Source: Streptomyces sp. CA-278952
Lineage (GTDB): Bacteria; Actinomycetota; Actinomycetes; Streptomycetales; Streptomycetaceae
Length of the DNA: 64,000 bases
Direction: 5' to 3'
Assembly (NCBI RefSeq): GCF_028747205.1
Contig: NZ_CP112880.1
Coordinates: 6,669,501 to 6,733,500 of the forward strand
The translations under genes and the position numbers were made by a program. Positions 1 through 64,000 of the stretch are shown one piece after another. Numbering within the stretch: the first letter of the stretch is position 1; each line of letters opens with the position of its first letter. The notes beneath the pieces are model-generated. The model searched no databases. It had not been told where the DNA came from and saw only the letters and a list, made by a program, of their open reading frames with translations.

Positions 1-6
1 GGACCT

Positions 7-3000
7 ATGAGTGCCGGTCGTGACGGGCGCATCGTCACCTTCTACTCGTACAAGGGCGGTACCGGGCGCACCATGGCGCTCGCCAACACCGCCTGGATCC
101 TCGCGGCCAACGGCAAGCGGGTGCTGGCCGTCGACTGGGACCTGGAGGCCCCCGGGCTGCACCGGTTCTTCCACCCCTTCCTCGACCCGGCCACCCTCGG
201 CGCCACCACCGGCGTGATCGACCTGATCACCGAGTACGCCTGGGCCGCGACCAGCCCCGCCCAGCGCCCCGAGGACTGGCACCGCGACTACGCCCGCATC
301 CAGCCGCACGCCGTGTCGCTGACCCCGGAGTCGCTCGGCTGGGAGTTCCCGCAGGGCGGGACGCTCGACTTCGTCTCCGCCGGACGGCAGAACCGCGAAT
401 ACTCCGCGACCGTCTCCACCTTCGACTGGGACAACTTCTACGACCGGTTCGGCGGCGGCCACTTCTTCGACGCGCTGCGCGACGACATGAAGGCCAACTA
501 CGACTACGTCCTCATCGACAGCCGGACCGGCCTCAGCGACATCGCCGACATCTGCACCGTCCACCTCCCGGACGTGCTCGTCGACTGCTTCACCCTCAGC
601 GACCAGTCCATCGACGGCGCGGCCTCCGTCGCCCGCCAGATCGCCGAGCGCAACACCGGCCGCCCCATCGCCCTCTACCCCGTCCCGATGCGCATCGACG
701 AGGGTGAGAAGGAGAAGGCGGACGCCGGGCGGGCGCTGGCCCGGCTCAAGTTCGACCGGCTCCCGCGCGACCTGTCCGGCGACGAACTCACCGCCTACTG
801 GGGCGCGGTGGAGATTCCCTACCGGCCCTACTACGCCTACGAGGAGACGCTCGCCACCTTCGGGGACGAGGCCGGGCTCTCCAACTCGCTGCTCTCCGCC
901 TTCGAACGGCTCGTCGCGGTCATCACCGACCGGGAGATCACCTCGATGCCCCCGATCGGCGAGGAGGTCCGCCTGCGGATCCGCGACGCCTTCACCCGGC
1001 GCAGGCCCGCCCTGCCCGCCGATCTCTTCCTCAGCTATGTGGCGGAGAACCGGATGTGGGCCGACTGGCTCGAATCGATCCTCACCCGGGCCGGCTTCCG
1101 GGTGGTCCCGCGTGACGTCTCCGCCGAACGCTCCCCCGACGAGCCAGCCGACACCACCGCGGAGAGCGCCGCCCGCACCGTCGTGCTGCTCTCCAGCGCC
1201 TACCTGAAGTCCCAGCGCGCGGTCGAGCTGTGGGAGCGGACCGCCGCGGAGGCCGTCGGCAGCGGCCGCCGCCGACTGGTCCCCCTGCGGGTCGGGGACG
1301 TACGCCTGAGCGCCCCCTACATCGACCGCAACCCCGTCGACCTCTTCCGGCTGGACGAGGTGCACGCCACCACCGCCGTGATGCGGGCCCTGGATCGCCC
1401 GGTGCAGGTGGCGGACGGGGTCTCGCCCGGGCCCCGCTTCCCCGGCACCGTGCCGAGGATCTGGAACGCGCCGCCCCGCAACCCCGGCTTCACCGGCCGC
1501 TCGCTCGTCCTGGAGCGGATGCGCGACCAGCTCGGCGGCGGCCTGGCCGTCGTCCTGCCGCAGCCGCAGACCCTGTACGGACTCGGCGGCGTCGGCAAGA
1601 CCCAGGTGGCCCTGGAATACGTGCACCGCTTCATGGCCGACTACGACCTGGTGTGGTGGATATCGTCCGAGCAGACCGACGACGTGGTCGCCTCGCTCGC
1701 CGAGCTCGCCGTCCGGCTCGGCGCCCAGGGCGGCGACGACATGGCCGCCGCCTCCCAGGAGGCCGTCGACCTGCTGCGGCGCGGCGTGCCCTCGGACCGC
1801 TGGCTGCTGGTCTTCGACAACGCGGACGACCCCGAGCAGCTGCGCCGCTACTTCCCGCAGGGCGGCTCCGGCCACATCCTGGTGACCTCCCGCAACCAGA
1901 GCTGGTCCCAGCACGGGGACGCGCTGCCCGTGGACGTCTTCCTGCGCGAGGAGTCGATCGAACACCTCCAGCGCCGGGCGCCGGGGCTCAGCGACGAGGA
2001 CGCCGACCAGGTGGCGACCGCCGTGGGCGACCTGCCGCTCGCCGTGGAGCAGGCGGCCGCCTGGATCGCGGAGACCGCCACTCCCATCGACGCCTATCTC
2101 GAACAGCTCGCCCGGCAGGCTCCCCAGGTCCTCGGGCTCAACCAGCCGGCCGGCTACCCGGAACCGGTCGCCGCGACCTGGAACATCTCCATCGCCCGGC
2201 TCAAGGAGCGCTCGCCCGCCGCCGTGCGGCTCCTCCAGCTCTGCGCCTTCTTCGCCCCGGAACCGATCTCCGCGAACCTCCTCTACAGCAAGGAGATGAT
2301 CGACGCGCTGAAGCCGTACGACTCCTCGCTCCAGGAGAAGCTGGTGCTGGGCCGGGTCATCCGGGAGATCGGCCGGTTCGCCCTCGCCAAGGTCGACCAG
2401 GTCTCCAACTCCATCCAGGTCCACCGCCTCGTCCAGGCCGTGATCAAGGCGCAGCTCAGCGAGGAGGAGCAGCGCGAGGCCCGGCACGTCGTCCACCGCA
2501 TCCTGGCCGGCGCCCGGCCCGACGACGACGAGCCGATCGACAACCCGGAGACGTGGCCGCGCTTCGCGACGATCTGGCCGCACCTCGGCCCCTCCGACGC
2601 CCGCAACTGCAAGGAGCCGGAGACCCGCAGGCTCCTGATCGACCGGGTCCGCTACCTCTGGAAGCGCGGCGATGTCAGGACCGCGGGCGCGCTCGGCGAC
2701 GAGCTGCGGGAGATCTGGCGGGAGAAGCTGGGGGAGCGGGATCTGCAGTACCTCTACCTCTGCTTCCACCTCTCCAACATCCTGCGCACCCGCGGGCGTT
2801 ACGTGGAGGCGAAGGAGCTGGACGAGTTCACCCTGGAGCGGCAGCGGGCGGTGCTGGGGCCCGAGCACCCGCACACGTACATGACCACCAGCAGCCTGGC
2901 CATCGACCTCGGTCTGCTGGGCGACTACGCCCGGGCGATCGAGATGGCGACCGAGGCCCACGAGGGGTTCGGGCAGATCTTCCACGACTCCCACCCCCGG

Positions 3001-3942
3001 ACCCTGGCCGCCGCCAACAACCTGGCCCTGAACCTGCGCAGCGTCGGCCAGTACGCCCGCGCCCGGGAGATCGACCAGGACGTCTACGACCTCCGCTCCC
3101 AGGTGCTCGGACCGGAGCACCCCTACAGCCTGTCCTCCGCGATGAACCTCGCCCGTGACCTGCGGGAGGTCGGACGGTACGAGGACTCGGTGGGGCTGCT
3201 CAGTACCACGTACAACAGCTTCAAGGAGACGATGGGCCGCAGCTTCCCCACCACGCTGAGCGCCGCGAAGAGCCTCGCGGTGTCGTTGCGCAGGGCGGGC
3301 CGGCTGGAGGACGCCCGCCGTCTCACGGTGGCGACCCGCGCCCGGTACCGGGCGAAGTACACCACCGCCAACCCCGATTCGCTCGCCTGCGACCTCAACC
3401 TCGCCGCGGACCTGTTCGCGGCGGGCGAGAGCGTCGAGGCGAGGGACACGGCGCAGGAGGTCGTCGACCAGTTCATGAAGGTGCCGGGGGAGAGGCACCC
3501 GTACACCCTGGCGGCACAGAACAACCTCGGCGTCTATCTGACGGGGGCCGGGGAGACGGAAGCGGCGGAGCGGGTGCTGAAGCTGGTCGTCGCCTCCATG
3601 CGGGAGACCTTCGGCCGCGAGCACCCGAACACCCTGTTCTGTGTGATGAACCTGGCCAGCGCGACGGCGGACCGGGGGGAGCTGGACATCGTGCTGAAGA
3701 CGGAGCAGCGGCTGGCCGGACAGCTGCGCGAGGCGCTCGGGGCGCACCATCCGGAGACCCTGGCCATGTCCTCGAACATGGCGGTCACGCTCGCTGCCGT
3801 GGGGCGGGAGGACGAGGCGGTGCAGTTGCGGGCGGAGATCGTCCCCGAGCTGTCGCGCCAGCTCGGCGACGACCATCCGCTGGTCCGGATGGCCCGGACC
3901 GAGGAGCGGTTCCGGCGGGAACTGGAACCGATGTCGGTGTGA
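7..3942 (+). CDS. fxsT: FxSxx-COOH system TPR protein: ParA-like + TIR-like + NB-ARC + TPR
   Basis: A 1311-residue multidomain protein. Residues 1-320 form a ParA/MinD-like P-loop domain with a deviant Walker A (KGGTGRT, 16-22). Residues about 338-470 look like a TIR domain (LFLSYVAENRMWADWL). An NB-ARC/STAND NTPase follows, with GLGGVGKT near 525 and a Walker B-like LLVFDNADD near 600. From about 880 to the end there are kinesin-light-chain-type TPRs (repeated ALGxxHPxTL blocks). This order matches the TPR component of FxSxx-COOH systems, whose radical-SAM and short precursor genes would lie upstream, outside the window. The function of those systems is unknown to me; the STAND+TIR+TPR plan also resembles immune sensors. 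The TIR catalytic Glu cannot be assigned by eye. The ATG at 7 follows GGACCT, but an earlier start outside the window is possible. Confidence 0.85.
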   Translation: MSAGRDGRIVTFYSYKGGTGRTMALANTAWILAANGKRVLAVDWDLEAPGLHRFFHPFLDPATLGATTGVIDLITEYAWAATSPAQRPEDWHRDYARIQPHAVSLTPESLGWEFPQGGTLDFVSAGRQNREYSATVSTFDWDNFYDRFGGGHFFDALRDDMKANYDYVLIDSRTGLSDIADICTVHLPDVLVDCFTLSDQSIDGAASVARQIAERNTGRPIALYPVPMRIDEGEKEKADAGRALARLKFDRLPRDLSGDELTAYWGAVEIPYRPYYAYEETLATFGDEAGLSNSLLSAFERLVAVITDREITSMPPIGEEVRLRIRDAFTRRRPALPADLFLSYVAENRMWADWLESILTRAGFRVVPRDVSAERSPDEPADTTAESAARTVVLLSSAYLKSQRAVELWERTAAEAVGSGRRRLVPLRVGDVRLSAPYIDRNPVDLFRLDEVHATTAVMRALDRPVQVADGVSPGPRFPGTVPRIWNAPPRNPGFTGRSLVLERMRDQLGGGLAVVLPQPQTLYGLGGVGKTQVALEYVHRFMADYDLVWWISSEQTDDVVASLAELAVRLGAQGGDDMAAASQEAVDLLRRGVPSDRWLLVFDNADDPEQLRRYFPQGGSGHILVTSRNQSWSQHGDALPVDVFLREESIEHLQRRAPGLSDEDADQVATAVGDLPLAVEQAAAWIAETATPIDAYLEQLARQAPQVLGLNQPAGYPEPVAATWNISIARLKERSPAAVRLLQLCAFFAPEPISANLLYSKEMIDALKPYDSSLQEKLVLGRVIREIGRFALAKVDQVSNSIQVHRLVQAVIKAQLSEEEQREARHVVHRILAGARPDDDEPIDNPETWPRFATIWPHLGPSDARNCKEPETRRLLIDRVRYLWKRGDVRTAGALGDELREIWREKLGERDLQYLYLCFHLSNILRTRGRYVEAKELDEFTLERQRAVLGPEHPHTYMTTSSLAIDLGLLGDYARAIEMATEAHEGFGQIFHDSHPRTLAAANNLALNLRSVGQYARAREIDQDVYDLRSQVLGPEHPYSLSSAMNLARDLREVGRYEDSVGLLSTTYNSFKETMGRSFPTTLSAAKSLAVSLRRAGRLEDARRLTVATRARYRAKYTTANPDSLACDLNLAADLFAAGESVEARDTAQEVVDQFMKVPGERHPYTLAAQNNLGVYLTGAGETEAAERVLKLVVASMRETFGREHPNTLFCVMNLASATADRGELDIVLKTEQRLAGQLREALGAHHPETLAMSSNMAVTLAAVGREDEAVQLRAEIVPELSRQLGDDHPLVRMARTEERFRRELEPMSV

Positions 3943-3947
3943 CCGGA

Positions 3948-3975
3948 CGGCCGGGAGGGCTCACCCTCCCGGCCG
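3948..3975. terminator. Hairpin between convergent genes
   Basis: A perfect 12-bp stem (3948-3959 with 3964-3975) and CTCA loop just after fxsT. It overlaps the last codons of the convergent hydrolase, so it can serve both strands. There is no U-tract, as is common in Streptomyces. Confidence 0.6.
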
Positions 3976-4872
3976 GCCGGCCCGCACGGTCCCGTCCGGG
4001 GGCTCCCGCTCGTCCAGCAGCCAGTCCAGGACGCGCGGGAGCATGGGGAACGCGTCGAAGTGGGCCGCCTCCGGTTCGAGTACGGCGGTGGCGCCCGGTA
4101 TCTGCCCGGCCAGCCAGCGGGAGTGGCCGACCGGGGAGAAGACGTCCTGCACTCCGTGCCAGAGCAGCACCTTGCCGGTGATCCGGCCGGGATCGAACCC
4201 CCAGGGGCTGCAGAACGCGATGGCGTCGTCGATCCAGCCGTACGCCGAGGTGCGCAGCCCCTCGCTGTAGTTGCGCAGCAGCATGGAGCGGATCCCCGCG
4301 TCGTTGACCACCACCCGGTCGGAGTCGGTCAGCTCCCGGCGCAGGTCGTCCAGGAGCCTGACCGGGTCCCGGCGGATCTGCGCCGAGCGCATGATGAAGG
4401 ACTGCGCAAGGCTCTCCGGGTCGTCGGCCGCCGTGGAGTACGCGAGCACATTGGACGCGGTCATCCCGTCGAACCAGTCGAGACCGGCCGCGTCCGGGGG
4501 CGCGAGACTGACCAGTGCCGCGGTCCGGGTGATCCGTTCCGGCATCAGCGCCGCGCAGGCCAGGGCGTGCGGGGCCCCGCCGGAGCGGCCCACCACGGCG
4601 AAGCGCTTCAGGCCCAGGGAGTCGGCGATGGCCCGGACGTCCTCGACGACGTCCTTGATCCGGCGGCCCTCGTGCCGGTCGCTGCCGCCGTATCCCGGGC
4701 GGTCGTAGGTGATCAGCTGCGTATGGCGCTGATACAGCACCATGCCGCGGGGAGCGGGCCCGAGCCTGCTGCCCGGGGTGCCGTGGAGGAGGAAGACCGG
4801 TCTCCCCCGTGGGTCGCCCATCCGCTCCACCATCAGATGCCGCCCGTCCGCCGCGAGCACCCGATTGCGCAC
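3961..4872 (-). CDS. Alpha/beta-fold hydrolase
   Basis: 303 residues with the alpha/beta-hydrolase layout. An oxyanion-region HGTPGSR is at 30-36, the nucleophile elbow GRSGGA puts Ser at 97, and a C-terminal EAAHFD supplies the probable catalytic His. YDRPGYGGSD after the second strand is typical of epoxide-hydrolase/esterase-like members. No signal peptide, so presumably cytoplasmic; substrate unknown. It converges on fxsT and is separated from the protease by a 438-bp region. Confidence 0.85.
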   Translation of the reverse strand: MRNRVLAADGRHLMVERMGDPRGRPVFLLHGTPGSRLGPAPRGMVLYQRHTQLITYDRPGYGGSDRHEGRRIKDVVEDVRAIADSLGLKRFAVVGRSGGAPHALACAALMPERITRTAALVSLAPPDAAGLDWFDGMTASNVLAYSTAADDPESLAQSFIMRSAQIRRDPVRLLDDLRRELTDSDRVVVNDAGIRSMLLRNYSEGLRTSAYGWIDDAIAFCSPWGFDPGRITGKVLLWHGVQDVFSPVGHSRWLAGQIPGATAVLEPEAAHFDAFPMLPRVLDWLLDEREPPDGTVRAGRPGG

Positions 4873-5310
4873 CCGTTCCTCCTCCGCTCGGTCACCCGGC
4901 CGGCCCGGGCACGGTGCGCCCGGCGTGTGCTGCCCTTTCGATGATGACCCATCAGGGGCGTTACCGGGACGGTTGAGCGTCAGGAACTGTGAAGGTACGG
5001 GGAGGCTCCCGGCGGACGATTTCCGTCGGCATCCGGACGGGTCGGCACACCATCCGGACCGGCACCGGCGAATACCGGACAGGACTAGTCCTCACCCAGG
5101 GGCCGTCGACGGTTGCACCGGGTGTTCGCGATCGGAACCGACGTGGCAGGACCCGGGGTAGGTGAACACCTCGCGGGCGAAGCGTCGCTGTCGTGTGCAC
5201 GTCTGGAAGTCGACCTTGTGTGCGTTTCCCCGCGTCGGAATAGTGGGCGCCCCATCCTCCGTGTACGAGCACCCCACTTGCTCCGTGCGCGGCCCCACAG
5301 GAGGTCGAAG
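4873..5310. other. 438-bp divergent intergenic region
   Basis: Lies between the hydrolase start (4872, minus) and the protease TTG start (5311). It holds the phased direct repeats listed separately (5030-5080) and a perfect 12-bp palindrome AGGACTAGTCCT at 5081-5092. Open frames crossing it lack a recognisable domain and I take them as non-coding. Confidence 0.5.
5030..5092. promoter_or_regulatory. Three 21-bp-phased direct repeats plus palindrome
   Basis: CATCCGGAC at 5030-5038 and 5051-5059 and ATACCGGAC at 5072-5080 start exactly 21 bp apart, two helical turns. They are followed at once by AGGACTAGTCCT (5081-5092). Same-face spacing is typical of cooperative regulator binding. Either neighbour could be the target; the protease is the likelier one because its expression is usually growth-phase controlled. 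Confidence 0.45.
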
Positions 5311-6396
5311 TTGAAGCATCGACGTATATCCAGGAAGCGCGCGACGCTGGCCGGCACGGCCGTCGTCGCCCTGGTCGCAGCGGGATTCACGTTCCAGACT
5401 GCGAACGCCAGTGACGATGTGCCGGCGTTCGCGGCCAAGACCCTCAGCGCGGACGCGGCCGGAGAACTGGCCACCGCCCTGGACCGGGACCTGGGCGCGG
5501 ACGCGGCAGGCTCGTACTACGACACCACGGCGAAGAACCTCGTCGTGAACGTCGTCGACGAGGCCGCCGCCGAGCAGGTCCGCCAGGCGGGCGGCAAGGC
5601 CAGAATCGTGGAGAACTCCCTCGCCGAGCTGAAGTCGGCCCGGGGGACCCTCACCGACAGGGCGACGATCCCGGGCACCTCCTGGGCGGTCGACCCGGTG
5701 AGCAACAAGGTGCTCGTCACCGCCGACAGCACGGTCGACGGCGCGGCCTGGAAGAAGCTCTCGGCCGTGGTCGAGGGTCTCGGCGGCACGGCCGAACTCA
5801 ACAGGACGGCGGGTGAGTTCACGCCGCTGATCGCGGGCGGCGACGCGATCTGGGGCTCCGGCTCCCGCTGTTCCCTCGGCTTCAACGTGGTCAAGGGCGG
5901 GGAGCCGTACTTCCTGACCGCCGGCCACTGCACCGAGTCGGTCACCAGCTGGTCGGACACCCAGGGCGGCGCGGAGGTCGGGGCGAACGAGGGGTCCAGC
6001 TTCCCGGAGAACGACTACGGCCTGGTCAAGTACACCTCGGACACCGCGCACCCGAGCGAGGTGAACCTCTACGACGGCTCGACCCAGGCGATCACGCAGG
6101 CGGGCGACGCGACGGTCGGCCAGGCGGTCACCCGCAGCGGCTCCACCACCCAGGTGCACGACGGTGAGGTCACCGCGCTGGACGCCACGGTCAACTACGG
6201 CAACGGCGACATCGTCAACGGCCTCATCCAGACGACGGTCTGCGCCGAGCCCGGCGACAGTGGCGGCGCCCTCTTCGCGGGCGACACCGCGCTCGGTCTG
6301 ACCTCGGGCGGCAGCGGCGACTGCTCCTCGGGCGGTACGACCTTCTTCCAGCCGGTACCGGAGGCGCTGGCCGCCTACGGCGCCGAGATCGGCTGA
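5311..6396 (+). CDS. Secreted streptogrisin-like S1 serine protease precursor
   Basis: Preproprotease of the S1E (streptogrisin/alpha-lytic) family, 361 residues from TTG 5311. That start has AGGAGG six bases upstream and gives a proper signal peptide ([10 protein letters not shown], hydrophobic core, ANA cleavage near 33). A propeptide runs to about 173, and the mature enzyme begins at IAGGDAIWG, like streptogrisin B. The triad is His206 (TAGHC), Asp235 (ENDYG) and Ser317 (GDSGG). Cysteines at 187/207 and 311 plus one C-terminal fit the two family disulfides. The residue after GDSGG is Ala rather than the usual Pro. An upstream in-frame extension to 5113 exists but lacks a ribosome site. Monocistronic, ending in a strong hairpin. 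Confidence 0.93.
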
Positions 6397-6412
6397 CGTT
6401 CCACCGCGTCAC

Positions 6413-6444
6413 GGAGAGGCCCCCGGCGTACCGGGGGCCTCTCC
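6413..6444 (+). terminator. Intrinsic terminator after protease
   Basis: Perfect 14-bp stem 6413-6426/6431-6444 with CGTA loop, followed by CTTGTG. It lies between the protease and the convergent phospholipase. Confidence 0.8.
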
Positions 6445-6490
6445 CTTGTGCGGTGCGGGGTGGAGCGGGTGGCGTGGCCGGGCAGGGAGG

Positions 6491-6988
6491 TCAGGCGGCC
6501 TTGGGCAGAATGTCGGCGTCCGCCTTGGCCGGGGAGACGCCGAAGGCTTTCACGGCCTGGTAGTAGGTCCAGGCCGTGCCGTTGCACGAGGTCTTCGTCG
6601 CGCCCGAGTAGCGGGCGCACACGCGCTTGAGGTCCTCGTAGAAGGCGGAGTCGACGCGGGCCTTGTTGGCGGAGAACGTACCGGCGGCCTTGTAGTTCCG
6701 ATAGCCGAAGTCATGGCGGGCGCAGGAGGTCTGGAAGGGGAAGCCGAACGGGTTGTCGGGGGAGCTGCTGCAGTAGTCCGTCGACCAGTTGAAACCGAAC
6801 GCCGACCAGGCGCCCTGGTTGTTGCGGGCGGCGTTCCAGGCGTTGTAGCTGGAGGCGCTCGTCTGGGTCCAGGAGCTGAGCACCTGGGGCTTGTCGGCGG
6901 GGGCGGCCGCGGCGGAGGCGGCGGTGATCAGGCTGAGCGGGAGCGACAGGGCGACCGCGGCGAGCGGAACCGTGAATCGACGACGCAT
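6491..6988 (-). CDS. Secreted prokaryotic phospholipase A2
   Basis: 165 residues. The signal peptide runs to about residue 28 (MRRRFTVPLAAVALSLPLSL, then AAA-type cleavage). The catalytic signature CARHDFGYRNY gives the His92-Asp93 pair of the small Streptomyces PLA2 fold. Cys73/Cys89 and two C-terminal Cys match the two expected disulfides. It should hydrolyse the sn-2 acyl bond of phospholipids outside the cell with calcium. It converges on the protease, and its promoter must lie in 6989-7129. Confidence 0.9.
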   Translation of the reverse strand: MRRRFTVPLAAVALSLPLSLITAASAAAAPADKPQVLSSWTQTSASSYNAWNAARNNQGAWSAFGFNWSTDYCSSSPDNPFGFPFQTSCARHDFGYRNYKAAGTFSANKARVDSAFYEDLKRVCARYSGATKTSCNGTAWTYYQAVKAFGVSPAKADADILPKAA

Positions 6989-7129
6989 GAGCGACCTCCG
7001 TGAGGTGAAAGGAGTGGTCCTGGCCGTGCTCCTCGTCGGGTGGTACGAGGCCGCTCCAGCATGTCGTCATGCCCCTGTCATGACTAGGCGTCGCGCTGAC
7101 CGGACATCAAGAATTGGTGCGCACGTCAG

Positions 7130-7157
7130 ATGGGGCCGCCCGGCAGGGCGGCCCCAT
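7130..7157 (-). terminator. Hairpin downstream of the permease gene
   Basis: Perfect 11-bp stem (7130-7140 with 7147-7157) around a 6-nt loop, about 33 bp past the stop of the minus-strand gene at 7191. It also lies upstream of the PLA2 gene. Confidence 0.5.
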
Positions 7158-7190
7158 GAACGTTTTACCGAGCGGAAGCGGGAGCGGGCG

Positions 7191-8240
7191 TCAGGCTGCC
7201 GTCGATCCGCCCGCCGCGCGTGCCGTCTCCGTACCGTCGTCGTCCCGCCCCGCCCGGTGCCGCATCGACAGCAGCAGGGTCAGCGCCGTGCCGACGACCG
7301 CCCAGGCCGAGAGCACCAGCAGGGGCCCGGTGACCGCGTTGCCCCGGAAGTAGGCGATCGAGCGGGCCACCCAGGTGCCCGCGCCCGGAGGGAGGGCCGG
7401 GCCGATCGTCCGCCAGAAGTCCGGGAGCATCGGGAGCGGGAAGGCTCCGCCCGCGCTCGGGTTGCCGGCGATGACGATGATCAGGACGGCCAGGCCGATG
7501 CCGACGATGCCGGTCAGCGCCTCCAGGGCGAGCGTGATCATGCCGACCGAGAAGACGACCAGGGCGCCGAGGCCGGCCAGGCCCCAGAAACTGCCCGGCA
7601 GCGCTCCGAGGATCGGGCCGATGATGACCGCGCCGCCGATGCCGCCCGCGATCGCGTACAGCGCCATGACCAAGGTCCGGATCGTGGCCCGCTGCCGGTT
7701 GGCGGGTTTCGTGCCCGCGCTGATCGCCAGGATCGAGGCGCAGAGATAGCCGCCGACGCACCAGCCGACCACCAGGTAGAAGGACGAGAGTCCGTCGAAG
7801 TCGTCGGCGGAGGCCGGCGCCACGTCCACGGTCCGCACCGCCCGCTGCTGGGAGCCCTCGACCTGGGCGATGATCTTCTCCAGGGCGCCGGACAGCACGG
7901 TCCCGCCCCCGGAGGCGACCAGCAGGGTGTCGGTGCGGCCCTTCGGCGAGACGATCAGGGCGCCGTCGATGTCGCGGTTCGTGATCTGCTCGCGGGCCTC
8001 GGCGGCGCTGCTCACCGCACGGGGGTCGAGCGGCCCGCCGGGGAGCCCGTCCAGCCGGTCGACGAGCTGCTGGGACATCTGCCGCGGGGCCACCACCCCG
8101 AAGGCCACATCCGTCGGCGTGGGCTTGTGCAGCGCTCCGACGTAGGAGGCGATGAACAGCAGTTGCAGACCGAGCACACCGATGACGAGCAGGGCGGCCC
8201 GTGGGGTGACGGCGTTCTTCACCTCGTCGACGAAAGTCAT
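7191..8240 (-). CDS. DUF3533/ABC-2-type membrane permease
   Basis: 349-residue membrane protein. One N-terminal transmembrane segment (about 18-37) is followed by a roughly 110-residue extracytoplasmic domain (AFGVVAPRQMSQQLVDRLDG) and about five helices from 155 to 330. This is the plan of YhgE/Pip-like and DUF3533 proteins related to ABC-2 permeases. There is no ATPase gene nearby, so an export role is only inferred. It is divergent from the HxlR regulator across a 164-bp region sharing motifs with the MFS promoter, suggesting joint control with the efflux gene. Confidence 0.7.
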   Translation of the reverse strand: MTFVDEVKNAVTPRAALLVIGVLGLQLLFIASYVGALHKPTPTDVAFGVVAPRQMSQQLVDRLDGLPGGPLDPRAVSSAAEAREQITNRDIDGALIVSPKGRTDTLLVASGGGTVLSGALEKIIAQVEGSQQRAVRTVDVAPASADDFDGLSSFYLVVGWCVGGYLCASILAISAGTKPANRQRATIRTLVMALYAIAGGIGGAVIIGPILGALPGSFWGLAGLGALVVFSVGMITLALEALTGIVGIGLAVLIIVIAGNPSAGGAFPLPMLPDFWRTIGPALPPGAGTWVARSIAYFRGNAVTGPLLVLSAWAVVGTALTLLLSMRHRAGRDDDGTETARAAGGSTAA

Positions 8241-8314
8241 GCCCCCACCGTCCCGGCGTGACGGCGTCCGCGCAGGCGGGGCGGGGCCGAACGGCGTAGC
8301 GCGGGGCGGGCGGG

Positions 8315-8339
8315 CCTAGGGCTTTCCTTTCGTAAGGGC
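8315..8339. promoter_or_regulatory. Candidate HxlR operator (permease/hxlR divergent region)
   Basis: Contains CCTAGGG (8315-8321) and CTTTCGTAAGGGC (8327-8339). The reverse complement of the latter carries GCCCTTAC. Both short words recur before the MFS gene (8921-8927 and 8896-8903), bracketing hxlR with shared sequence. Confidence 0.4.
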
Positions 8340-8404
8340 ATGCTCTGCGGTAAGTTCCAGCCGTGGACGTGAGCTCTGAGGTCAAGGACGAGAAGGCCGT
8401 CGCG

Positions 8405-8758
8405 ATGAGCGACGCATTCACGGCGGACTGCCCGGCCCGCACGGTGCTGAATCACGTCAGCAGCCGATGGGGCGTGCTGATCCTGGCCGCGTTGCAGGAG
8501 GGGCCGATGCGCTTCTACGTGCTGCGGGACAGGATCGGCGGCATCAGCGAGAAGATGCTGTCCCAGAATCTGCGGGTGTTCGTGCGGGACGGACTGATCG
8601 CCCGTGAGGTCGAAGCCACGGTGCCGCCCCGGGTGACCTACTCGCTCACCCCTCTGGGGCGGGAGCTGGCGGTGACACTGGGCGGCCTGGTCGAGTGGAT
8701 CACGCATCGGATCGGAGATGTCCTCGCCGCGCGCGAGCGCCATGACGACGTGAAGTGA
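8405..8758 (+). CDS. HxlR-family transcriptional regulator
   Basis: 117 residues from ATG 8405, chosen because AGAAGG sits 8 bases upstream; a GTG at 8363 would add 14 residues but has no ribosome site. It shows the HxlR winged-helix pattern: CPARTVLNHVSSRWGVLILAAL, FYVLRDRIGGISEKMLSQNL (recognition helix), a wing ending YSLTPLGREL and a C-terminal dimerisation helix. The N-terminal Cys is conserved in redox- or electrophile-sensing members. It is flanked by a divergent permease and a co-directional DHA2 efflux pump, the usual targets of local HxlR regulators. Confidence 0.88.
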   Translation: MSDAFTADCPARTVLNHVSSRWGVLILAALQEGPMRFYVLRDRIGGISEKMLSQNLRVFVRDGLIAREVEATVPPRVTYSLTPLGRELAVTLGGLVEWITHRIGDVLAARERHDDVK

Positions 8759-8773
8759 ACCCGCTGTCCGTCC

Positions 8774-8803
8774 GGCGCCCCGCTCCCTGTGGAGCGGGGC
8801 GCC
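8774..8803 (+). terminator. Intrinsic terminator after hxlR
   Basis: 13-bp perfect stem 8774-8786/8791-8803, CTGT loop, followed by TTT. It separates hxlR from the MFS gene, so the latter needs its own promoter. Confidence 0.8.
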
Positions 8804-8890
8804 TTTCCCTGTCGGGCGACTTCTCGAAAGTTTCCCCGGGCCCGGCGGTCCGGCCTGCGCGCTATCGGCCCGGTCCGGGGCTGACCGACA

Positions 8891-8934
8891 GGTAAGCCCT
8901 TACCCATCGAAAGCTTGAAACCTAGGGTAAGCCC
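8891..8934. promoter_or_regulatory. Candidate HxlR operator before MFS gene
   Basis: Direct repeats of GGTAAGCCC at 8891-8899 and 8926-8934 lie 35 bp apart. The first is part of the palindrome GGTAA-GCCC-TTACC, and CCTAGGG sits at 8921-8927. They are 33-76 bp before the GTG start. Elements are shared with the hxlR/permease divergent region. Confidence 0.45.
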
Positions 8935-8966
8935 GACGGGTCGAGTGGCCCGGAAGGGAGAATTCG

Positions 8967-10565
8967 GTGGATACGGAAACCGCGCCGCGCGCCGGGGTGC
9001 GCGAGTGGATCGGGCTGGCGGCCCTGGCGCTGCCCGCGATGCTCGTGATCATGGATATGAGCGTGCTCCATCTGGCGCTGCCGACCCTGAGCCGGGATCT
9101 GGAGCCTTCAGGGGCGCAACTGCTCTGGATCACCGATGTCTACGGGTTCGTCATCGCCGGCGCGATGATCACCATGGGTACGCTCGGCGACCGCATCGGC
9201 CGTCGCCGGATGCTGATGATCGGGGCCGTGGCCTTCGGCTCCGCCTCGGTGCTCGCCGCCTACGCTCCGACCGCGGAGACGCTGATCGTGGCCCGCGCCC
9301 TCCTCGGCCTCGCCGGTGCGGTGCTGGGCCCGTCGACGCTGTCGCTGATCAGCGCCATGTTCCACGACGCCGAGCAGCGCGGTTTCGCCATCACCGTCTG
9401 GATGACGAGCTTCATGCTGGGCGGCGCGGTCGGCCCGTTGGTCGGCGGCGTCCTGCTGGAGGCGTTCTGGTGGGGTTCGGTCTTTCTCGTGGCGGTGCCT
9501 GTCATGGTGTTCCTGCTGGTGGCGGGCCCGTTGGTGCTCCCGGAGGTCCGTAATCCGGACGCCGGCCGGCTTGATCTGACCAGCGCCGCGATGTCGCTGG
9601 CCGCCATCCTGCTGGTCGTCCTCGGCGTGAAGGAGTTCGCCGGGGAGGGCGTCACCTGGCCGGCGTTGTTCGCCCTGGTGGCCGGCCTCGTGATCGGCGC
9701 CCTCTTCGTCGTACGGCAGCGCCGGCTCACCGACCCGCTGCTCGACATGAGGCTCTTCGCTGACCGCGGCTTCAGCGTCTCCCTCGGAACGCTGACCCTG
9801 ACCGTGGTGTTCATGCTGGGCAGCCAGTTCCTCATCGCCCAGTACATCCAGATGGTGCTGGGCATGGAACCGCTGGAGTCGGCGGTGTGGAGCCTGCCGA
9901 TGGTCGTCAGCGGGACCCTCGCGATGTTCGTCGCCCAGGGTGTGGCGGCCCAGGTGGGCAAGGCGTACGTCTTTGGCGCCGGTCTCACGATCGCCGCCAT
10001 CGGCTTCGCCGTGCTCTCCCGGGTGGACAGCGGATCCGGGATCGGAACCGTCGTCACGGCGGCGTCGCTGCTGTTCGCCGGTCTGATGCCGGTCTCGTCC
10101 CTCGGGATCGGGATGATCGTCGACGCCGCACCGCCCGAGCGGGCGGGTTCGGCGGCCGCGGTGGGGGAGACGACCCAGGAACTGGGCGGCGCCCTCGGCA
10201 TCGCGGTTCTCGGCAGCGTGCTCAACGTCGCGTACCACGGGGGGATGACCGGCTCGGTGCCGGACGGCGTACCCGCTCCCGCCCGGGAGACGGTCACCGA
10301 CAACCTGCCCGCGGCCCTCGAGGTCGCCGGTCGGATGCCTGCGGAGACAGGGGCCCAACTCGTCTTCGTGGCAAGGGACTCCTTCGCCCAGGGCCTCTCC
10401 TGGATCGCGATGGGAGCCGTCCCGGTCATGCTCGCACTGGCTGTCACGGCCACGGTGCTGCTCCGGAACGTGGGGCGCGCCGATGGGGGCACGGGCCAGG
10501 AGGGGGAGGCGGGGGAAGCGGGAGAGGTCGGCAAGTCGACGTCTACGGCGGGGGCGGCGTCGTGA
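8967..10565 (+). CDS. DHA2-family MFS drug efflux transporter
   Basis: 532 residues with about 14 predicted membrane helices (EmrB/QacA type). Signatures: MDMSVLHLALPTLSRDL in helix 1 (motif D1-like), GDRIGRRRMLMIG (motif A loop), and a helix-5 stretch FMLGGAVGPLVGGVLLE matching antiporter motif C. The C-terminus is a hydrophilic Gly/Glu-rich tail. GTG 8967 follows AAGGGAG. A proton-driven drug exporter probably controlled by the upstream HxlR. Confidence 0.9.
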   Translation: MDTETAPRAGVREWIGLAALALPAMLVIMDMSVLHLALPTLSRDLEPSGAQLLWITDVYGFVIAGAMITMGTLGDRIGRRRMLMIGAVAFGSASVLAAYAPTAETLIVARALLGLAGAVLGPSTLSLISAMFHDAEQRGFAITVWMTSFMLGGAVGPLVGGVLLEAFWWGSVFLVAVPVMVFLLVAGPLVLPEVRNPDAGRLDLTSAAMSLAAILLVVLGVKEFAGEGVTWPALFALVAGLVIGALFVVRQRRLTDPLLDMRLFADRGFSVSLGTLTLTVVFMLGSQFLIAQYIQMVLGMEPLESAVWSLPMVVSGTLAMFVAQGVAAQVGKAYVFGAGLTIAAIGFAVLSRVDSGSGIGTVVTAASLLFAGLMPVSSLGIGMIVDAAPPERAGSAAAVGETTQELGGALGIAVLGSVLNVAYHGGMTGSVPDGVPAPARETVTDNLPAALEVAGRMPAETGAQLVFVARDSFAQGLSWIAMGAVPVMLALAVTATVLLRNVGRADGGTGQEGEAGEAGEVGKSTSTAGAAS

Positions 10566-10802
10566 ACTGACCCGACCCCTCGTCATGCGGCCGGCCATGG
10601 GTCGCCCTCTTCGGGGGGAGACGGATGGCCGACCGCGTCGGCGGCCGAGAACGAGCACTGCCGCCCCGCCAGTTTTTACCGACGCGTAACTTCCCTCGCC
10701 TCCTTACTCGTGCGTAATTTGGCATGAGCACATAAAGCTTGTGGTCCGGGCCACAGGGCGCACCGCCATCGCACCTCCCTTGAGCCGCAAGGAGACCACA
10801 CG

Positions 10803-11696
10803 ATGCTGCCCTGGATCCGTGCTGCGCGCGTTCCCCGCACGCGCAGTCTGCTCGCCGCCCTGCTCCTCGCCCTCACCGTTCTCGTCGCCCCCACGGCGAC
10901 CGCGACCGCGGCGACCCCGGCCGCCGCCGAGGCCACTTCGCGTGGCTGGAACGACTACTCCTGCAAGCCCTCCGCCGCCCATCCCCGCCCCGTCGTCCTG
11001 GTCCACGGAACCTTCGGGAACTCGATCGACAACTGGCTGGTCCTCGCCCCCTACCTGGTCAACCGGGGCTACTGCGTCTTCTCCCTCGACTACGGCCGGC
11101 TCCCCGGCGTGCCGTTCTTCCACGGCCTCGGCCCCATCGACAAGTCGGCCGAACAGCTCGACGTGTTCGTCGACAAGGTCCTCGACGCCACCGGAGCCCC
11201 CAAGGCCGACCTCGTCGGCCATTCGCAGGGCGGCATGATGCCGAACTACTACCTGAAGTTCCTCGGCGGCGCCGACAAGGTCAACGCCCTCGTCGGCATC
11301 GCCCCGGACAACCACGGCACCACGCTGCTCGGCCTCACCAAGCTGCTGCCGTTCTTCCCCGGCGTCGAGAAGTTCATCAGCGACAAGACCCCCGGACTCG
11401 CCGACCAGGTCGCGGGATCGCCCTTCATCACCAAGCTCACGGCGGGCGGCGACACCGTCCCCGGCGTCCGCTACACCGTCATCGCGACCCAGTACGACCA
11501 GGTCGTGACCCCGTACCGCACGCAGTACCTGGACGGGCCGAACGTACGCAACGTGCTGCTCCAGGACCTGTGCCCGCTCGACCTGTCCGAGCACGTGGCG
11601 ATCGGGACCATCGACCGCATCGCCTTCCACGAAGTGGCCAACGCCCTCGACCCGGCACGCGCCACCCCGACCACCTGCGCCTCGGTCATCGGCTGA
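10803..11696 (+). CDS. Secreted triacylglycerol lipase (alpha/beta hydrolase)
   Basis: 297 residues with a signal peptide (RSLLAALLLALTVLVAP then AxA sites near 37-42). The oxyanion motif VLVHGTFGN is at 66-72 and the nucleophile GHSQGG has Ser141. Probable Asp/His lie in TQYDQVVTPY and FHEVANALDP. It resembles the EstA/lipase class 2 group of actinomycete extracellular lipases. The 237-bp upstream region contains AT-rich TTTTTACC and GTAACTT stretches likely to hold the promoter. It ends in a hairpin shared with the convergent LPMO. Confidence 0.88.
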   Translation: MLPWIRAARVPRTRSLLAALLLALTVLVAPTATATAATPAAAEATSRGWNDYSCKPSAAHPRPVVLVHGTFGNSIDNWLVLAPYLVNRGYCVFSLDYGRLPGVPFFHGLGPIDKSAEQLDVFVDKVLDATGAPKADLVGHSQGGMMPNYYLKFLGGADKVNALVGIAPDNHGTTLLGLTKLLPFFPGVEKFISDKTPGLADQVAGSPFITKLTAGGDTVPGVRYTVIATQYDQVVTPYRTQYLDGPNVRNVLLQDLCPLDLSEHVAIGTIDRIAFHEVANALDPARATPTTCASVIG

Positions 11697-11709
11697 CCGG
11701 CCGCGCAAC

Positions 11710-11761
11710 GACGGGCCGGGGCCCGGCGTCCGACGGTGCGGACGGCGGACCCCGGCCCGTC
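11710..11761. terminator. Bidirectional nested hairpin
   Basis: Outer 12-bp perfect stem 11710-11721/11750-11761, with an inner 6-bp stem CGTCCG/CGGACG. It lies between the convergent lipase and LPMO genes. Confidence 0.7.
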
Positions 11762-11826
11762 ACGTCCTGCCGCGCCCGACGTCCCGGAGGGACGCGGCAG
11801 GGGTATGGGGAGGGGTGCTGCGACGG

Positions 11827-12864
11827 TCAGCGGCTGTGGCGGCCGGCAGCGGCGGTGGCCCGTCGGCGCTGCGAGGCGAACAGCACGGCCGCACCGGCGG
11901 CGAGGACCCCCGCGCCGCCGATCGCCAGATACGTGCTGCTGGTGGACCCGCCCGTCTCGGCCAGCACCTCGTCGGAGCCCGCGGCGTTGACCTCCGGGGC
12001 GTTGCCCTCAGCCTTCTTGGCCGGGGCGGCCGGGGCGGCGGCGGTGACCTTCGCCCCGGTGTTCGCGTCGTCGTCCCCGTGGCCGTTGTGCTCGACCGAC
12101 GACTTCTCGGAACCGTCGGCGATGGCGTCCTCGGACGGTGCGGAGGGGGCTGCCGCCGGGGCCTCGGCACCGGAGTCACCACCGGGCCCCTGCTGCCCCT
12201 CCTCCTTCTCCGCCCCACCGTCCTGCGTCCCGCCGCCGAACGTCACGTCGGAGCAGGCGTAGAACGCCTCGGGGGAGTCGGAGCGCTGCCAGACCGTGTA
12301 GACCAGCTGCCGGCCCGAGCGCTCGGGGACCGTCCCGTCGAAGACGTACGAACCGTTCTCCAGCGCCGGGTCCGTGGCCTCGGCGAAGGGCTTCGCCTCC
12401 AGGTCCGACCAGGCCAGCGGCTTCGTGGGGTCGTACCCGGGCTTGGTGAGGTACAGCTCGAACGATCCCCGGTGCGGGGCCGTCGCGCGGAACCGGAAGG
12501 TGTGCTCGCCCGCGGACATCGCGGTGGCCGGCCAGTCGGCGCGCGGGAGGTCCAGGCCCTTGAACTTGTCGTTGGCCGCGCTGCACAGCTTGCCGTCCGG
12601 GATCAACTCACGGTGCTTGCCCGCCGCGTTGGCGATGTTCACCCCGTTCCAGTCGTACAGCGCCTGCGTCCCGCCCGCCGCGACCGCCGCCCGGCACGCC
12701 GCCGACTCCGGGCTCTCGGGCCCCTCCGCGAAGCACGCGGACACCCGGCTCACCGGGTCGGTGAGCGAACCGTGCGCGACGGCCGGGGCGGAGGCCAGCC
12801 CGGCCAGTGCGAGCGGGGCCAGACCGAGGGCGAGGACACCGGCGGCCTTGCGACGAGCGGTCAT
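11827..12864 (-). CDS. AA10 lytic polysaccharide monooxygenase, sortase-anchored
   Basis: 345 residues. Signal cleavage after AVA exposes His31, and with His121 (AGEHTFRF) this makes the copper histidine brace of AA10 enzymes. The catalytic domain spans about 31-225. A Glu/Ala/Pro-rich linker follows, then LAETG (301-305), a membrane helix and a basic tail: a class E sortase (LAXTG) cell-wall sorting signal. The enzyme should therefore be displayed on the wall rather than released, acting on chitin, cellulose or a cell-surface glucan. Most streptomycete AA10s carry binding modules or nothing in place of a sorting signal. No cslA/glxA genes are adjacent. Confidence 0.88.
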   Translation of the reverse strand: MTARRKAAGVLALGLAPLALAGLASAPAVAHGSLTDPVSRVSACFAEGPESPESAACRAAVAAGGTQALYDWNGVNIANAAGKHRELIPDGKLCSAANDKFKGLDLPRADWPATAMSAGEHTFRFRATAPHRGSFELYLTKPGYDPTKPLAWSDLEAKPFAEATDPALENGSYVFDGTVPERSGRQLVYTVWQRSDSPEAFYACSDVTFGGGTQDGGAEKEEGQQGPGGDSGAEAPAAAPSAPSEDAIADGSEKSSVEHNGHGDDDANTGAKVTAAAPAAPAKKAEGNAPEVNAAGSDEVLAETGGSTSSTYLAIGGAGVLAAGAAVLFASQRRRATAAAGRHSR

Positions 12865-13027
12865 GGATGGATCTCCTTCGAAACGGCACAGCTGTGAGGG
12901 TGGCGCTCAGCAAGCTAGCCGCTCCGAAGGCCGAAAACGCCTGATGGGAGGGGGTGGTGATGATCCTTATGGTGGCTTTAAGGCGCCGCTAAGTGGGCGC
13001 TCAGGTGGAGGGCCGGGATGTGCCGCC

Positions 13028-13714
13028 TCACCCCGTCCACCGGTACCGCCGCTCCGGCCGCCCCGTGCCTCCGTAGCGCAAGGTCACCTCCGCGCGCCCC
13101 GTACCGGCGAAGTACTCCAGGTAGCGGCGCGCGCTCACCCGGGACAGTGCTCCCACCTCGGCGCACTCCGAAGCGGACAGGCCCTCGGGGTGGTCGCGCA
13201 GGGTGCGTTCCACCAGGTCGGCCGTGGGGGCGGCCAGGCCCTTCGGCAGCTCGCGCGAGCCGGGCGGGCGGGTGCCGAAGATCTGGTCGACGTCCTCCTG
13301 GCGGGCCTCTCCCAGCCTGTCCAGGCGGGTACGCAGCGAGGCGACGTGGCGCATCTGCTCCTGGAGCGCGGACCGGCTGAACGGCTTGATCAGATAGTGC
13401 AGGGCCCCCGCCCGCAGCGCCGCCCGGATCACCCCCGCGTCCCGGGCCGCCGTGATGAACAGGGCGTCCGCGCTGGGGCGCGAGGTGTCCCGCTCCTCCG
13501 CCGCACGCAGGGCGCGCAGCACTCCGATCCCGTCCATATCGGGCAGATAGATGTCCAGCAGTACCAGATCGGGGCGCAGCCGCTCGGCGGCCCGCAAGGC
13601 GTCGGCACCGTTGTGCGCCACCCCGACGACCGCGAAGCCGTCCATAGCGGACACATAGCGGCTGTGCAGCTTCGCGACCATGAAGTCGTCGTCCACCACC
13701 AGCACAGTTGTCAC
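13028..13714 (-). CDS. CitB/DcuR-type response regulator
   Basis: 228 residues. The receiver domain (1-125) has acidic DDD at 8-10, phosphoacceptor Asp54 (VLLDIYLPD) and the conserved Lys in HYLIKPFSR. The output region has a helix-turn-helix (SASECAEVGALSRVSARRYL) typical of citrate/malate two-component regulators. GTG start at 13714. It is divergent from tctCBA over 116 bp, so it very probably controls tricarboxylate uptake. The usual CitA-type sensor kinase gene is not in this neighbourhood. Confidence 0.88.
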   Translation of the reverse strand: MTTVLVVDDDFMVAKLHSRYVSAMDGFAVVGVAHNGADALRAAERLRPDLVLLDIYLPDMDGIGVLRALRAAEERDTSRPSADALFITAARDAGVIRAALRAGALHYLIKPFSRSALQEQMRHVASLRTRLDRLGEARQEDVDQIFGTRPPGSRELPKGLAAPTADLVERTLRDHPEGLSASECAEVGALSRVSARRYLEYFAGTGRAEVTLRYGGTGRPERRYRWTG

Positions 13715-13830
13715 GCCGCCACGCTAGGCGGCGACCACAACGACCACAACGTCCGTTGATACCGGAAGAGAGACAGCTTCTTAACGCACAGGCAACATGT
13801 GGGCCACTTCACAGTCGAAAGGCGGAACCT
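13715..13830. promoter_or_regulatory. Response regulator/tctC divergent promoter region
   Basis: Holds a tandem 9-bp repeat CGACCACAA (13732-13740, 13741-13749) and an AT-rich CTTCTTAACGC at 13777-13787. A one-base variant of the latter, CTTGTTAACGC, lies before the citrate symporter gene (31641-31651). These are candidate binding sites for the regulator. Confidence 0.4.
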
Positions 13831-14814
13831 GTGCGACTGCGCACTCTCCTCGCCCTCTTCGGGGCCGCGTTGCTGGTGGTGGTGGGGCCACCCCTGCTGT
13901 CCACCGGTGACGGTTCCGACACCGGCACCCAGATTCCCGGGCTCCGCTTCATGGTCCCCAACACTCCCGGCGGCGGCTACGACATCACCGCGCGCACCCT
14001 GGCCAAGAACGCCGAGGACGCCGGACTCACCCACAACATCGAGGTGTTCAACCTGCCGGGCGCCGGCGGAACGGTCGGCCTGACCCGGCTCGTCGGCGAA
14101 CACGGCAACGGCAAGCTCGCCCTCTCCATGGGACTCGGCGTCGTCGGAGCCGTCCACACCAACAAGTCCCCGAGCACGCTGGCCGACACCACCCCGATCG
14201 CCCGGCTCACCGAGGAGCCGGACATCGTCGTCGTCTCCAAGGACTCCCCGCACCGGACCATCTCCGACCTGCTCACCGCCTGGAAGAAGGACCCGGCCGA
14301 CGTCCCGGTCGGCGGCGGTTCCTCACCCGGCGGCCCGGACCACCTCGCCCCGATGCTCATGGCGCAGGCGGCCGGCATCGCCCCGAGGACGGTCAACTAC
14401 GTCCCGTTCGACGGCGGCGGCGAACTCCTCGCCTCCATCCTCGGCAACAAGGTCGGCTTCGGGGTCTCCGGTCTCGGCGAGTACCGCGACCAGATCGAGG
14501 CGGGCGAGCTGCGCCTGCTCGCCGTGACCGGTCCGAAGCGGGTGCCGGGCCTCGACGCCCCCACCCTGCGCGAGGCCGGACTCGACACCGAGTTCACCAA
14601 CTGGCGCGGCGTCGTCGCCCCGCCCGGCCTCTCGCCGGCCGAACGCGACAAGCTCACCGGCCTGATCCGCGAACTCCACGGCACGAAGCAGTGGCAGGAG
14701 TCGATGAAGAAGAACGGCTGGGACGACGCCCTCCTCATCGGTGAACCCTTCGGCGACTTCCTCGACGAGCAGAACCAGCGCGTCGCCACCGTTCTCAAGG
14801 AGCTGGGGCTGTGA
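13831..14814 (+). CDS. tctC: Tripartite tricarboxylate transporter substrate-binding protein
   Basis: 327 residues from GTG 13831, preceded by AAAGGCGG; an open frame extending to 13708 has no coding signs upstream. The signal segment RTLLALFGAALLVVVG has no lipobox Cys, which is unusual for a Gram-positive binding protein. It may stay tethered by its N-terminal helix. The Bug/TctC fold is shown by VPNTPGGGYDITAR near the start, GAGGTVGLTRL, and GGSSPGGPDHLAP. First gene of tctCBA, overlapping tctB by 4 nt (GTGA). Confidence 0.9.
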   Translation: MRLRTLLALFGAALLVVVGPPLLSTGDGSDTGTQIPGLRFMVPNTPGGGYDITARTLAKNAEDAGLTHNIEVFNLPGAGGTVGLTRLVGEHGNGKLALSMGLGVVGAVHTNKSPSTLADTTPIARLTEEPDIVVVSKDSPHRTISDLLTAWKKDPADVPVGGGSSPGGPDHLAPMLMAQAAGIAPRTVNYVPFDGGGELLASILGNKVGFGVSGLGEYRDQIEAGELRLLAVTGPKRVPGLDAPTLREAGLDTEFTNWRGVVAPPGLSPAERDKLTGLIRELHGTKQWQESMKKNGWDDALLIGEPFGDFLDEQNQRVATVLKELGL

Positions 14815-15404
14815 CCACCGAACCCACCGACCCCACCGAACTTCCCGGTTCGGCAGCGCAGCCGAGCGCCGAAGCCGTACAGGCCGAAGCCGTACAGGAG
14901 GAGACCACCGTCCTCTCCTGGCTCCGCGAGCACTCCGAACTCGGCGTCTGCGTCCTGCTGTTCGCGCTCGGCGTGCTCGTTCTCACCGACGCCTTCACCA
15001 TGAGCGTCGACATCGCCCAGCGCGGTCCCGTCGGCCCCCGGACGGTCCCCTTCGTCATCGGCGGTCTGTTCCTCCTCATCTCCGTCCTGCTCGCCGGCGA
15101 CGTCCTGCGCGGCGGCCGGGGCGAGGCGGAGGGCGGCGAGGACGTCGACCTCGACGAACCGGCCGACTGGCGCACCGTCCTCCTGCTCACCGGGGTCTTC
15201 CTCGGCGCCGCCGTCCTGATCGGCCCCCTGGGCTTCCCGATCGCCGGGGCGCTGCTCTTCTGGGGATCCGCCTACGCGCTCGGCAGCCGGCACCACGGCC
15301 GGGACCCGCTCATCGCGGCCGGCATCTCCCTCGCCACCTACTTCGTCTTCGACAACCTGCTCGGTGTCCCCCTTCCGGGCGGCCCGCTGATGGGGGTGCT
15401 CTGA
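14811..15404 (+). CDS. tctB: Tripartite tricarboxylate transporter small membrane subunit
   Basis: 197 residues. The N-terminal cytoplasmic stretch is rich in Glu/Ala, followed by about four membrane helices with an acidic loop (EGGEDVDLDEPADW) in the middle, as in TctB. The GTGA overlap with tctC and the 3-nt gap to tctA indicate translational coupling. Confidence 0.88.
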   Translation: MTTEPTDPTELPGSAAQPSAEAVQAEAVQEETTVLSWLREHSELGVCVLLFALGVLVLTDAFTMSVDIAQRGPVGPRTVPFVIGGLFLLISVLLAGDVLRGGRGEAEGGEDVDLDEPADWRTVLLLTGVFLGAAVLIGPLGFPIAGALLFWGSAYALGSRHHGRDPLIAAGISLATYFVFDNLLGVPLPGGPLMGVL

Positions 15405-15407
15405 CCG

Positions 15408-16937
15408 ATGGATTCCCTCAACTCCCTCATCGACGGCTTCGGTACCGCGCTCACCCCGATGAACCTGCTGTGGGCCGCGATCGGCGTCCTGCTCGGGACC
15501 GCGATCGGCGTGCTCCCCGGCATCGGCCCGGCGATGGCCGTGGCGCTGCTGCTCCCGGTGACGTACGGACTCGACCCGACCGGCGCGTTCATCATGTTCG
15601 CCGGGATCTACTACGGAGCGATGTTCGGCGGCTCCACCACCTCGATCCTCCTCAACACCCCCGGGGAGAGCGCGGCCGTGGTCGCCGCCATCGAGGGCAA
15701 CCCGATGGCGAAGGGCGGACGCGGAGCGCAGGCTCTCGCCGCCGCCGCGATCGGTCACTTCGCGGGCGGCATGATCGGTACGATCCTGCTGGTCGTCCTC
15801 GCCCCGACCGTCGCCTCCCTCGCCATCGGCATCGGCGCCCCCGACTACTTCGCCATCATGGTGCTGGCCTTCATCGCCGTCACCTCCGTCCTCGGCGCCT
15901 CCCGCATCCGCGGCGTCGCCTCGCTCCTCATCGGCCTCACCATCGGACTGGTCGGCCTCGACCAGATGACCGGCCAGCAGCGCCTGACCTTCGGCTCGCT
16001 CCAACTGGCCGACGGCGTCGACGTGGTCATCGTCGCGGTCGGACTCTTCGCGATCGGCGAAGCGCTCTGGGTCGCCGCCCACCTGCGCCGCTCCACCGGA
16101 AAGCCGATCCCCGTCGGCAGACCGTGGCTCGGCCGCGCCGACCTGAAGCGCACCTGGAAGCCCTGGCTGCGCGGTCCCGTCATCGGCTTCCCCTTCGGGG
16201 CGATCCCGGCGGGCGGCGCGGAGATCCCCACCTTCCTCAGTTACGTCACCGAGAAGCGGCTGTCCAACCACCGTGACCAGTTCGGCAAGGGGGCCATCGA
16301 AGGCGTCGCGGGACCGGAGGCCGCCGCCTCCGCCTCCGCCGCCGGAACCCTCGTCTCGATGCTCACGCTCGGACTGCCCACCACCGCCGTCGCCGCCGTG
16401 ATGCTGGCCGCCTTCCAGCAGTACGGGATCCAGCCCGGCCCCCTGCTGTTCGAACGCGAACCGGAGCTGGTCTGGGGCCTCATCGCCTCGCTCTTCGTCG
16501 GCATGGTGCTGCTGCTCGCCCTCAACCTGCCGCTCGCCCCCGTCTGGGCGAAGCTCCTGCGGATCCCGCGCCCCTACCTGTACGCGGGCATCCTCTTCTT
16601 CGCCGCCGTCGGGGCGTACGCGGTCGGCGGCGAGTCCCTCGACCTGGTGATCCTCCTGATCATCGGGCTGATCGGGTTCGGCATGCGGCGCTACGGACTG
16701 CCGGTGCTGCCCGCCGTCATCGGGGTGATCCTCGGCCCGGCCGCCGAACAGCAGCTGCGCCGAGCGCTCCAGATCAGCGACGGGAGCGTGTCCGGCCTGG
16801 TCAACACCCCGTTCTCCGTCACGGTCTACGCGATCGTGGTGCTGATCGTGGCGTGGCCGCTGATCAGCCGGCTGGTCGTCCGGCTGCGCGGTGGCCGGAA
16901 AACGGCAGAGGGGTCCCGCACTGTCAGTGGCGGCTGA
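15408..16937 (+). CDS. tctA: Tripartite tricarboxylate transporter large permease
   Basis: 509 residues with about 12 helices. Family signatures are [20 protein letters not shown] near the N-terminus and a second, inverted-repeat version [22 protein letters not shown] mid-protein. It forms the ion-coupled channel with TctB, fed by TctC with citrate-like substrates. Last gene of the tct operon. The fusion gene begins 13 nt downstream on the same strand and may be cotranscribed. Confidence 0.93.
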
Positions 16938-16950
16938 GAGCATCGGCTCC

Positions 16951-18444
16951 ATGACCACGATCGACTGGGACGCGGCCGCCGGATCCTTCGACGAGGAGCC
17001 CGACCACGGGCTCCTCGACCCCGCGGTGCGCGACGCCTGGGCCGGGCGGCTGGAGAGCTGGCTGCCCGGCACCCGTGCCGACGTGCTGGACCTGGGGTGC
17101 GGCACCGGCAGCCTCTCCCTGCTCGCCGCGGGCCAGGGCCACCGCGTCACCGCCGTCGACCGCTCGCCCCGCATGGCCGACCGGGCCCGCGCCAAGCTCG
17201 CCGGGACCGGCGCGGAGGTCCTCGTCGGGGACGCCGCCCGGCCCCCGGTCGGGGAGCGGGTGTTCGACGTCGTCGTGGCCCGGCATGTCGTCTGGCTGCT
17301 GCCCGACCCCGCGGCAGCCCTGGAGCACTGGTTCGGCCTGCTGAAGCCGGGCGGGCGGCTCGTTCTCGTCGAAGGGGTGTGGGGCGGCGCCGGCCTGTCC
17401 GCCACCGCGCTCACCGCCCTGCTCTCCGCCCACACCGAGCGCATCCACCACGAGGACCTGGCCCCCGACTCCCGGCTCTGGGGCAAGGAGGTCGAGGACG
17501 AGCGCTATGCGCTGGTCGCCCGCGCGATGCCGCCGCACCGGCACACCGAGGTCGTCGACGTCCATCTGATCCTGCGTCGCGGCCCGGACGTCCTGCTGGC
17601 CCGCCGCTCCAACACGGGGTACGCGGACGGACTGCTCCACATGCCCTCCGGCCACGCGGAGGACGGCGAGGACGTCCGCGAGGCGATGATCCGGGAGGCC
17701 GCCGAGGAGATCGGCCTCGACCTGGAGCCCGAGGAGCTGAAGGTGGCCCTCGTGATGCAGCACCGGGGCCCCGGCGGCGGGGCGCGCATGGGCTGGTTCT
17801 TCGTCGCGGAGCACGACGCGGCCCGCCCGCCGCGCAACGCGGAGCCGGAGAAGTGCTCCGAGCTGGACTGGTTCCCGCTGGCCGCCCTGCCGGACGACAT
17901 GGTCGCGTACTGCCGGGCGGGCCTGGACGGTTACCGGGCGGGCGAGCACTTCATGATCCACTGGCACCGGGACGGGGAGCCGATCGCGTACGTTCCCGGC
18001 GGCGCCGGCCGCGTCGTCCCGCTGCCCGCCGCCGAGGAGGTCACCGGGCGGGTGCACCACATCGAGCTGTGGGTGGCGGACCTGGCGGAGGCGGAGCGCG
18101 GCTGGGGCTGGCTGCTGGGCCGGCTCGGCCATGTGCCGTACCAGCGCTGGGCCCACGGCCGCAGCTGGCGGCGCGGTGACTCGTACGTCGTGCTGGAGCA
18201 GTCGCCCGACCTGGCCGCCGGGGACCACGACCGCCTGTGCCCCGGCCTCAACCACCTGGCGTTCCACGTCGCGGACGGGGCCTCCCTCGACGCCCTGGTC
18301 GCCGAGGCCCCGGCGTACGGCTGGCGGCTGCTGTTCCCCGACCGTCATCCGTACGCGGGCGGCGAGGGGCATCACGCCGCCTATCTGGAGGACCCGGCGG
18401 GATACGAGGTGGAGCTGGTCGCCGACTCCCGGCCCCGCCCCTGA
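16951..18444 (+). CDS. Methyltransferase-NUDIX-glyoxalase (VOC) triple-domain protein
   Basis: 497 residues from ATG 16951 (an in-frame GTG at 16927 would overlap tctA). Domain 1 (1-190) is a class I SAM methyltransferase: DLGCGTGSLSLLAA near 46, VTAVDRSPRM, and a motif near VVARHVVWLLPDP. Domain 2 (about 195-345) is a NUDIX hydrolase with a complete box, G(x5)E(x7)REAAEEIGL, at about 233-256. Domain 3 (about 366-492) is a VOC/glyoxalase fold starting VHHIELWVADLAEAERGW and ending YLEDPAGYEVELVA. Methyltransferase-NUDIX fusions are annotated in Streptomyces; the added VOC domain suggests handling of one damaged or toxic metabolite. Substrate unknown. Confidence 0.85.
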   Translation: MTTIDWDAAAGSFDEEPDHGLLDPAVRDAWAGRLESWLPGTRADVLDLGCGTGSLSLLAAGQGHRVTAVDRSPRMADRARAKLAGTGAEVLVGDAARPPVGERVFDVVVARHVVWLLPDPAAALEHWFGLLKPGGRLVLVEGVWGGAGLSATALTALLSAHTERIHHEDLAPDSRLWGKEVEDERYALVARAMPPHRHTEVVDVHLILRRGPDVLLARRSNTGYADGLLHMPSGHAEDGEDVREAMIREAAEEIGLDLEPEELKVALVMQHRGPGGGARMGWFFVAEHDAARPPRNAEPEKCSELDWFPLAALPDDMVAYCRAGLDGYRAGEHFMIHWHRDGEPIAYVPGGAGRVVPLPAAEEVTGRVHHIELWVADLAEAERGWGWLLGRLGHVPYQRWAHGRSWRRGDSYVVLEQSPDLAAGDHDRLCPGLNHLAFHVADGASLDALVAEAPAYGWRLLFPDRHPYAGGEGHHAAYLEDPAGYEVELVADSRPRP

Positions 18445-18445
18445 G

Positions 18446-18590
18446 CCGCCCTGCGGTCGGTACGAAAGCCGCGCCCTGCGGTCCGTACGCCCGCGCCCGG
18501 CGTCCGTACGAAAGCCGCGCCTGCGGTCCGTACGCCCCCCCGCCCGGCGGTCCGTAGGAAAGCCGCGCCCGGCGGGTCCGTGCGAGCCCC
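18446..18590. repeat. Degenerate tandem repeat after the fusion gene
   Basis: Six units anchored on GTC(G/C)GTACG-like words beginning at 18456, 18481, 18502, 18526, 18550 and 18576 (21-26 bp apart). They alternate with AAAGCCGCGCC. They fill the gap between the fusion-gene stop (18444) and the convergent DUF402 gene. Confidence 0.75.
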
Positions 18591-18617
18591 CCGCCCGCCA
18601 TCGTCGCCCGGGGCCGT

Positions 18618-19127
18618 TCAGCCGAGCAGGGCGGTCAGCCCCTCCGTCCGGGCCAGGCGTTCCAGGTCGTCCAGGGCCCGGAGCGCCGCCCCGGCCGCCG
18701 CCGGATCGTGCCCGGCCAGACCGCTCTCCTCGAACTCGTCCTCGTCCAGCCGCAGGACCGAAGCGCCGTCGGCCGAGACCCACAGGTCCAGGTCCAGGTC
18801 CTCGACCGCCAGCACCCCGTCCGCCAGCACGGCGGGCCGGGTGATGTCGCAGTACCAGCCCTTGAGCCGGCCGTCGCCGGTGCGGACCTCCTTCACCGCG
18901 AACCACCGGTCCCGCCAGTAGTGCTCGGTGAGGACGTCGCCCGGCTCGAACCGGACGAAGCCGAAGTCCCGCACCCCCGGGGCGGCCCAGGGCGCCCGGA
19001 CGGTGACGCGGACGCCGTCGTCCCGGACCAGCTCCGCCGGATACCTGATCTTGGTGCGGCCCGCCTTGGACAGGGCGACGACGATGCCCTTCGTACGGCC
19101 CGCGCGGGGCTCAGAGGGTGCGGACAT
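18618..19127 (-). CDS. DUF402 domain protein
   Basis: 169 residues with the DUF402 (FomD/nucleoside-diphosphatase-like) core. Features are EHYWRDRWFAVKEVRTGDG, LKGWYCDITRPAVLADG, then the acidic DLDLDLWVSADG that binds metal in characterised members. Relatives hydrolyse nucleoside di/triphosphates or CMP-phosphonates, so a phosphatase role is likely. The start overlaps the 3' end of the upstream GNAT gene by 17 nt, so they are translationally coupled. Confidence 0.85.
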   Translation of the reverse strand: MSAPSEPRAGRTKGIVVALSKAGRTKIRYPAELVRDDGVRVTVRAPWAAPGVRDFGFVRFEPGDVLTEHYWRDRWFAVKEVRTGDGRLKGWYCDITRPAVLADGVLAVEDLDLDLWVSADGASVLRLDEDEFEESGLAGHDPAAAGAALRALDDLERLARTEGLTALLG

Positions 19128-20028
19128 GGCGGACCTCCGTCGCGCAGATCTGGTAGCCGAACCACTGGTTGACGGCCAGCATCGGGCCGTTGCCGGTGTC
19201 GTTGGAGGTGTACGCGTCCGTGTAGCCGGCCGCCCGGGCCCGGTGCAGCGAGTCGTTCTTCGCGAGCTTCGCCAGTCCCCGCCCCCGGAAGTCCCGCAGG
19301 GTGCCGGTCATGGCGCTCAGATACGTCCGCGCGCCGTCGGTGGTGGCCGCGCTGAACGCCGCCACCTTCCCGTCCACCAGCACCACCGAGGTGAGCCCCT
19401 GGTCGAAGGCCGGGTGCTGCCAGACGCTCGTCAGCCAGTCCTCGTAGTCGTCCAGCTCGGCAGCGATGTCGCCCGGCTCGTCGGCCGTCACCTCGGCGTC
19501 CGCCTCGAACAGTGGCCGAGGATCGTCGGCGAAGTCGGAGCCGGGACGCAGCTCGACGCCGACCGGGAGCTCCTGGCGCGGCGGCAGGGCCCCGCCCGCG
19601 AGATCGAGGCGCTGGAAGTGCGCGGAGCGGCTGGGCCGGTAGCCCCGCTTGCGGGCGAACTCCAGGCTCTCCGGGTTGTCCAGGACCCACGCGTACAGGA
19701 CGGTGGCCCCGGCCTCGGCCAGGTGCTCCTCAGCCGTGCGCAGCAGCAACGAGCCCGCGCCGCGGTGGGTGCGGCCGGGAAGCGTCTGCGGCGTGAAGTA
19801 TCCCTGCCCCGGTTCCGGGCTGTCGTGGGCGATGCCCGCCTGCGCCGTGGCGATGATTTCGCCGTCCTCCTCGGCGACCAGCAGCCGGTAATGCCGGTCC
19901 GGATGGGCGTGGGCCAGGTCGTGGACGATCTGTTCGGGGGTGGCCACCATCCAGGGCACCGAGGCCCGGCGGGCCTCGGTCCACGCCTCCGCGTCGGACG
20001 GCCGGAAATCGCGCACGATCACAGTCAT
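19111..20028 (-). CDS. Tandem GNAT N-acetyltransferase
   Basis: 305 residues from ATG 20028; a longer frame runs into the divergent GntR gene and is rejected. Two GNAT modules are visible. The N-terminal one (MTVIVRDFRPSDAEAW to FARKRGYRPS) has the motif GRTHRGAGSLLL. The C-terminal one has GTLRDFRGRGLAKLAK for acetyl-CoA binding and ends NQWFGYQ. Double-GNAT proteins of actinomycetes include mycothiol synthase, but this sequence lacks obvious MshD features. Divergent from GntR over 70 bp and followed by DUF402. Confidence 0.85.
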   Translation of the reverse strand: MTVIVRDFRPSDAEAWTEARRASVPWMVATPEQIVHDLAHAHPDRHYRLLVAEEDGEIIATAQAGIAHDSPEPGQGYFTPQTLPGRTHRGAGSLLLRTAEEHLAEAGATVLYAWVLDNPESLEFARKRGYRPSRSAHFQRLDLAGGALPPRQELPVGVELRPGSDFADDPRPLFEADAEVTADEPGDIAAELDDYEDWLTSVWQHPAFDQGLTSVVLVDGKVAAFSAATTDGARTYLSAMTGTLRDFRGRGLAKLAKNDSLHRARAAGYTDAYTSNDTGNGPMLAVNQWFGYQICATEVRHVRTL

Positions 20029-20098
20029 GCGGTGGACCGTATGCGCAGCCGCTCCCCGAACGCCTCCCCTTTTTTCGCCGGTGGGGGAGAATCGCCCC

Positions 20099-20473
20099 GT
20101 GACTGACAAGATCGTCCTCGACCCGGACTCCGGCATCGCGCCGTACGAGCAACTGCGCACCCAGCTCTCCGAACTGGCCCGTTCCGGCGCGCTGCCCGTC
20201 GGCCACCGGCTCCCGACCGTACGCGGCTTCGCCGAGGAGCTGGGCCTCGCCGCCAACACCGTCGCCAAGGCCTACCGGGCCCTGGAGGCGGACGGGGTGA
20301 TCGAGACCCGGGGGCGCAACGGAACCTTCGTCGCGGCCGCCGGGGGAGCGGCCGAGCAGCGGGCGGCGACCGCCGCGCGGCTGTACGCCGAGACCGCCGA
20401 GCGGCTCGGCCTCACCCGGCAGCAGGCCCTGTCGCTGGCCAAGGACGCGGTGCGCGCGGCGTACGGGGACTGA
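20099..20473 (+). CDS. Small GntR-family regulator (YtrA-like)
   Basis: 124 residues from GTG 20099, with GGGGGAGA upstream. Winged helix: YEQLRTQLSELARSGALPVGHRLPTVRGFAEELGLAANTVAKAYRALEADGVIE, split here only by description. There is a short helical C-terminus (about 45 residues) and no ligand domain, the YtrA pattern. The 70-bp divergent promoter with the GNAT gene suggests control of GNAT-DUF402 and itself. Confidence 0.86.
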   Translation: MTDKIVLDPDSGIAPYEQLRTQLSELARSGALPVGHRLPTVRGFAEELGLAANTVAKAYRALEADGVIETRGRNGTFVAAAGGAAEQRAATAARLYAETAERLGLTRQQALSLAKDAVRAAYGD

Positions 20474-20511
20474 AGCGTCAGCCGCGGGCACCCGTAGCGG
20501 TCGGCCGGCTG

Positions 20512-21615
<1,104 letters not shown>

Positions 21616-21842
21616 GATCCGGTACCGGTTGCCCCCGTGCACCCGGGTTTCGCAGGCTCGCGCGCCGGACCGGCGGGGCGCCCGGGAACCGACGGGGCGA
21701 CAGCGCCACGTCAAGGAGCGCCCGTTGAACGACCGGGGGCGGACGGAAGCACTCCACCCCTATTTTTGGCATGGACACTTCCAGAGTGGTGCGCGTGCTG
21801 CTACTACGGAGTAGGCAGATACCCCCTGCTCAAGGAGGTCCC

Positions 21843-22646
21843 ATGAAAATGTCCAGACTCGTGGCGTTCTCGTCCTCGCTCCTGCTCGGCGCCGCCCTCG
21901 CCCTCACCGGTGCCGGGGTCGCAAACGCCGACTCGTCCGCCGCGGCCGTCGACTACGTCGCCCTCGGCGACTCGTACTCCTCCGGCGTCGGAGCCGGCAG
22001 CTACGACGGCTCCAGCTGCAAGCGCAGCAGCCGCGCCTACCCCGCCCTCTGGGCGGCCGCCAACTCCCCCTCGTCCTTCGACTTCGCCGCCTGTTCCGGG
22101 GCCAGGACCGGAGACGTCACGGGCAGTCAGCTGGGCCGGCTGAACGCCTCGACCGACCTCGTCTCGATCTCCATCGGCGGCAACGACGCGGGCTTCGCCG
22201 ACGTCATGACGACCTGTGTCCTGCAGTCCGAGGCCACCTGCCTCAACCGGATCGCCACCGCCCGCGCCTACGTCGACTCCACGCTGCCCGGCAGGCTCGA
22301 CTCGGTGTACACCGCCATCCGCTCCAAGGCCCCCTCCGCGCAGGTCGTCGTCCTCGGCTACCCCCGCTTCTACCAGCTCGGCGGCGGCTGCATCGCCGGT
22401 CTGAGCGAGAAGGAGCGCTCCGCCATCAACGGGGCATCCGACCACCTCAGCACCGCCACCGCCAAGCGGGCGGCGGACCACGGCTTCACCTTCGGCGACG
22501 TCAGGACGACCTTCGCCGGGCACGAGATCTGCTCGGGCAACGCCTGGCTGCACAGCGTGAACTGGCTCAATATCGGTGAGTCCTACCACCCCACCGCCGC
22601 CGGGCAGTCGGGCGGCTATCTCCCCGTCCTCAACTCCGCTCTCTGA
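21843..22646 (+). CDS. Secreted SGNH/GDSL lipase-esterase
   Basis: 267 residues from ATG 21843, with a strong AAGGAGG. Signal peptide to about ANA-29. Block I GDSYSSG gives nucleophile Ser44; block III SIGGNDAG has the oxyanion Gly/Asn; block V has Ser-Tyr-His with catalytic His249. Six cysteines fit three disulfides. From memory it is very close to the extracellular Streptomyces rimosus GDSL lipase. Two upstream features are a short inverted repeat CTACT-ACGG-AGTAG (21801-21814) and an AT-rich CTATTTTTGG. Confidence 0.92.
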   Translation: MKMSRLVAFSSSLLLGAALALTGAGVANADSSAAAVDYVALGDSYSSGVGAGSYDGSSCKRSSRAYPALWAAANSPSSFDFAACSGARTGDVTGSQLGRLNASTDLVSISIGGNDAGFADVMTTCVLQSEATCLNRIATARAYVDSTLPGRLDSVYTAIRSKAPSAQVVVLGYPRFYQLGGGCIAGLSEKERSAINGASDHLSTATAKRAADHGFTFGDVRTTFAGHEICSGNAWLHSVNWLNIGESYHPTAAGQSGGYLPVLNSAL

Positions 22647-22686
22647 CCGGAGGCCCGGCGCTTCCGACCCGAGCGCTCCGCCCCCG

Positions 22687-22719
22687 CCGTCCCCCACGCG
22701 GCCTGCGCGCGGGGGACGG
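22687..22719 (+). terminator. Hairpin after GDSL lipase
   Basis: CCGTCCCCC (22687-22695) pairs with GGGGGACGG (22711-22719), and an inner CGCG/CGCG pair extends the stem with one A/C mismatch. Confidence 0.65.
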
Positions 22720-22921
22720 TCCGGCGATCGCTCCGAACCGCGCGAACCGCTCCAACCGCTTGGACTGTCCGAAGTCGCCCTGGAATCGCGCGGATTCGGT
22801 AACGAGGCGTCAACCTCCGTATGTGTGTGCGTAATCCTGTGGCCGGGATACACGGGTGTCACCGCGGGACGATAGGGTTAACCTGCCCGGACCGGGTGCC
22901 CTCGTACGGGTGGGGAGTGAC

Positions 22922-23185
22922 ATGGAACAGATAACGGTGCGAAGCAGGCCGCGTGTGCCTGCCATCACATGCGGGAGCGGTGCGACCAGTACGCGCCTCG
23001 ACCGCCATCTCGCGGTGCTCGGCGGCCCTGTCGTCCCGCAGCGCGAGTCGGCGGAAGCGACGCTGCTCATGCGTGAACTGACCTCGCGCGATGCCGCGCA
23101 CACCCGCAGGAGCAGGAGCGCACGCGTGTCGCTCTTCGCGCCGCTGCGGCGACTGCGGCGCTCGCTCTTCGGCAGCCGCCGCTGA
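22922..23185 (+). CDS. Small conserved basic protein of unknown function
   Basis: 87 residues from ATG 22922 (GGGGAG upstream). There is no recognised domain. The middle has ESAEATLLMRELTSRDAA and the tail is strongly basic (LFAPLRRLRRSLFGSRR), suggesting nucleic-acid or membrane association. Codon use is Streptomyces-like and it has its own 275-bp upstream region, including the AT-rich GATAGGGTTAAC at 22872-22883, a plausible promoter. Similar short proteins seem common in Streptomyces, from memory only. Confidence 0.6.
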   Translation: MEQITVRSRPRVPAITCGSGATSTRLDRHLAVLGGPVVPQRESAEATLLMRELTSRDAAHTRRSRSARVSLFAPLRRLRRSLFGSRR

Positions 23186-23229
23186 CCCACGGCACCGCCC
23201 GTCGGGACCGGCCCGCCGCTCGGGGCGGT

Positions 23230-24426
23230 TCAGACGATCACTCCGTCCCGGCGCAGCACCGATGTCTGCTCGTCCGTCATCCCCAGGGCTCGCAGCAGCG
23301 CATCGGTGTGCTCACCCAGCGCCGGTACGGCACCCATCCGTGCCTCCTCGCTCCCCGGCAGCGTGATCGGCGGCAGCAGCGCCCGCAGCGGCCCCACCGG
23401 TGTCCCCACCTCCCGCCACCGGTCCCGGGCCGCGAGCTGCGGATGCGCCGCCACATCGGCCACCGTGTTCAGCCGGGCACAGGCGACGCCCGCCGCCTCC
23501 AGACCGGCCAGCGCCTCCCGCCCCGTCAGGCCCGCCAGCGCCCGGCCCACCGCCTCGTCGGTCCGCTCCCGGTTCGCGGTGCGCGCCGCGTTCGTCGCGA
23601 AGTCCGGGTCGTCGGCCAACTCGGGCCGCCTGAGCACCTGTTCCGCCAGCCGCCGCCACTCCCGGTCGTTCTGCACGGAGAGCAGCACCTGCTCCCCGTC
23701 GGCCGTCGCGTAGGCGTCGTACGGGGCGATCACCGAGTGCGCGAGACCGGTGCGCGCCGGGGGAGCGGAGCCGTGCGTCCCCTGGTGCAGCGGGTGGCCC
23801 ATCCACTCGGCCAGCGCGTCCAGCATGGAGACCTCCACCGGACCGCCCCGCCCGGTGGACGCCCGCCGCAGCAGCGCCGCGAGCACCCCGGAGAACGCGT
23901 ACATCGCCGCCGCGATGTCCGCCGCCGGAATGCCCGCCTTCACCGGCTGCTCGGCCGTTCCCGTCACCGAGACCAGGCCGGCCTCGCACTGCACGAGCAT
24001 GTCGTAGGCCCGCTTGTGCGCGTACGGTCCCACCGCGCCGTAACCGGAGATGTCGACCGCCACCAGGCGCGGGTGCACCGCGCAGAGCGAGGCGGCGTCG
24101 AGCCCCAGCCGGGCCGCCGCCCCCTGGGCCAGGTTCTGGACGAACACATCGGCCCCGGCGACGAGTTCGTGGACCACCGCGAGGCCGCGCGGGTCCTTCA
24201 GGTCGACGGCGAGGGACTCCTTGCCGCGGTTGCACCAGACGAAGTGCGAGGCGAGGCCGCGCGCCGCCGTGTCGTAGCCGCGCGCGAAGTCGCCGCCGTC
24301 CGGGCGCTCGACCTTGACGACCCTGGCTCCGAGATCGGCGAGCTGCCGGGTGGCGAAGGGGGCGGCGACCGCCTGTTCGACGGCCACCACGGTGATGCCG
24401 TCGAGGGGGAGTGGCAAGGTGTTCAT
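23230..24426 (-). CDS. Class III (CaiB/BaiF) CoA-transferase
   Basis: 398 residues. N-terminal signature PLDGITVVAVEQAVAAPFATRQLADLGARVVKVE, read as consecutive short motifs, and NRGKESLAVDLKDPRG are characteristic of formyl-CoA/carnitine-type transferases. GYGAVGPYAHKRAYDMLVQ surrounds the region of the catalytic Asp. It moves CoA between carboxylic acids; donor and acceptor cannot be told from sequence. The gene stands alone, with no adjacent decarboxylase or dehydratase. Confidence 0.88.
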   Translation of the reverse strand: MNTLPLPLDGITVVAVEQAVAAPFATRQLADLGARVVKVERPDGGDFARGYDTAARGLASHFVWCNRGKESLAVDLKDPRGLAVVHELVAGADVFVQNLAQGAAARLGLDAASLCAVHPRLVAVDISGYGAVGPYAHKRAYDMLVQCEAGLVSVTGTAEQPVKAGIPAADIAAAMYAFSGVLAALLRRASTGRGGPVEVSMLDALAEWMGHPLHQGTHGSAPPARTGLAHSVIAPYDAYATADGEQVLLSVQNDREWRRLAEQVLRRPELADDPDFATNAARTANRERTDEAVGRALAGLTGREALAGLEAAGVACARLNTVADVAAHPQLAARDRWREVGTPVGPLRALLPPITLPGSEEARMGAVPALGEHTDALLRALGMTDEQTSVLRRDGVIV

Positions 24427-24496
24427 GACCCCGTGCTTACCCTCTGAGCGCCGCTCGTGCCACCTCCGGCCGCCCCGCGGGCTCCCCGGCCGGTCG

Positions 24497-25852
24497 CTAC
24501 AGCAGCGCGAACTGCCCCTCCGGGCCCTCCTCCTGGTGGCCGAGCACCGACGCGGGACGCCGTGCCGAGGACGGCACCGGCAGCACCCCGGCCGCCCGCA
24601 GCTCGGCGGGCCCGATCAGCGGCCCCGCCTCCAGCGCCGCCCACAGCTCCTTCCGGAGCCCCGCCGTGCCGTCCAGCAGAGCAAGCACGGTGATGAGTTC
24701 GAGCAGCTCCGAGGTCCACTCCCGGGGCCAGCCGCGCGCACCGACCGCGTCCAGTCCGTCCGGGGCGGCCCCGTCCGGCCCCCGGCCCGTCGCCGCCGCC
24801 GCTCGGCGCCCGAACCAGAGCTCCAGCACCCGCACCCCGCCCACCGTGAACTCCCAGGCCGCAGCGGGCACCGGCGAGATCCGGCCATCGCCGACGACCA
24901 GCGCCTCGCCCTCGGCCTCATGGACCAGCTCGGTGGGGCGGGCCGGGAGGGCCGCCCGCACATAGGGCCTCCGCCCGCCCGGCAGCCGGGGCCGCTCCCC
25001 GCCCCGGGCCCCGCGCGACTGGAGCCGCATCAGCTCCCGGCCGAGCGCCACCCCCGACGACCACACCTCCGCGTCGGCCGGCAACGGAACCCGGGGGCCG
25101 GTGGCGGAGGGCCGGGCGGCGGCCAGGACCCAGGCCAGCACCGCTTCCGGGGTGAACGCGTCCGGCTCCGCCGCGCCACCGAGCCGCTCGCGCAGCAGCT
25201 CCGTGAGGTCCGGAGCCAGGTTGGGTTCCGTGCCGCCGGGCCTGCGGTAGAGCGGCCTGATCCGGCCGGGCCGCCCGGCGGGGGAGTGCCCGTCGGGCAG
25301 CAGCGCGGTCACGGACAGGGCGGGCCCGGAATCCTCGGGGGCGGTGCTGTGCTCGACCACGAAGAGCTGCCGCCCGTCGGCGACCCGCCACAGCTCCGGA
25401 CGGGCCGCGTCGATCAGCCGGTGGTCGGGGAGCAGCCACTGCTCGTCGTAGGGGCCGTGGAGGATCCGTACGGGGTCGGGGCAGGGACCCGGGTTCCGGG
25501 CGAAGCGGCCCGTTCCGGCGGACCGGCCGGGCAGGGCGGCGACCGAGGTGTGCGGCGTACGGGAACGGCTGGGCGCGAACAGCCTCTCCTGTTCGGCGGG
25601 GCCGGCGGCGGCCAGCCGCTCCCAGCGCGCCCGGAGCGCCACGGGGTCGGGGCCGCTCACCCAGGCACGGCCGGTCCGCAGCGGCCGTACGGACCACGGC
25701 ATCAGCTCGTCCAGCGACAGCAGCCCGTCCGGGGACGGAGACCCGTCCGACGCCAGGGACCCATCCGAAGGCCGGGGTGTCCCCGGTGTCCTTGGAGGCG
25801 AGGACCGGGCGTTTCCGTCGCCGCCGGCCGCCGCTGTCCCGTGCGCTGTCAC
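24497..25852 (-). CDS. Stand-alone type ISP restriction-modification C-terminal-like protein
   Basis: 451 residues. Read from memory, the body (PWSVRPLRTGRAWVSGPD, RSRTPHTSVAALPG, DEQWLLPDHRLIDAARPELW, LPDGHSPAGRPGRIRPLYRR) matches the C-terminal target-recognition region of type ISP restriction enzymes. Such proteins occur by themselves in many Streptomyces. There is no helicase, nuclease or methyltransferase motif here, so it cannot be a complete restriction enzyme. The N-terminal 50 residues are low complexity. It could bind DNA or have been repurposed. Neighbours give no further clue. Confidence 0.6.
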   Translation of the reverse strand: MTAHGTAAAGGDGNARSSPPRTPGTPRPSDGSLASDGSPSPDGLLSLDELMPWSVRPLRTGRAWVSGPDPVALRARWERLAAAGPAEQERLFAPSRSRTPHTSVAALPGRSAGTGRFARNPGPCPDPVRILHGPYDEQWLLPDHRLIDAARPELWRVADGRQLFVVEHSTAPEDSGPALSVTALLPDGHSPAGRPGRIRPLYRRPGGTEPNLAPDLTELLRERLGGAAEPDAFTPEAVLAWVLAAARPSATGPRVPLPADAEVWSSGVALGRELMRLQSRGARGGERPRLPGGRRPYVRAALPARPTELVHEAEGEALVVGDGRISPVPAAAWEFTVGGVRVLELWFGRRAAAATGRGPDGAAPDGLDAVGARGWPREWTSELLELITVLALLDGTAGLRKELWAALEAGPLIGPAELRAAGVLPVPSSARRPASVLGHQEEGPEGQFALL

Positions 25853-25923
25853 CTGCCCGTCCTCCCCTGTCCGCCGTGACCCTTTCGCATCGTAACGGCG
25901 GGCGGCGCGCCCGTGGGGCGGGG

Positions 25924-26811
25924 TCAGTGGGCCTCCACCGTCACGGAGAAGGAGAACCGGTCGCCCCGGTAGCGGATCCGGGCCACGTCCACCACGCGCC
26001 CCTCCTCGTCGTACGTCACGCCCGTGTAGTGCAGGATCGGGCTGAGCAGCGGGACCTGGAGCAGCTCGGCGGTGACGGGGTCGGCGAGCCGCGCCTCGAC
26101 CGTGTCGGTGATCCGGGAGATGCGCACGCCGACGACGTCGCGCAGGACCTTGGTCATCGGCCAGCGTTCGAGGTCGGCCACGTCGATCCGGGCGGCGATG
26201 TCGGGACGGACCGCGTTCTCCGCCCAGTTGGTGGGTTCGTCGCTCTGCCCGTCGCGGCGCAGCCGCCGGTAGCAGGTCACCTCGGCGCAGTCCGGGAAGA
26301 ACTCGGCGAGATCACCCGGCACCGCCGTCGGGCCGTGGCCGAGAACGGTCGTCGCCTCCCCGGACTGCTGCGCCACGATCGCGTCGACCGAGCCCAGCAG
26401 CCGGACCGGGGAGACCCGCCGGGCGCGCGGCTCGATGAACGTGCCGCGCCGCCGGTGCCGACTGATCAGCCCCTCCGCCTCCAGCTCCTTGAGCGCCTGG
26501 CGCATCGTGAGCACGCTGACCCCGTAGTGCGCGGCGAGCTGCTCCTCGGTGGGCAGCCGGGCGGAGGCGTCCCGGGGGCGGCCCAGTATGGAGGCCCGCA
26601 GGGACTGGGAGACCTGGTACCAGAGAGGCAGCTTCCGGTTCAGGACGAGGGAGTCGGGGGCGAAGGCGGGCGAGGGCGGCGCGGGGACCGCCTGGGCGTC
26701 CCCGCCGGACCCGGCTGTGGCGTCGCCGTCGGTCCCGGTCCCGGCTGCGCTGGTGGTGTCGCCGTCGGTCCTTCGGGTGTCCGCCCCGGCTCTCTCCTGG
26801 CTCTCTGTCAT
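25924..26811 (-). CDS. GntR/HutC-family regulator with UTRA domain
   Basis: 295 residues. An Ala/Gly/Thr-rich 45-residue N-terminal extension precedes a winged helix (PLWYQVSQSLRASILG, LPTEEQLAAHYGVSVLTMRQ, RHRRRGTFIEP). A UTRA ligand domain runs to the end (VTCYRRLRRDGQSDEPTNWAENAV). It lies 40 bp downstream of hmgA on the same strand, so it probably senses an aromatic-acid intermediate and controls hmgA and itself. Confidence 0.88.
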   Translation of the reverse strand: MTESQERAGADTRRTDGDTTSAAGTGTDGDATAGSGGDAQAVPAPPSPAFAPDSLVLNRKLPLWYQVSQSLRASILGRPRDASARLPTEEQLAAHYGVSVLTMRQALKELEAEGLISRHRRRGTFIEPRARRVSPVRLLGSVDAIVAQQSGEATTVLGHGPTAVPGDLAEFFPDCAEVTCYRRLRRDGQSDEPTNWAENAVRPDIAARIDVADLERWPMTKVLRDVVGVRISRITDTVEARLADPVTAELLQVPLLSPILHYTGVTYDEEGRVVDVARIRYRGDRFSFSVTVEAH

Positions 26812-26851
26812 GTCGTCCCCGTCCCGTCCCGCCCCTCCGGCCTTCCGCCGT

Positions 26852-28171
26852 CTACGGCCGGAAGTTGCGGCTCAGACCCTGCCACACGTCGTCGTAGCCG
26901 CGCTGGAGATGTTCGGCGGCGGCCGCCTGCGCCGTCGCCGTGACCGGCCAACGCGTCTCGAACATGAAGGCCAGGCCGTCGTCGATCTTCTGCGGCTTCA
27001 GCTCCGCAGCGCTCGCCCGGTCGAAGGTCTCCCGGTCCGGCCCGTGCGCCGACATCATGTTGTGCAGGGAGCCGCCGCCCGGGACGAAGCCGTCCGCCTT
27101 GGCGTCGTAAGCACCGTCGATCAGGCCCATGTACTCGCTCATCACATTGCGGTGGAAGTACGGCGGGCGGAAGGTGTCCTCGCCGACCAGCCAGCGCGGG
27201 GCGAAGACGACGAAGTCCACCCCGGCCAGCCCGGGGGTGTCGGACGGCGAGGTCAGCACCGTGAAGATCGACGGGTCGGGGTGGTCGTAGCTGATCGTGC
27301 CGATCACGTTGAACCGGCGCAGGTCGTAGACGTAGGGGGTGTGGTTGCCGTGCCAGGCCACCACGTCGAGCGGCGAGTGGTCGTACGTCGCCGACCAGAG
27401 GTTTCCGCAGAACTTGTTGACCACCTCCACGGGACCCTCGCGGTCCTCGTACGCGGCGACGGGCGCGAGGAAGTCCCGGGCGTTCGCGAGGCCGTTGGCG
27501 CCGATCGGGCCGAGGTCGGGGAGCGCGAACGGGCGGCCGTAGTTCTCGCAGACGTATCCGCGCGCGGTCTCCTCCAGCAACTGCACCCGGAAGCGGATCC
27601 CGCGCGGGATCAGCGCGACGTGCCCCGGCTCGGCGCGCAGCAGGCCCAGTTCGGTGTGCAGCAGCAGTCCGCCGCGCTCGGGGACGATCAGCAACTCGCC
27701 GTCGGAGTCGCTGAACACACGGTCCGTCATCGAGGAGTCGGCGTTGTACAGGTGGATCGCCATACCCGCGCGCTGCGCGGCGTCGCCGTTGCCGCCGAGC
27801 GTCCACAGGCCGCTCAGGAAGTCCGTGCCCGGCGCGGGGTCGGGCAGCGGGTTCCAGCGGAGCCGGTTCGGGTCCGGCACGGTCTCGGTGAAGGGCGCCG
27901 AGCGCAGGCCCCCGTTGTCGACGCGGGCGAACGCCGGGTGGGCGGCCGAGGGACGGATCCGGTAGAGCCAGGAGCGGCGGTTGTCCGCGCGCGGCTCGGT
28001 GAAGGCGGAGCCGCTCAGCTGCTCCGCGTACAGCCCGAGCGGGGCGCGCTGGGGGGAGTTGCGGCCGTGCGGCAGCGCCCCGGGAACCGCCTCCGAGGCG
28101 TGCTCGTTGCCGAAGCCCGAGGAGTACGTCAGCCCCTCGGCCGTCTTCCTCGCCTGGTCGATCGCGCTCAT
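26852..28171 (-). CDS. hmgA: Homogentisate 1,2-dioxygenase
   Basis: 439 residues, full length for the family. The N-terminal [19 protein letters not shown] is diagnostic. Iron-site motifs lie in [12 protein letters not shown] and the later [10 protein letters not shown]. It cleaves homogentisate to maleylacetoacetate in tyrosine/phenylalanine catabolism and limits pyomelanin formation. The isomerase and fumarylacetoacetase genes are not adjacent. Confidence 0.97.
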
Positions 28172-28220
28172 CCCGCACTCCTGGTGCCCAAGAAAGCTCT
28201 CGGATCCGCCGGACGACGAA

Positions 28221-28246
28221 TCCTATGTACTACCGTAGGAATAGGA
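28221..28246. promoter_or_regulatory. Candidate GntR operator in hmgA promoter
   Basis: CCTATGTACTACCGTAGG (28222-28239) is a near-palindrome, nested with a second inverted repeat TCCTAT...ATAGGA (28221-28226/28241-28246). It lies 50-75 bp upstream of hmgA in an otherwise GC-rich gap, and is the obvious target of the cotranscribed GntR. Confidence 0.5.
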
Positions 28247-28394
28247 GCGGGGCACGTCAACGGCATACATCGCGCCATTCGTGGCCTGTGCCGCGCCCGT
28301 CGTGGCGGGTGCGGGGCGGGGCCTGTGGGCGGGGTGTCGCCGCTGTCCACCGGGTGGCGGGCGCGGTCCGCCGCGTCGGTCGGGGCACGGCATC

Positions 28395-29015
28395 ATGGGG
28401 CCCGTGCCCCAAGTCAACCCGAACCTCCGCCGCGCCCCCGTGCAGCAGCGCAGCGCCGACCGGCTGGCCCGGATACTCGACTCCTGCGCCGGCCTCCTCG
28501 ACGAGACCGGCTACGAGCAGCTCACCACGCGGGCCGTCGCCGAGCGCGCCGACGTGCCCATCGGCTCCGTCTACCGGTTCTTCTCGAACAAGCGGGCGCT
28601 CGTCGACGCCCTCGCGCTCCGCAACCTGGACGCCTACGCCGACCGCATCGCCGCCCGGCTCGCGGACCTCCCGGCCGGCGACTGGCGCGCCGCCATCGAC
28701 GCGGTGCTCGACGAGTACCTGGCGATGAAGCGGAGCGTCCCCGGCTTCGCGCTCGTCGACTTCGGGCCGCCTCTCCCCGCCGAGGGCGCGGCGGACGACG
28801 CCAACCGGCGGCTGGCGGACCGGCTCGCCGCACTGCTCGCCGGCCACCTCGGCCGACGGCCCGACGAGGTGTTGACCCGGGCGATCCTGGTGAGCGTCGA
28901 GGCCGCCGACGCGCTCCTCCAACTGGCCTTCCGCACGGAACCGTCGGGGGACGCGGCCATCGTCGCCGAGACCCGGACCCTGGTCAGGTCCTACCTCGCC
29001 CAGACACTCGACTGA
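28395..29015 (+). CDS. TetR-family regulator
   Basis: 206 residues from ATG 28395 (GTG 28404 possible). HTH: RILDSCAGLLDETGYEQLTTRAVAERADVPIGSVYRFFSNK, here as parts of one helix-turn-helix ending in the usual VYRFF. The C-terminal ligand domain is of unknown specificity. It is divergent from hmgA over 223 bp and upstream of the molybdopterin gene; its target is unclear. Its stop codon starts a tandem repeat. Confidence 0.88.
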   Translation: MGPVPQVNPNLRRAPVQQRSADRLARILDSCAGLLDETGYEQLTTRAVAERADVPIGSVYRFFSNKRALVDALALRNLDAYADRIAARLADLPAGDWRAAIDAVLDEYLAMKRSVPGFALVDFGPPLPAEGAADDANRRLADRLAALLAGHLGRRPDEVLTRAILVSVEAADALLQLAFRTEPSGDAAIVAETRTLVRSYLAQTLD

Positions 29016-29067
29016 GCGAGGAACCCTGAACGAGGACCCGTGAACGGGGGCCCTGAACGAGGGCCTC
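29013..29067. repeat. Stop-codon-anchored tandem repeat (4 units)
   Basis: Units of 13-14 bp starting at 29013, 29027, 29041 and 29054, each beginning TGA(G/A)CG. The first TGA is the real stop codon of the TetR gene. Confidence 0.8.
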
Positions 29068-29385
29068 TGGCCGGGGGCGATTTCGGCCGTTCGGCGTGCC
29101 CGGCCGCGGGTGCGCCTGCGGCCTGTGCGCCTCGCGAGGGCCCCTGACCGGGGAGTCCTCGGCCGTTCGGCGTGCCCGGCCGCAGGAGCGCCCGCCTGCC
29201 TGTGCGCCCGCCTGCCTGTGCGCCTTTCGCGCCGCTCCTGGCGGGGCCCGCCCACCTTCTCGTCCGCGCAACACCTCCCCACCGTGCGTACCGGTCGGTA
29301 TGCTCGCCCGTGCCGGGGCTCCCACGCACGCCCGGCCCGAGTCGCCGACGTCCGCCTGCCACCGCCGCCGCCCCGGGGAGGGCCC
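29016..29385. other. Repeat-rich 370-bp intergenic region
   Basis: No gene supported. After the TGA-anchored repeats come an identical 25-bp direct repeat (29083-29107 and 29159-29183), two tandem copies of the 16-mer CGCCCGCCTGCCTGTG (about 29189-29220), and a TetR-type palindrome at 29284-29301. Confidence 0.7.
29284..29301. promoter_or_regulatory. TetR-type palindrome before molybdopterin oxidoreductase
   Basis: GTGCGTACCGGTCGGTAT. The core TACCGGTCGGTA is a near-perfect palindrome, and the right half GTCGGTAT is identical to that of the operator at 54388-54405. It sits 85 bp before the ATG. Confidence 0.4.
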
Positions 29386-31590
29386 ATGTCCCACGACACC
29401 CGCACCGCACCGCGCATCTGCCCCCTCTGCGAGGCCACCTGCGGCCTCACCCTCACCATCGAGGGCACCACCGTCACCGGTGCCCGCGGCGACCGCGACG
29501 ACATCTTCAGCCGGGGGTTCATCTGCCCCAAGGGGGCCTCCTTCGGGGGGCTCGACGCCGACCCCGACCGGCTGCGCGTCCCCCTCGTGCGCGGCGACGA
29601 CGGGGAGCTGCGCGAGGCCGCCTGGAGCGAGGCGTTCGACCTGATCGCCGCACGGATACCGGAGCTGACGAAGACCCACGGGCCGAACGCGGTCGGCGTG
29701 GTCCTCGGCAACCCCAACGCGCACACGATGGCGGGCTCCCTCTACCCGCCCCTGCTGCTCGCGGCCCTGCGCACCCGCAACGTGTTCACCGCGAGCACCC
29801 TGGACCAGATGCCCAAGCACGTCTCCAGCGGCCTGCTCTTCGGCGACGCGCACGCCATCCCCGTACCGGACCTGGACCGCACCGACCACCTCCTCCTGAT
29901 CGGCGCCAACCCGCTGGAGTCCAACGGCAGCCTCTGCACCGCCCCCGACTTCCCCGGCCGGCTCAAGGCGCTGCGCAGGCGCGGCGGCACCCTCACCGTC
30001 ATCGACCCGCGCCGCACCCGCACCGCCCGCCTCGCCGACCGGCACGTCGCGATCCGGCCCGGCGCGGACGCCCTGCTGCTGGCCGCGCTCGCGCACACAC
30101 TCATCGACGAGAAGCTCGCCGACCCCGGCCCGCTCGCCGGCCACCTGGAAGGGATCGACGAACTGGCCGCCGCCCTCGTGGACTTCACCCCGGACGCCGT
30201 CGCCGCCGCCTGCGACGTGGACACGGACACCATTACCGCCATCGCCCGCGAACTCGCCGCCGCCCCCACCGCGGCCGTCTACGGGCGCATCGGCAGCTGC
30301 ACCGTCGAGCACGGCACCCTCGCCAGCTGGCTGGTGGACGTCCTCAACATCCTCACCGGCAACCTCGACCGGCCGGGCGGCGCGCTGTTCCCGCTCTCCG
30401 CGACCGCACGCGCCCCACGGCCCGCCGAACCCGGGGCGCGTAAGGCCGTACCGGGCAAGGGCTTCGCGCTCGGCCGCTGGTCCAGCCGGGTCTCCGGGCA
30501 CCCCGAGGCCAAGGGCGAACTGCCCATCGCCGCCCTCGCCGAGGAGATCGACACCCCGGGCGAGGACCGCATCCGCGCCCTGCTGGTCATCGCGGCCAAC
30601 CCCGTGCTCTCCGCGCCCGACGGCGACCGCCTCGACGCGGCCCTCGCCGACGGGCTCGACTTCATGGTCAGCGTCGATCCGTATCTCAACGAGACCTCCC
30701 GGCACGCCGACGTCGTCCTGCCACCGCCCCCGCCCTCGCAGAGCGCCCACTTCGACTTCGCGTTCAACGGCTTCGCCGTCCACAACCAGGTCCGCTACAC
30801 CCGCGCCGCCGTGCCCCTGGAGGAGGGGCGGATGGACGAGGGCGAGATCCACGCCCGGCTCGTCCTCGCGGTGAGCGGCATGCACGGCGCGCCGCCCTCC
30901 GCCGTCGACGACCTGGCCATCGAAACCGCCCTCACCCGCGCCGGAGCCCCGAAGGAGCTGTCCACCGGCCTCACCGGCGAGGGGGGTCCCGAACGGCGAC
31001 TGGACCTGATGCTGCGCCTCGGCCCGTACGGGCTGACGCTGGAGCAGCTCCTCGCCCACCCGCACGGCATCGACCTCGGCCCGCTGAAACCGCGTCTCCC
31101 GGAGGTCCTGCGCACCCGCTCCGGCCGCATCGAACTGCTCCCGGAGCCGATCGCCGCCGATCTGCCGCGCCTGCGCCGGGCGCTGGGCGCCCGGCCCGCC
31201 CCGCTCGTCCTTGTCGGCCGCCGCCATCTGCGTTCCAACAACAGCTGGATGCACAACGTCGGCTCGCTCACCGGCGGGTCCAACGTCTGCACCCTCCAGA
31301 TCCACCCCGACGACGCGGCCCGCCTCGGGCTGGTGGACGGGGCCACCGCCCGGATCGAGTCGTCGGGCGGCCGGATCGAGGCCCCCGCCGAGATCACCGA
31401 CACCGTGCGCAGCGGGGTGGTGAGCCTGCCGCACGGCTGGGGCCACAGCCGCCCCGGCACTCGTATGGAGGTCGCCGCCGCGCACCCGGGGGTGAACGTG
31501 AACCAACTGCTCGACGGCACGCTCCTGGACCCGCTGTCCGGCACCGCCGTACTGAACGCCATTCCGGTCTCCGTGACCCCCGCTCTCTAA
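29386..31590 (+). CDS. Molybdopterin-dependent oxidoreductase (formate dehydrogenase/nitrate reductase family)
   Basis: 734 residues from ATG 29386, preceded by GGGGAGGG. An N-terminal [4Fe-4S] site is formed by Cys12, Cys15, Cys19 and Cys47 (CPLCEATC ... FICPKG). The molybdopterin-binding domains follow (LLIGANPLESNG, TVIDPRRTRTARLAD, VLLPPPPPS-type region, and a C-terminal dinucleotide-binding domain with NNSWMHN and LPHGWGH). No catalytic Cys or Sec ligand is evident at the usual place (TLDQMPKH). No signal peptide and no electron-transfer subunit genes nearby, so a soluble enzyme with unknown partner and substrate. Confidence 0.88.
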   Translation: MSHDTRTAPRICPLCEATCGLTLTIEGTTVTGARGDRDDIFSRGFICPKGASFGGLDADPDRLRVPLVRGDDGELREAAWSEAFDLIAARIPELTKTHGPNAVGVVLGNPNAHTMAGSLYPPLLLAALRTRNVFTASTLDQMPKHVSSGLLFGDAHAIPVPDLDRTDHLLLIGANPLESNGSLCTAPDFPGRLKALRRRGGTLTVIDPRRTRTARLADRHVAIRPGADALLLAALAHTLIDEKLADPGPLAGHLEGIDELAAALVDFTPDAVAAACDVDTDTITAIARELAAAPTAAVYGRIGSCTVEHGTLASWLVDVLNILTGNLDRPGGALFPLSATARAPRPAEPGARKAVPGKGFALGRWSSRVSGHPEAKGELPIAALAEEIDTPGEDRIRALLVIAANPVLSAPDGDRLDAALADGLDFMVSVDPYLNETSRHADVVLPPPPPSQSAHFDFAFNGFAVHNQVRYTRAAVPLEEGRMDEGEIHARLVLAVSGMHGAPPSAVDDLAIETALTRAGAPKELSTGLTGEGGPERRLDLMLRLGPYGLTLEQLLAHPHGIDLGPLKPRLPEVLRTRSGRIELLPEPIAADLPRLRRALGARPAPLVLVGRRHLRSNNSWMHNVGSLTGGSNVCTLQIHPDDAARLGLVDGATARIESSGGRIEAPAEITDTVRSGVVSLPHGWGHSRPGTRMEVAAAHPGVNVNQLLDGTLLDPLSGTAVLNAIPVSVTPAL

Positions 31591-31598
31591 CATCCCCC

Positions 31599-31651
31599 TG
31601 TTGACCTGGGGTTTTGCTCGTATTGCTCACACGTCAACATCTTGTTAACGC
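31599..31651. promoter_or_regulatory. citM promoter-proximal inverted repeat and shared 11-mer
   Basis: TGTTGAC (31599-31605) and GTCAACA (31633-31639) form a 7-bp inverted repeat with a 27-bp spacer. CTTGTTAACGC (31641-31651) follows; it differs by one base from CTTCTTAACGC before tctC. The region is AT-rich for this genome. Confidence 0.4.
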
Positions 31652-31725
31652 CGCGAGAACGCCCCTAACGTCATCCGGACCGCCGACACCGGTGGGAGTT
31701 CAAGGATGAACGTTAGGTATCCCCC

Positions 31726-33171
31726 ATGCTGACAATCCTCGGCTTCGCCATGATCGCGACCTTCCTGGTCCTGATCATGACGAAGAAGATGTCGCCGATC
31801 GCGGCGCTGGTACTGATCCCCGCACTGTTCTGTGTCGCCGTCGGACAGGGAGCGCAGCTCGGCGACTACGTCATCGAAGGCGTCGGCAACCTCGCGCCCA
31901 CCGCGGCCATGCTGATGTTCGCCATCGTCTACTTCGGCGTGATGATCGACGTCGGCCTGTTCGACCCGATCGTCCGCGGCATCCTGAAGTTCTGCCAGGC
32001 CGACCCGATGCGCATCGTCGTCGGTACGGCGGTGCTCGCCGCGATCGTCTCGCTGGACGGCGACGGCTCCACCACCTTCATGATCACCGTCTCGGCGATG
32101 TATCCCCTCTACAAACGCCTGAAGATGAGCCTGGTCGTCATGACCGGCGTCGCGGCCACCGCCAACGGCGTCATGAACACCCTCCCCTGGGGCGGCCCCA
32201 CCGCCCGTGCCGCCACCGCCCTCAAGCTGGACGCCTCCGAGATCTTCGTGCCGATGATCCCGGCGCTGGCCATGGGGCTGCTCGCCGTCTTCATTCTGGC
32301 GTACGTGCTCGGCCTCCGGGAGCGCAAGCGCCTGGGGATGCTCACGCTCGACGAGGCGCTGGCCCGGGAGCCGGAGCCGGAGACGGTGACCACCGGCGCG
32401 GGCGGCACCGGCACGGGCGGTGGCGGCCAGGACCGCCTCCGCAAGGGCGCCTCCGCCTCCGCGAGCGGTACGGGTACGGGTACGGGGGCCGAAGCCGCCG
32501 ACCCCGTGGACGGGGACGACGACGACGAGTTCCAGGGCCTCGACCCGAACCGGTCCACGCTCCGCCCGAAGCTCTACTGGTTCAACGCCGGACTCACCGC
32601 CGCCCTGCTGACGGCGATGATCATGGAACTGATGCCGATCCCGGTGCTCTTCCTGCTCGGCGCGGCCCTCGCGCTCACCGTCAACTTCCCCCACATGCCC
32701 GACCAGCGGGCCCGGATCGCCGCGCACGCCGACAACGTCCTCAACGTCTCCGGCATGGTCTTCGCCGCCGCCGTCTTCACCGGAGTCCTCACCGGCACCG
32801 GCATGGTCGAGAACATGGCCGACTGGGTCGTCGGCGCGGTCCCCGACGCGATGGGCCCGCACATGGCCATCGTCACCGGCCTGCTCAGCCTCCCGCTCAC
32901 CTACTTCATGTCCAACGACGGCTTCTACTTCGGCGTCCTCCCCGTCCTCGCCGAGGCGGGCGCGGCCCACGGGGTCTCGCCGCTGGAGATCGCGCGCGCC
33001 TCCCTGGCCGGCCAGGCCCTGCACATGTCCTCGCCGCTCGTGCCCGCCGTCTACGTCCTCGTCGGCATGGCGAAGGTCGAGTTCGGCGACCACACCCGCT
33101 TCACCGTCAAGTGGGCCGTCCTCACCTCGCTCGTGGTGCTCGCGGCGGGCGTCCTCTTCGGCATCATGTAA
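31726..33171 (+). CDS. CitMHS-family citrate:proton/metal symporter
   Basis: 481 residues with about 12 helices. Family signatures are FAIVYFGVMIDVGLFDP, SLDGDGSTTFMITVSAMYPLYKR and MNTLPWGGPTARAA. A long hydrophilic central loop (about 225-285) is rich in Gly/Thr and acidic residues. Family members import citrate, often complexed with Mg, Ca or Fe. It is coupled to the next gene by a TAATG overlap. Confidence 0.93.
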   Translation: MLTILGFAMIATFLVLIMTKKMSPIAALVLIPALFCVAVGQGAQLGDYVIEGVGNLAPTAAMLMFAIVYFGVMIDVGLFDPIVRGILKFCQADPMRIVVGTAVLAAIVSLDGDGSTTFMITVSAMYPLYKRLKMSLVVMTGVAATANGVMNTLPWGGPTARAATALKLDASEIFVPMIPALAMGLLAVFILAYVLGLRERKRLGMLTLDEALAREPEPETVTTGAGGTGTGGGGQDRLRKGASASASGTGTGTGAEAADPVDGDDDDEFQGLDPNRSTLRPKLYWFNAGLTAALLTAMIMELMPIPVLFLLGAALALTVNFPHMPDQRARIAAHADNVLNVSGMVFAAAVFTGVLTGTGMVENMADWVVGAVPDAMGPHMAIVTGLLSLPLTYFMSNDGFYFGVLPVLAEAGAAHGVSPLEIARASLAGQALHMSSPLVPAVYVLVGMAKVEFGDHTRFTVKWAVLTSLVVLAAGVLFGIM

Positions 33172-34550
33172 TGAACCGCACACCGCGAACCGGGCCCGGC
33201 AGGGGCTGGCTGCTGCGCGTCGTCATCGCCTTCGCCTTCGCGCAGGGGGCGGTGTCGATGGCGCGGCCCGCCGTCTCCTACCGGGCCCTCGCGCTCGGTG
33301 CGGACGAGACGGCCGTCGGCGTCATCGCCGGGGTCTACGCCCTGCTCCCGCTGTTCGCCGCCGTGCCGCTCGGCCGCCGCACCGACCACGGCCGCTGCGC
33401 GCCCCTGCTGCCGCTCGGCGTGCTCCTGATCTCCGGCGGCTGCGCGGTCAGCGGCATCGTCTCCTCGCTGCCCGCGATGGCCGCCTGGAGCGGGGTGATG
33501 GGCCTCGGCCACCTGTGCTTCGTGATCGGCGCGCAGTCGATCGTGGCCCGGCAGTCCGCGCCCGACGAACAGGACCGCAACTTCGGGCACTTCACGATCG
33601 GGGCCTCGCTCGGCCAGCTCATCGGCCCGGTCGCCGCGGGCGCGCTCATCTCCGGGCAGGGCGGGACCCTGGGGCCTACGAGCGCGCTCGCCCTCCTCGT
33701 ATCGGCCGCGGTCGCCGCCGTCGCCCTCGCCTCGCTCTGGCGCATCGAGCACCGCCGGGCGACCGGCTCCGGGGGCAGGCCCGGCGACAAGGTCCCGGTC
33801 CGCGCGATCCTGGGTGCGCGCGGCGTCCCCGCGGGCATCCTCATCAGCATGGCGGTGCTGTCCGCCACCGACATCCTCACCGCCTACCTGCCGGTCGTCG
33901 GCGAGCACCGCTCCATCGCGCCGGCCACGGTCGGGCTGCTGCTGAGCCTGCGGGCCGCCGCCACGATCGCCTGCCGGCTGGTCATGTCGCCGCTGCTGGG
34001 ACTGGTGGGCCGCAGGGCCCTGCTGACCACCAGCTGCCTGCTCGCCGGACTCCTCTGCGCGGGCGTCGCCCTCCCCGTGTCCGTCCCGGTCCTCGCCGTC
34101 ATGCTCGCCGTGCTCGGCTTCTGCCTCGGCGTCGGCCAGCCGCTGTCCATGACCACCGTGGTCCGGGCCGCCCCCGACCGGGCCCGGTCCACCGCGCTCG
34201 CCCTGCGGCTGACCGGCAACCGGCTCGGCCAGGTCGCCGCCCCCGCCGCGGCGGGGCTGATCGCGGGCGCGGTGGGAGTGGCCGCCCCGTTCGTGCTGCT
34301 CGGCGTGGGCCTGCTCGGCGCGGCGGGACTCGGCCTGCGCGGCGACGGGCGCCCGGAGCGAACGCCGGCACCCCTGGACACGGGGCCGGCACCGGAACCC
34401 CCGGATACGGGGCCGGCACCGGCATCCCCGGACATGGAGCCCGCCCCCGCCCCGCCGGACACGGTGCCCGCGGCCGTACCGCAGGACGCACCGGCCGGCA
34501 GTGGGCCCGTACCGCCGACCGTACGGAACAGGGCCGAGAACCCCGGCTGA
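33171..34550 (+). CDS. MFS transporter with Pro-rich repeat tail
   Basis: 459 residues, about 12 helices to residue 400 (LLRVVIAFAFAQGAVSMARPAV at the first helix, LGRRTDHGRCAPL in loop 2-3). It starts at the ATG overlapping the citM stop by one base. The C-terminal 60 residues are a degenerate PAPxxPDTG repeat. Substrate unknown; the tight coupling suggests a linked transport role with CitMHS, for example export of a counter-metabolite. Confidence 0.85.
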   Translation: MNRTPRTGPGRGWLLRVVIAFAFAQGAVSMARPAVSYRALALGADETAVGVIAGVYALLPLFAAVPLGRRTDHGRCAPLLPLGVLLISGGCAVSGIVSSLPAMAAWSGVMGLGHLCFVIGAQSIVARQSAPDEQDRNFGHFTIGASLGQLIGPVAAGALISGQGGTLGPTSALALLVSAAVAAVALASLWRIEHRRATGSGGRPGDKVPVRAILGARGVPAGILISMAVLSATDILTAYLPVVGEHRSIAPATVGLLLSLRAAATIACRLVMSPLLGLVGRRALLTTSCLLAGLLCAGVALPVSVPVLAVMLAVLGFCLGVGQPLSMTTVVRAAPDRARSTALALRLTGNRLGQVAAPAAAGLIAGAVGVAAPFVLLGVGLLGAAGLGLRGDGRPERTPAPLDTGPAPEPPDTGPAPASPDMEPAPAPPDTVPAAVPQDAPAGSGPVPPTVRNRAENPG

Positions 34551-34676
34551 CCGGTCCCACCGGACCCGTATGCCCCAACCTTCGCGCGAGTCATTCCCAC
34601 ACCCCGTCCGGTGGGCTAGCTTCCCCACACAGCCGCTCCCCACCGCGATGCCACCACTTCCTCCGGGCGGACCCTC

Positions 34677-36047
34677 ATGACGCGCGCGATCTCCCTGCAT
34701 CAAGTCAGCAAGAACTACGGCCGGGACCGGCGGGCCGTCGACCGGTTCACGCTCTCCATCGACCCCGGCGAGTTCGTCGTGCTGCTCGGACCCTCCGGCT
34801 GCGGCAAGTCCACCGTGCTGCGCATGATCGCGGGCCTGGAGGAGATCACCGAGGGCGAGTTGCTCCTTGACGGGGAGTACGCCAACCACACCCCGCCGCG
34901 CGAACGCGGCATGGCGATGGTGTTCCAGAACTTTGCGCTCTATCCGAGCATGACCAACCGGGCCAACATCGGCTTCCCGCTGAAACTGGAGAACCCCCGC
35001 GAGGACAACACCGCGCGCGTCGAGGCCACCGCCCGGATGCTCGGGATCGGGCACGTCCTCGACCGCTACCCGGCCCAGCTCTCCGGCGGCGAGCGGCAGC
35101 GGGTCGCGATGGGCCGGGCCATCTCCCGCCGGCCCTCCGTGTTCCTGATGGACGAGCCGCTCTCCAACCTCGACGCGAAGCTGCGCAGCCATCTGCGTGC
35201 CGAGATCGCCCTGCTCACCAAGGAACTGGGCGTCACCACGGTCTACGTCACGCATGATCAGGCCGAGGCGATGTCCCTCGGCGACCGGGTGGCCGTGATG
35301 CGCGGCGGAGTCCTCCAGCAGGTCAGTCCGCCCCGCGAGGTCTACGCCCTGCCGGACAACGTGTTCGTGGCCGCCTTCATCGGCACCCCGCGCATCAACC
35401 TCCTCCAGGCCGTCGTGCACGCCCCGCTGGAGGGCCGGATGGCGATCGACCTCGGCAGGCAGCGGCTCGCCCTGCCCGAACCCCTCAGCCCCGACCACCA
35501 GTTGCTCCGGATCCAGCAGGGCCGGCGGATCATCGTGGGGCTGCGCTCGGAGGCGGTCCGAATCGCCCCGCCCAGCCAGGCCCGGCCTGGCGAGGTCGCC
35601 CTCAGCGGCATCGTCGAGCATGTCGAATACCAGGGGCACGAGGCGCTGGTCCACCTCAGGACCGGTTCGCGGCCCGCCGTGGTCCCGGACCTCGAATCCG
35701 CCCGGCCCCGGGCGATGCCCCGCCGCCGCAGGGCCGCGGCCGGCGGGGGAGGCGGGGTCGGCATCCTGGAACGGCTCAGGGGGCGGACGGGCAGCCGTAT
35801 CAGCGGTCCTGTCGTCACCCTCGACGAACCCGCCCCGGACCCCGCGGAGACCCGGGGCCCCGACCACCCCTCCACCCCCTCCGGCGACCTGGTCGTCCGC
35901 ACCGGCCCCGACATGCGACTGCGGACCGGGGGACAGGTGCCCCTGCTCGTGGACCTGGCCCACCTGTACGTCTTCGACCACTACGGCCGCCGCATCTGCC
36001 CCCTGCCCCGGGACGCCCCCGGGTTCGACGACCTCCCCCAGGGCTGA
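34677..36047 (+). CDS. MalK/UgpC-type ABC transporter ATPase
   Basis: 456 residues. Walker A GPSGCGKST (38-46), Q-loop VFQNFALYPSMT, signature LSGGERQR, Walker B VFLMDEPLSNLDAK and switch His (VTHDQAEAMSLGDR) are all intact. The C-terminal regulatory MOP/TOBE part is split by a low-complexity Arg/Gly/Pro insertion around 345-410, making it longer than the usual 370. No permease or binding-protein genes are adjacent, so it may serve remote sugar importers, as MsiK does in Streptomyces. Confidence 0.9.
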   Translation: MTRAISLHQVSKNYGRDRRAVDRFTLSIDPGEFVVLLGPSGCGKSTVLRMIAGLEEITEGELLLDGEYANHTPPRERGMAMVFQNFALYPSMTNRANIGFPLKLENPREDNTARVEATARMLGIGHVLDRYPAQLSGGERQRVAMGRAISRRPSVFLMDEPLSNLDAKLRSHLRAEIALLTKELGVTTVYVTHDQAEAMSLGDRVAVMRGGVLQQVSPPREVYALPDNVFVAAFIGTPRINLLQAVVHAPLEGRMAIDLGRQRLALPEPLSPDHQLLRIQQGRRIIVGLRSEAVRIAPPSQARPGEVALSGIVEHVEYQGHEALVHLRTGSRPAVVPDLESARPRAMPRRRRAAAGGGGGVGILERLRGRTGSRISGPVVTLDEPAPDPAETRGPDHPSTPSGDLVVRTGPDMRLRTGGQVPLLVDLAHLYVFDHYGRRICPLPRDAPGFDDLPQG

Positions 36048-36060
36048 GGGGCCCGCCGGC

Positions 36061-36561
36061 TCAGCGCCCCGTCGAGCCGTCGGCCAGCTCCCGGAGGATG
36101 TCCGCGTGACCGGCGTGGCGACCGGTCTCCTCGATCATGTGCGTGAGGGCCCAACGGACGCTGGGGGCGGGGTCGTCCGGGCGTGGGCGGGGCACCGGCG
36201 CGCCGAGGTCGGTGCACGTGTCGAGTACGCCGTTCGCCTCCGCGACCGCCTCCCGGTAGCGGGCGACGACCTCGGCCACGCCGTGCGCGGGGGCGGCGTG
36301 GAAGGTCGCCGGCCAGTCGGCGACCCGCTCCCCGAGGAACAGGGACCGCTCGACGGACGTCAGGTGGTTGAGCAGGCCGAGCAGATTCGTGCCCGAGGGC
36401 ACCGCGGCGGCGCGGGCCTCCGGTTCCGGGGCTCCCTCGACCTTCGCGGCGACCGATGCGCGCAGGTAGTCGAGGAAGCCGCGCAGCACCTCGGCCTCGC
36501 TGCTCCCGGTCCGGGGCGGTGGGGTGTCCCGGCGGCGTCGCGGGCGGGGTTCGGCGGTCAT
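36061..36561 (-). CDS. DinB/DUF664 family protein
   Basis: 166 residues from ATG 36561, which has AGGAGG upstream; a frame starting at 36615 is less likely. Four-helix DinB fold: LRGFLDYLRASV, NLLGLLNHLTSVERSLFLG (metal His), and ALTHMIEETGRHAGHADILRE with two further His ligands at the C-terminus. Family members are metal-dependent thiol-related transferases or of unknown role. It converges on the ABC ATPase gene. Confidence 0.85.
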   Translation of the reverse strand: MTAEPRPRRRRDTPPPRTGSSEAEVLRGFLDYLRASVAAKVEGAPEPEARAAAVPSGTNLLGLLNHLTSVERSLFLGERVADWPATFHAAPAHGVAEVVARYREAVAEANGVLDTCTDLGAPVPRPRPDDPAPSVRWALTHMIEETGRHAGHADILRELADGSTGR

Positions 36562-36680
36562 GGGTGCCTCCTGGGAACCGGGTTCGCGTGCTCGTTCCAG
36601 TCTCGGCCGGTCCACCGTCGCCAGGGCAAGGGATCATGCCGTTCCGGCAAGGCGGCGCGAGGCAGGAGTGCTCGTGCCGG

Positions 36681-36745
36681 GCGTGCGTGCCGGGCGTGCG
36701 TACCGAGGCGTGCGTGCTGGGGCGTGCGTACCGGGGCGTGACCGG
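36681..36745. repeat. GCGTGCGT tandem repeat
   Basis: Units of 13-14 bp, consensus GCGTGCGTACCGGG, starting at 36681, 36694, 36708, 36722 and partly 36736. They lie in the divergent region between DUF664 and ALDH, just before the TetR operator. Confidence 0.75.
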
Positions 36746-36772
36746 AGTCTCCGGAGGCTCCCTGGCGTCAGA

Positions 36773-36791
36773 AAACTAACGGCGCTAGTTT
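36773..36791. promoter_or_regulatory. TetR operator before the ALDH-ADH operon
   Basis: AAACTAAC-GGC-GCTAGTTT, a 19-bp near-perfect palindrome 88 bp before the ALDH start. The same architecture recurs at 41425-41443 in front of tetR-40629. Confidence 0.65.
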
Positions 36792-36879
36792 GGGCGGGTG
36801 CGACGTGCTGCCCCGCGCCGCACGGCTCCGGCACTCCGCACAGCACGGCTCCGCACAGCACGTCCGGGAGGAAACAGCC

Positions 36880-38274
36880 ATGAAGGCCCATGACCAGATG
36901 TACATCGACGGTGCGTGGCGGCCCGCCGTCGGCCAGGACACGATCGCGGTCGTGAACCCGGCCGACGAGCAGGTCATCGCCCACGTGCCGGCGGGGACGG
37001 CCGAGGATGTCGACGCGGCGGTACGGGCCGCGCGCGCCGCCTTCCCCGCCTGGGCCGCGACCCCGCCCGCCGAGCGCGCCGCCCGGCTCACCGCGCTGGC
37101 CGACGCGCTGACCGCCCGCAAGGACGAACTGGCCGAGACCATCACGGCCGAGCTGGGCTCACCGCTGCCGCTGTCCCGGATGGTCCACGCGAGCGTGCCC
37201 GTGCTGGTGGCCGCCTCGTACGCCGAACTGGCCGCCCGCCACGCCTTCGAGGAGCGGATCGGCAACTCCACCGTGCTGCTGGAGCCGGTCGGCGTGGTCG
37301 GCGCGATCACCCCCTGGAACTACCCGCTCCACCAGATCGTCGCCAAGGTCGCCCCCGCGCTCGCCGCCGGCTGCACCGTCGTCCTCAAGCCCGCCGAGGA
37401 CACCCCGCTCACCGCCCAGCTCTTCGCGGAGGCCACCGAGGCGGCCGGTCTGCCGCCGGGCGTCTTCAACCTCGTCACCGGCCTCGGACCGGTCGCGGGC
37501 CAGGCGCTCGCCGCCCACGAGGACGTCGACCTGGTCTCGTTCACCGGCTCCACCGCCGTGGGCCGGCGGATCGGCGCCACCGCCGGGGCCGCGATCAAGC
37601 GCGTCGCGCTCGAACTGGGCGGCAAGTCCGCCAATGTGATCCTGCCCGGCGCGGATCTCGCCAAGGCGGTCAACGTCGGCATCGCCAACGTGATGACCAA
37701 CTCCGGCCAGACATGCAGCGCCTGGACCCGGATGCTGGTGGACGCCGAGCGGTACGAGGAGGCCGTGGAGCTCGCGGCGAACGCCGTCACCAAGTACGTG
37801 GTCGGTGAGCGGGTCGGGCCGCTCGTCAACGCCAAGCAGCAGGCCCGCGTGCGCGGTTACATCGCCAAGGGCGTCGAGGAGGGCGCCCGGCTGGTCGCCG
37901 GCGGCCCGGACGCGCCCCTGGAGACCGGCTACTACGTCAGCCCGACCGTCTTCGCCGACGTCACCCCGGACATGACGATCGCCCGCGAGGAGATCTTCGG
38001 CCCGGTGATCTCGATCCTGCGGTACGAGGACGTGGACGACGCCCTCCGCATCGCCAACGACACCGTGTACGGGCTCGCGGGCGCCGTGTGGGCCGCCGGT
38101 GACGAGGAGGCGGTGGCCTTCGCCCGCCGGATGGACACCGGGCAGGTCGACATCAACGGCGGACGGTTCAACCCGCTGGCCCCGTTCGGCGGTTACAAGC
38201 AGTCGGGGGTGGGGCGCGAGCTGGGGCCACACGGTCTCACGGAGTACCTCCAGACCAAGTCGCTCCAGTTCTGA
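36880..38274 (+). CDS. Aldehyde dehydrogenase (NAD(P)+)
   Basis: 464 residues from ATG 36880 (GGGAGGAAA upstream). ALDH signatures: [30 protein letters not shown] in pieces, [11 protein letters not shown] for cofactor binding, [11 protein letters not shown] with the general-base Glu, and catalytic Cys in [12 protein letters not shown]. It converts an aldehyde to the acid. First gene of a two-gene operon with the alcohol dehydrogenase 34 bp downstream, under a predicted TetR site. Confidence 0.93.
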
Positions 38275-38308
38275 ACCCCGTAACCCTTCCCGCACAAGGA
38301 GCCTGCTC

Positions 38309-39391
38309 GTGGTCCGCGCCGCCGTACTGCCCGCCGTCGGAGCTCCGCTGGAGATCACCGACATCGTCCTGCCGGAGCCCGGCCCCGGCCAGGTGCGCGT
38401 CTCCCTCGCCGCCGCCGGCGTCTGCCACTCCGACCTGTCCCTGTCCAACGGCACCATGCGCGTCCCGGTGCCCGCCGTCCTCGGCCACGAGGGCGCCGGT
38501 ACGGTCCTGGCGGTCGGCGAGGGCGTCACTCATGTGGCCCCGGGCGACGGCGTGGTCCTCAACTGGGCCCCCTCCTGCGGGGCCTGCTTCCACTGCGGGA
38601 TCGGCGAGGTCTGGCTCTGCGCCGACGCCCTGAAGGGGACCGCCAACCTCCACGCCCGTACGGCCGACGGCACCGACCTCCATCCCGGCCTCAACGTCGC
38701 GGCCTTCGCGGAGGAGACCGTCGTCGCCGCGAAATGCGTGCTCCCCGCCCCCGACGGCATCCCGCTCACCGACGCCGCCCTCCTCGGCTGCGCGGTCCTC
38801 ACCGGTTACGGGGCGGTCCACCACAGCGCCCGGGTCCGCGAGGGCGAGAGCGTCGTCGTCTTCGGGATCGGCGGCGTCGGCCTCGCCGTGCTCCAGGCCG
38901 CCCGGATCGCAGGCGCCTCCCGGATCATCGCGGTCGACGTCTCCCCGGCCAAGGAGGAGCTGGCCCGGCAGGCGGGCGCCACCGACTACGTCGTCGCCTC
39001 CGCCACCACTCCGCGCGAGATCCGCAAGCTCACCGGCGGCCAGGGCACGGACGTCGCCGTCGAGTGCGTCGGCAGGCCCGCGACCATCCGGGCCGCCTGG
39101 GAGTCCACCCGGCGCGGCGGGCGCACCACGGTCGTCGGGATCGGCGGCAAGGACCAGGAAGTCACCTTCAACGCCCTGGAGCTCTTCCACTGGGGCAGGT
39201 CCCTGACGGGCTGCGTCTACGGCAACAGCGACCCCGCCCGCGACCTGCCCGTCCTCGCCGGCCACATCCGCGCTGGCCGCTTCGACCTGTCGATGATGGT
39301 CACCGAGCACATCGCCCTGGACGGCATTCCCGCCGCCTTCGACAACATGCTCGAGGGCAAGGGCGGCCGCGCCCTGGTCGTCTTCCCGTGA
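38309..39391 (+). CDS. Zinc-dependent alcohol dehydrogenase (class III-like MDR)
   Basis: 360 residues from GTG 38309 (AAGGA upstream). Catalytic zinc ligands are Cys39 (GVCHSD) and His60 (GHEGAG); structural zinc ligands are Cys90, Cys93, Cys96 and Cys104. The NAD-binding motif is GIGGVGLAVLQ. It belongs to the long-chain or formaldehyde-type zinc alcohol dehydrogenases. With the ALDH it makes an alcohol-to-acid pair. The stop codon lies inside the first unit of an 18-bp tandem repeat. Confidence 0.92.
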   Translation: MVRAAVLPAVGAPLEITDIVLPEPGPGQVRVSLAAAGVCHSDLSLSNGTMRVPVPAVLGHEGAGTVLAVGEGVTHVAPGDGVVLNWAPSCGACFHCGIGEVWLCADALKGTANLHARTADGTDLHPGLNVAAFAEETVVAAKCVLPAPDGIPLTDAALLGCAVLTGYGAVHHSARVREGESVVVFGIGGVGLAVLQAARIAGASRIIAVDVSPAKEELARQAGATDYVVASATTPREIRKLTGGQGTDVAVECVGRPATIRAAWESTRRGGRTTVVGIGGKDQEVTFNALELFHWGRSLTGCVYGNSDPARDLPVLAGHIRAGRFDLSMMVTEHIALDGIPAAFDNMLEGKGGRALVVFP

Positions 39392-39522
39392 CCAGCCAGA
39401 AGCCCGTGACCAGCCGGTAGCCCGTGACCAGCCGGAAGTCCGTGACCAGCCGGAAGTCCGTGGTCCGTCAGAAGTCGGTGGTGCGCCAGAAGCCGATGGT
39501 GCGCTGGAAGCCGGTGGTCCGG
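39388..39522. repeat. 18-bp tandem repeat starting on the ADH stop codon
   Basis: About 7.5 units of 18 bp. The first four are near-identical (GTGACCAGCC(A/G)G(A/T)AG(C/T)CC); later ones diverge to GTGGT(C/G)CG. Because 18 is a multiple of three, TGA recurs in the ADH frame at 39389, 39407, 39425 and 39443. A 67-codon frame through it (39424-39627) looks like a by-product. Confidence 0.85.
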
Positions 39523-39593
39523 GACGCCGACGTCACCGGGCCACCGGCAGCCGGGCGTCCATCGCGCCCTCCTCGAACCGCCGGGAGGCCCCG

Positions 39594-40574
39594 CTACGTC
39601 CGTTCCGCCTGGCGCTCCTCGTCATGACGGGCCCCCTCCACCGGCCGGGCCGGATCTCCGCCTGTGGCCCCGGTCCGCTGACGGCTCCGGGAGACCGCCA
39701 CCCCGACCAGGCAGAGCAGCCCGCCGAGGACCCCGAGCAGCGTCGGCACCTCGTCCAGCAGCAGCCACGCCATGAGCACCACCAGCGCCGGGACGGCGTA
39801 CGTGGTGGCGCCCATCCGGCCCGCGGTGGTCCGGGCCAGGGCGTAGCCCCAGGTGGTGAAGGCCAGCGCGGTCGGGAAGACGCCCAGATAGATCATGTTC
39901 AGCGTGGCGGACATGGGGGCGTCGGTCGCCTCGGAGACCAGCATCCCGGTGAACGGCAGGCAGGCGACGGCACCGATCACGCAGCCGAAGGTGTTGATCT
40001 GCAGCGAGGAGCCGTGCGCGAGCGCCGGCTTCTGGCTGACCACGCCCAGCGCGTAGGCCACCGCGGCCAGCAGGCAGAGCGCCACGCCCAGCACGGAGGA
40101 GCTGCCGTGCCCGGACATCGCCAGCCCGACGACGACCGCGCCCGAGAACGAGATGCCCATGCCCAGCAGCAGGCGGCGCGGCAGCCCCTCGCCGAGCATG
40201 CGGGCGCCCATGAGGGCCATCAGGATCGGCCCGATGTTCACCAGCATCGCCGCCGTCCCGGCGTCGACCTCCTGCTCGCCCCAGTTGAGCGCCACCATGT
40301 ACAGCCCGAACCACAGCACGCCGGACGTGATGATTCCGCGCCAGGCGCCGCGCCCGGGCAGCCCCTCCCGCCGTACGAGGAGGATCGCCCCGAGCACCAG
40401 CGCGCCCGTCACCAGCCGCCCGAGGGCGAGTGCGCCGGGGGAGTAGGACTCGCCCGCGCTCCGGATGGACACGAAGGCGGAGGCCCACAGCACGACGGTG
40501 GTGCAGGCGGCGGCGGGGGCGCGCCAGCGGTGGGCCGGCGGGGAGACCGGAAGGGGTGTCGGGGTCGTCGTCAT
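39594..40574 (-). CDS. EamA/DMT-family transporter
   Basis: 326 residues from ATG 40574, with ten predicted helices in two EamA repeats (the first from AACTTVVLWASAFVSIRSAG, the second near GVALCLLAAVAYALGVVSQK). Probably an exporter of amino acids or other small metabolites. It lies 54 bp downstream of tetR-40629 on the same strand and may be cotranscribed. Confidence 0.88.
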   Translation of the reverse strand: MTTTPTPLPVSPPAHRWRAPAAACTTVVLWASAFVSIRSAGESYSPGALALGRLVTGALVLGAILLVRREGLPGRGAWRGIITSGVLWFGLYMVALNWGEQEVDAGTAAMLVNIGPILMALMGARMLGEGLPRRLLLGMGISFSGAVVVGLAMSGHGSSSVLGVALCLLAAVAYALGVVSQKPALAHGSSLQINTFGCVIGAVACLPFTGMLVSEATDAPMSATLNMIYLGVFPTALAFTTWGYALARTTAGRMGATTYAVPALVVLMAWLLLDEVPTLLGVLGGLLCLVGVAVSRSRQRTGATGGDPARPVEGARHDEERQAERT

Positions 40575-40628
40575 GGCCACGACCGTAGAGCCGGAACGCT
40601 CCGACCCCCACTGAATTGTCGAGGACCG

Positions 40629-41405
40629 TCAATCGGCGACCAATCCGGCCCGTCCACCCTCGCCCTGTCCGTGTCTCTCCGGAAACGGCTCGGACGGGCT
40701 GTTCGGGGCCGGCCCGCGGCAGCGACGATTCGGCGCGGGCCGAGCCGTTTCCGTGGGCCGCGCGTACTGCTCGTACTGGATCGCCAGCCCGTCCAGCAGG
40801 GCCCGCAGCCCGGTTTCGAAGGCCCCTTCGTCGACCTGGTGGCGGTGGTCGGCGAGCAGGTGGGCCTGGCCGAGGTGCGGGTAGTCGGCGGGGTCGTAGG
40901 CGGTCTCGTCGTCGACGAAGCCCCCGGCGAAGGAGCCCAGCGCCGAGCCGGTGATGAAGTAGCGCATCAGTGCCCCGATCCTGGTCGCCTGCGCGGGTGG
41001 CCACCCCGCCCCCACCATCGCCCCGAACACCGCGTCCGCCACCCGCAGCCCCGCCGGGCGCCGCCCGGGGCCCCGGGCGAGGACCGGGACGATGTGCGGG
41101 TGCGCGGCGAGGGCGGCCCGGTAGGAGAGCGCCCAGTCGCGCAGGGCCTCGCGCCAGTCGCGCGGGTCCGACTCCGCGAACATCGACAGGTCGACCTGTA
41201 CGGAGACCGCGTCGGCGACGGCGTCGAGGATCTCCTCCTTGTTGCGGAAGTGGTTGTAGAGCGAAGGACCGCTGACCCCCAGGACGGCCGCCAGCCGACG
41301 CGTGGAGACGGCGTCGAGTCCTTCGGAGTCCACGAGCGCGCTCGCCGCCCCGACGATGCGGTCTCTGCTGAGGAGGGGCTTGCGCGGTCGGGCCATGCGG
41401 CTCAT
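40629..41405 (-). CDS. TetR-family regulator (TetR_C type)
   Basis: 258 residues from ATG 41405 (41396 also possible). HTH near 15-60: RIVGAASALVDSEGLDAVSTRRLAAVLGVSGPSLYNHF, described in parts. The C-terminal domain resembles the tetracycline-repressor type. The last 45 residues are a low-complexity tail. The palindrome 20 bp before its start also precedes ALDH-ADH and faces the divergent acyl-CoA dehydrogenase, so these are its predicted regulon. Confidence 0.88.
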   Translation of the reverse strand: MSRMARPRKPLLSRDRIVGAASALVDSEGLDAVSTRRLAAVLGVSGPSLYNHFRNKEEILDAVADAVSVQVDLSMFAESDPRDWREALRDWALSYRAALAAHPHIVPVLARGPGRRPAGLRVADAVFGAMVGAGWPPAQATRIGALMRYFITGSALGSFAGGFVDDETAYDPADYPHLGQAHLLADHRHQVDEGAFETGLRALLDGLAIQYEQYARPTETARPAPNRRCRGPAPNSPSEPFPERHGQGEGGRAGLVAD

Positions 41406-41424
41406 AGTAGGGCCTGCGAACCAG

Positions 41425-41443
41425 AAACTAGCAGTGCTAATTA
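41425..41443. promoter_or_regulatory. TetR operator in the tetR/acyl-CoA dehydrogenase divergent region
   Basis: AAACTAGC-AGT-GCTAATTA, same half-sites and 3-bp spacer as 36773-36791. It is 20 bp from the tetR start and 37 bp from the dehydrogenase start. Confidence 0.65.
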
Positions 41444-41479
41444 AAGTGCGCCCGGGGCGGCGCTCGGGAGAGGCAGTGG

Positions 41480-42640
41480 GTGGGCACGATGGACCTGGCG
41501 CTCAGCGAGGAGCAGGAAGCCGTCCGGAAGCTGGCCGAGGATTTCGTCGCCCGCGAGGTCGCCCCCCATGTCGTCGCGTGGGACCGCGCCGAGAATGTCG
41601 ACAGGTCGATCGTGAAGAAGCTCGGGGACCTCGGTTTCCTCGGTCTGACCGTCCCCGAGGAGTACGGCGGCTCCGGCGGCGACCACCTGTCCTACTGCCT
41701 GGTCACCGAGGAGCTGGGGCGCGGTGACTCCTCGGTGCGCGGCATCGTCTCCGTATCGCTCGGGCTGGTCGCCAAGACCGTCGCGTCCTGGGGCGACGAG
41801 GAGCAGAAGCGGGCCTGGCTGCCCCGGCTCACCTCCGGCGAGGCGATCGGCTGCTTCGGCCTCACCGAGCCCGGCACCGGATCGGACGCCGGAAACCTCG
41901 CCACCCGGGCCGTTCGCGACGGCGCGGACTACGTCGTCAACGGCACCAAGACGTTCATCACGAACGGCACCTGGGCCGATCTCGTGCTGCTCTTCGCGCG
42001 GACGAACGACACCCCCGGCCACCGGGGCGTCTCCGCCTTCCTCGTCCCCGCCGACACCCCCGGCCTCACCCGCCGCACCATCCACGGCAAGCTCGGCCTG
42101 CGCGGCCAGGCCACCGCCGAACTGGTCCTCCAGGATGTCCGGATACCGGCCGGATCCCTCCTCGGCCCCGAGGGCAAGGGCTTCTCCATCGCCATGTCCG
42201 CCCTGGCCAAGGGGCGGATGTCCGTCGCGGCGGGCTGTGTGGGCATCGCACAGGCCGCCCTGGACGCGGCTGTGCGCTACGCCGGTGAGCGCGAACAGTT
42301 CGGAAAGGTCATCGCCCGCCATCAGCTCGTCCAGGAGCTGCTCAGCGACATCGCCGTGGACGTGGACGCGGCCCGGCTGCTGACCTGGCGGGTCGCCGAC
42401 CTGATCGACCGGGGCCAGGAGTTCGCCACCGCCGCGTCCAAGGCCAAGCTGTACGCGTCCGAGGCCGCCGTCCGCTGCGCCAACAACGCCCTCCAGGTCT
42501 TCGGTGGCTACGGCTACATCGACGAGTACCCGGTCGGCAAGCTGCTGCGGGACGCCCGCGTGATGACGCTCTACGAGGGCACGAGCCAGATCCAGAAGCT
42601 GATCATCGGGCGCGCGCTGACCGGCGTCTCCGCCTTCTGA
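41480..42640 (+). CDS. Acyl-CoA dehydrogenase
   Basis: 386 residues from GTG 41480 (GGGAGAGG upstream; ATG 41489 possible). FAD/substrate motifs are CFGLTEPGTGSDAG and YVVNGTKTFITNGTWAD, with QVFGGYGYIDEYPVGKLLRDAR and catalytic Glu366 in LYEGTSQIQ. This is the short/branched-chain ACAD pattern. It introduces the alpha-beta double bond in acyl-CoA degradation. Divergent from its predicted TetR regulator. Confidence 0.94.
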   Translation: MGTMDLALSEEQEAVRKLAEDFVAREVAPHVVAWDRAENVDRSIVKKLGDLGFLGLTVPEEYGGSGGDHLSYCLVTEELGRGDSSVRGIVSVSLGLVAKTVASWGDEEQKRAWLPRLTSGEAIGCFGLTEPGTGSDAGNLATRAVRDGADYVVNGTKTFITNGTWADLVLLFARTNDTPGHRGVSAFLVPADTPGLTRRTIHGKLGLRGQATAELVLQDVRIPAGSLLGPEGKGFSIAMSALAKGRMSVAAGCVGIAQAALDAAVRYAGEREQFGKVIARHQLVQELLSDIAVDVDAARLLTWRVADLIDRGQEFATAASKAKLYASEAAVRCANNALQVFGGYGYIDEYPVGKLLRDARVMTLYEGTSQIQKLIIGRALTGVSAF

Positions 42641-42725
42641 CCGGCTCGGGTCGCACGGGTGTCTGAGTACGGGCCTGAGTACGGGCACGGATGTGGCGCG
42701 CGCCACGTCGGCGGAGGCTGAACCC

Positions 42726-43016
42726 ATGAGTGACACGACATCGGTCAAGCAGCAGAGCACCGCCGCCTTCTACCTGCAGGCCGTGGCCTCCTTCATGGTG
42801 GCGATCGGCGCGGTCGCCTTCGGTATCTTCTTCCTCGACGCCGACGCCTGGGTGCGCGGCTTCCTCGCCATCGGCGTGCTCTACCTCGTCACGTCCTGCT
42901 TCACGCTCGCCAAGGTGATCAGAGACCGCCAGGAGGCCGGGCAGATCGTCAGCCGGGTGGACCAGGCCCGGCTGGAGAAGATCCTCGCCGAGCACGACCC
43001 CTTCCAGAAGCTCTGA
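42726..43016 (+). CDS. YiaA/YiaB family inner membrane protein
   Basis: 96 residues from ATG 42726. Two helices (FYLQAVASFMVAIGAVAFGIFFL and GFLAIGVLYLVTSCFTLAKV) separated by a short acidic loop, then a charged tail: the YiaAB domain. Role unknown. It lies 85 bp after the acyl-CoA dehydrogenase; a direct repeat TGAGTACGGGC (about 42664 and 42676) lies between them. Confidence 0.85.
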   Translation: MSDTTSVKQQSTAAFYLQAVASFMVAIGAVAFGIFFLDADAWVRGFLAIGVLYLVTSCFTLAKVIRDRQEAGQIVSRVDQARLEKILAEHDPFQKL

Positions 43017-43041
43017 CCCGGCAAGATCGTCCGAGCAGCCG

Positions 43042-43057
43042 CTAAGCGCTTGCTCAG
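43042..43057. promoter_or_regulatory. TetR operator, copy 1
   Basis: CTAAGCGCTTGCTCAG, with half-sites TAAGCG/TGCTCA (consensus TNAGC-N4-GCTNA). It is 47 bp before tetR-43105. An identical 16-mer lies before the MaoC gene at 44303-44318. Confidence 0.7.
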
Positions 43058-43104
43058 GTTCGGGGTATGGTGTTCGTCCTGCTGACGGAGAGGGGCCCTG
43101 GGCG

Positions 43105-43737
43105 ATGTGTGCGGCGGAGGAGACGAGCGGCGAGGACGCGCCGTGGGGCGAGGTCACTCCCGAGGCGGCCAGGCGGCTCCTCGTCGCCGCCGTGGACGCC
43201 TTCGCCGAGCGCGGGTACCACGCGACCACCACTCGTGACATCGCCGGCCGGGCCGGAATGAGCCCGGCCGCGCTCTACATCCACTACAAGACCAAGGAAG
43301 AGCTGCTCCACCGGATCAGCAAGATCGGCCACGAGCGGGCGCTGTACGTGCTCGAAGCCGAGGCCGACCGGGACGGCACGGCCGCCGAACGCCTCGCCGG
43401 GGCCGTCCGCTCCTTCGTCCGCTGGCACGCGGAGCGGCACACCACCGCCCGGGTCGTGCAGTACGAGCTCGACGCGCTCGGCGAGGAGCACCGCACCGAG
43501 ATCGTCGCGCTGCGGCGCAGGAGCGACGCGGTGGTGCGCCGGATCATCGGCGAAGGGGTTCGGGACGGCGAGTTCGACGTCGCCGACGTCCCCGGTACCG
43601 CCCTCGCGGTGCTCTCCCTCTGCATCGACGTGGCCCGCTGGTTCAACGCCCGGGGCACCCGCACTCCCGACGAGGTCGGCGAACTGTACGCCGGCCTCGT
43701 CCTGCGGATGGTCGGAGCCCGGCAGGCCCAGGAGTAG
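43105..43737 (+). CDS. TetR-family regulator
   Basis: 210 residues. HTH with AVDAFAERGYHATTTRDIAGRAGMSPAALYIHYKTK read in parts. The C-terminal region fits the acyl-CoA/fatty-acid type TetR. It converges on the MaoC gene 56 bp away. Identical operators before both genes indicate autorepression and control of the hydratase, probably relieved by an acyl-CoA. Confidence 0.9.
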   Translation: MCAAEETSGEDAPWGEVTPEAARRLLVAAVDAFAERGYHATTTRDIAGRAGMSPAALYIHYKTKEELLHRISKIGHERALYVLEAEADRDGTAAERLAGAVRSFVRWHAERHTTARVVQYELDALGEEHRTEIVALRRRSDAVVRRIIGEGVRDGEFDVADVPGTALAVLSLCIDVARWFNARGTRTPDEVGELYAGLVLRMVGARQAQE

Positions 43738-43785
43738 CCGGCGGCTCCAGGGGTAGCCGGCGGTTGCAGAAGCAGCCGGCGGTTT
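43729..43785. repeat. 19-bp tandem repeat spanning the tetR stop codon
   Basis: Three units at 43729, 43748 and 43767, CAG(G/A)(A/G)G(T/C)AGCCGGCGG(C/T)T(C/G/T). The first contains the true TAG stop, the second also TAG, the third CAG. Confidence 0.8.
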
Positions 43786-43793
43786 CAGGAGGA

Positions 43794-44255
43794 TCAGAAG
43801 TAGTAGCGGGACACCGACTCGGCGACACAGGCCGGCTTCTCGCCGCCCTCGCGCTCGACCGTGACGACCGCCGTGACCTGTACGCCGCCGCCGGCCTCCT
43901 CGACGTCACGGAGCACCGCCGTCGCCCGCAGCCGCGAGCCGACCGGGACGGTCGAGGGGAAACGGACCTTGTTGGTCCCGTAGTTGATGCCCATCTTCAT
44001 GCCCTCGACCCGCATCACCTGCGGCACCAGCGCGGGCAGCAGCGAGAGCGTCAGATAGCCGTGCGCGATGGTCGTGCCGAACGGTCCGTCCTTCGCCCGC
44101 TCCGGGTCCACGTGGATCCACTGGTGGTCGCCGGTCGCGTCGGCGAACCGGTCGACCCTCTCCTGGTCGATCTCCAGCCAGTCGCTGTGTCCCAGCTGCT
44201 CGCCCACTCCGTCCCGCAGCTCCTGCGCGGACGTGAAGATCCTCGGCTCTGCCAT
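43794..44255 (-). CDS. MaoC-like enoyl-CoA hydratase
   Basis: 153 residues from ATG 44255. Hot-dog fold hydratase 2 motif TGDHQWIHVD gives Asp43 and His48, followed by GTTIAHGYLTLSLLP. It hydrates 2-enoyl-CoA, matching the acyl-CoA dehydrogenase upstream in beta-oxidation. Its promoter carries the shared TetR operator 48 bp before the start. Confidence 0.9.
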   Translation of the reverse strand: MAEPRIFTSAQELRDGVGEQLGHSDWLEIDQERVDRFADATGDHQWIHVDPERAKDGPFGTTIAHGYLTLSLLPALVPQVMRVEGMKMGINYGTNKVRFPSTVPVGSRLRATAVLRDVEEAGGGVQVTAVVTVEREGGEKPACVAESVSRYYF

Positions 44256-44302
44256 GTTCCCGGTTCCTGCCTTCCGGCTCGGCGCACCATCAGGCGCGAT
44301 GT

Positions 44303-44318
44303 CTAAGCGCTTGCTCAG
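44303..44318. promoter_or_regulatory. TetR operator, copy 2
   Basis: CTAAGCGCTTGCTCAG, identical to 43042-43057, in the divergent gap between the MaoC gene and soxR. Confidence 0.7.
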
Positions 44319-44369
44319 CATCGTTCGTGCGGCGCGTTCCTGTCAACGACATGGCAGTAGATTCCAGGG

Positions 44370-44846
44370 GTGCCCCAGATTCCACAGACACTCCACGAAC
44401 TCTCGGTCGGCCAGCTCTCGGCGCGCAGCGGCGCGGCCGTCTCGGCCCTGCACTTCTACGAGGCCAAAGGCCTGATCACCAGCAGCCGCACCAGCGGCAA
44501 CCAGCGCCGCTACTCGCGGGACGCGCTGCGCCGGGTCGCCTTCGTCCGGGCGGCCCAGCGCGTCGGTATCCCCCTGGTCACGATTCGGGAGGCGCTCGCC
44601 GAACTGCCCGAGGAGCGCACGCCGAACCGCGAGGACTGGGCCCGCCTCTCCGAGGTCTGGCGCAAGGAACTGGACGAGCGCATCGGGCAGTTGCACCGCC
44701 TGCGCGACCATCTGACCGACTGCATCGGATGCGGCTGTCTCTCGCTGGAGACCTGTGTGCTGTCCAACCCCGACGACATCGTCGGTGAGCGGATCACCGG
44801 CTCCCGTCTGATGCCCGAGGGCCGGAAGCCGCCCAGGCGCACGTAG
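44370..44846 (+). CDS. soxR: Redox-sensing MerR regulator SoxR
   Basis: 158 residues from GTG 44370. MerR HTH at the N-terminus (LSVGQLSARSGAAVSALHFYE), a dimerisation helix, and a [2Fe-2S] cluster motif with Cys118, Cys121, Cys123 and Cys129 (CIGCGCLSLETC). In Streptomyces, SoxR answers redox-active pigments rather than superoxide and activates efflux/oxidoreductase genes. I could not find a convincing SoxR box next to it. The stop codon is inside a perfect 18-bp repeat. Confidence 0.95.
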   Translation: MPQIPQTLHELSVGQLSARSGAAVSALHFYEAKGLITSSRTSGNQRRYSRDALRRVAFVRAAQRVGIPLVTIREALAELPEERTPNREDWARLSEVWRKELDERIGQLHRLRDHLTDCIGCGCLSLETCVLSNPDDIVGERITGSRLMPEGRKPPRRT

Positions 44847-44885
44847 CTCCCCAGGCGCACGTAGCTCCCCAGGCGCACGTAGCTC
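44832..44885. repeat. Perfect 18-bp triplication containing the soxR stop codon
   Basis: CCCAGGCGCACGTAGCTC at 44832-44849, 44850-44867 and 44868-44885, with the start of a fourth. Each holds TAG in the soxR frame, and the first TAG (44844-44846) is the functional stop. Confidence 0.95.
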
Positions 44886-44899
44886 CCCGGGCGCGGTCC

Positions 44900-45514
44900 T
44901 CACGCCGCTGTGGTGGCCGGCCTCCGGTGCCGTGGCAGCCGGGCCCTGGCCAGTGTGCGGTCGGTCAGGGCGGGCTGCGGCACCGCGATCCCGCAGCCCG
45001 TGCACACCGGGCCCGCCCACGGCGCCTCGCCCCACTCCTGCCGCCACTCGATGCCGGTGTCCGCGCAGACCGGGCAGGCGGAGCCGGGGCCGGCGCCCAG
45101 AGCCGAGATCAGGCGGCGCAGGACCTCGGCGAGCGGCTCGGTGGGATGGACGTCCGGATCGGAGCAGCGGGCCACCCCGTGACCGCCCCAGGTGCGGCGG
45201 TGCCAGTCGTCGAACGCCCCGGGCCGCCGCACCCCCGCGTGCTTCTCGCGCCGCCGCCGCTCGGCGAACCCCGCCTCGTACGCGAGCCAGACGGCCCGCG
45301 CCTCCTCCAGCTCGTCCAGCGCGCCCACCAGGCGCACCGGATCGGGCGCCCGGTCCTCGGGATCGATCCCGTGCCGGGCGCACAGATGGTCCCAGGTCGC
45401 CCGGTGCCCGTACGGGGCGAACCTCTCCAAACACTTGCGCAGCGAATACCGCCGCAGGGCCAGGTCCCCCATCGGATCGCGGACCTGTCTCGCAAGACTC
45501 CGGAAACCGGCCAT
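44900..45514 (-). CDS. Conserved hypothetical protein with zinc-ribbon-like C-terminus
   Basis: 204 residues, no function recognised. The N-terminal 110 residues are helical and charged (FAERRRREKHAGVRRPGAF). The C-terminal part has CPVC (about 152-155) and CTGC (about 177-180), a plausible zinc ribbon. Typical Streptomyces codon use. It converges on soxR. Confidence 0.6.
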   Translation of the reverse strand: MAGFRSLARQVRDPMGDLALRRYSLRKCLERFAPYGHRATWDHLCARHGIDPEDRAPDPVRLVGALDELEEARAVWLAYEAGFAERRRREKHAGVRRPGAFDDWHRRTWGGHGVARCSDPDVHPTEPLAEVLRRLISALGAGPGSACPVCADTGIEWRQEWGEAPWAGPVCTGCGIAVPQPALTDRTLARARLPRHRRPATTAA

Positions 45515-45761
45515 GACACCGCCACCTCCGTCGCTCGTCCTTGGACGTCAAGGAATGGACGTACGCCTGCCCGTTTCGGATCCATCGAAAGATGAAATCC
45601 GTCCATTGGCCGAGACTCCCCATGGGGAAGGGGCGCCCGGGCGGGAGCGAAGCGGCGCGCGGACGGGTGGTGCGCGGGCGTGCGGACGGGCCTCGCGAGC
45701 GCGCCCGGCCTCGCGGGCGCGCCCGGAATCCCATGGGCCGCGCCCGACCGGACGCGGGGGC

Positions 45762-47042
45762 CTACCCTCCGTACCGCAGATACCTCCGCCGCTTCGCCCG
45801 GAACGCCGACAGGTCACGCTGCCACGCCCGTACCACCGTGTCGGTGTCCGCGCCCGCGTCGATCATCGTGCGGACGCGGGTGTTCCCGGTGAGCTTGTCG
45901 ATCCAGTTGTCCGGCCGCCAGGCGAAGCCGCTCCACGTCTGCTTCGCCGTCACCAGCAGGGCGATCCCGGTGCGCACCGGGTCGAAGACGTCCCGGTCCT
46001 GGACGTGCACCTGCACCCCGCCCACCGTCTTCCCCGCGAACTTGGAGAAGGTCGGCGCGAAGTACGCCTCGCGGAAGGACACCCCCGGCAGCTCCAGGGC
46101 GTTCGCGGCGGCCGCCCAGCGGTGGTCGACGCCCTCCGCGCCCAGCAGCTCGAAGGGGCGCGTGGTGCCGCGGCCCTCGGAGAGGTTCGTGCCCTCGAAG
46201 AGGCAGGTGCCGGAGTAGACGAGCGCCGTCTCGGGCGTCGGCATGTTCGGACTCGGCGGCACCCACGGCAGCCCGGTGTCGTCGAAGAAGTCCGAGCGCC
46301 GCCACCCCGACATCGTCACCACGTCCAGCCGTACCGGATTCGCGTGCAGGAACTCGGCGTTGAAGAACAGCGCCAGCTCCGCCACCGTCATCCCGTGCGC
46401 CTGGGCGATCTCCCGGCGGCCGACGAACGTGCCGAACGCCGGGTCCAGCACCGGGCCCAGCGCCGCCCGCCCGGTCATCGGGTTCGGCCGGTCCAGCACG
46501 ACGAGGCGCTTGCCCGCGAGCGCCGCCGCCTCCATGCAGTCGTACAGCGTCCAGATGTACGTGTAGAAGCGCGCGCCCACGTCCTGGATGTCGAAGAGGA
46601 CCGTGTCCACGCCCGAGGCGGTGAAGACGTCCGCGAGCGGCTGCCCGCTCTTGAGGTACGTGTCGTAGACCGGCAGCCCGGTCGCCGGGTCGTCGTAGCG
46701 GCCCTCGGAGCCGCCCGCCTGCGCGGTGCCCCGGAACCCGTGCTCGGGGCCGAAGACGGCGGTCAGCTCCACCCGTGCGTCCGGGTGCATCACGTCGACG
46801 ATGTGCCGGACGTCGGCCGTGACGCCGGTCGGGTTGGTGACGATCCCGACCTTCTGGTCCCGCAGCATCCGGTAGCCGTCGGCCGCCAGCCGGTCGAAAC
46901 CGGTGAGCACCCGGCCGCGCCCGTGCCCCGAGCCGCGGCCGGGGGCGGCCGACGCCGCGGCGATACCGGTGCCGGCCGCTGTAGCCGCGAGCGCGCCCAC
47001 GGCGCCTCCCGCGGCCAGCACACCACGTCGGGACAGGCTCAT
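45762..47042 (-). CDS. namZ: DUF1343 exo-beta-N-acetylmuramidase (NamZ-like), Tat-exported
   Basis: 426 residues from ATG 47042 (GGAGG upstream). The signal begins MSLSRRGVLAAGG, a twin-arginine type. The mature domain has GIVTNPTGVTADVRHIVDVM, FGPEHGFRGTAQAG, FDIQDVGARFYTYIWTLYDC and VLDRPNPMTGR, the hallmarks of DUF1343. Characterised NamZ enzymes release N-acetylmuramic acid from peptidoglycan fragments, so a wall-turnover role is likely. It is divergent from the SDR gene over 201 bp. The 247 bp beyond its stop (to 45514) hold GCG-rich 18-bp repeats near 45694-45729. Confidence 0.88.
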   Translation of the reverse strand: MSLSRRGVLAAGGAVGALAATAAGTGIAAASAAPGRGSGHGRGRVLTGFDRLAADGYRMLRDQKVGIVTNPTGVTADVRHIVDVMHPDARVELTAVFGPEHGFRGTAQAGGSEGRYDDPATGLPVYDTYLKSGQPLADVFTASGVDTVLFDIQDVGARFYTYIWTLYDCMEAAALAGKRLVVLDRPNPMTGRAALGPVLDPAFGTFVGRREIAQAHGMTVAELALFFNAEFLHANPVRLDVVTMSGWRRSDFFDDTGLPWVPPSPNMPTPETALVYSGTCLFEGTNLSEGRGTTRPFELLGAEGVDHRWAAAANALELPGVSFREAYFAPTFSKFAGKTVGGVQVHVQDRDVFDPVRTGIALLVTAKQTWSGFAWRPDNWIDKLTGNTRVRTMIDAGADTDTVVRAWQRDLSAFRAKRRRYLRYGG

Positions 47043-47197
47043 TCCGCTACCTCCATGATCACGTCGACTGTCATGGCCACGCACGCTAGCGCGGGCCGGG
47101 GCCGCACGGAACGACCTGGACCGCGCCGATTCCCCCGGCCGGGCCCTGGGATCCGTACGGGCCCCGCCCGACTCGTTCCCGACCCTTTCCGGATCAC

Positions 47198-47215
47198 ATA
47201 CCGACCGGTTAGTCT
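47198..47215. promoter_or_regulatory. TetR operator before the SDR-ligase-tetR operon
   Basis: ATACCGAC-CG-GTTAGTCT, 29 bp before the SDR start. The left half ATACCGAC is the exact reverse complement of the right half of the site at 54388-54405. It is the predicted target of tetR-49773 encoded in this operon. Confidence 0.6.
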
Positions 47216-47243
47216 GCCGGTGCAGCCGGATGGGAAGGGCGGG

Positions 47244-48014
47244 ATGACGATGGGTACGGTGCAGGGCGCCGGCGTAGTGGTCACAGGGGCCGGAGGCGGC
47301 ATCGGAGCCGCTCTGGCCCGCAGGTTCGCCGCCGGGGGCGCACGGGTCGTCGTCAACGACCTCGACCTCGCGCGGGTCGAACCGCTCGCGAAGGAGATCG
47401 GCGGCTTCGCCGTCGCCGGGGACGCCTCGGGCATCGTGGACGCCGCCCGGGAGGCGCTGGACGGCACGGTGGACGTCTACTGCGCCAACGCGGGCCTCGC
47501 CTCGCCCGGCGACGCGTTCGCCGACGAGGAGGTCTGGGCCGCCGCCTGGGACGTCAACGTGATGGCCCACGTCCGCGCGGCCAGGGCACTCCTGCCGGAG
47601 TGGCTGGAGCGCGGCAGCGGCCGTTTCGTCACCACCGCCTCCGCCGCCGGGCTGCTGACGATGATCGGCGCGGCCCCGTACAGCGTCACCAAGCACGGTG
47701 CGGTCGCCTTCGCCGAGTGGCTCTCCCTCACCTACCGCCACCGCGGGATCAAGGTCCACGCGATCTGCCCGCAGGGCGTGCGCACCGACATGCTCACCGC
47801 CGCCGGTTCGGCCGGCGAGCTGGTCCTCGCTCCCGGCGCCATCGAGCCGGACGCGGTCGCCAACGCGCTGTTCGAGGCGATGGACGCCGACCGCTTCCTG
47901 GTCCTGCCGCACCCCGAGGTGGCCGGCTACTACCAGGCCCGCGCCACCGATCCCGACCGGTGGATGGGCCAGATGAACCGCCTCCAGCAGAAGTGGGAGG
48001 CGAGCGGCGCATGA
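47244..48014 (+). CDS. Short-chain dehydrogenase/reductase
   Basis: 256 residues from ATG 47244 (GGAAGGG upstream; ATG 47250 possible). Rossmann motif VVVTGAGGGIGAA, NAG motif CANAGLA, catalytic Ser in TTASAAG and Tyr-x3-Lys in YSVTKHG. In this operon it could reduce a keto-acyl-CoA or oxidise a hydroxyacyl-CoA. It overlaps the ligase gene by 4 nt (ATGA). Confidence 0.93.
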   Translation: MTMGTVQGAGVVVTGAGGGIGAALARRFAAGGARVVVNDLDLARVEPLAKEIGGFAVAGDASGIVDAAREALDGTVDVYCANAGLASPGDAFADEEVWAAAWDVNVMAHVRAARALLPEWLERGSGRFVTTASAAGLLTMIGAAPYSVTKHGAVAFAEWLSLTYRHRGIKVHAICPQGVRTDMLTAAGSAGELVLAPGAIEPDAVANALFEAMDADRFLVLPHPEVAGYYQARATDPDRWMGQMNRLQQKWEASGA

Positions 48015-49723
48015 ACGACCCGACCCCCGGCCGTCCGGCTTCCGACGCCCCCGGATCCGACGGCTCGGTCTACGCGGCCCAGCCGTGGCTCGCCCTGCTC
48101 AGCGACGCCCAGCGCGCCCCCGTCACCCCGCCTGCGACCGTGCTGCACGCCTTCCGCGCCGCGGTCGGGCGCGCACCCGGGCACCCGGCCCTGGCCTACT
48201 TCGACGGCCGCCTGACCTACCGCGAGACCGACGAGCTGTCCGACTCGGTGGCCGGACACCTCGCCGCCCGCGGGGTGCGCCGCGGCGACCGGGTCGCGAT
48301 CATGCTCCAGAACAGCCCGCACTTCGTCCTAGCGCTGCTCGGCGCGTGGAAGGCGGGGGCCGTCGTCGTTCCCCTCAACCCGATGTACAAGTCGGGCGAG
48401 GTCGGCCATGTCCTCGCGGACGCCGGAGTCACCGCGCTGATCTGCTCGGACCGGGCGTGGGAGGCGTATCTGCGGGAGACCGCGGCGGCGGCCCCGCACC
48501 TCACCGTCGCGCTCACCGCCTGCGAGCTGGACCTCCAGACCGTGAACGACCCCCGCGTCCTCGGCTTCGAACGGCTCCCGGCCCCCGGCCCCGACGACCT
48601 GGCGGACGACCTGCTGACCGCCGCCCGAGCAGGGAACCCGGCCCCGGCGGACCGGGAGCTGACCTCAGCCGACACGGCGCTGATCAGCTACACCTCCGGG
48701 ACGAGCGGCACCCCCAAGGGCGCGATGAACGCCCACGGCAACATCATGGTCAACGCCGAACGCCAGCGCACCGGCCACCCGATCGCCGAGGGCTCCTCCT
48801 ACTTCGCCCTCGCCCCGCTCTTCCACATCACCGGCATGGTCTGCCAGCTCGCCGCCTGCGTCGCCAACGCGGGCACACTCGTCCTGGCCTACCGCTTCGA
48901 GGCGGGCGTCGTCCTGGAAGCCTTCGCCGCCCACCGCCCCGCCTACACCGTCGGCCCCTCCACCGCCTTCATGGCGCTGGCCGCGCATCCGGACGCCACC
49001 CCGGACCACTTCGCCTCGTTCCGGGTGATCTCCTCCGGCGGCGCGCCCCTGCCGCCCGCGCTCGTGGAGAAGTTCCGCGCGGGCTTCGGCCCGTACCTCC
49101 GCAACGGCTACGGACTCACCGAGTGCACCGCCCCCTGCGCCTCGGTCCCGCCCGAGCACGAGGCCCCGGTGGACCCGGTATCGGGCACCCTCTCCGTCGG
49201 CGTCCCGGGCCCCGACACCTTCGTACGGATCCTCGACGAGACCGGCCGGGAGGTCCCCTTCGGGGAGCAGGGCGAGATCGCGGTGCGCGGCCCCCAGGTC
49301 GTCTCCGGCTACTGGAACCTCCCCGAGGCCACGGCCGCCGCCTTCCCGGACGGCGAGCTGCGCACCGGCGACATCGGCTTCATGGACGCGGCGGGCTGGC
49401 TGTACGTCGTCGACCGCAAGAAGGACATGATCAACGCCTCCGGGTTCAAGGTGTGGCCGCGCGAGGTGGAGGATGTCCTCTACACCCACCCGGCGGTGCG
49501 CGAGGCGGCCGTCGTGGGCGTGCCCGACGCGTACCGCGGGGAGACGGTCCGGGCGCACGTGAGCCTGCGTCCGGGGGCCTCGGTGGAGCCCGGCGAGCTG
49601 AGCGCCTACTGCGGGGAACGGCTCGCCGCGTACAAGTATCCGCGCGAGGTGGAGATCCTGGCCGAGCTGCCGAAGACGGCGAGTGGGAAGATCCTCAGGC
49701 GGGAACTGCGTTCCCCCCGTTAG
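48011..49723 (+). CDS. Acyl-CoA synthetase (AMP-forming)
   Basis: 570 residues from ATG 48011. ANL-superfamily motifs: YTSGTSGTPKGA (A3), NGYGLTECTAP, GELRTGDIGFMD (A8), DRKKDMINASGFKVWPREVE and catalytic Lys560 in TASGKIL. It activates a free carboxylic acid to its CoA thioester with ATP. Middle gene of the SDR-ligase-tetR operon; tetR follows after 49 bp. Confidence 0.94.
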   Translation: MNDPTPGRPASDAPGSDGSVYAAQPWLALLSDAQRAPVTPPATVLHAFRAAVGRAPGHPALAYFDGRLTYRETDELSDSVAGHLAARGVRRGDRVAIMLQNSPHFVLALLGAWKAGAVVVPLNPMYKSGEVGHVLADAGVTALICSDRAWEAYLRETAAAAPHLTVALTACELDLQTVNDPRVLGFERLPAPGPDDLADDLLTAARAGNPAPADRELTSADTALISYTSGTSGTPKGAMNAHGNIMVNAERQRTGHPIAEGSSYFALAPLFHITGMVCQLAACVANAGTLVLAYRFEAGVVLEAFAAHRPAYTVGPSTAFMALAAHPDATPDHFASFRVISSGGAPLPPALVEKFRAGFGPYLRNGYGLTECTAPCASVPPEHEAPVDPVSGTLSVGVPGPDTFVRILDETGREVPFGEQGEIAVRGPQVVSGYWNLPEATAAAFPDGELRTGDIGFMDAAGWLYVVDRKKDMINASGFKVWPREVEDVLYTHPAVREAAVVGVPDAYRGETVRAHVSLRPGASVEPGELSAYCGERLAAYKYPREVEILAELPKTASGKILRRELRSPR

Positions 49724-49772
49724 AACGGCGTCGAAACAGCGCGCGCACGGTACGAAAGGAAGGTGGCGGCTC

Positions 49773-50366
49773 ATGGCCAAGGCGACGGATCAGAACGGCA
49801 CTCCCGTCCCTCAGAGGCTGCTGGCCGCCGCCACCCGGCTCTTCGCCGAGCGCGGGTACGACCGCACCTCGGTCCAGGAGATCGTCGAGGCGGCGGGCGT
49901 CACCAAGGGGGCGCTCTACCACTACTTCGGCTCCAAGGAGGACCTGCTCCAGGAGGTCTACGCCCGGGTGCTCCGGCTCCAGCAGGAGCGGCTGGACGCC
50001 TTCGCGGACGCCGAGGCGCCCGTCGAGCAGCGGCTGCGCGACGCGGCGGCCGACGTGGTCGTCACGACCATCGACAACCTGGACGACGCGGCGATCTTCT
50101 TCCGCTCCATGCACCACCTGAGCCCCGAGAAGAACAAGCAGGTGCGCGTCGAGCGCCGCCGCTACCACGAGCGCTTCCGGGCCCTGGTCGAGGAGGGCCA
50201 GCGCGGCGGCGTGTTCTCCTCGGCCACCCCCGCCGACCTGGTCGTCGACTACCACTTCGGCTCGGTCCACCACCTCTCCACCTGGTACCGCCCGGACGGC
50301 CCGCTCAGCCGCCAGGAGGTCGCCGACCACCTCGCGGATCTGCTGCTGCGGGCCCTGCGCCCGTAA
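49773..50366 (+). CDS. TetR-family regulator (KstR2/fatty-acid type)
   Basis: 197 residues from ATG 49773 (AAGGAAGG upstream). HTH: ATRLFAERGYDRTSVQEIV and VTKGALYHYFGSKEDLL. The C-terminal domain is of the type found in acyl-CoA-responsive TetRs (SMHHLSPEKNKQVRVERRRY). Its place at the end of a catabolic operon and the two ATACCGAC palindromes imply it represses its own operon and the kinase-dehydrogenase operon at 52-54 kb. Confidence 0.9.
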   Translation: MAKATDQNGTPVPQRLLAAATRLFAERGYDRTSVQEIVEAAGVTKGALYHYFGSKEDLLQEVYARVLRLQQERLDAFADAEAPVEQRLRDAAADVVVTTIDNLDDAAIFFRSMHHLSPEKNKQVRVERRRYHERFRALVEEGQRGGVFSSATPADLVVDYHFGSVHHLSTWYRPDGPLSRQEVADHLADLLLRALRP

Positions 50367-50677
50367 GCGGCTCCGGACCGGAACCGGGGCCGTCCACTGG
50401 CCCGCTCCGCCGGTCGGGGCGAGTCTGGATGTATGACGAATGTCCTGCCTCCCGATGAGGTGTTGAGGTTCACGGGCGAACCGCTGTTCGTTAATAGAAC
50501 GGCTGTGTCCGGTTTCCGCTCTTGACGGAGCACGGTCATTTCCTTGAGCATCGGTCACGCATCGCGCACCTCTGGGCCGCCTGTCCGGGCCCATGCTCCA
50601 GGACCCGGCCGGATCACCGCACGGCCGGGGACCCCCCGCACGTTCCGTCAGTCCCCAACGGAATCCGGAGCCCGTGA
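50367..50677. other. 311-bp region between tetR and aminopeptidase
   Basis: No gene seen. It contains an AT-rich inverted repeat GTTC-GTTAATA-GAAC at 50486-50500 and a TTGACG at 50522-50527 that could belong to the aminopeptidase promoter, though no good -10 is evident. Confidence 0.4.
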
Positions 50678-52012
<1,335 letters not shown>

Positions 52013-52030
52013 GCCTGCCGTATACGTACG

Positions 52031-52074
52031 GGTGCGGCCCCCTCCCGAAGAGCACCTCGGGAGGGGGCCGCACC
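52031..52074. terminator. Bidirectional hairpin
   Basis: Perfect 18-bp stem 52031-52048/52057-52074 with an 8-nt loop, between convergent aminopeptidase and acyl-CoA dehydrogenase genes. Confidence 0.85.
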
Positions 52075-52082
52075 GCTGTCCG

Positions 52083-53297
52083 TCACACGTACCGCTTGAT
52101 CTCCCGCCGGGCCAGCGACCGCTGGTGCACCTCGTCCGGCCCGTCCGCCAGCCGCAGCGTCCGCGCCGAGGCCCACAGCTCCGCCAGCGGGAAGTCCTGG
52201 CTCACCCCGCCCGCGCCGTACAGCTGCACCGCGGAGTCGAGGATGTCCACCACCGCGCGCGGGGTGGCGATCTTGATGGCCTGGATCTCGGTGTGCGCGC
52301 CCTTGTTGCCCACGGTGTCCATCAGCCAGGCCGTCTTCAGCACCAGCAGCCGCAACTGCTCCACCGTGACCCGGGCGTCCGCGATCCAGTTCTGCACGAC
52401 GCCCTGCTGGGCGAGCGGCTTGCCGAACGCCGTACGCGCCACCGCCCGCCGGCACATCAGCTCGATGGCCCGCTCCGCCATCCCGATGAGCCGCATGCAG
52501 TGGTGGATCCGCCCCGGACCCAGCCGCGCCTGCGCGATGGCGAAGCCGCCGCCCTCCTCGCCGATCAGGTTCGCCGCGGGCACCCGTACATCGTGGAAGA
52601 CCACCTCGGCGTGACCGCCGTGCGCGTGGTCCTCGTACCCGTACACCCGCATCGCGCGCCGCACTTCGAGGCCCGGGGTGTCGCGCGGCACCAGGATCAT
52701 CGACTGCTGGCGGCGGATGTCCGCGCCGTCCGGGTCGGTCTTGCCCATCACGATGAAGACCGCGCACTCCGGGTTCATCGCCCCGGAGATGTACCACTTG
52801 CGCCCGTTGACGACGTAGTCCTCGCCGTCCCGCGCGATCCGGGTCTCGATGTTCGTCGCGTCCGAGGACGCCACGTCCGGCTCCGTCATCGCGAACGCGG
52901 AGCGGATCTCCCCGGCGAGCAACGGCTCCAGCCACCGCTTCTTCTGCTCGTCGGTGCCGAACTGGAAGAGCACCTCCATGTTCCCGGTGTCCGGGGCCGC
53001 GCAGTTCAGCGCGGTCGGCGCGAGATGCGGGGAGCGTCCGGTGATCTCCGCGAGCGGGGCGTACTGGAGGTTCGTCAGCCCGGCCCCGTACTCCCCGTCC
53101 GGCAGGAAGAGGTTCCACAGCCCCTGCCGCCGCGCCTCGGCCTTCAGCTCACCCACCACCGCCGGGGTGTCCCACGGGGATGCGAGCCGCGCCCGCTGCT
53201 CCTCGGCGACCTCCTCGGCCGGATACACGTGCTCGTCCATGAACGCGAGCAGCCTGCTCCGCAGCTCCTCGGTACGGGCGTCGAATGCGAAGTCCAT
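52083..53297 (-). CDS. ACAD10/11-type acyl-CoA dehydrogenase
   Basis: 404 residues from ATG 53297, 5 bp after the kinase-like gene's stop. APDTGNMEVLFQFGT, RSAFAMTEPDVASSDATNI and WYISGAMNPECAVFIVMGK are typical of the ACAD10/ACAD11 branch rather than classic beta-oxidation dehydrogenases. In that branch, a partner kinase phosphorylates 4-hydroxyacyl-CoA and the dehydrogenase domain removes phosphate to form the enoyl-CoA. Here the two functions are separate, adjacent genes. Confidence 0.92.
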   Translation of the reverse strand: MDFAFDARTEELRSRLLAFMDEHVYPAEEVAEEQRARLASPWDTPAVVGELKAEARRQGLWNLFLPDGEYGAGLTNLQYAPLAEITGRSPHLAPTALNCAAPDTGNMEVLFQFGTDEQKKRWLEPLLAGEIRSAFAMTEPDVASSDATNIETRIARDGEDYVVNGRKWYISGAMNPECAVFIVMGKTDPDGADIRRQQSMILVPRDTPGLEVRRAMRVYGYEDHAHGGHAEVVFHDVRVPAANLIGEEGGGFAIAQARLGPGRIHHCMRLIGMAERAIELMCRRAVARTAFGKPLAQQGVVQNWIADARVTVEQLRLLVLKTAWLMDTVGNKGAHTEIQAIKIATPRAVVDILDSAVQLYGAGGVSQDFPLAELWASARTLRLADGPDEVHQRSLARREIKRYV

Positions 53298-53302
53298 GGG
53301 GT

Positions 53303-54325
53303 TCAGCCTTCCTGGAGGGTGGTGAGGCCGTGCTCGATGAAGACGGGGACCAGATCGCCGATCCGGTCGAAGCCCGCGCCGACGGTCTGACCGAGGGTGT
53401 AGCGGTAGTGGATGCCCTCCAGGATCACGGCGAGCTTGAACCACGCGAACGCGGTGTACCAGGAGATGGCGGAGGTGTCCCGGCCCGAGCGGGCCGCGTA
53501 GCGCTCGATCAGCTCGGCGGGGGACGGATGCCCGGCCGCGCCGCTGGTGGTGGAGACGGGCGACCGGGGCAGGTCGAGGTCGGAGCTGTACATCACCAGC
53601 AGCCCGAGGTCGGTCAGCGGATCACCGAGCGTGGACATCTCCCAGTCGAGGACGGCCTCGATCCGGTCGTCGGAGCCGAGCAGCACGTTGTCCAGGCGGT
53701 AGTCGCCGTGGACGACGGTGGGCGCGGGGGAGGAGGGCAGCCCGCGGCCGAGGGAGGCGTGCAGCTCGTCGATGCCCGCCAGCTCGCGGTTGCGGGAGGC
53801 GTCCAACTGCTTGCCCCAGCGCCGCAACTGCCGGTCCAGGAAGCCGTCGGGACGCCCGAAGTCCCCGAGCCCGACCGCCCCGGGGTCCACGGCGTGCAGG
53901 TCGACCAGGGTGTCGACGAGCCCGAGGACCGCCGCCCGGGTGCGCTCCGGGCCCAGCGGGGCGAGCTGCTCGGCGGTGCGGTACGGGGTGCCCTCGACGT
54001 ACTCCATCACGTAGAACGGGGCGCCGATCACGCTGTCGTCCTCGCAGAGCAGCAGCGGCTCCGGCACCGGGACGGCGGTGGGGTACAGGCCGCTGATCAC
54101 CCGGTGCTCGCGCGTCATGTCGTGCGCGGTGGCCAGCACATGGCCGAGCGGAGGCCTGCGCACCACCCACTGCCCCGTCCCGTCGCCGACGACGTACGTC
54201 AGGTTCGAGCGACCGCCCTCGATCAGCCGCGCTTCGAGGGGTCCGCTCACCAGCCCCGGCCGCTCGCGGTCGAGATGGCCGCGCAGCAGCTCCGGGTCGA
54301 GACCTGGTGGGGGGACTGAACTCAT
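53303..54325 (-). CDS. Phosphotransferase (APH family), putative 4-hydroxyacyl-CoA kinase
   Basis: 340 residues. APH/choline-kinase fold: SNLTYVVGDGTGQWVVRRPP (nucleotide loop), catalytic loop VVHGDYRLDNVLL and metal Asp in VLDWEMSTLGDP. The sequence type (RRPPLGHVLATAHDMTREHRV, YVMEYVEGTPYR) is that of the kinase domain fused to human ACAD10/11 and of LvaA in levulinate catabolism. It is first in a two-gene operon with the ACAD10/11-type dehydrogenase. A TetR palindrome lies 62 bp upstream. Confidence 0.88.
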   Translation of the reverse strand: MSSVPPPGLDPELLRGHLDRERPGLVSGPLEARLIEGGRSNLTYVVGDGTGQWVVRRPPLGHVLATAHDMTREHRVISGLYPTAVPVPEPLLLCEDDSVIGAPFYVMEYVEGTPYRTAEQLAPLGPERTRAAVLGLVDTLVDLHAVDPGAVGLGDFGRPDGFLDRQLRRWGKQLDASRNRELAGIDELHASLGRGLPSSPAPTVVHGDYRLDNVLLGSDDRIEAVLDWEMSTLGDPLTDLGLLVMYSSDLDLPRSPVSTTSGAAGHPSPAELIERYAARSGRDTSAISWYTAFAWFKLAVILEGIHYRYTLGQTVGAGFDRIGDLVPVFIEHGLTTLQEG

Positions 54326-54387
54326 GGTGCGTACCTCCGGGCGACGGAACAGGGCGGGGCGAGGCGACTGGACGATCGGGAACCATG

Positions 54388-54405
54388 ATGCCGACCAGTC
54401 GGTAT
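54388..54405. promoter_or_regulatory. TetR operator before the kinase-ACAD operon
   Basis: ATGCCGAC-CA-GTCGGTAT, a palindrome with one mismatched pair. It is 63 bp from the kinase start (minus) and 86 bp from the divergent dehydratase start (plus). Confidence 0.6.
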
Positions 54406-54490
54406 GTCGTCCAGTGTCCTCCCGGGATCCGGCGGCGCGGAGGCTGACCCGACCCTGGCGGCGAGACGCATCCGTGAATAGGGTTCACGG

Positions 54491-55780
54491 ATGAATACAG
54501 ATGATCTGGTGATCGAAGGCGTCCGGCTCACCCCGATCCTCGTGTCCGATCCACCCCTGCTGAACACCCAGGGAGTCCACCAGCCGTACACCCCACGCCT
54601 GATCGTGGAGGCCGTCACCCGGGGCGGAACCACCGGCGTGGGGGAGACCTACGGCGACGGCGCCTACCTGGAGCCCGCACGCTCCCTCGCCGAGGCGCTC
54701 CCGGGCCGGGCGGTCACCGATCTGAACGGGCTGTTCGCCCTGGCCGAGGAGGTGTGCGGCGCATCGCGCGCCGCCGACGACCGGGTCGACGCCGGGGGAC
54801 TGCGCGGAGTCAGGAACGCGGAGAAGATCCGGCTCTCGGTCGTCTCCGCCTTCGAGGTCGCCTGCCTGGACGCCCTCGGCAAGGCCCGGGGCCTGCCCGT
54901 GCACGCCCTGCTCGGCGGCAAGGTCCGTGACACCGTCGAGTACAGCGCCTACCTCTTCTACCGCTGGGCCGCCCACCCCGGCCCCGGCGAGAGGGACGAC
55001 TGGGGCGCGGCGCTCGACCCGGCCGGCGTCGTCGCCCAGGCCCGGCGCTTCGCCGACACCTACGGCTTCGGCTCCTTCAAGCTCAAGGGCGGCGTCTTCG
55101 AGCCCGACCGGGAGATCGCCGCGATACACGCCCTGGCCGAGGCGTTCCCGGGCCGCCCGCTGCGCCTGGACCCGAACGGCGCCTGGTCCGTCCCCACCTC
55201 GCTGTACGTCGCCGAGCGGCTGAGGGGCGTCCTCGAATACCTGGAGGACCCCACCAGCGGCACGGCCGGCATGGCCGCCGTCTCGGCCGGAACCGACGTC
55301 CCGCTCGCCACCAACATGTGCGTCACCACCCTCGCCGAGCTCCCCGAGGCCTTCGCCCGTGACGCCGTCCAGATCGTCCTGAGCGACCACCACTACTGGG
55401 GCGGACTGCACCGCACCCGGGAACTGGCGGCCATCTGCCGCACGTTCGGCGTCGGACTCTCCATGCACTCCAACACCCACCTCGGCATCAGCCTCGCCGC
55501 GATGACCCACGTCGCCGCCACGGTGCCTGACCTCGGTCACGCCTGCGACAGCCACTACCCCTGGCAGACCGAGGACGTCATCACCGAGCGCCACACCTTC
55601 ACCGGCGGCCGGCTGACCGTCTCCGACGCCCCCGGCCTCGGCGTCGAACTGGACCGTGAGCGCCTGTCCGCCCTGCACCGGCGCTGGCTGGCGGACGAGA
55701 CCCACCGCGAGCGCGACGACGCGGCGGCGATGCGCGCCGCCGACCCGGAGTGGACGACGCCGGCGGTCCCGCGCTGGTGA
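54491..55780 (+). CDS. Enolase-superfamily dehydratase, glucarate dehydratase-like
   Basis: 429 residues. The capping domain begins GVRLTPILVSDPPLLNTQGVH, as in glucarate dehydratase. The barrel carries GSFKLKGGVF (catalytic Lys pair), LRLDPNGAW and LEDPTSGTAGM (metal ligands), and SMHSNTHLGISLA with the catalytic His. It should dehydrate D-glucarate to 5-keto-4-deoxyglucarate. No other glucarate-pathway genes are adjacent. The 3' end including the stop is triplicated. Confidence 0.9.
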   Translation: MNTDDLVIEGVRLTPILVSDPPLLNTQGVHQPYTPRLIVEAVTRGGTTGVGETYGDGAYLEPARSLAEALPGRAVTDLNGLFALAEEVCGASRAADDRVDAGGLRGVRNAEKIRLSVVSAFEVACLDALGKARGLPVHALLGGKVRDTVEYSAYLFYRWAAHPGPGERDDWGAALDPAGVVAQARRFADTYGFGSFKLKGGVFEPDREIAAIHALAEAFPGRPLRLDPNGAWSVPTSLYVAERLRGVLEYLEDPTSGTAGMAAVSAGTDVPLATNMCVTTLAELPEAFARDAVQIVLSDHHYWGGLHRTRELAAICRTFGVGLSMHSNTHLGISLAAMTHVAATVPDLGHACDSHYPWQTEDVITERHTFTGGRLTVSDAPGLGVELDRERLSALHRRWLADETHRERDDAAAMRAADPEWTTPAVPRW

Positions 55781-55831
55781 GGGCGCCGGAGGTCCCGCGC
55801 CGATGAGGGCGCCGGCGGTCCCGCGCTGTGA
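55756..55831. repeat. Triplicated 3' end of the dehydratase gene
   Basis: Three 25-26-bp units at 55756-55780, 55781-55806 and 55807-55831, each with GCGCCGG(C/A)GGTCCCGCG-like sequence and ending in TGA. The first TGA is the real stop; the others lie outside the gene. Confidence 0.9.
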
Positions 55832-55896
55832 GAGGGGCGGGCCCCGGCCGTACCCCTTGAGTTGCGGCAGCCCCGACCTGCACGGAAGGTCGAGGG

Positions 55897-56832
55897 ATGA
55901 AGGCGATCAGCTACAGCGCGTACGGTTCTGCCGACGTCATGGAATACGGCGAGCGGCCCGACCCCAAGGTCGGCCCCGACACGGTCCTGGTGAAGGTACG
56001 GGCAGCCGCCGTCAACCCGGTCGACTGGAAGGCCCGCGAGGGCTACCTCCAGGGTGGCCTCGAAGCCGTCTTCCCGGTGATCCCCGGCTGGGACGTCTCC
56101 GGGGTCGTCGTGCAACCGGGCATCGCCGTGGACGAGTTCGCGGTGGGCGACGAGGTCATCGGCTACGTACGCGAGGACTTCCTCTCGCGCGGTACGTTCG
56201 CCGAGTACGTCGCCGCCCCCGTGCGCACCCTCGCCCGCAAGCCCCTGAGCCTGAGCTTCGAGGAGGCCGCGGGCCTGCCGCTGGCCGGGCTGACCGCCTA
56301 CCAGGTGCTGCACCGCACCCTGAAGATCCGCGAGGGCGACACCGTCCTGGTCCACGCGGCGGCCGGCGGCGTCGGATCGCTCGCCGTCCAGATCGCCCGG
56401 CACACCGGCTGCCGGGTGATCGGCACCGCGAGCCCCCGCAACCACGAGCACCTCCGCAGCCTCGGCGCGGAGCCCGTGGAGTACGGCGAGGGCCTCGTCG
56501 ACCGGCTGCGCGCACTGGTCCCGGACGGCTTCGACGCCTCCTTCGACACGGTGGGCGGCGACGCGCTGCGGGCCAGCGCCGACACCCTCGCCCCGGGCGG
56601 CCGGCTCGCCTCCATCGCGGACGGCGAGGTCTTCTCCTACGGCGGCCGCTACGCCTTCGTGCGCCCCGACGCCGACGACCTGGCCCGACTCGCGGAACTG
56701 GCCGAGCGCGGCATCGTCACCGTCCATGTGGACCGGGTGTTCCCGCTGGAGCAGGCCGCCGACGCGTACCGGCTCAACGAGGAGGGGCGGACCCGCGGCA
56801 AGATCGTGGTGACGGTGGACTGGGACGGCTGA
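55897..56832 (+). CDS. NADP-dependent quinone oxidoreductase-like MDR protein
   Basis: 311 residues. GroES-like N-terminus with NPVDWKAREGYL and PVIPGWDVSGVV; cofactor motif VLVHAAAGGVGSLAVQIARHTG; no zinc-binding cysteines. This is the zinc-free medium-chain reductase (quinone oxidoreductase) subfamily, reducing quinones or enones with NADPH. It stands alone. Confidence 0.92.
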   Translation: MKAISYSAYGSADVMEYGERPDPKVGPDTVLVKVRAAAVNPVDWKAREGYLQGGLEAVFPVIPGWDVSGVVVQPGIAVDEFAVGDEVIGYVREDFLSRGTFAEYVAAPVRTLARKPLSLSFEEAAGLPLAGLTAYQVLHRTLKIREGDTVLVHAAAGGVGSLAVQIARHTGCRVIGTASPRNHEHLRSLGAEPVEYGEGLVDRLRALVPDGFDASFDTVGGDALRASADTLAPGGRLASIADGEVFSYGGRYAFVRPDADDLARLAELAERGIVTVHVDRVFPLEQAADAYRLNEEGRTRGKIVVTVDWDG

Positions 56833-56868
56833 GGAGCCCCGCCGGAACAGCCCGGCCGCCCACGTCGG

Positions 56869-57025
56869 GGCCCGGCTCGCAAGAGCCTGGCCGGCGGGCG
56901 TCCGGGCCCGGCTCAGAGAAGAGCCTGGCCAGTACGTCCGGGCCCGGCTCGCAACAGCCCGGCCGCCCCCGTCCGGCCCGGCTCAAGCGGCATCGCGCCC
57001 CCGTCCGGCCCGTCCGGCCCGGCTC
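56869..57025. repeat. Degenerate repeats abutting the DUF202 stop codon
   Basis: Five GGCCCGGCTC anchors at 56869, 56905, 56941, 56975 and 57016 (36, 36, 34 and 41 bp apart). Most are followed by (A)GA(A)GAGC-like sequence. The last abuts the minus-strand stop codon (57026-57028), so on the minus strand the units are copies of the region from the last codons past the stop. Confidence 0.75.
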
Positions 57026-57340
57026 TCAGAAGAGCATCGCCGCCGCGAACACCGCCAGCGCCACCGTGCACAGCGTCGCCGCCAGCGCCCCGCGCGGGGC
57101 GAGCGGCTCGGGCCGCGCCGCCTCCATCCGCAGCACCCGGCGGTGGGCCACCACCAGGAAACCCAGCCAGGCCGCCGCGCTCAGCGCCACCGCGATCAGC
57201 GCGGCCGGGGTCGCCCCGGCGTGCAGCGCCTGCCGCACCGCGAGCAGCGCGACGACCGTGGCGGACAGCGTCGTACGCCGCCAGGCCAGCCGGGTCCGCT
57301 CGGGCTGGAGCCCGGGGTCCCGGTCCGCCGGCGCCGTCAC
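57026..57340 (-). CDS. DUF202 membrane protein
   Basis: 104 residues from GTG 57340. The DUF202 signature PERTRLAWRRTTLSATVVALLAVRQ is followed by two more helices; ends MLF. It overlaps the upstream DUF202 gene by 4 nt (GTGA), so the pair is translationally coupled and may form a membrane complex. Function unknown. Confidence 0.85.
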   Translation of the reverse strand: MTAPADRDPGLQPERTRLAWRRTTLSATVVALLAVRQALHAGATPAALIAVALSAAAWLGFLVVAHRRVLRMEAARPEPLAPRGALAATLCTVALAVFAAAMLF

Positions 57341-57732
57341 ACGCCCTCCCAGCCGAAGAGGACCACCACCACCATCGCCACGGCGACGACGGCGACCACG
57401 AGGCTCAGCAGCGTCGGGAACCGGGACACCGGCAGGTCCTCGCCCCGCCGCATCGCCCGCTCGCACCGCACCCAGTGGTTGACCGCCCGCAGCGCGCAGA
57501 GCACCCCGGCCGCGAGCAGCCCGAGCGCGAGCCCGGCCCGGACGCCCCACACCAGCTCCGGCAGGAACTGGTCGACGGCGAAACCCCCGCCGATCAGGGC
57601 CAGCGCCGTCCGGATCCAGGCGAGGAACGTCCGCTCGTTGGCCAGCGAGAACCGGTAGTCGGGGGTGTCCCCCTCGTCCCGGATCCGCTGCGGCGCGAAC
57701 CACAGCCGTACGCTCTGCACGATCTTGTTCAC
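57337..57732 (-). CDS. YidH-like DUF202 membrane protein
   Basis: 131 residues. DUF202 core YRFSLANERTFLAWIRTALALIGGGFAV, a second helix after ELVWGVRAG, an RRGEDLP loop and a third C-terminal helix. First gene of the DUF202 pair. Confidence 0.88.
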   Translation of the reverse strand: MNKIVQSVRLWFAPQRIRDEGDTPDYRFSLANERTFLAWIRTALALIGGGFAVDQFLPELVWGVRAGLALGLLAAGVLCALRAVNHWVRCERAMRRGEDLPVSRFPTLLSLVVAVVAVAMVVVVLFGWEGV

Positions 57733-57810
57733 ACTGGAACCCTAGGCCGTACGCGCCGATCAGGCCCGGTCAGCCCCGCTCGAAACCGGTCGGGGAAGGC
57801 CGAGCCCCGG

Positions 57811-58365
57811 TCAACCCCGGTCGGCTCCGTACGGGGCGTCCGAGCCCGGTCGGGCCGCCCGGAACTCCCGCAGCCGCCGGTACGCCTCCACCCCGTCGGG
57901 CACCCAGGGCCACTCGTCGAGCCGCCGCTCCAGCTCCGCGTCGTCCAGGAACGTGTGCCAGGCGACCTCCTCCACCTGCGGGGCCACCGGCAGCTCGCAC
58001 CGCACCCGGTAGATGGCGGACCACCAGGTGTACCCGGTGTCCGGGTCGGCGTAGAGGAACCGGAACAGCGGCTCGGGCCGCGGCAGCCCCGAGACCCCCA
58101 GCTCCTCCTCCGCCTCGCGCAGCGCCGCCTCGTCGTACGACTCGCCCGCCCCCACCACCCCGCCGACGAACATGTCGTAGTGCGAGGGGAAGACCAGCTT
58201 CGTGGGCGTACGCCGATGGACGAACACCCGCCCGTCGGCGTCGCGAGCCTCGATGAACACACAGCGGTGCCGCAGCCTCCGCGCGGTCGCCTCGCCACGC
58301 GGGGCCTGCCCGATGACCTCGTCGTTCTCGTCGACGATGTCCAGGATCTCGTCGGAGGGCGTCAT
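57811..58365 (-). CDS. NUDIX hydrolase
   Basis: 184 residues from ATG 58365 (ATG 58374 possible). Complete NUDIX box G(x5)E(x7)REAEEELGV. The N-terminal DIVDENDEVIGQAPRGEATARRLRHRCVFI resembles the IPP isomerase/YfcD-like subgroup, so isoprenoid isomerase or housecleaning hydrolase activity is possible. The downstream gap to 57732 has three TGA-containing units on the minus strand (57811, 57770, 57760). Confidence 0.88.
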   Translation of the reverse strand: MTPSDEILDIVDENDEVIGQAPRGEATARRLRHRCVFIEARDADGRVFVHRRTPTKLVFPSHYDMFVGGVVGAGESYDEAALREAEEELGVSGLPRPEPLFRFLYADPDTGYTWWSAIYRVRCELPVAPQVEEVAWHTFLDDAELERRLDEWPWVPDGVEAYRRLREFRAARPGSDAPYGADRG

Positions 58366-58510
58366 ACGTCTCATCCAACAGCACCCGGACGGTTGACGTG
58401 GCCCCGGCGGGTACCCAAGATCTGACGCACGAGCAACTTGAACGTTTCGCCGGCCCGGTGGGCCGACCTTCCCCGCCCGCCCCCCGAGCCACCCCGACAG
58501 GATGGAACCC

Positions 58511-60166
58511 ATGGCGTACGACGCTGATGTGATCGTGATCGGGGCAGGACTCGCCGGGCTCGTGGCCACCGCCGAACTGGTCGACGCCGGCCGTTCCGTG
58601 ATCCTCCTCGACCAGGAGCCCGAGCAGTCCATCGGCGGCCAGGCGCACTGGTCCTTCGGCGGCCTCTTCCTCGTGGACTCCCCCGAACAGCGCCGGCTGC
58701 GGATCAAGGACAGCCGGGAGCTGGCCCTCCAGGACTGGTACGGCACGGCGGGCTTCGACCGGGAGACCGAGGACCGCTGGCCGCGGAAGTGGGCCGAGGC
58801 GTACGTCGACTTCGCCGCCGGTGAGAAGCGCTCCTGGCTGCACCAGCAGGGGCTGCGCATCTTCCCGGTCGTCGGCTGGGCGGAACGCGGCGGCTACGAC
58901 GCGATGGGCCACGGCAACTCCGTGCCCCGCTTCCACATCACCTGGGGCACCGGCCCCGGCGTCGTCGCCCCCTTCGAACGGCGGGTCCGCGAGGGCGTCG
59001 CCAAGGGGCTCGTCCAGCTGAGGTTCCGCCACCGCGTCACCGGTCTCGCCCGCACCGCCGGGGCGCTCGACACGGTCACCGGCGAGATCCTGGAGCCCAG
59101 CGCCGCCGAGCGAGGCACCGCGAGCAGCCGGGAGGTCACGGCCCCCTTCGAGCTGAAGGCGCAGGCGGTGATCGTCACCTCCGGCGGCATCGGCGGCAAT
59201 CACGAACTGGTCCGCGCCCAGTGGCCCGAACGCCTGGGCACCCCGCCGGAGAAGATGCTGTCGGGGGTGCCCGCGCACGTCGACGGACTGATGCTCGGCA
59301 TCGCCGAGAAGGCGGGCGCGCACCACATCAACCGCGACCGGATGTGGCACTACACCGAGGGCATCGAGAACTGGAACCCGATCTGGGCCAAGCACGGCAT
59401 CCGGATCCTGCCCGGTCCCTCGTCCCTCTGGCTGGACGCGCGCGGCAAGCGCCTGCCGGTCCCGCTCTTCCCCGGCTTCGACACGCTCGGCACCCTCGAA
59501 CACATCATGGGCTCCGGCCACGGCTACACCTGGTTCGTGCTCAACCAGCGCATCATCGGCAAGGAGTTCGCGCTCTCCGGCTCCGAACAGAACCCGGACC
59601 TGACCGGCAAGTCGGTCCGCCAGGTGATCGGCAGGGCCCGCGCGGACGTGCCCGCACCGGTCAAGGCGTTCATGGACCACGGCGTCGACTTCGTCGTCGA
59701 GAAGGACCTCGGCGCCCTGGTCCGGGGCATGAACGCGGTCACCGGCGACGACCTCATCGACGAGGAGAGCCTGCGCCGCGAGATCACCGCCCGTGACCGC
59801 GAGATCGCCAACCCCTTCACCAAGGACCTCCAGGTCACCGCGGTCCACGGGGCCCGCGCCTACCTGGGCGACCGCCTCATCCGCACCGCGAAACCGCACC
59901 GCGTCCTGGACCCGGCGGCGGGCCCGCTGATCGCCGTCCGGCTCAACATCCTCACCCGCAAGTCCCTGGGCGGCCTGGAGACGGACCTGTCCTCCCGCGT
60001 CCTCGACCCCGAGGGCGCCCCGCTCCCCGGCCTGTACGCGGCGGGCGAGGCCGCGGGCTTCGGCGGCGGCGGAGTCCACGGCTACCGCTCCCTGGAGGGC
60101 ACGTTCCTGGGCGGCTGCATCTTCTCCGGCAGAGCGGCGGGCCGGGCGGCGGCGCAGGCGGTGTAA
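58511..60166 (+). CDS. FAD-binding dehydrogenase (KstD/fumarate reductase flavoprotein family)
   Basis: 551 residues from ATG 58511 (58502 in frame also possible). FAD motif DVIVIGAGLAGLVATAEL, then QSIGGQAHWSFGGLF. The C-terminus has GEAAGFGGGGVHGYRSLEGTFLGGCIFSGR, contacting FAD. This is the cytoplasmic 550-residue group annotated as FAD-binding dehydrogenase, related to 3-ketosteroid delta-1-dehydrogenase. Substrate unknown; no steroid genes nearby. Confidence 0.92.
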   Translation: MAYDADVIVIGAGLAGLVATAELVDAGRSVILLDQEPEQSIGGQAHWSFGGLFLVDSPEQRRLRIKDSRELALQDWYGTAGFDRETEDRWPRKWAEAYVDFAAGEKRSWLHQQGLRIFPVVGWAERGGYDAMGHGNSVPRFHITWGTGPGVVAPFERRVREGVAKGLVQLRFRHRVTGLARTAGALDTVTGEILEPSAAERGTASSREVTAPFELKAQAVIVTSGGIGGNHELVRAQWPERLGTPPEKMLSGVPAHVDGLMLGIAEKAGAHHINRDRMWHYTEGIENWNPIWAKHGIRILPGPSSLWLDARGKRLPVPLFPGFDTLGTLEHIMGSGHGYTWFVLNQRIIGKEFALSGSEQNPDLTGKSVRQVIGRARADVPAPVKAFMDHGVDFVVEKDLGALVRGMNAVTGDDLIDEESLRREITARDREIANPFTKDLQVTAVHGARAYLGDRLIRTAKPHRVLDPAAGPLIAVRLNILTRKSLGGLETDLSSRVLDPEGAPLPGLYAAGEAAGFGGGGVHGYRSLEGTFLGGCIFSGRAAGRAAAQAV

Positions 60167-60210
60167 GCACCGCACCGAGACCAGGCCCCGCCCTCACCCC
60201 GCGGACGAAC

Positions 60211-60257
60211 CGGGCCCCGCTCCTCAAGCCCCTCCGGCGATTGAGGAGCGGGGCCCG
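60211..60257. terminator. Perfect 17-bp hairpin / REP-like element
   Basis: 60211-60227 pairs perfectly with 60241-60257 around a 13-nt loop. A second GC hairpin of the GGGGCTCCGCCCC kind follows. It lies between convergent genes. The look is that of a recurrent Streptomyces intergenic element. Confidence 0.85.
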
Positions 60258-60273
60258 GGGCGGAGCCCCGAAG

Positions 60274-60699
60274 TCACCCCAACCGCTCGACCACCCGGAA
60301 CCGCTCCGCGACGATCAGCGTCCCGTCGTTCACCGTGAACCCCGGATCCCCCAGCGCCTCCCGCATCTCCTCGCTGTGCCAGAACCGCTCGTGCCCCGCC
60401 CGCCATTCGGCCACCGACCGATACCCCTCGCCCTCGTCGAGCGCATGCTGGAGATCCACCTCCCCCAGGGGCAGCACCCGTACGTCGATCAGCTCCAGCA
60501 CCGCCACCTCCCGCCCTTCCGAGTCGATCAGCGCGGACCGTTCGCCCACCGGGGGAAGCTCCTCCTGCTCCCGTTCGTACTCGGCCAACAGCCCGGAGGT
60601 GGACACCTTTTCGCCGGAGAGGACCGCCGCCACCAGCTGGTCGCGCAACGGCCCGGGAAAGGCGAGAAGGAAAGGGCTGAGGGGTTCGCGAGGTTTCAT
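60274..60699 (-). CDS. ASCH domain protein
   Basis: 141 residues. ASCH fold: FPGPLRDQLVAAVLSGEKVSTSGL, ERSALIDSEGREVAVLELIDVRVLPLGEVD and the WRAGHERFW segment. ASCH proteins bind RNA or act on modified nucleosides. Stands alone, convergent with the flavoprotein gene. Confidence 0.85.
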   Translation of the reverse strand: MKPREPLSPFLLAFPGPLRDQLVAAVLSGEKVSTSGLLAEYEREQEELPPVGERSALIDSEGREVAVLELIDVRVLPLGEVDLQHALDEGEGYRSVAEWRAGHERFWHSEEMREALGDPGFTVNDGTLIVAERFRVVERLG

Positions 60700-60903
60700 C
60701 TCCTCAGTGTGTCAGGCGCCACTCAGCGCCCCCCCGACCCCGCCGCACGCTGCGCGAACGCCCCACCCGACGGGGTGCAATCCAGCCAAGTAGCCAAAAA
60801 GTGAACAGAGTTGACATCAGGCGCCCCTTGACGGGGAGCATGGCCTACCGCTTTGCTGTGCGCGATCATCTGCTCGCACACCGCATCGAAAGAAGCCTGC
60901 GGC

Positions 60904-61875
60904 ATGCCCCCGCCTCCGCCGCCCCTGGGCCGCTCCCGCCGTCGGGGCAGCCGCTCGGACCACGTCTTCGACCTGGCCCTCGACGACGATGAACTCATCG
61001 CCGCACGAGGCCGGTTCGTTCAGGGCAGATGGTCCGAGGCCCGCACCCTGCTCGTGGGCACCGGGCGGGACTGGGACCGCCGGGGACATCGTCTGCTGGC
61101 CCTCGCCGAGACCCCGTCGGCCGTGGACTGGGCCGGTGACTGGCTGCTCGTCGAACCCGAGAGCGCCGACGCGGCCACCCTCCTCGGCTGCGCCCGGGTC
61201 GCCCGTGCGCTGCGGCCCAGGGCCAAGGCGAACGACGCCGCCCGCGCCCGGGAAGCCTGCCTGGCCGCCGCCCGTCTTCTCCCCGACGACCCCACCCCCT
61301 GGCTCGCGCTGCTCCTCCTGGACCGGGGCCGCGACGACGGGGCGGACGAGACCGGCCGGCTCTTCGAGGAAGTGCGCTCCCGCCATCCCGACCACCATCA
61401 CGCCCACCACGTGATGACCGCTCTGCTGGCCGAGAGCAACCCCGCCAGCGGACACGACCCCCTCCACGAGGTGTACGACTTCGCCGCCTGGGCCGCCGAA
61501 CTGGCCCCCGCCGACTCCCCGTTGTCCGTTCTCCCGGTCATCGCCCACGCCGAGCGCTACCGCGTCCTGGTCGCCGCCGGCATCGAGCCCGGCGACCCGG
61601 CGCTCTCCGAGTACTGGTCCGGACGCCGGGCCCGCCAGGTGATGAAGGCCGCCTTCGACTGGTGGCTGGAATGGGAGCGCGAGGACCATCCGCGTCACCG
61701 CCTCGATCTGAACTTCCTGGCCCACGCCAAGGTCTGCGAGGGCCGGCCCGCCGAGGCCGCCGCCCTGTTCCACCGCATCGGCCCGTACGCCACCGCCGCG
61801 CCCTGGTCGTACTCCGGACGGGAGCCCCACGCCGCATTCGTCGCCGCGCGCGCCTACGCGCTCGGCACCCCGTGA
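60904..61875 (+). CDS. Hypothetical protein, TPR-like helical
   Basis: 323 residues from ATG 60904. After a Pro/Arg-rich start come repeated helical pairs (ALAETPSAVDWAGDWLL, ACLAAARLLPDDPTPWLALLLLD, FEEVRSRHPDHHHAHHVMTAL) spaced like TPR-type repeats, and a His-rich stretch. No enzyme motif. Similar Streptomyces hypotheticals exist from memory; function unknown. Stop codon followed by 11-12 bp repeats. Confidence 0.75.
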   Translation: MPPPPPPLGRSRRRGSRSDHVFDLALDDDELIAARGRFVQGRWSEARTLLVGTGRDWDRRGHRLLALAETPSAVDWAGDWLLVEPESADAATLLGCARVARALRPRAKANDAARAREACLAAARLLPDDPTPWLALLLLDRGRDDGADETGRLFEEVRSRHPDHHHAHHVMTALLAESNPASGHDPLHEVYDFAAWAAELAPADSPLSVLPVIAHAERYRVLVAAGIEPGDPALSEYWSGRRARQVMKAAFDWWLEWEREDHPRHRLDLNFLAHAKVCEGRPAEAAALFHRIGPYATAAPWSYSGREPHAAFVAARAYALGTP

Positions 61876-61917
61876 AAGCGCCCGTGAAAGCGCCCGTGAA
61901 GCGCCCGTGAAGCACCC
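61872..61917. repeat. 11-12 bp tandem repeat starting on a stop codon
   Basis: GTGAAAGCGCCC at 61872 and 61884, GTGAAGCGCCC at 61896 and GTGAAGCACCC at 61907. The TGA of the first is the stop codon of the upstream gene. Confidence 0.9.
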
Positions 61918-61968
61918 AGTGATCCACGAAGGGCACCACCTCACCACGAAGAAGGGACCCATCCCGCC

Positions 61969-63540
61969 ATGTCGAGGGGCAGTTCAATTTCCAGCGAGAC
62001 CGGCAGCACGAGGGGGACGGCCGATACCGGCGGGATCAACACCTACAAGGGCGAGGAACGAGCCCTGCGGGCGAACCGGCTCGGCACCCCCGGACTCCTG
62101 CTGTCGGTGATCGCGGCCAGCGCCCCCCTGATGGTGGTCGCCGGAGTGATGCCCACGGTCTTCGGCGTGATGGGCATCGTCGGCCAGCCGCTGCTCTACC
62201 TCATCCTGGGCGTCGTCCTGATGCTGTTCAGCGTCGGCTACGCGGAGATGAGCCGGCACGTCCACAACGCCGGCGCGTTCTACGCGTACATCGCCCGCGG
62301 GCTCGGCCCGACCGCCGGCGCCGGAGCCTCGCTGGTGGCGCTGGTCGCGTACAGCGCGATGCAGGTCGGCATCTACGGGATCCTCGGCTTCGAGGTCTCC
62401 GGCATCTTCGCCACGTATCTCGACATCGAACTGGCCTGGTGGATACCGGCCCTGGCCGCGGCGGCCGTCGTCGGCGTCCTCGGCTGGCTCAAGATCGACC
62501 TCAACGCCAAGGTGCTCGGCGTCCTGCTGGTCATCGAGTGCGCCCTCGTCGTGATCTTCGACATCGCCGCCGTGAGCAAGCCGGGCCCCGAGGGCCTGTC
62601 GCTGCACGCCTTCAACCCCGAGACCCTCACCGGCGCGGGGCTCGGCACCGCTCTCTGCTTCTGCATCGCCGCGTTCGTCGGCTTCGAGCAGGCCCCGGTG
62701 TACGCGGAGGAGACCAGCCGCCCGCAGATCGTGGTCTCCCGGGTGATGTTCCTCGCGGTGGGCTACGCCGCGCTGTTCCTGGCGATCAGCTCCTGGGCAC
62801 TCACCGTCGCCGCCGGACCCGGCTCCATCGCCGACACCTCCCTCAAGGAGGGCCCCGGCATGCTGTTCGGCCTCACTGAGGCGCGGCTCGGCTCCACCTT
62901 CACCGACGTGCTGCACGTCCTCTTCGTCACCGGGATGTTCGCCGCGCTCCTCAGCTTCCACAACGTCGTCGCCCGTTACGCGTTCGCCATGGGCCGCGAG
63001 GGCCTGCTGCCCGCCCGTTTCGGCCGCACCAACCGGGCGAGCGGCGCCCCCGGCACCGGCTCGCTGCTCCAGACCGTCGTCTCCGTGGTGATCATCCTGG
63101 CGTTCGCGTTCACCGACGACAAGCCGGTCGGCGACCCCACCGCCCCCGTCCTGCGGCTGTTCACCTGGATGGGCAATGTCGGCGCGCTCGGAGTCATCCT
63201 GCTGATGGCCGCCGCCTCCTTCGCCGTCATCGCCTTCTTCGTCAAGCGCGGCGCGGGCCGCGCACAGGCCCCGCGCCTGGTCGCCTCCGGCCTCGCCGGA
63301 CTGGCGCTCCTGACGATCGCCGTCTTCACCGTCCGCGACTTCGACGTCCTCGTCGGCTCCGGCCCCGGCTCGGCCCTCAGCTGGCTGCTGCCGGGCGTGA
63401 TCATCCTCGCGCTCGTCGGAGGTCTCGTGTACGGGGCGGTACTGCGCTCGGTCAAACCCGAGGTGCACGCCCGGATCGGCCTCGGCAACGAGGCGTTCCA
63501 GCTGGAGAAGGCGGCCGAGAGCGAGTCCGCCCGCCGCTGA
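61969..63540 (+). CDS. APC-superfamily amino acid permease
   Basis: 523 residues, about 12 to 14 helices. LRANRLGTPGLLLSVIAASAPLMVVAGVMPTVF, GYAEMSRHVHNAGAFYAYIARGLG and CFCIAAFVGFEQAPVYAEETSRPQ are APC (amino acid-polyamine-organocation) signatures. Imports amino acids or amines; substrate not clear. Followed by a strong terminator. Confidence 0.92.
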   Translation: MSRGSSISSETGSTRGTADTGGINTYKGEERALRANRLGTPGLLLSVIAASAPLMVVAGVMPTVFGVMGIVGQPLLYLILGVVLMLFSVGYAEMSRHVHNAGAFYAYIARGLGPTAGAGASLVALVAYSAMQVGIYGILGFEVSGIFATYLDIELAWWIPALAAAAVVGVLGWLKIDLNAKVLGVLLVIECALVVIFDIAAVSKPGPEGLSLHAFNPETLTGAGLGTALCFCIAAFVGFEQAPVYAEETSRPQIVVSRVMFLAVGYAALFLAISSWALTVAAGPGSIADTSLKEGPGMLFGLTEARLGSTFTDVLHVLFVTGMFAALLSFHNVVARYAFAMGREGLLPARFGRTNRASGAPGTGSLLQTVVSVVIILAFAFTDDKPVGDPTAPVLRLFTWMGNVGALGVILLMAAASFAVIAFFVKRGAGRAQAPRLVASGLAGLALLTIAVFTVRDFDVLVGSGPGSALSWLLPGVIILALVGGLVYGAVLRSVKPEVHARIGLGNEAFQLEKAAESESARR

Positions 63541-63557
63541 CGCCTCCCGTAGTCACG

Positions 63558-63598
63558 CGAAACGCCCGCCCCGGTGCCGTACCGGGGCGGGCGTTTCG
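63558..63598. terminator. Bidirectional terminator
   Basis: 18-bp perfect stem 63558-63575/63581-63598 with a 5-nt loop, between the permease and the convergent gntP-like gene. Confidence 0.88.
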
Positions 63599-63618
63599 TC
63601 GTTGCCGTAAGGGAAGGG

Positions 63619-64000
63619 CTACAGCAACAGCGACAGCAGCAGGATGAAGGCCATGGCCACCACGGAGATGATCGTCTCCATCACCGACCAGGTCTTGACG
63701 GTCTGGCCGACGTCCATGCCGAAGTACTCCTTCACCAGCCAGAACCCGGCGTCGTTCACATGGCTGAAGAAGAGCGAACCGGCGCCGACGGCCAGCACCA
63801 GCAGGGCCGCGTGCGAGGCCGACATGTCGGCGGCCAGCGGGGCGACCAGACCGGCGGCCGAGATGGTGGCGACGGTGGCCGAGCCGGTGGCGAGACGGAT
63901 CGCGACGGCGATCAGCCAGCCGAGCAGCAGGGCCGGGATCGACCAGTTCTCGGAGAACTCCAGGATCATCTGGCCCACCCCGGCGTCGATCAGCGTCTGC
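63619..64000 (-). CDS. GntP-family gluconate permease, C-terminal part
   Basis: Partial: the frame is open to the window end (..QTLIDAGVGQ), so the N-terminus lies beyond 64000. The visible part has the GntP C-terminal pattern LLGWLIAVAIRLATGSATVATISAAG and FFSHVNDAGFWLVKEYFGM, then helices to LLLSLLL. Proton symporter for gluconate-like sugar acids. Confidence 0.9.
   Translation of the reverse strand, partial: QTLIDAGVGQMILEFSENWSIPALLLGWLIAVAIRLATGSATVATISAAGLVAPLAADMSASHAALLVLAVGAGSLFFSHVNDAGFWLVKEYFGMDVGQTVKTWSVMETIISVVAMAFILLLSLLL

Follow-up and report, generated by a model that had tools for sequence, protein, structure and literature searches.

A probable ACAD10/11-type (LvaA/LvaC-type) route for 4-hydroxy acids, with predicted TetR control, in the actinobacterium Streptomyces sp. 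CA-278952

The activities and mutants of the acyl-CoA dehydrogenases ACAD10 and ACAD11 have been published (PMC12440821 and PMC11342911). The mammalian proteins join a kinase and an Asp-type acyl-CoA dehydrogenase (ACAD) in one fused polypeptide. The lvaABCDE operon of Pseudomonas putida KT2440 supplies a kinase (LvaA), an ACAD (LvaC), an SDR oxidoreductase (LvaD) and a ligase (LvaE), employs a sigma54-type regulator, LvaR, and proceeds via a phosphorylated intermediate (PMC6692424, PMC11342911 and PMC12440821). LvaA and LvaC are not fused. Separate kinase and ACAD proteins from a proteobacterium were able to replace the domains of ACAD10 (PMC11342911). A related gene set in Streptomyces, described below, would extend this route for 4-hydroxy acids, recently solved in mammals and Proteobacteria, to a conserved, regulated module of antibiotic producers.

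The window, a stretch of 64,000 nt, originates from Streptomyces sp. CA-278952 (GCF_028747205.1, NZ_CP112880.1, 6,669,501-6,733,500 of the forward strand). The five genes named in the initial annotation are intact open reading frames, and a Pfam scan agrees with all five classes. An SDR oxidoreductase (47244-48014, adh_short), an acyl-CoA ligase (48011-49723, AMP-binding) and a TetR-family regulator (49773-50366, TetR_N and TetR_C_24) form, as proposed, one operon on the plus strand (47244-50366), in which the ligase start overlaps the SDR stop by 4 bases. The second operon, on the minus strand (52083-54325), also holds: the gene of an APH-type kinase (53303-54325) ends 5 bases before that of an ACAD (52083-53297). 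An M28 peptidase gene (50678-52012, plus strand), absent from the initial annotation, sits between the two operons and was present in one of 20 related loci. Unlike in mammalian ACAD10/11, kinase and ACAD are two separate genes, and SDR, ligase and TetR genes are linked to them; the Pfam scan assigned a HAD domain to none of the genes at the locus. In its separate genes the pair resembles the bacterial proteins that replaced the ACAD10 domains (PMC11342911). In contrast to the lva operon of KT2440, two operons are present, the regulator is of the TetR type and no DUF6285 gene was found. The predicted chemistry is known from elsewhere; the gene set and its regulator look like a different version.

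The ACAD is 55% identical to ACAD11. Among PDB entries, the matches to ACAD11 and 4hr3 had E values of 4e-133 or lower; those to ordinary ACADs began at 2e-42. An aspartate replaces the usual catalytic glutamate (D385 in the motif ADGPDEVH) and aligns with D753 of ACAD11. R258, H266 and R269, in the HCMR motif, are the counterparts of R626, H634 and R637, which form the phosphate pocket of ACAD11. Of 26 ACAD matches in the genome, the ACAD of the locus alone carries the Asp base and the Arg/His/Arg set; the Asp base was seen in 0 of the 25 others. In a tree of 36 rows, an Asp-type clade of 13 is set apart from the ordinary ACADs with a support of 100/99.

The kinase shares 35% identity with the kinase domain of ACAD11 (174 bits) and 41% with PDB entry 9o56 (237 bits). 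D208, N213 and R165 correspond to the catalytic D220 and N225 and to the CoA-side R176 of ACAD11; the published R86 could not be placed. The diagnostic residues D753, R626, H634, R637, D220, N225 and R176 of the mammalian enzymes (PMC12440821 and PMC11342911) are all matched. The kinase tree supports the ACAD11-like side with 100/100. A grouping of the kinase with unrelated APH enzymes and of the ACAD with ordinary beta-oxidation dehydrogenases, named in the initial annotation as evidence against its reading, appeared neither in scores nor in trees. Judged by sequence, the pair is of the ACAD10/11 (LvaA/LvaC) type, and a 4-hydroxyacyl-CoA kinase is predicted for the first gene of its operon.

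A credible kinase homologue was detected in 116 of 121 Streptomycetaceae genomes; from the five remaining genomes, the ACAD and TetR genes are missing as well. Kinase and ACAD genes are adjacent in 20/20 related loci, and the HCMR and ADGPDEVH motifs are kept in every one. In public annotations of relatives, the ACAD is given only as 'acyl-CoA dehydrogenase family protein' and the kinase only as 'phosphotransferase family protein', a name that could wrongly suggest drug resistance. The family placement offers a precise functional prediction for a gene pair present in nearly all Streptomycetaceae genomes examined. The locus of a Cupriavidus kinase had no ACAD among the 10 open reading frames scanned.

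These genes probably encode the actinobacterial counterpart of the ACAD10/11 (LvaA/LvaC-type) pathway for 4-hydroxy acids, under the control of the TetR protein. Initially, the ligase would activate a 4-hydroxy or 4-oxo acid as coenzyme A thioester. Alternatively, it may accept a longer hydroxy fatty acid, which would be shortened by beta-oxidation to the 4-hydroxy or 4-oxo acyl stage. The SDR would interconvert a keto and a hydroxy group on the acyl-CoA. The kinase (catalytic D208) is predicted to phosphorylate the 4-hydroxyl group of 4-hydroxyacyl-CoA. Subsequently, the ACAD (D385, with R258, H266 and R269 at the phosphate) would remove the phosphate, yielding a 2-enoyl-CoA and using its FAD without net oxidation. 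The product would enter ordinary beta-oxidation. The TetR protein may bind a similar palindrome 5' of both operons and be released by an acyl-CoA of the pathway. Most likely, 4-hydroxyacyl-CoAs, perhaps derived from hydroxy fatty acids, pass to beta-oxidation via 4-phosphoacyl-CoA.

SDRs adjoining ACAD11-type pairs are 77% (S. cathayae), 55% (Tsukamurella) and 43% (Deinococcus) identical to the SDR of the locus, so that this protein accompanies such pairs in Deinococcus and Tsukamurella as well. Identity is only about 27-33% for the SDRs next to the kinase of Rhodococcus opacus and in proteobacterial clusters. The ligase was found in 11 of 20 related loci. Its top NCBIfam models are long-chain-fatty-acid--CoA ligases, which suggest a medium- or long-chain substrate rather than a C5 compound, with the chain length taken from models whose cut-offs the scores do not reach. 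The same enzymes might act on another substrate, with the hydroxyl group elsewhere or on a branched or terpenoid acyl-CoA, and SDR and ligase would then mark a special carbon source. The top PDB match of the SDR, a (3R)-hydroxyacyl-CoA dehydrogenase, fits such a role. In other bacteria, the pair belongs to catabolic clusters of mixed content that include MaoC, HAD or histidine phosphatase genes, which suits this reading too. However, all ACAD11 residues holding the 4-phosphate are conserved in the ACAD, and a different position or skeleton is considered unlikely. For the SDR, keto/hydroxy interconversion on an acyl-CoA is predicted.

A levulinate pathway proper, with LvaE, LvaD, LvaA and LvaC counterparts acting on C5 levulinate and 4-hydroxyvalerate, is quite unlikely. 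Enzyme classes and the predicted chemistry of ACAD and kinase are identical in kind, and LvaC of KT2440 is 56% identical to ACAD11 (PMC11342911), near the value of the ACAD in the window. Against it, an Azotobacter operon in lva gene order, a proxy for KT2440 that may itself not be lva, encodes an SDR and a ligase with only 29.6% and 31.7% identity to their counterparts in the window. The closeness of the ligase to long-chain models also speaks against a C5 acid. As the regulator linked to the genes is a TetR protein and not the sigma54-type LvaR, we do not class the system with the lva operons. A DUF6285 gene, presumably the equivalent of lvaB, was found in 0 of 21 genomes, that of the strain included. 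In a DUF6285 scan of named genomes, the best 80 of 399 loci were all titled as Actinomycetota, with no Pseudomonas among the matches listed. The absence of LvaB is no strong objection, since in P. citronellolis, too, it is missing from the neighborhood of the lva genes (PMC6692424). Of the initial annotation, the ACAD10/11-type pair is borne out by scores, residues and trees; the levulinate part of its label, '4-hydroxyacid/levulinate-type', is weak, with SDR and ligase at about 30% and TetR in place of LvaR.

A far-reaching extension, in which the TetR protein senses 4-hydroxy(phospho)acyl-CoA and governs a family-wide Streptomycetaceae module clearing 4-hydroxy acids, including ring-opened gamma-lactones, with a possible part in the turnover of the gamma-butyrolactone signals made by the genus itself, is a long shot. 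An ordinary beta-oxidation ACAD adjoining an aminoglycoside-type kinase by accident is hardly credible and was rejected on scores, residues and trees: the Pfam label APH and PDB matches named 'aminoglycoside phosphotransferase' would suit it, but the kinase reaches 29.9 bits on the APH(3') model (cut-off 205) versus the 174 bits on the ACAD11 kinase, the ACAD is Asp-type and the two genes adjoin throughout the related loci.

The TetR protein of the route favored here, that for 4-hydroxy acids, is a candidate sensor for 4-hydroxyacyl-CoAs with a defined putative operator. The similar palindromes that the initial annotation had claimed 5' of each operon were located: ATACCGACCGGTTAGTCT upstream of the SDR gene (47198-47215; 12/18 palindromic positions, 15/18 to the consensus) and ATGCCGACCAGTCGGTAT upstream of the kinase gene (54388-54405; 14/18 palindromic positions). 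The top PDB match of the regulator is 3vpr (TetR residues 12-195, E 8e-25). This entry is presumably Thermus PfmR, whose operator, TACCGACCGNTNGGTN, resembles both sites of the window. The kinase-side site is the best match across the 8.2-Mb genome, with one mismatch. A TetR ortholog was present in 85 of 121 Streptomycetaceae genomes. The kinase-side operator occurred in 77 of 78 examined genomes with the TetR gene and in 1 of 27 without it; as the latter comprise 26 genomes of one genus and a single other, they represent about two independent losses. Control of the kinase promoter by TetR is strongly supported by this co-occurrence.

The SDR-side site has three mismatches. It is not unusual by itself, because nine genome sites have at most three mismatches, versus three for a reversed control pattern. 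Its recurrence 5' of the SDR gene in relatives makes it more than chance: the palindrome was found at 15/18 or better in 7 of 16 related loci having the SDR, and below 15/18 in the other 9. The best site for the TetR gene of the window is poor (12/18). The earlier proposal of one TetR over both operons stands for the kinase promoter, and control of the SDR operon is moderately supported. Seven other operator-like sites lie outside the window. They are treated as chance occurrences, since a Pfam scan of 10 open reading frames from five of the seven loci yielded no obvious lipid gene. The families comprised LuxR-type, PucR-type, penicillinase-repressor and LysR-type regulators, a histidine phosphatase, a cyclophilin, a GNAT protein and a thiamine phosphate synthase; two frames were without family. 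An additional operator match (14/18) is located at position 29284 of the window.

The two operons proposed in the initial annotation are present in the window (64 kb, 72% G+C; the host genome is a single contig of 8.2 Mb), and Pfam assigns their products to the classes named there. Operon 1 on the forward strand comprises an SDR gene (47244-48014), an acyl-CoA ligase gene (48011-49723) overlapping it by ATGA, and a TetR gene (49773-50366). Operon 2 on the reverse strand holds the genes for an APH-type kinase (53303-54325) and, 5 bases away, an acyl-CoA dehydrogenase (ACAD; 52083-53297). No NCBIfam model reached its cut-off with any of the five proteins among the matches listed (for the SDR and the ligase, the best 25). 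A gene for a secreted M28 peptidase (50678-52012) lies between the operons; besides the own genome it occurs solely in the closest relative (1 of 20 related loci). Divergent from the kinase, a gene at 54491-55780 looks by eye like a glucarate dehydratase-like member of the enolase superfamily. It stays near the kinase in 7 of 20 loci, and a pathway link is not evident.

The ACAD belongs to the ACAD11 type. In a PDB search, ACAD11 (8v3u, 8v3v, 2wbi) and 4hr3 were matched at E <= 4e-133, and ordinary ACADs begin, after a sharp gap, at 2e-42. The diagnostic ACAD11 residues described in PMC12440821, the catalytic base D753 and R626, H634 and R637 of the phosphate pocket, correspond to D385, R258, H266 and R269. 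The own genome contains 26 ACAD matches including this one; all 25 others were compared, some of them (e.g. L199) poorly aligned, and they uniformly lack an Asp base as well as counterparts of R626 and H634. A tree of 36 rows, which took in 20 of these 25 paralogs and omitted five with short alignments, places the protein not with ordinary beta-oxidation dehydrogenases but inside a 13-member Asp-type clade on the ACAD11 branch (support 100/99). Two of six ACADs linked to DUF6285, the family provisionally taken for LvaB, are Glu-type and fall outside this clade (Sulfitobacter, Variovorax); the nearest ACAD gene had been chosen, maybe the wrong one.

The kinase reached 237 bits against 9o56, followed by 3dxp (176 bits) and the kinase domain of ACAD11 (174 bits); an APH(3') model with a cut-off of 205 gave 29.9 bits. 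Its D208, N213 and R165 are the counterparts of ACAD11 D220, N225 and R176; the printed ACAD11 chain is numbered one behind the paper, whose R86 could not be aligned to a kinase position. A tree of 45 kinases, picked from sequences already retrieved and revealing two lineages rather than every lineage, splits with 100/100 support into 26 ACAD11-like members, the window kinase among them, and 19 adjoining a DUF6285 gene. The R176 counterpart is found in 26/26 of the former and 0/19 of the latter, and a grouping of the window kinase with unrelated APH enzymes was not seen. The second, distinct lineage beside DUF6285 genes occurs in Actinomycetota, Thermus and Proteobacteria (loci L067-L072, L080, L170-L175).

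In the predicted pathway, the ligase would activate an acid to its acyl-CoA, and the SDR would interconvert keto and hydroxy forms. The kinase would convert 4-hydroxyacyl-CoA into 4-phosphoacyl-CoA, from which the ACAD would eliminate phosphate to yield 2-enoyl-CoA, with transient reduction and re-oxidation of its FAD in each catalytic cycle, as PMC12440821 and PMC11342911 propose. The enoyl-CoA would then enter general beta-oxidation. Substrates may derive from hydroxy fatty acids shortened via beta-oxidation, rather than from levulinate; microbial transformation of ricinoleate to 4-hydroxydecanoate is cited in PMC12440821. The best PDB match of the SDR is a (3R)-hydroxyacyl-CoA dehydrogenase. 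SDRs neighbouring the ACAD11-type pairs of Streptomyces cathayae, Tsukamurella and Deinococcus share 77, 55 and 43% identity with it, versus ~27-33% for those of proteobacterial clusters, the Rhodococcus opacus locus and an Azotobacter operon ordered like the levulinate (lva) genes; the SDR therefore accompanies the kinase/ACAD pair in two phyla, not everywhere. The ligase is closest to long-chain NCBIfam models (below cut-offs, among the best 25 matches) and 31.7% identical to a protein of the Azotobacter operon.

Kinase matches were obtained in 120 of 121 Streptomycetaceae genomes (none in G015), four being weak (E 1e-5 to 1e-4; G098, G010, G022, G117). Credible homologues are thus found in 116/121, seven at about 49-51% identity and the others at >=55%. 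The five kinase-less genomes also lack the ACAD (threshold E <= 1e-60) and the TetR (E <= 1e-40); a ligase is likewise missing, which proves little because the ligase search matched no genome at all. Around the kinase (20 loci of 20 kb), the ACAD occurs in 20, the TetR in 16, the SDR in 16 and the ligase in 11; G113, with TetR ~13 kb away, is a 17th locus with the regulator. In four more distant members (L047-L050) TetR is divergent from the kinase at 0.3 to 1.2 kb, and the two lie <7 kb apart in 76 of 77 genomes having both on one contig.

The best PDB match of the TetR is 3vpr (E 8e-25), which we take to be Thermus PfmR. PfmR regulates fatty acid and phenylacetate genes; its operator, presumably TACCGACCGNTNGGTN, resembles both window sites. 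The initial annotation had placed one type of palindrome before both operons. The kinase-side site (54388-54405, 18 bp) is the best operator match of the whole genome, while the SDR-side site (47198-47215) alone does not stand out (9 sites genome-wide vs 3 for a control pattern). Kinase promoters were scored in 105/121 genomes; left out were the five without kinase, seven with ~50% hits (G001, G004, G018, G020, G029, G031, G038), G074 (completeness 76%), G085 (whose kinase match is split in two), G008 and G062. With a TetR ortholog, 77/78 carry a site of >=14/18 and 76/78 one of >=16/18; the sole exception is G070, where the promoter scored belongs to a second copy of the kinase gene and not to the copy adjoining TetR. 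Without TetR, 1/27 has a site (G116, 15/18), and the other 26 are one genus. Fisher's test gives p = 2e-22, overstated because the TetR-less set represents about two losses. Same-size random windows from 20 loci, true sites included, reach 14/18 in 15/500. The kinase-side operator is retained across 12 genera. Before the SDR, >=15/18 is reached in 7 of 16 loci having it and >=13/18 in 11, 13/18 being near background; sites of >=14/18 precede TetR in 7/16 loci, in three of these between TetR and kinase.

ACAD10 domains are replaceable by bacterial relatives (PMC11342911), and PMC6692424, citing Rand 2017, reports homologues of lvaABCD from Alpha-, Beta- and Gammaproteobacteria; the chemistry is therefore already known. 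No description of such a system in Streptomyces was found among the matches listed from open-access literature (titles, abstract openings). The accessory gene set, the TetR with its operator and the near-universal presence in Streptomycetaceae look new.

On a linear plasmid of S. cathayae (150 kb; L063, 8216-14219), kinase, ACAD and SDR genes are flanked by annotated IS3 transposase genes, which suggests that the trio is able to move as a unit. HAD phosphatase genes lie two genes before ACAD11-type kinases in R. opacus (L058, 6102-9011) and Tsukamurella (L059, 6137-10233), an arrangement reminiscent of mammalian ACAD10 with its HAD domain. Histidine phosphatase genes repeatedly adjoin the kinase gene (L062, L261, L264) or its DUF6285 neighbour (L171, L174), and the Pseudomonas citronellolis lva cluster also has one (PMC6692424); a role in rescuing stalled phospho-intermediates is possible. 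On a Sulfitobacter alexandrii plasmid (L265, 2851-7215), four consecutive genes encode a kinase, a hypothetical protein of 157 aa, a ligase and an ACAD of the ACAD11 type. Compared with the Azotobacter DUF6285 protein the 157-aa protein gave no match; it could be an LvaB-like partner.
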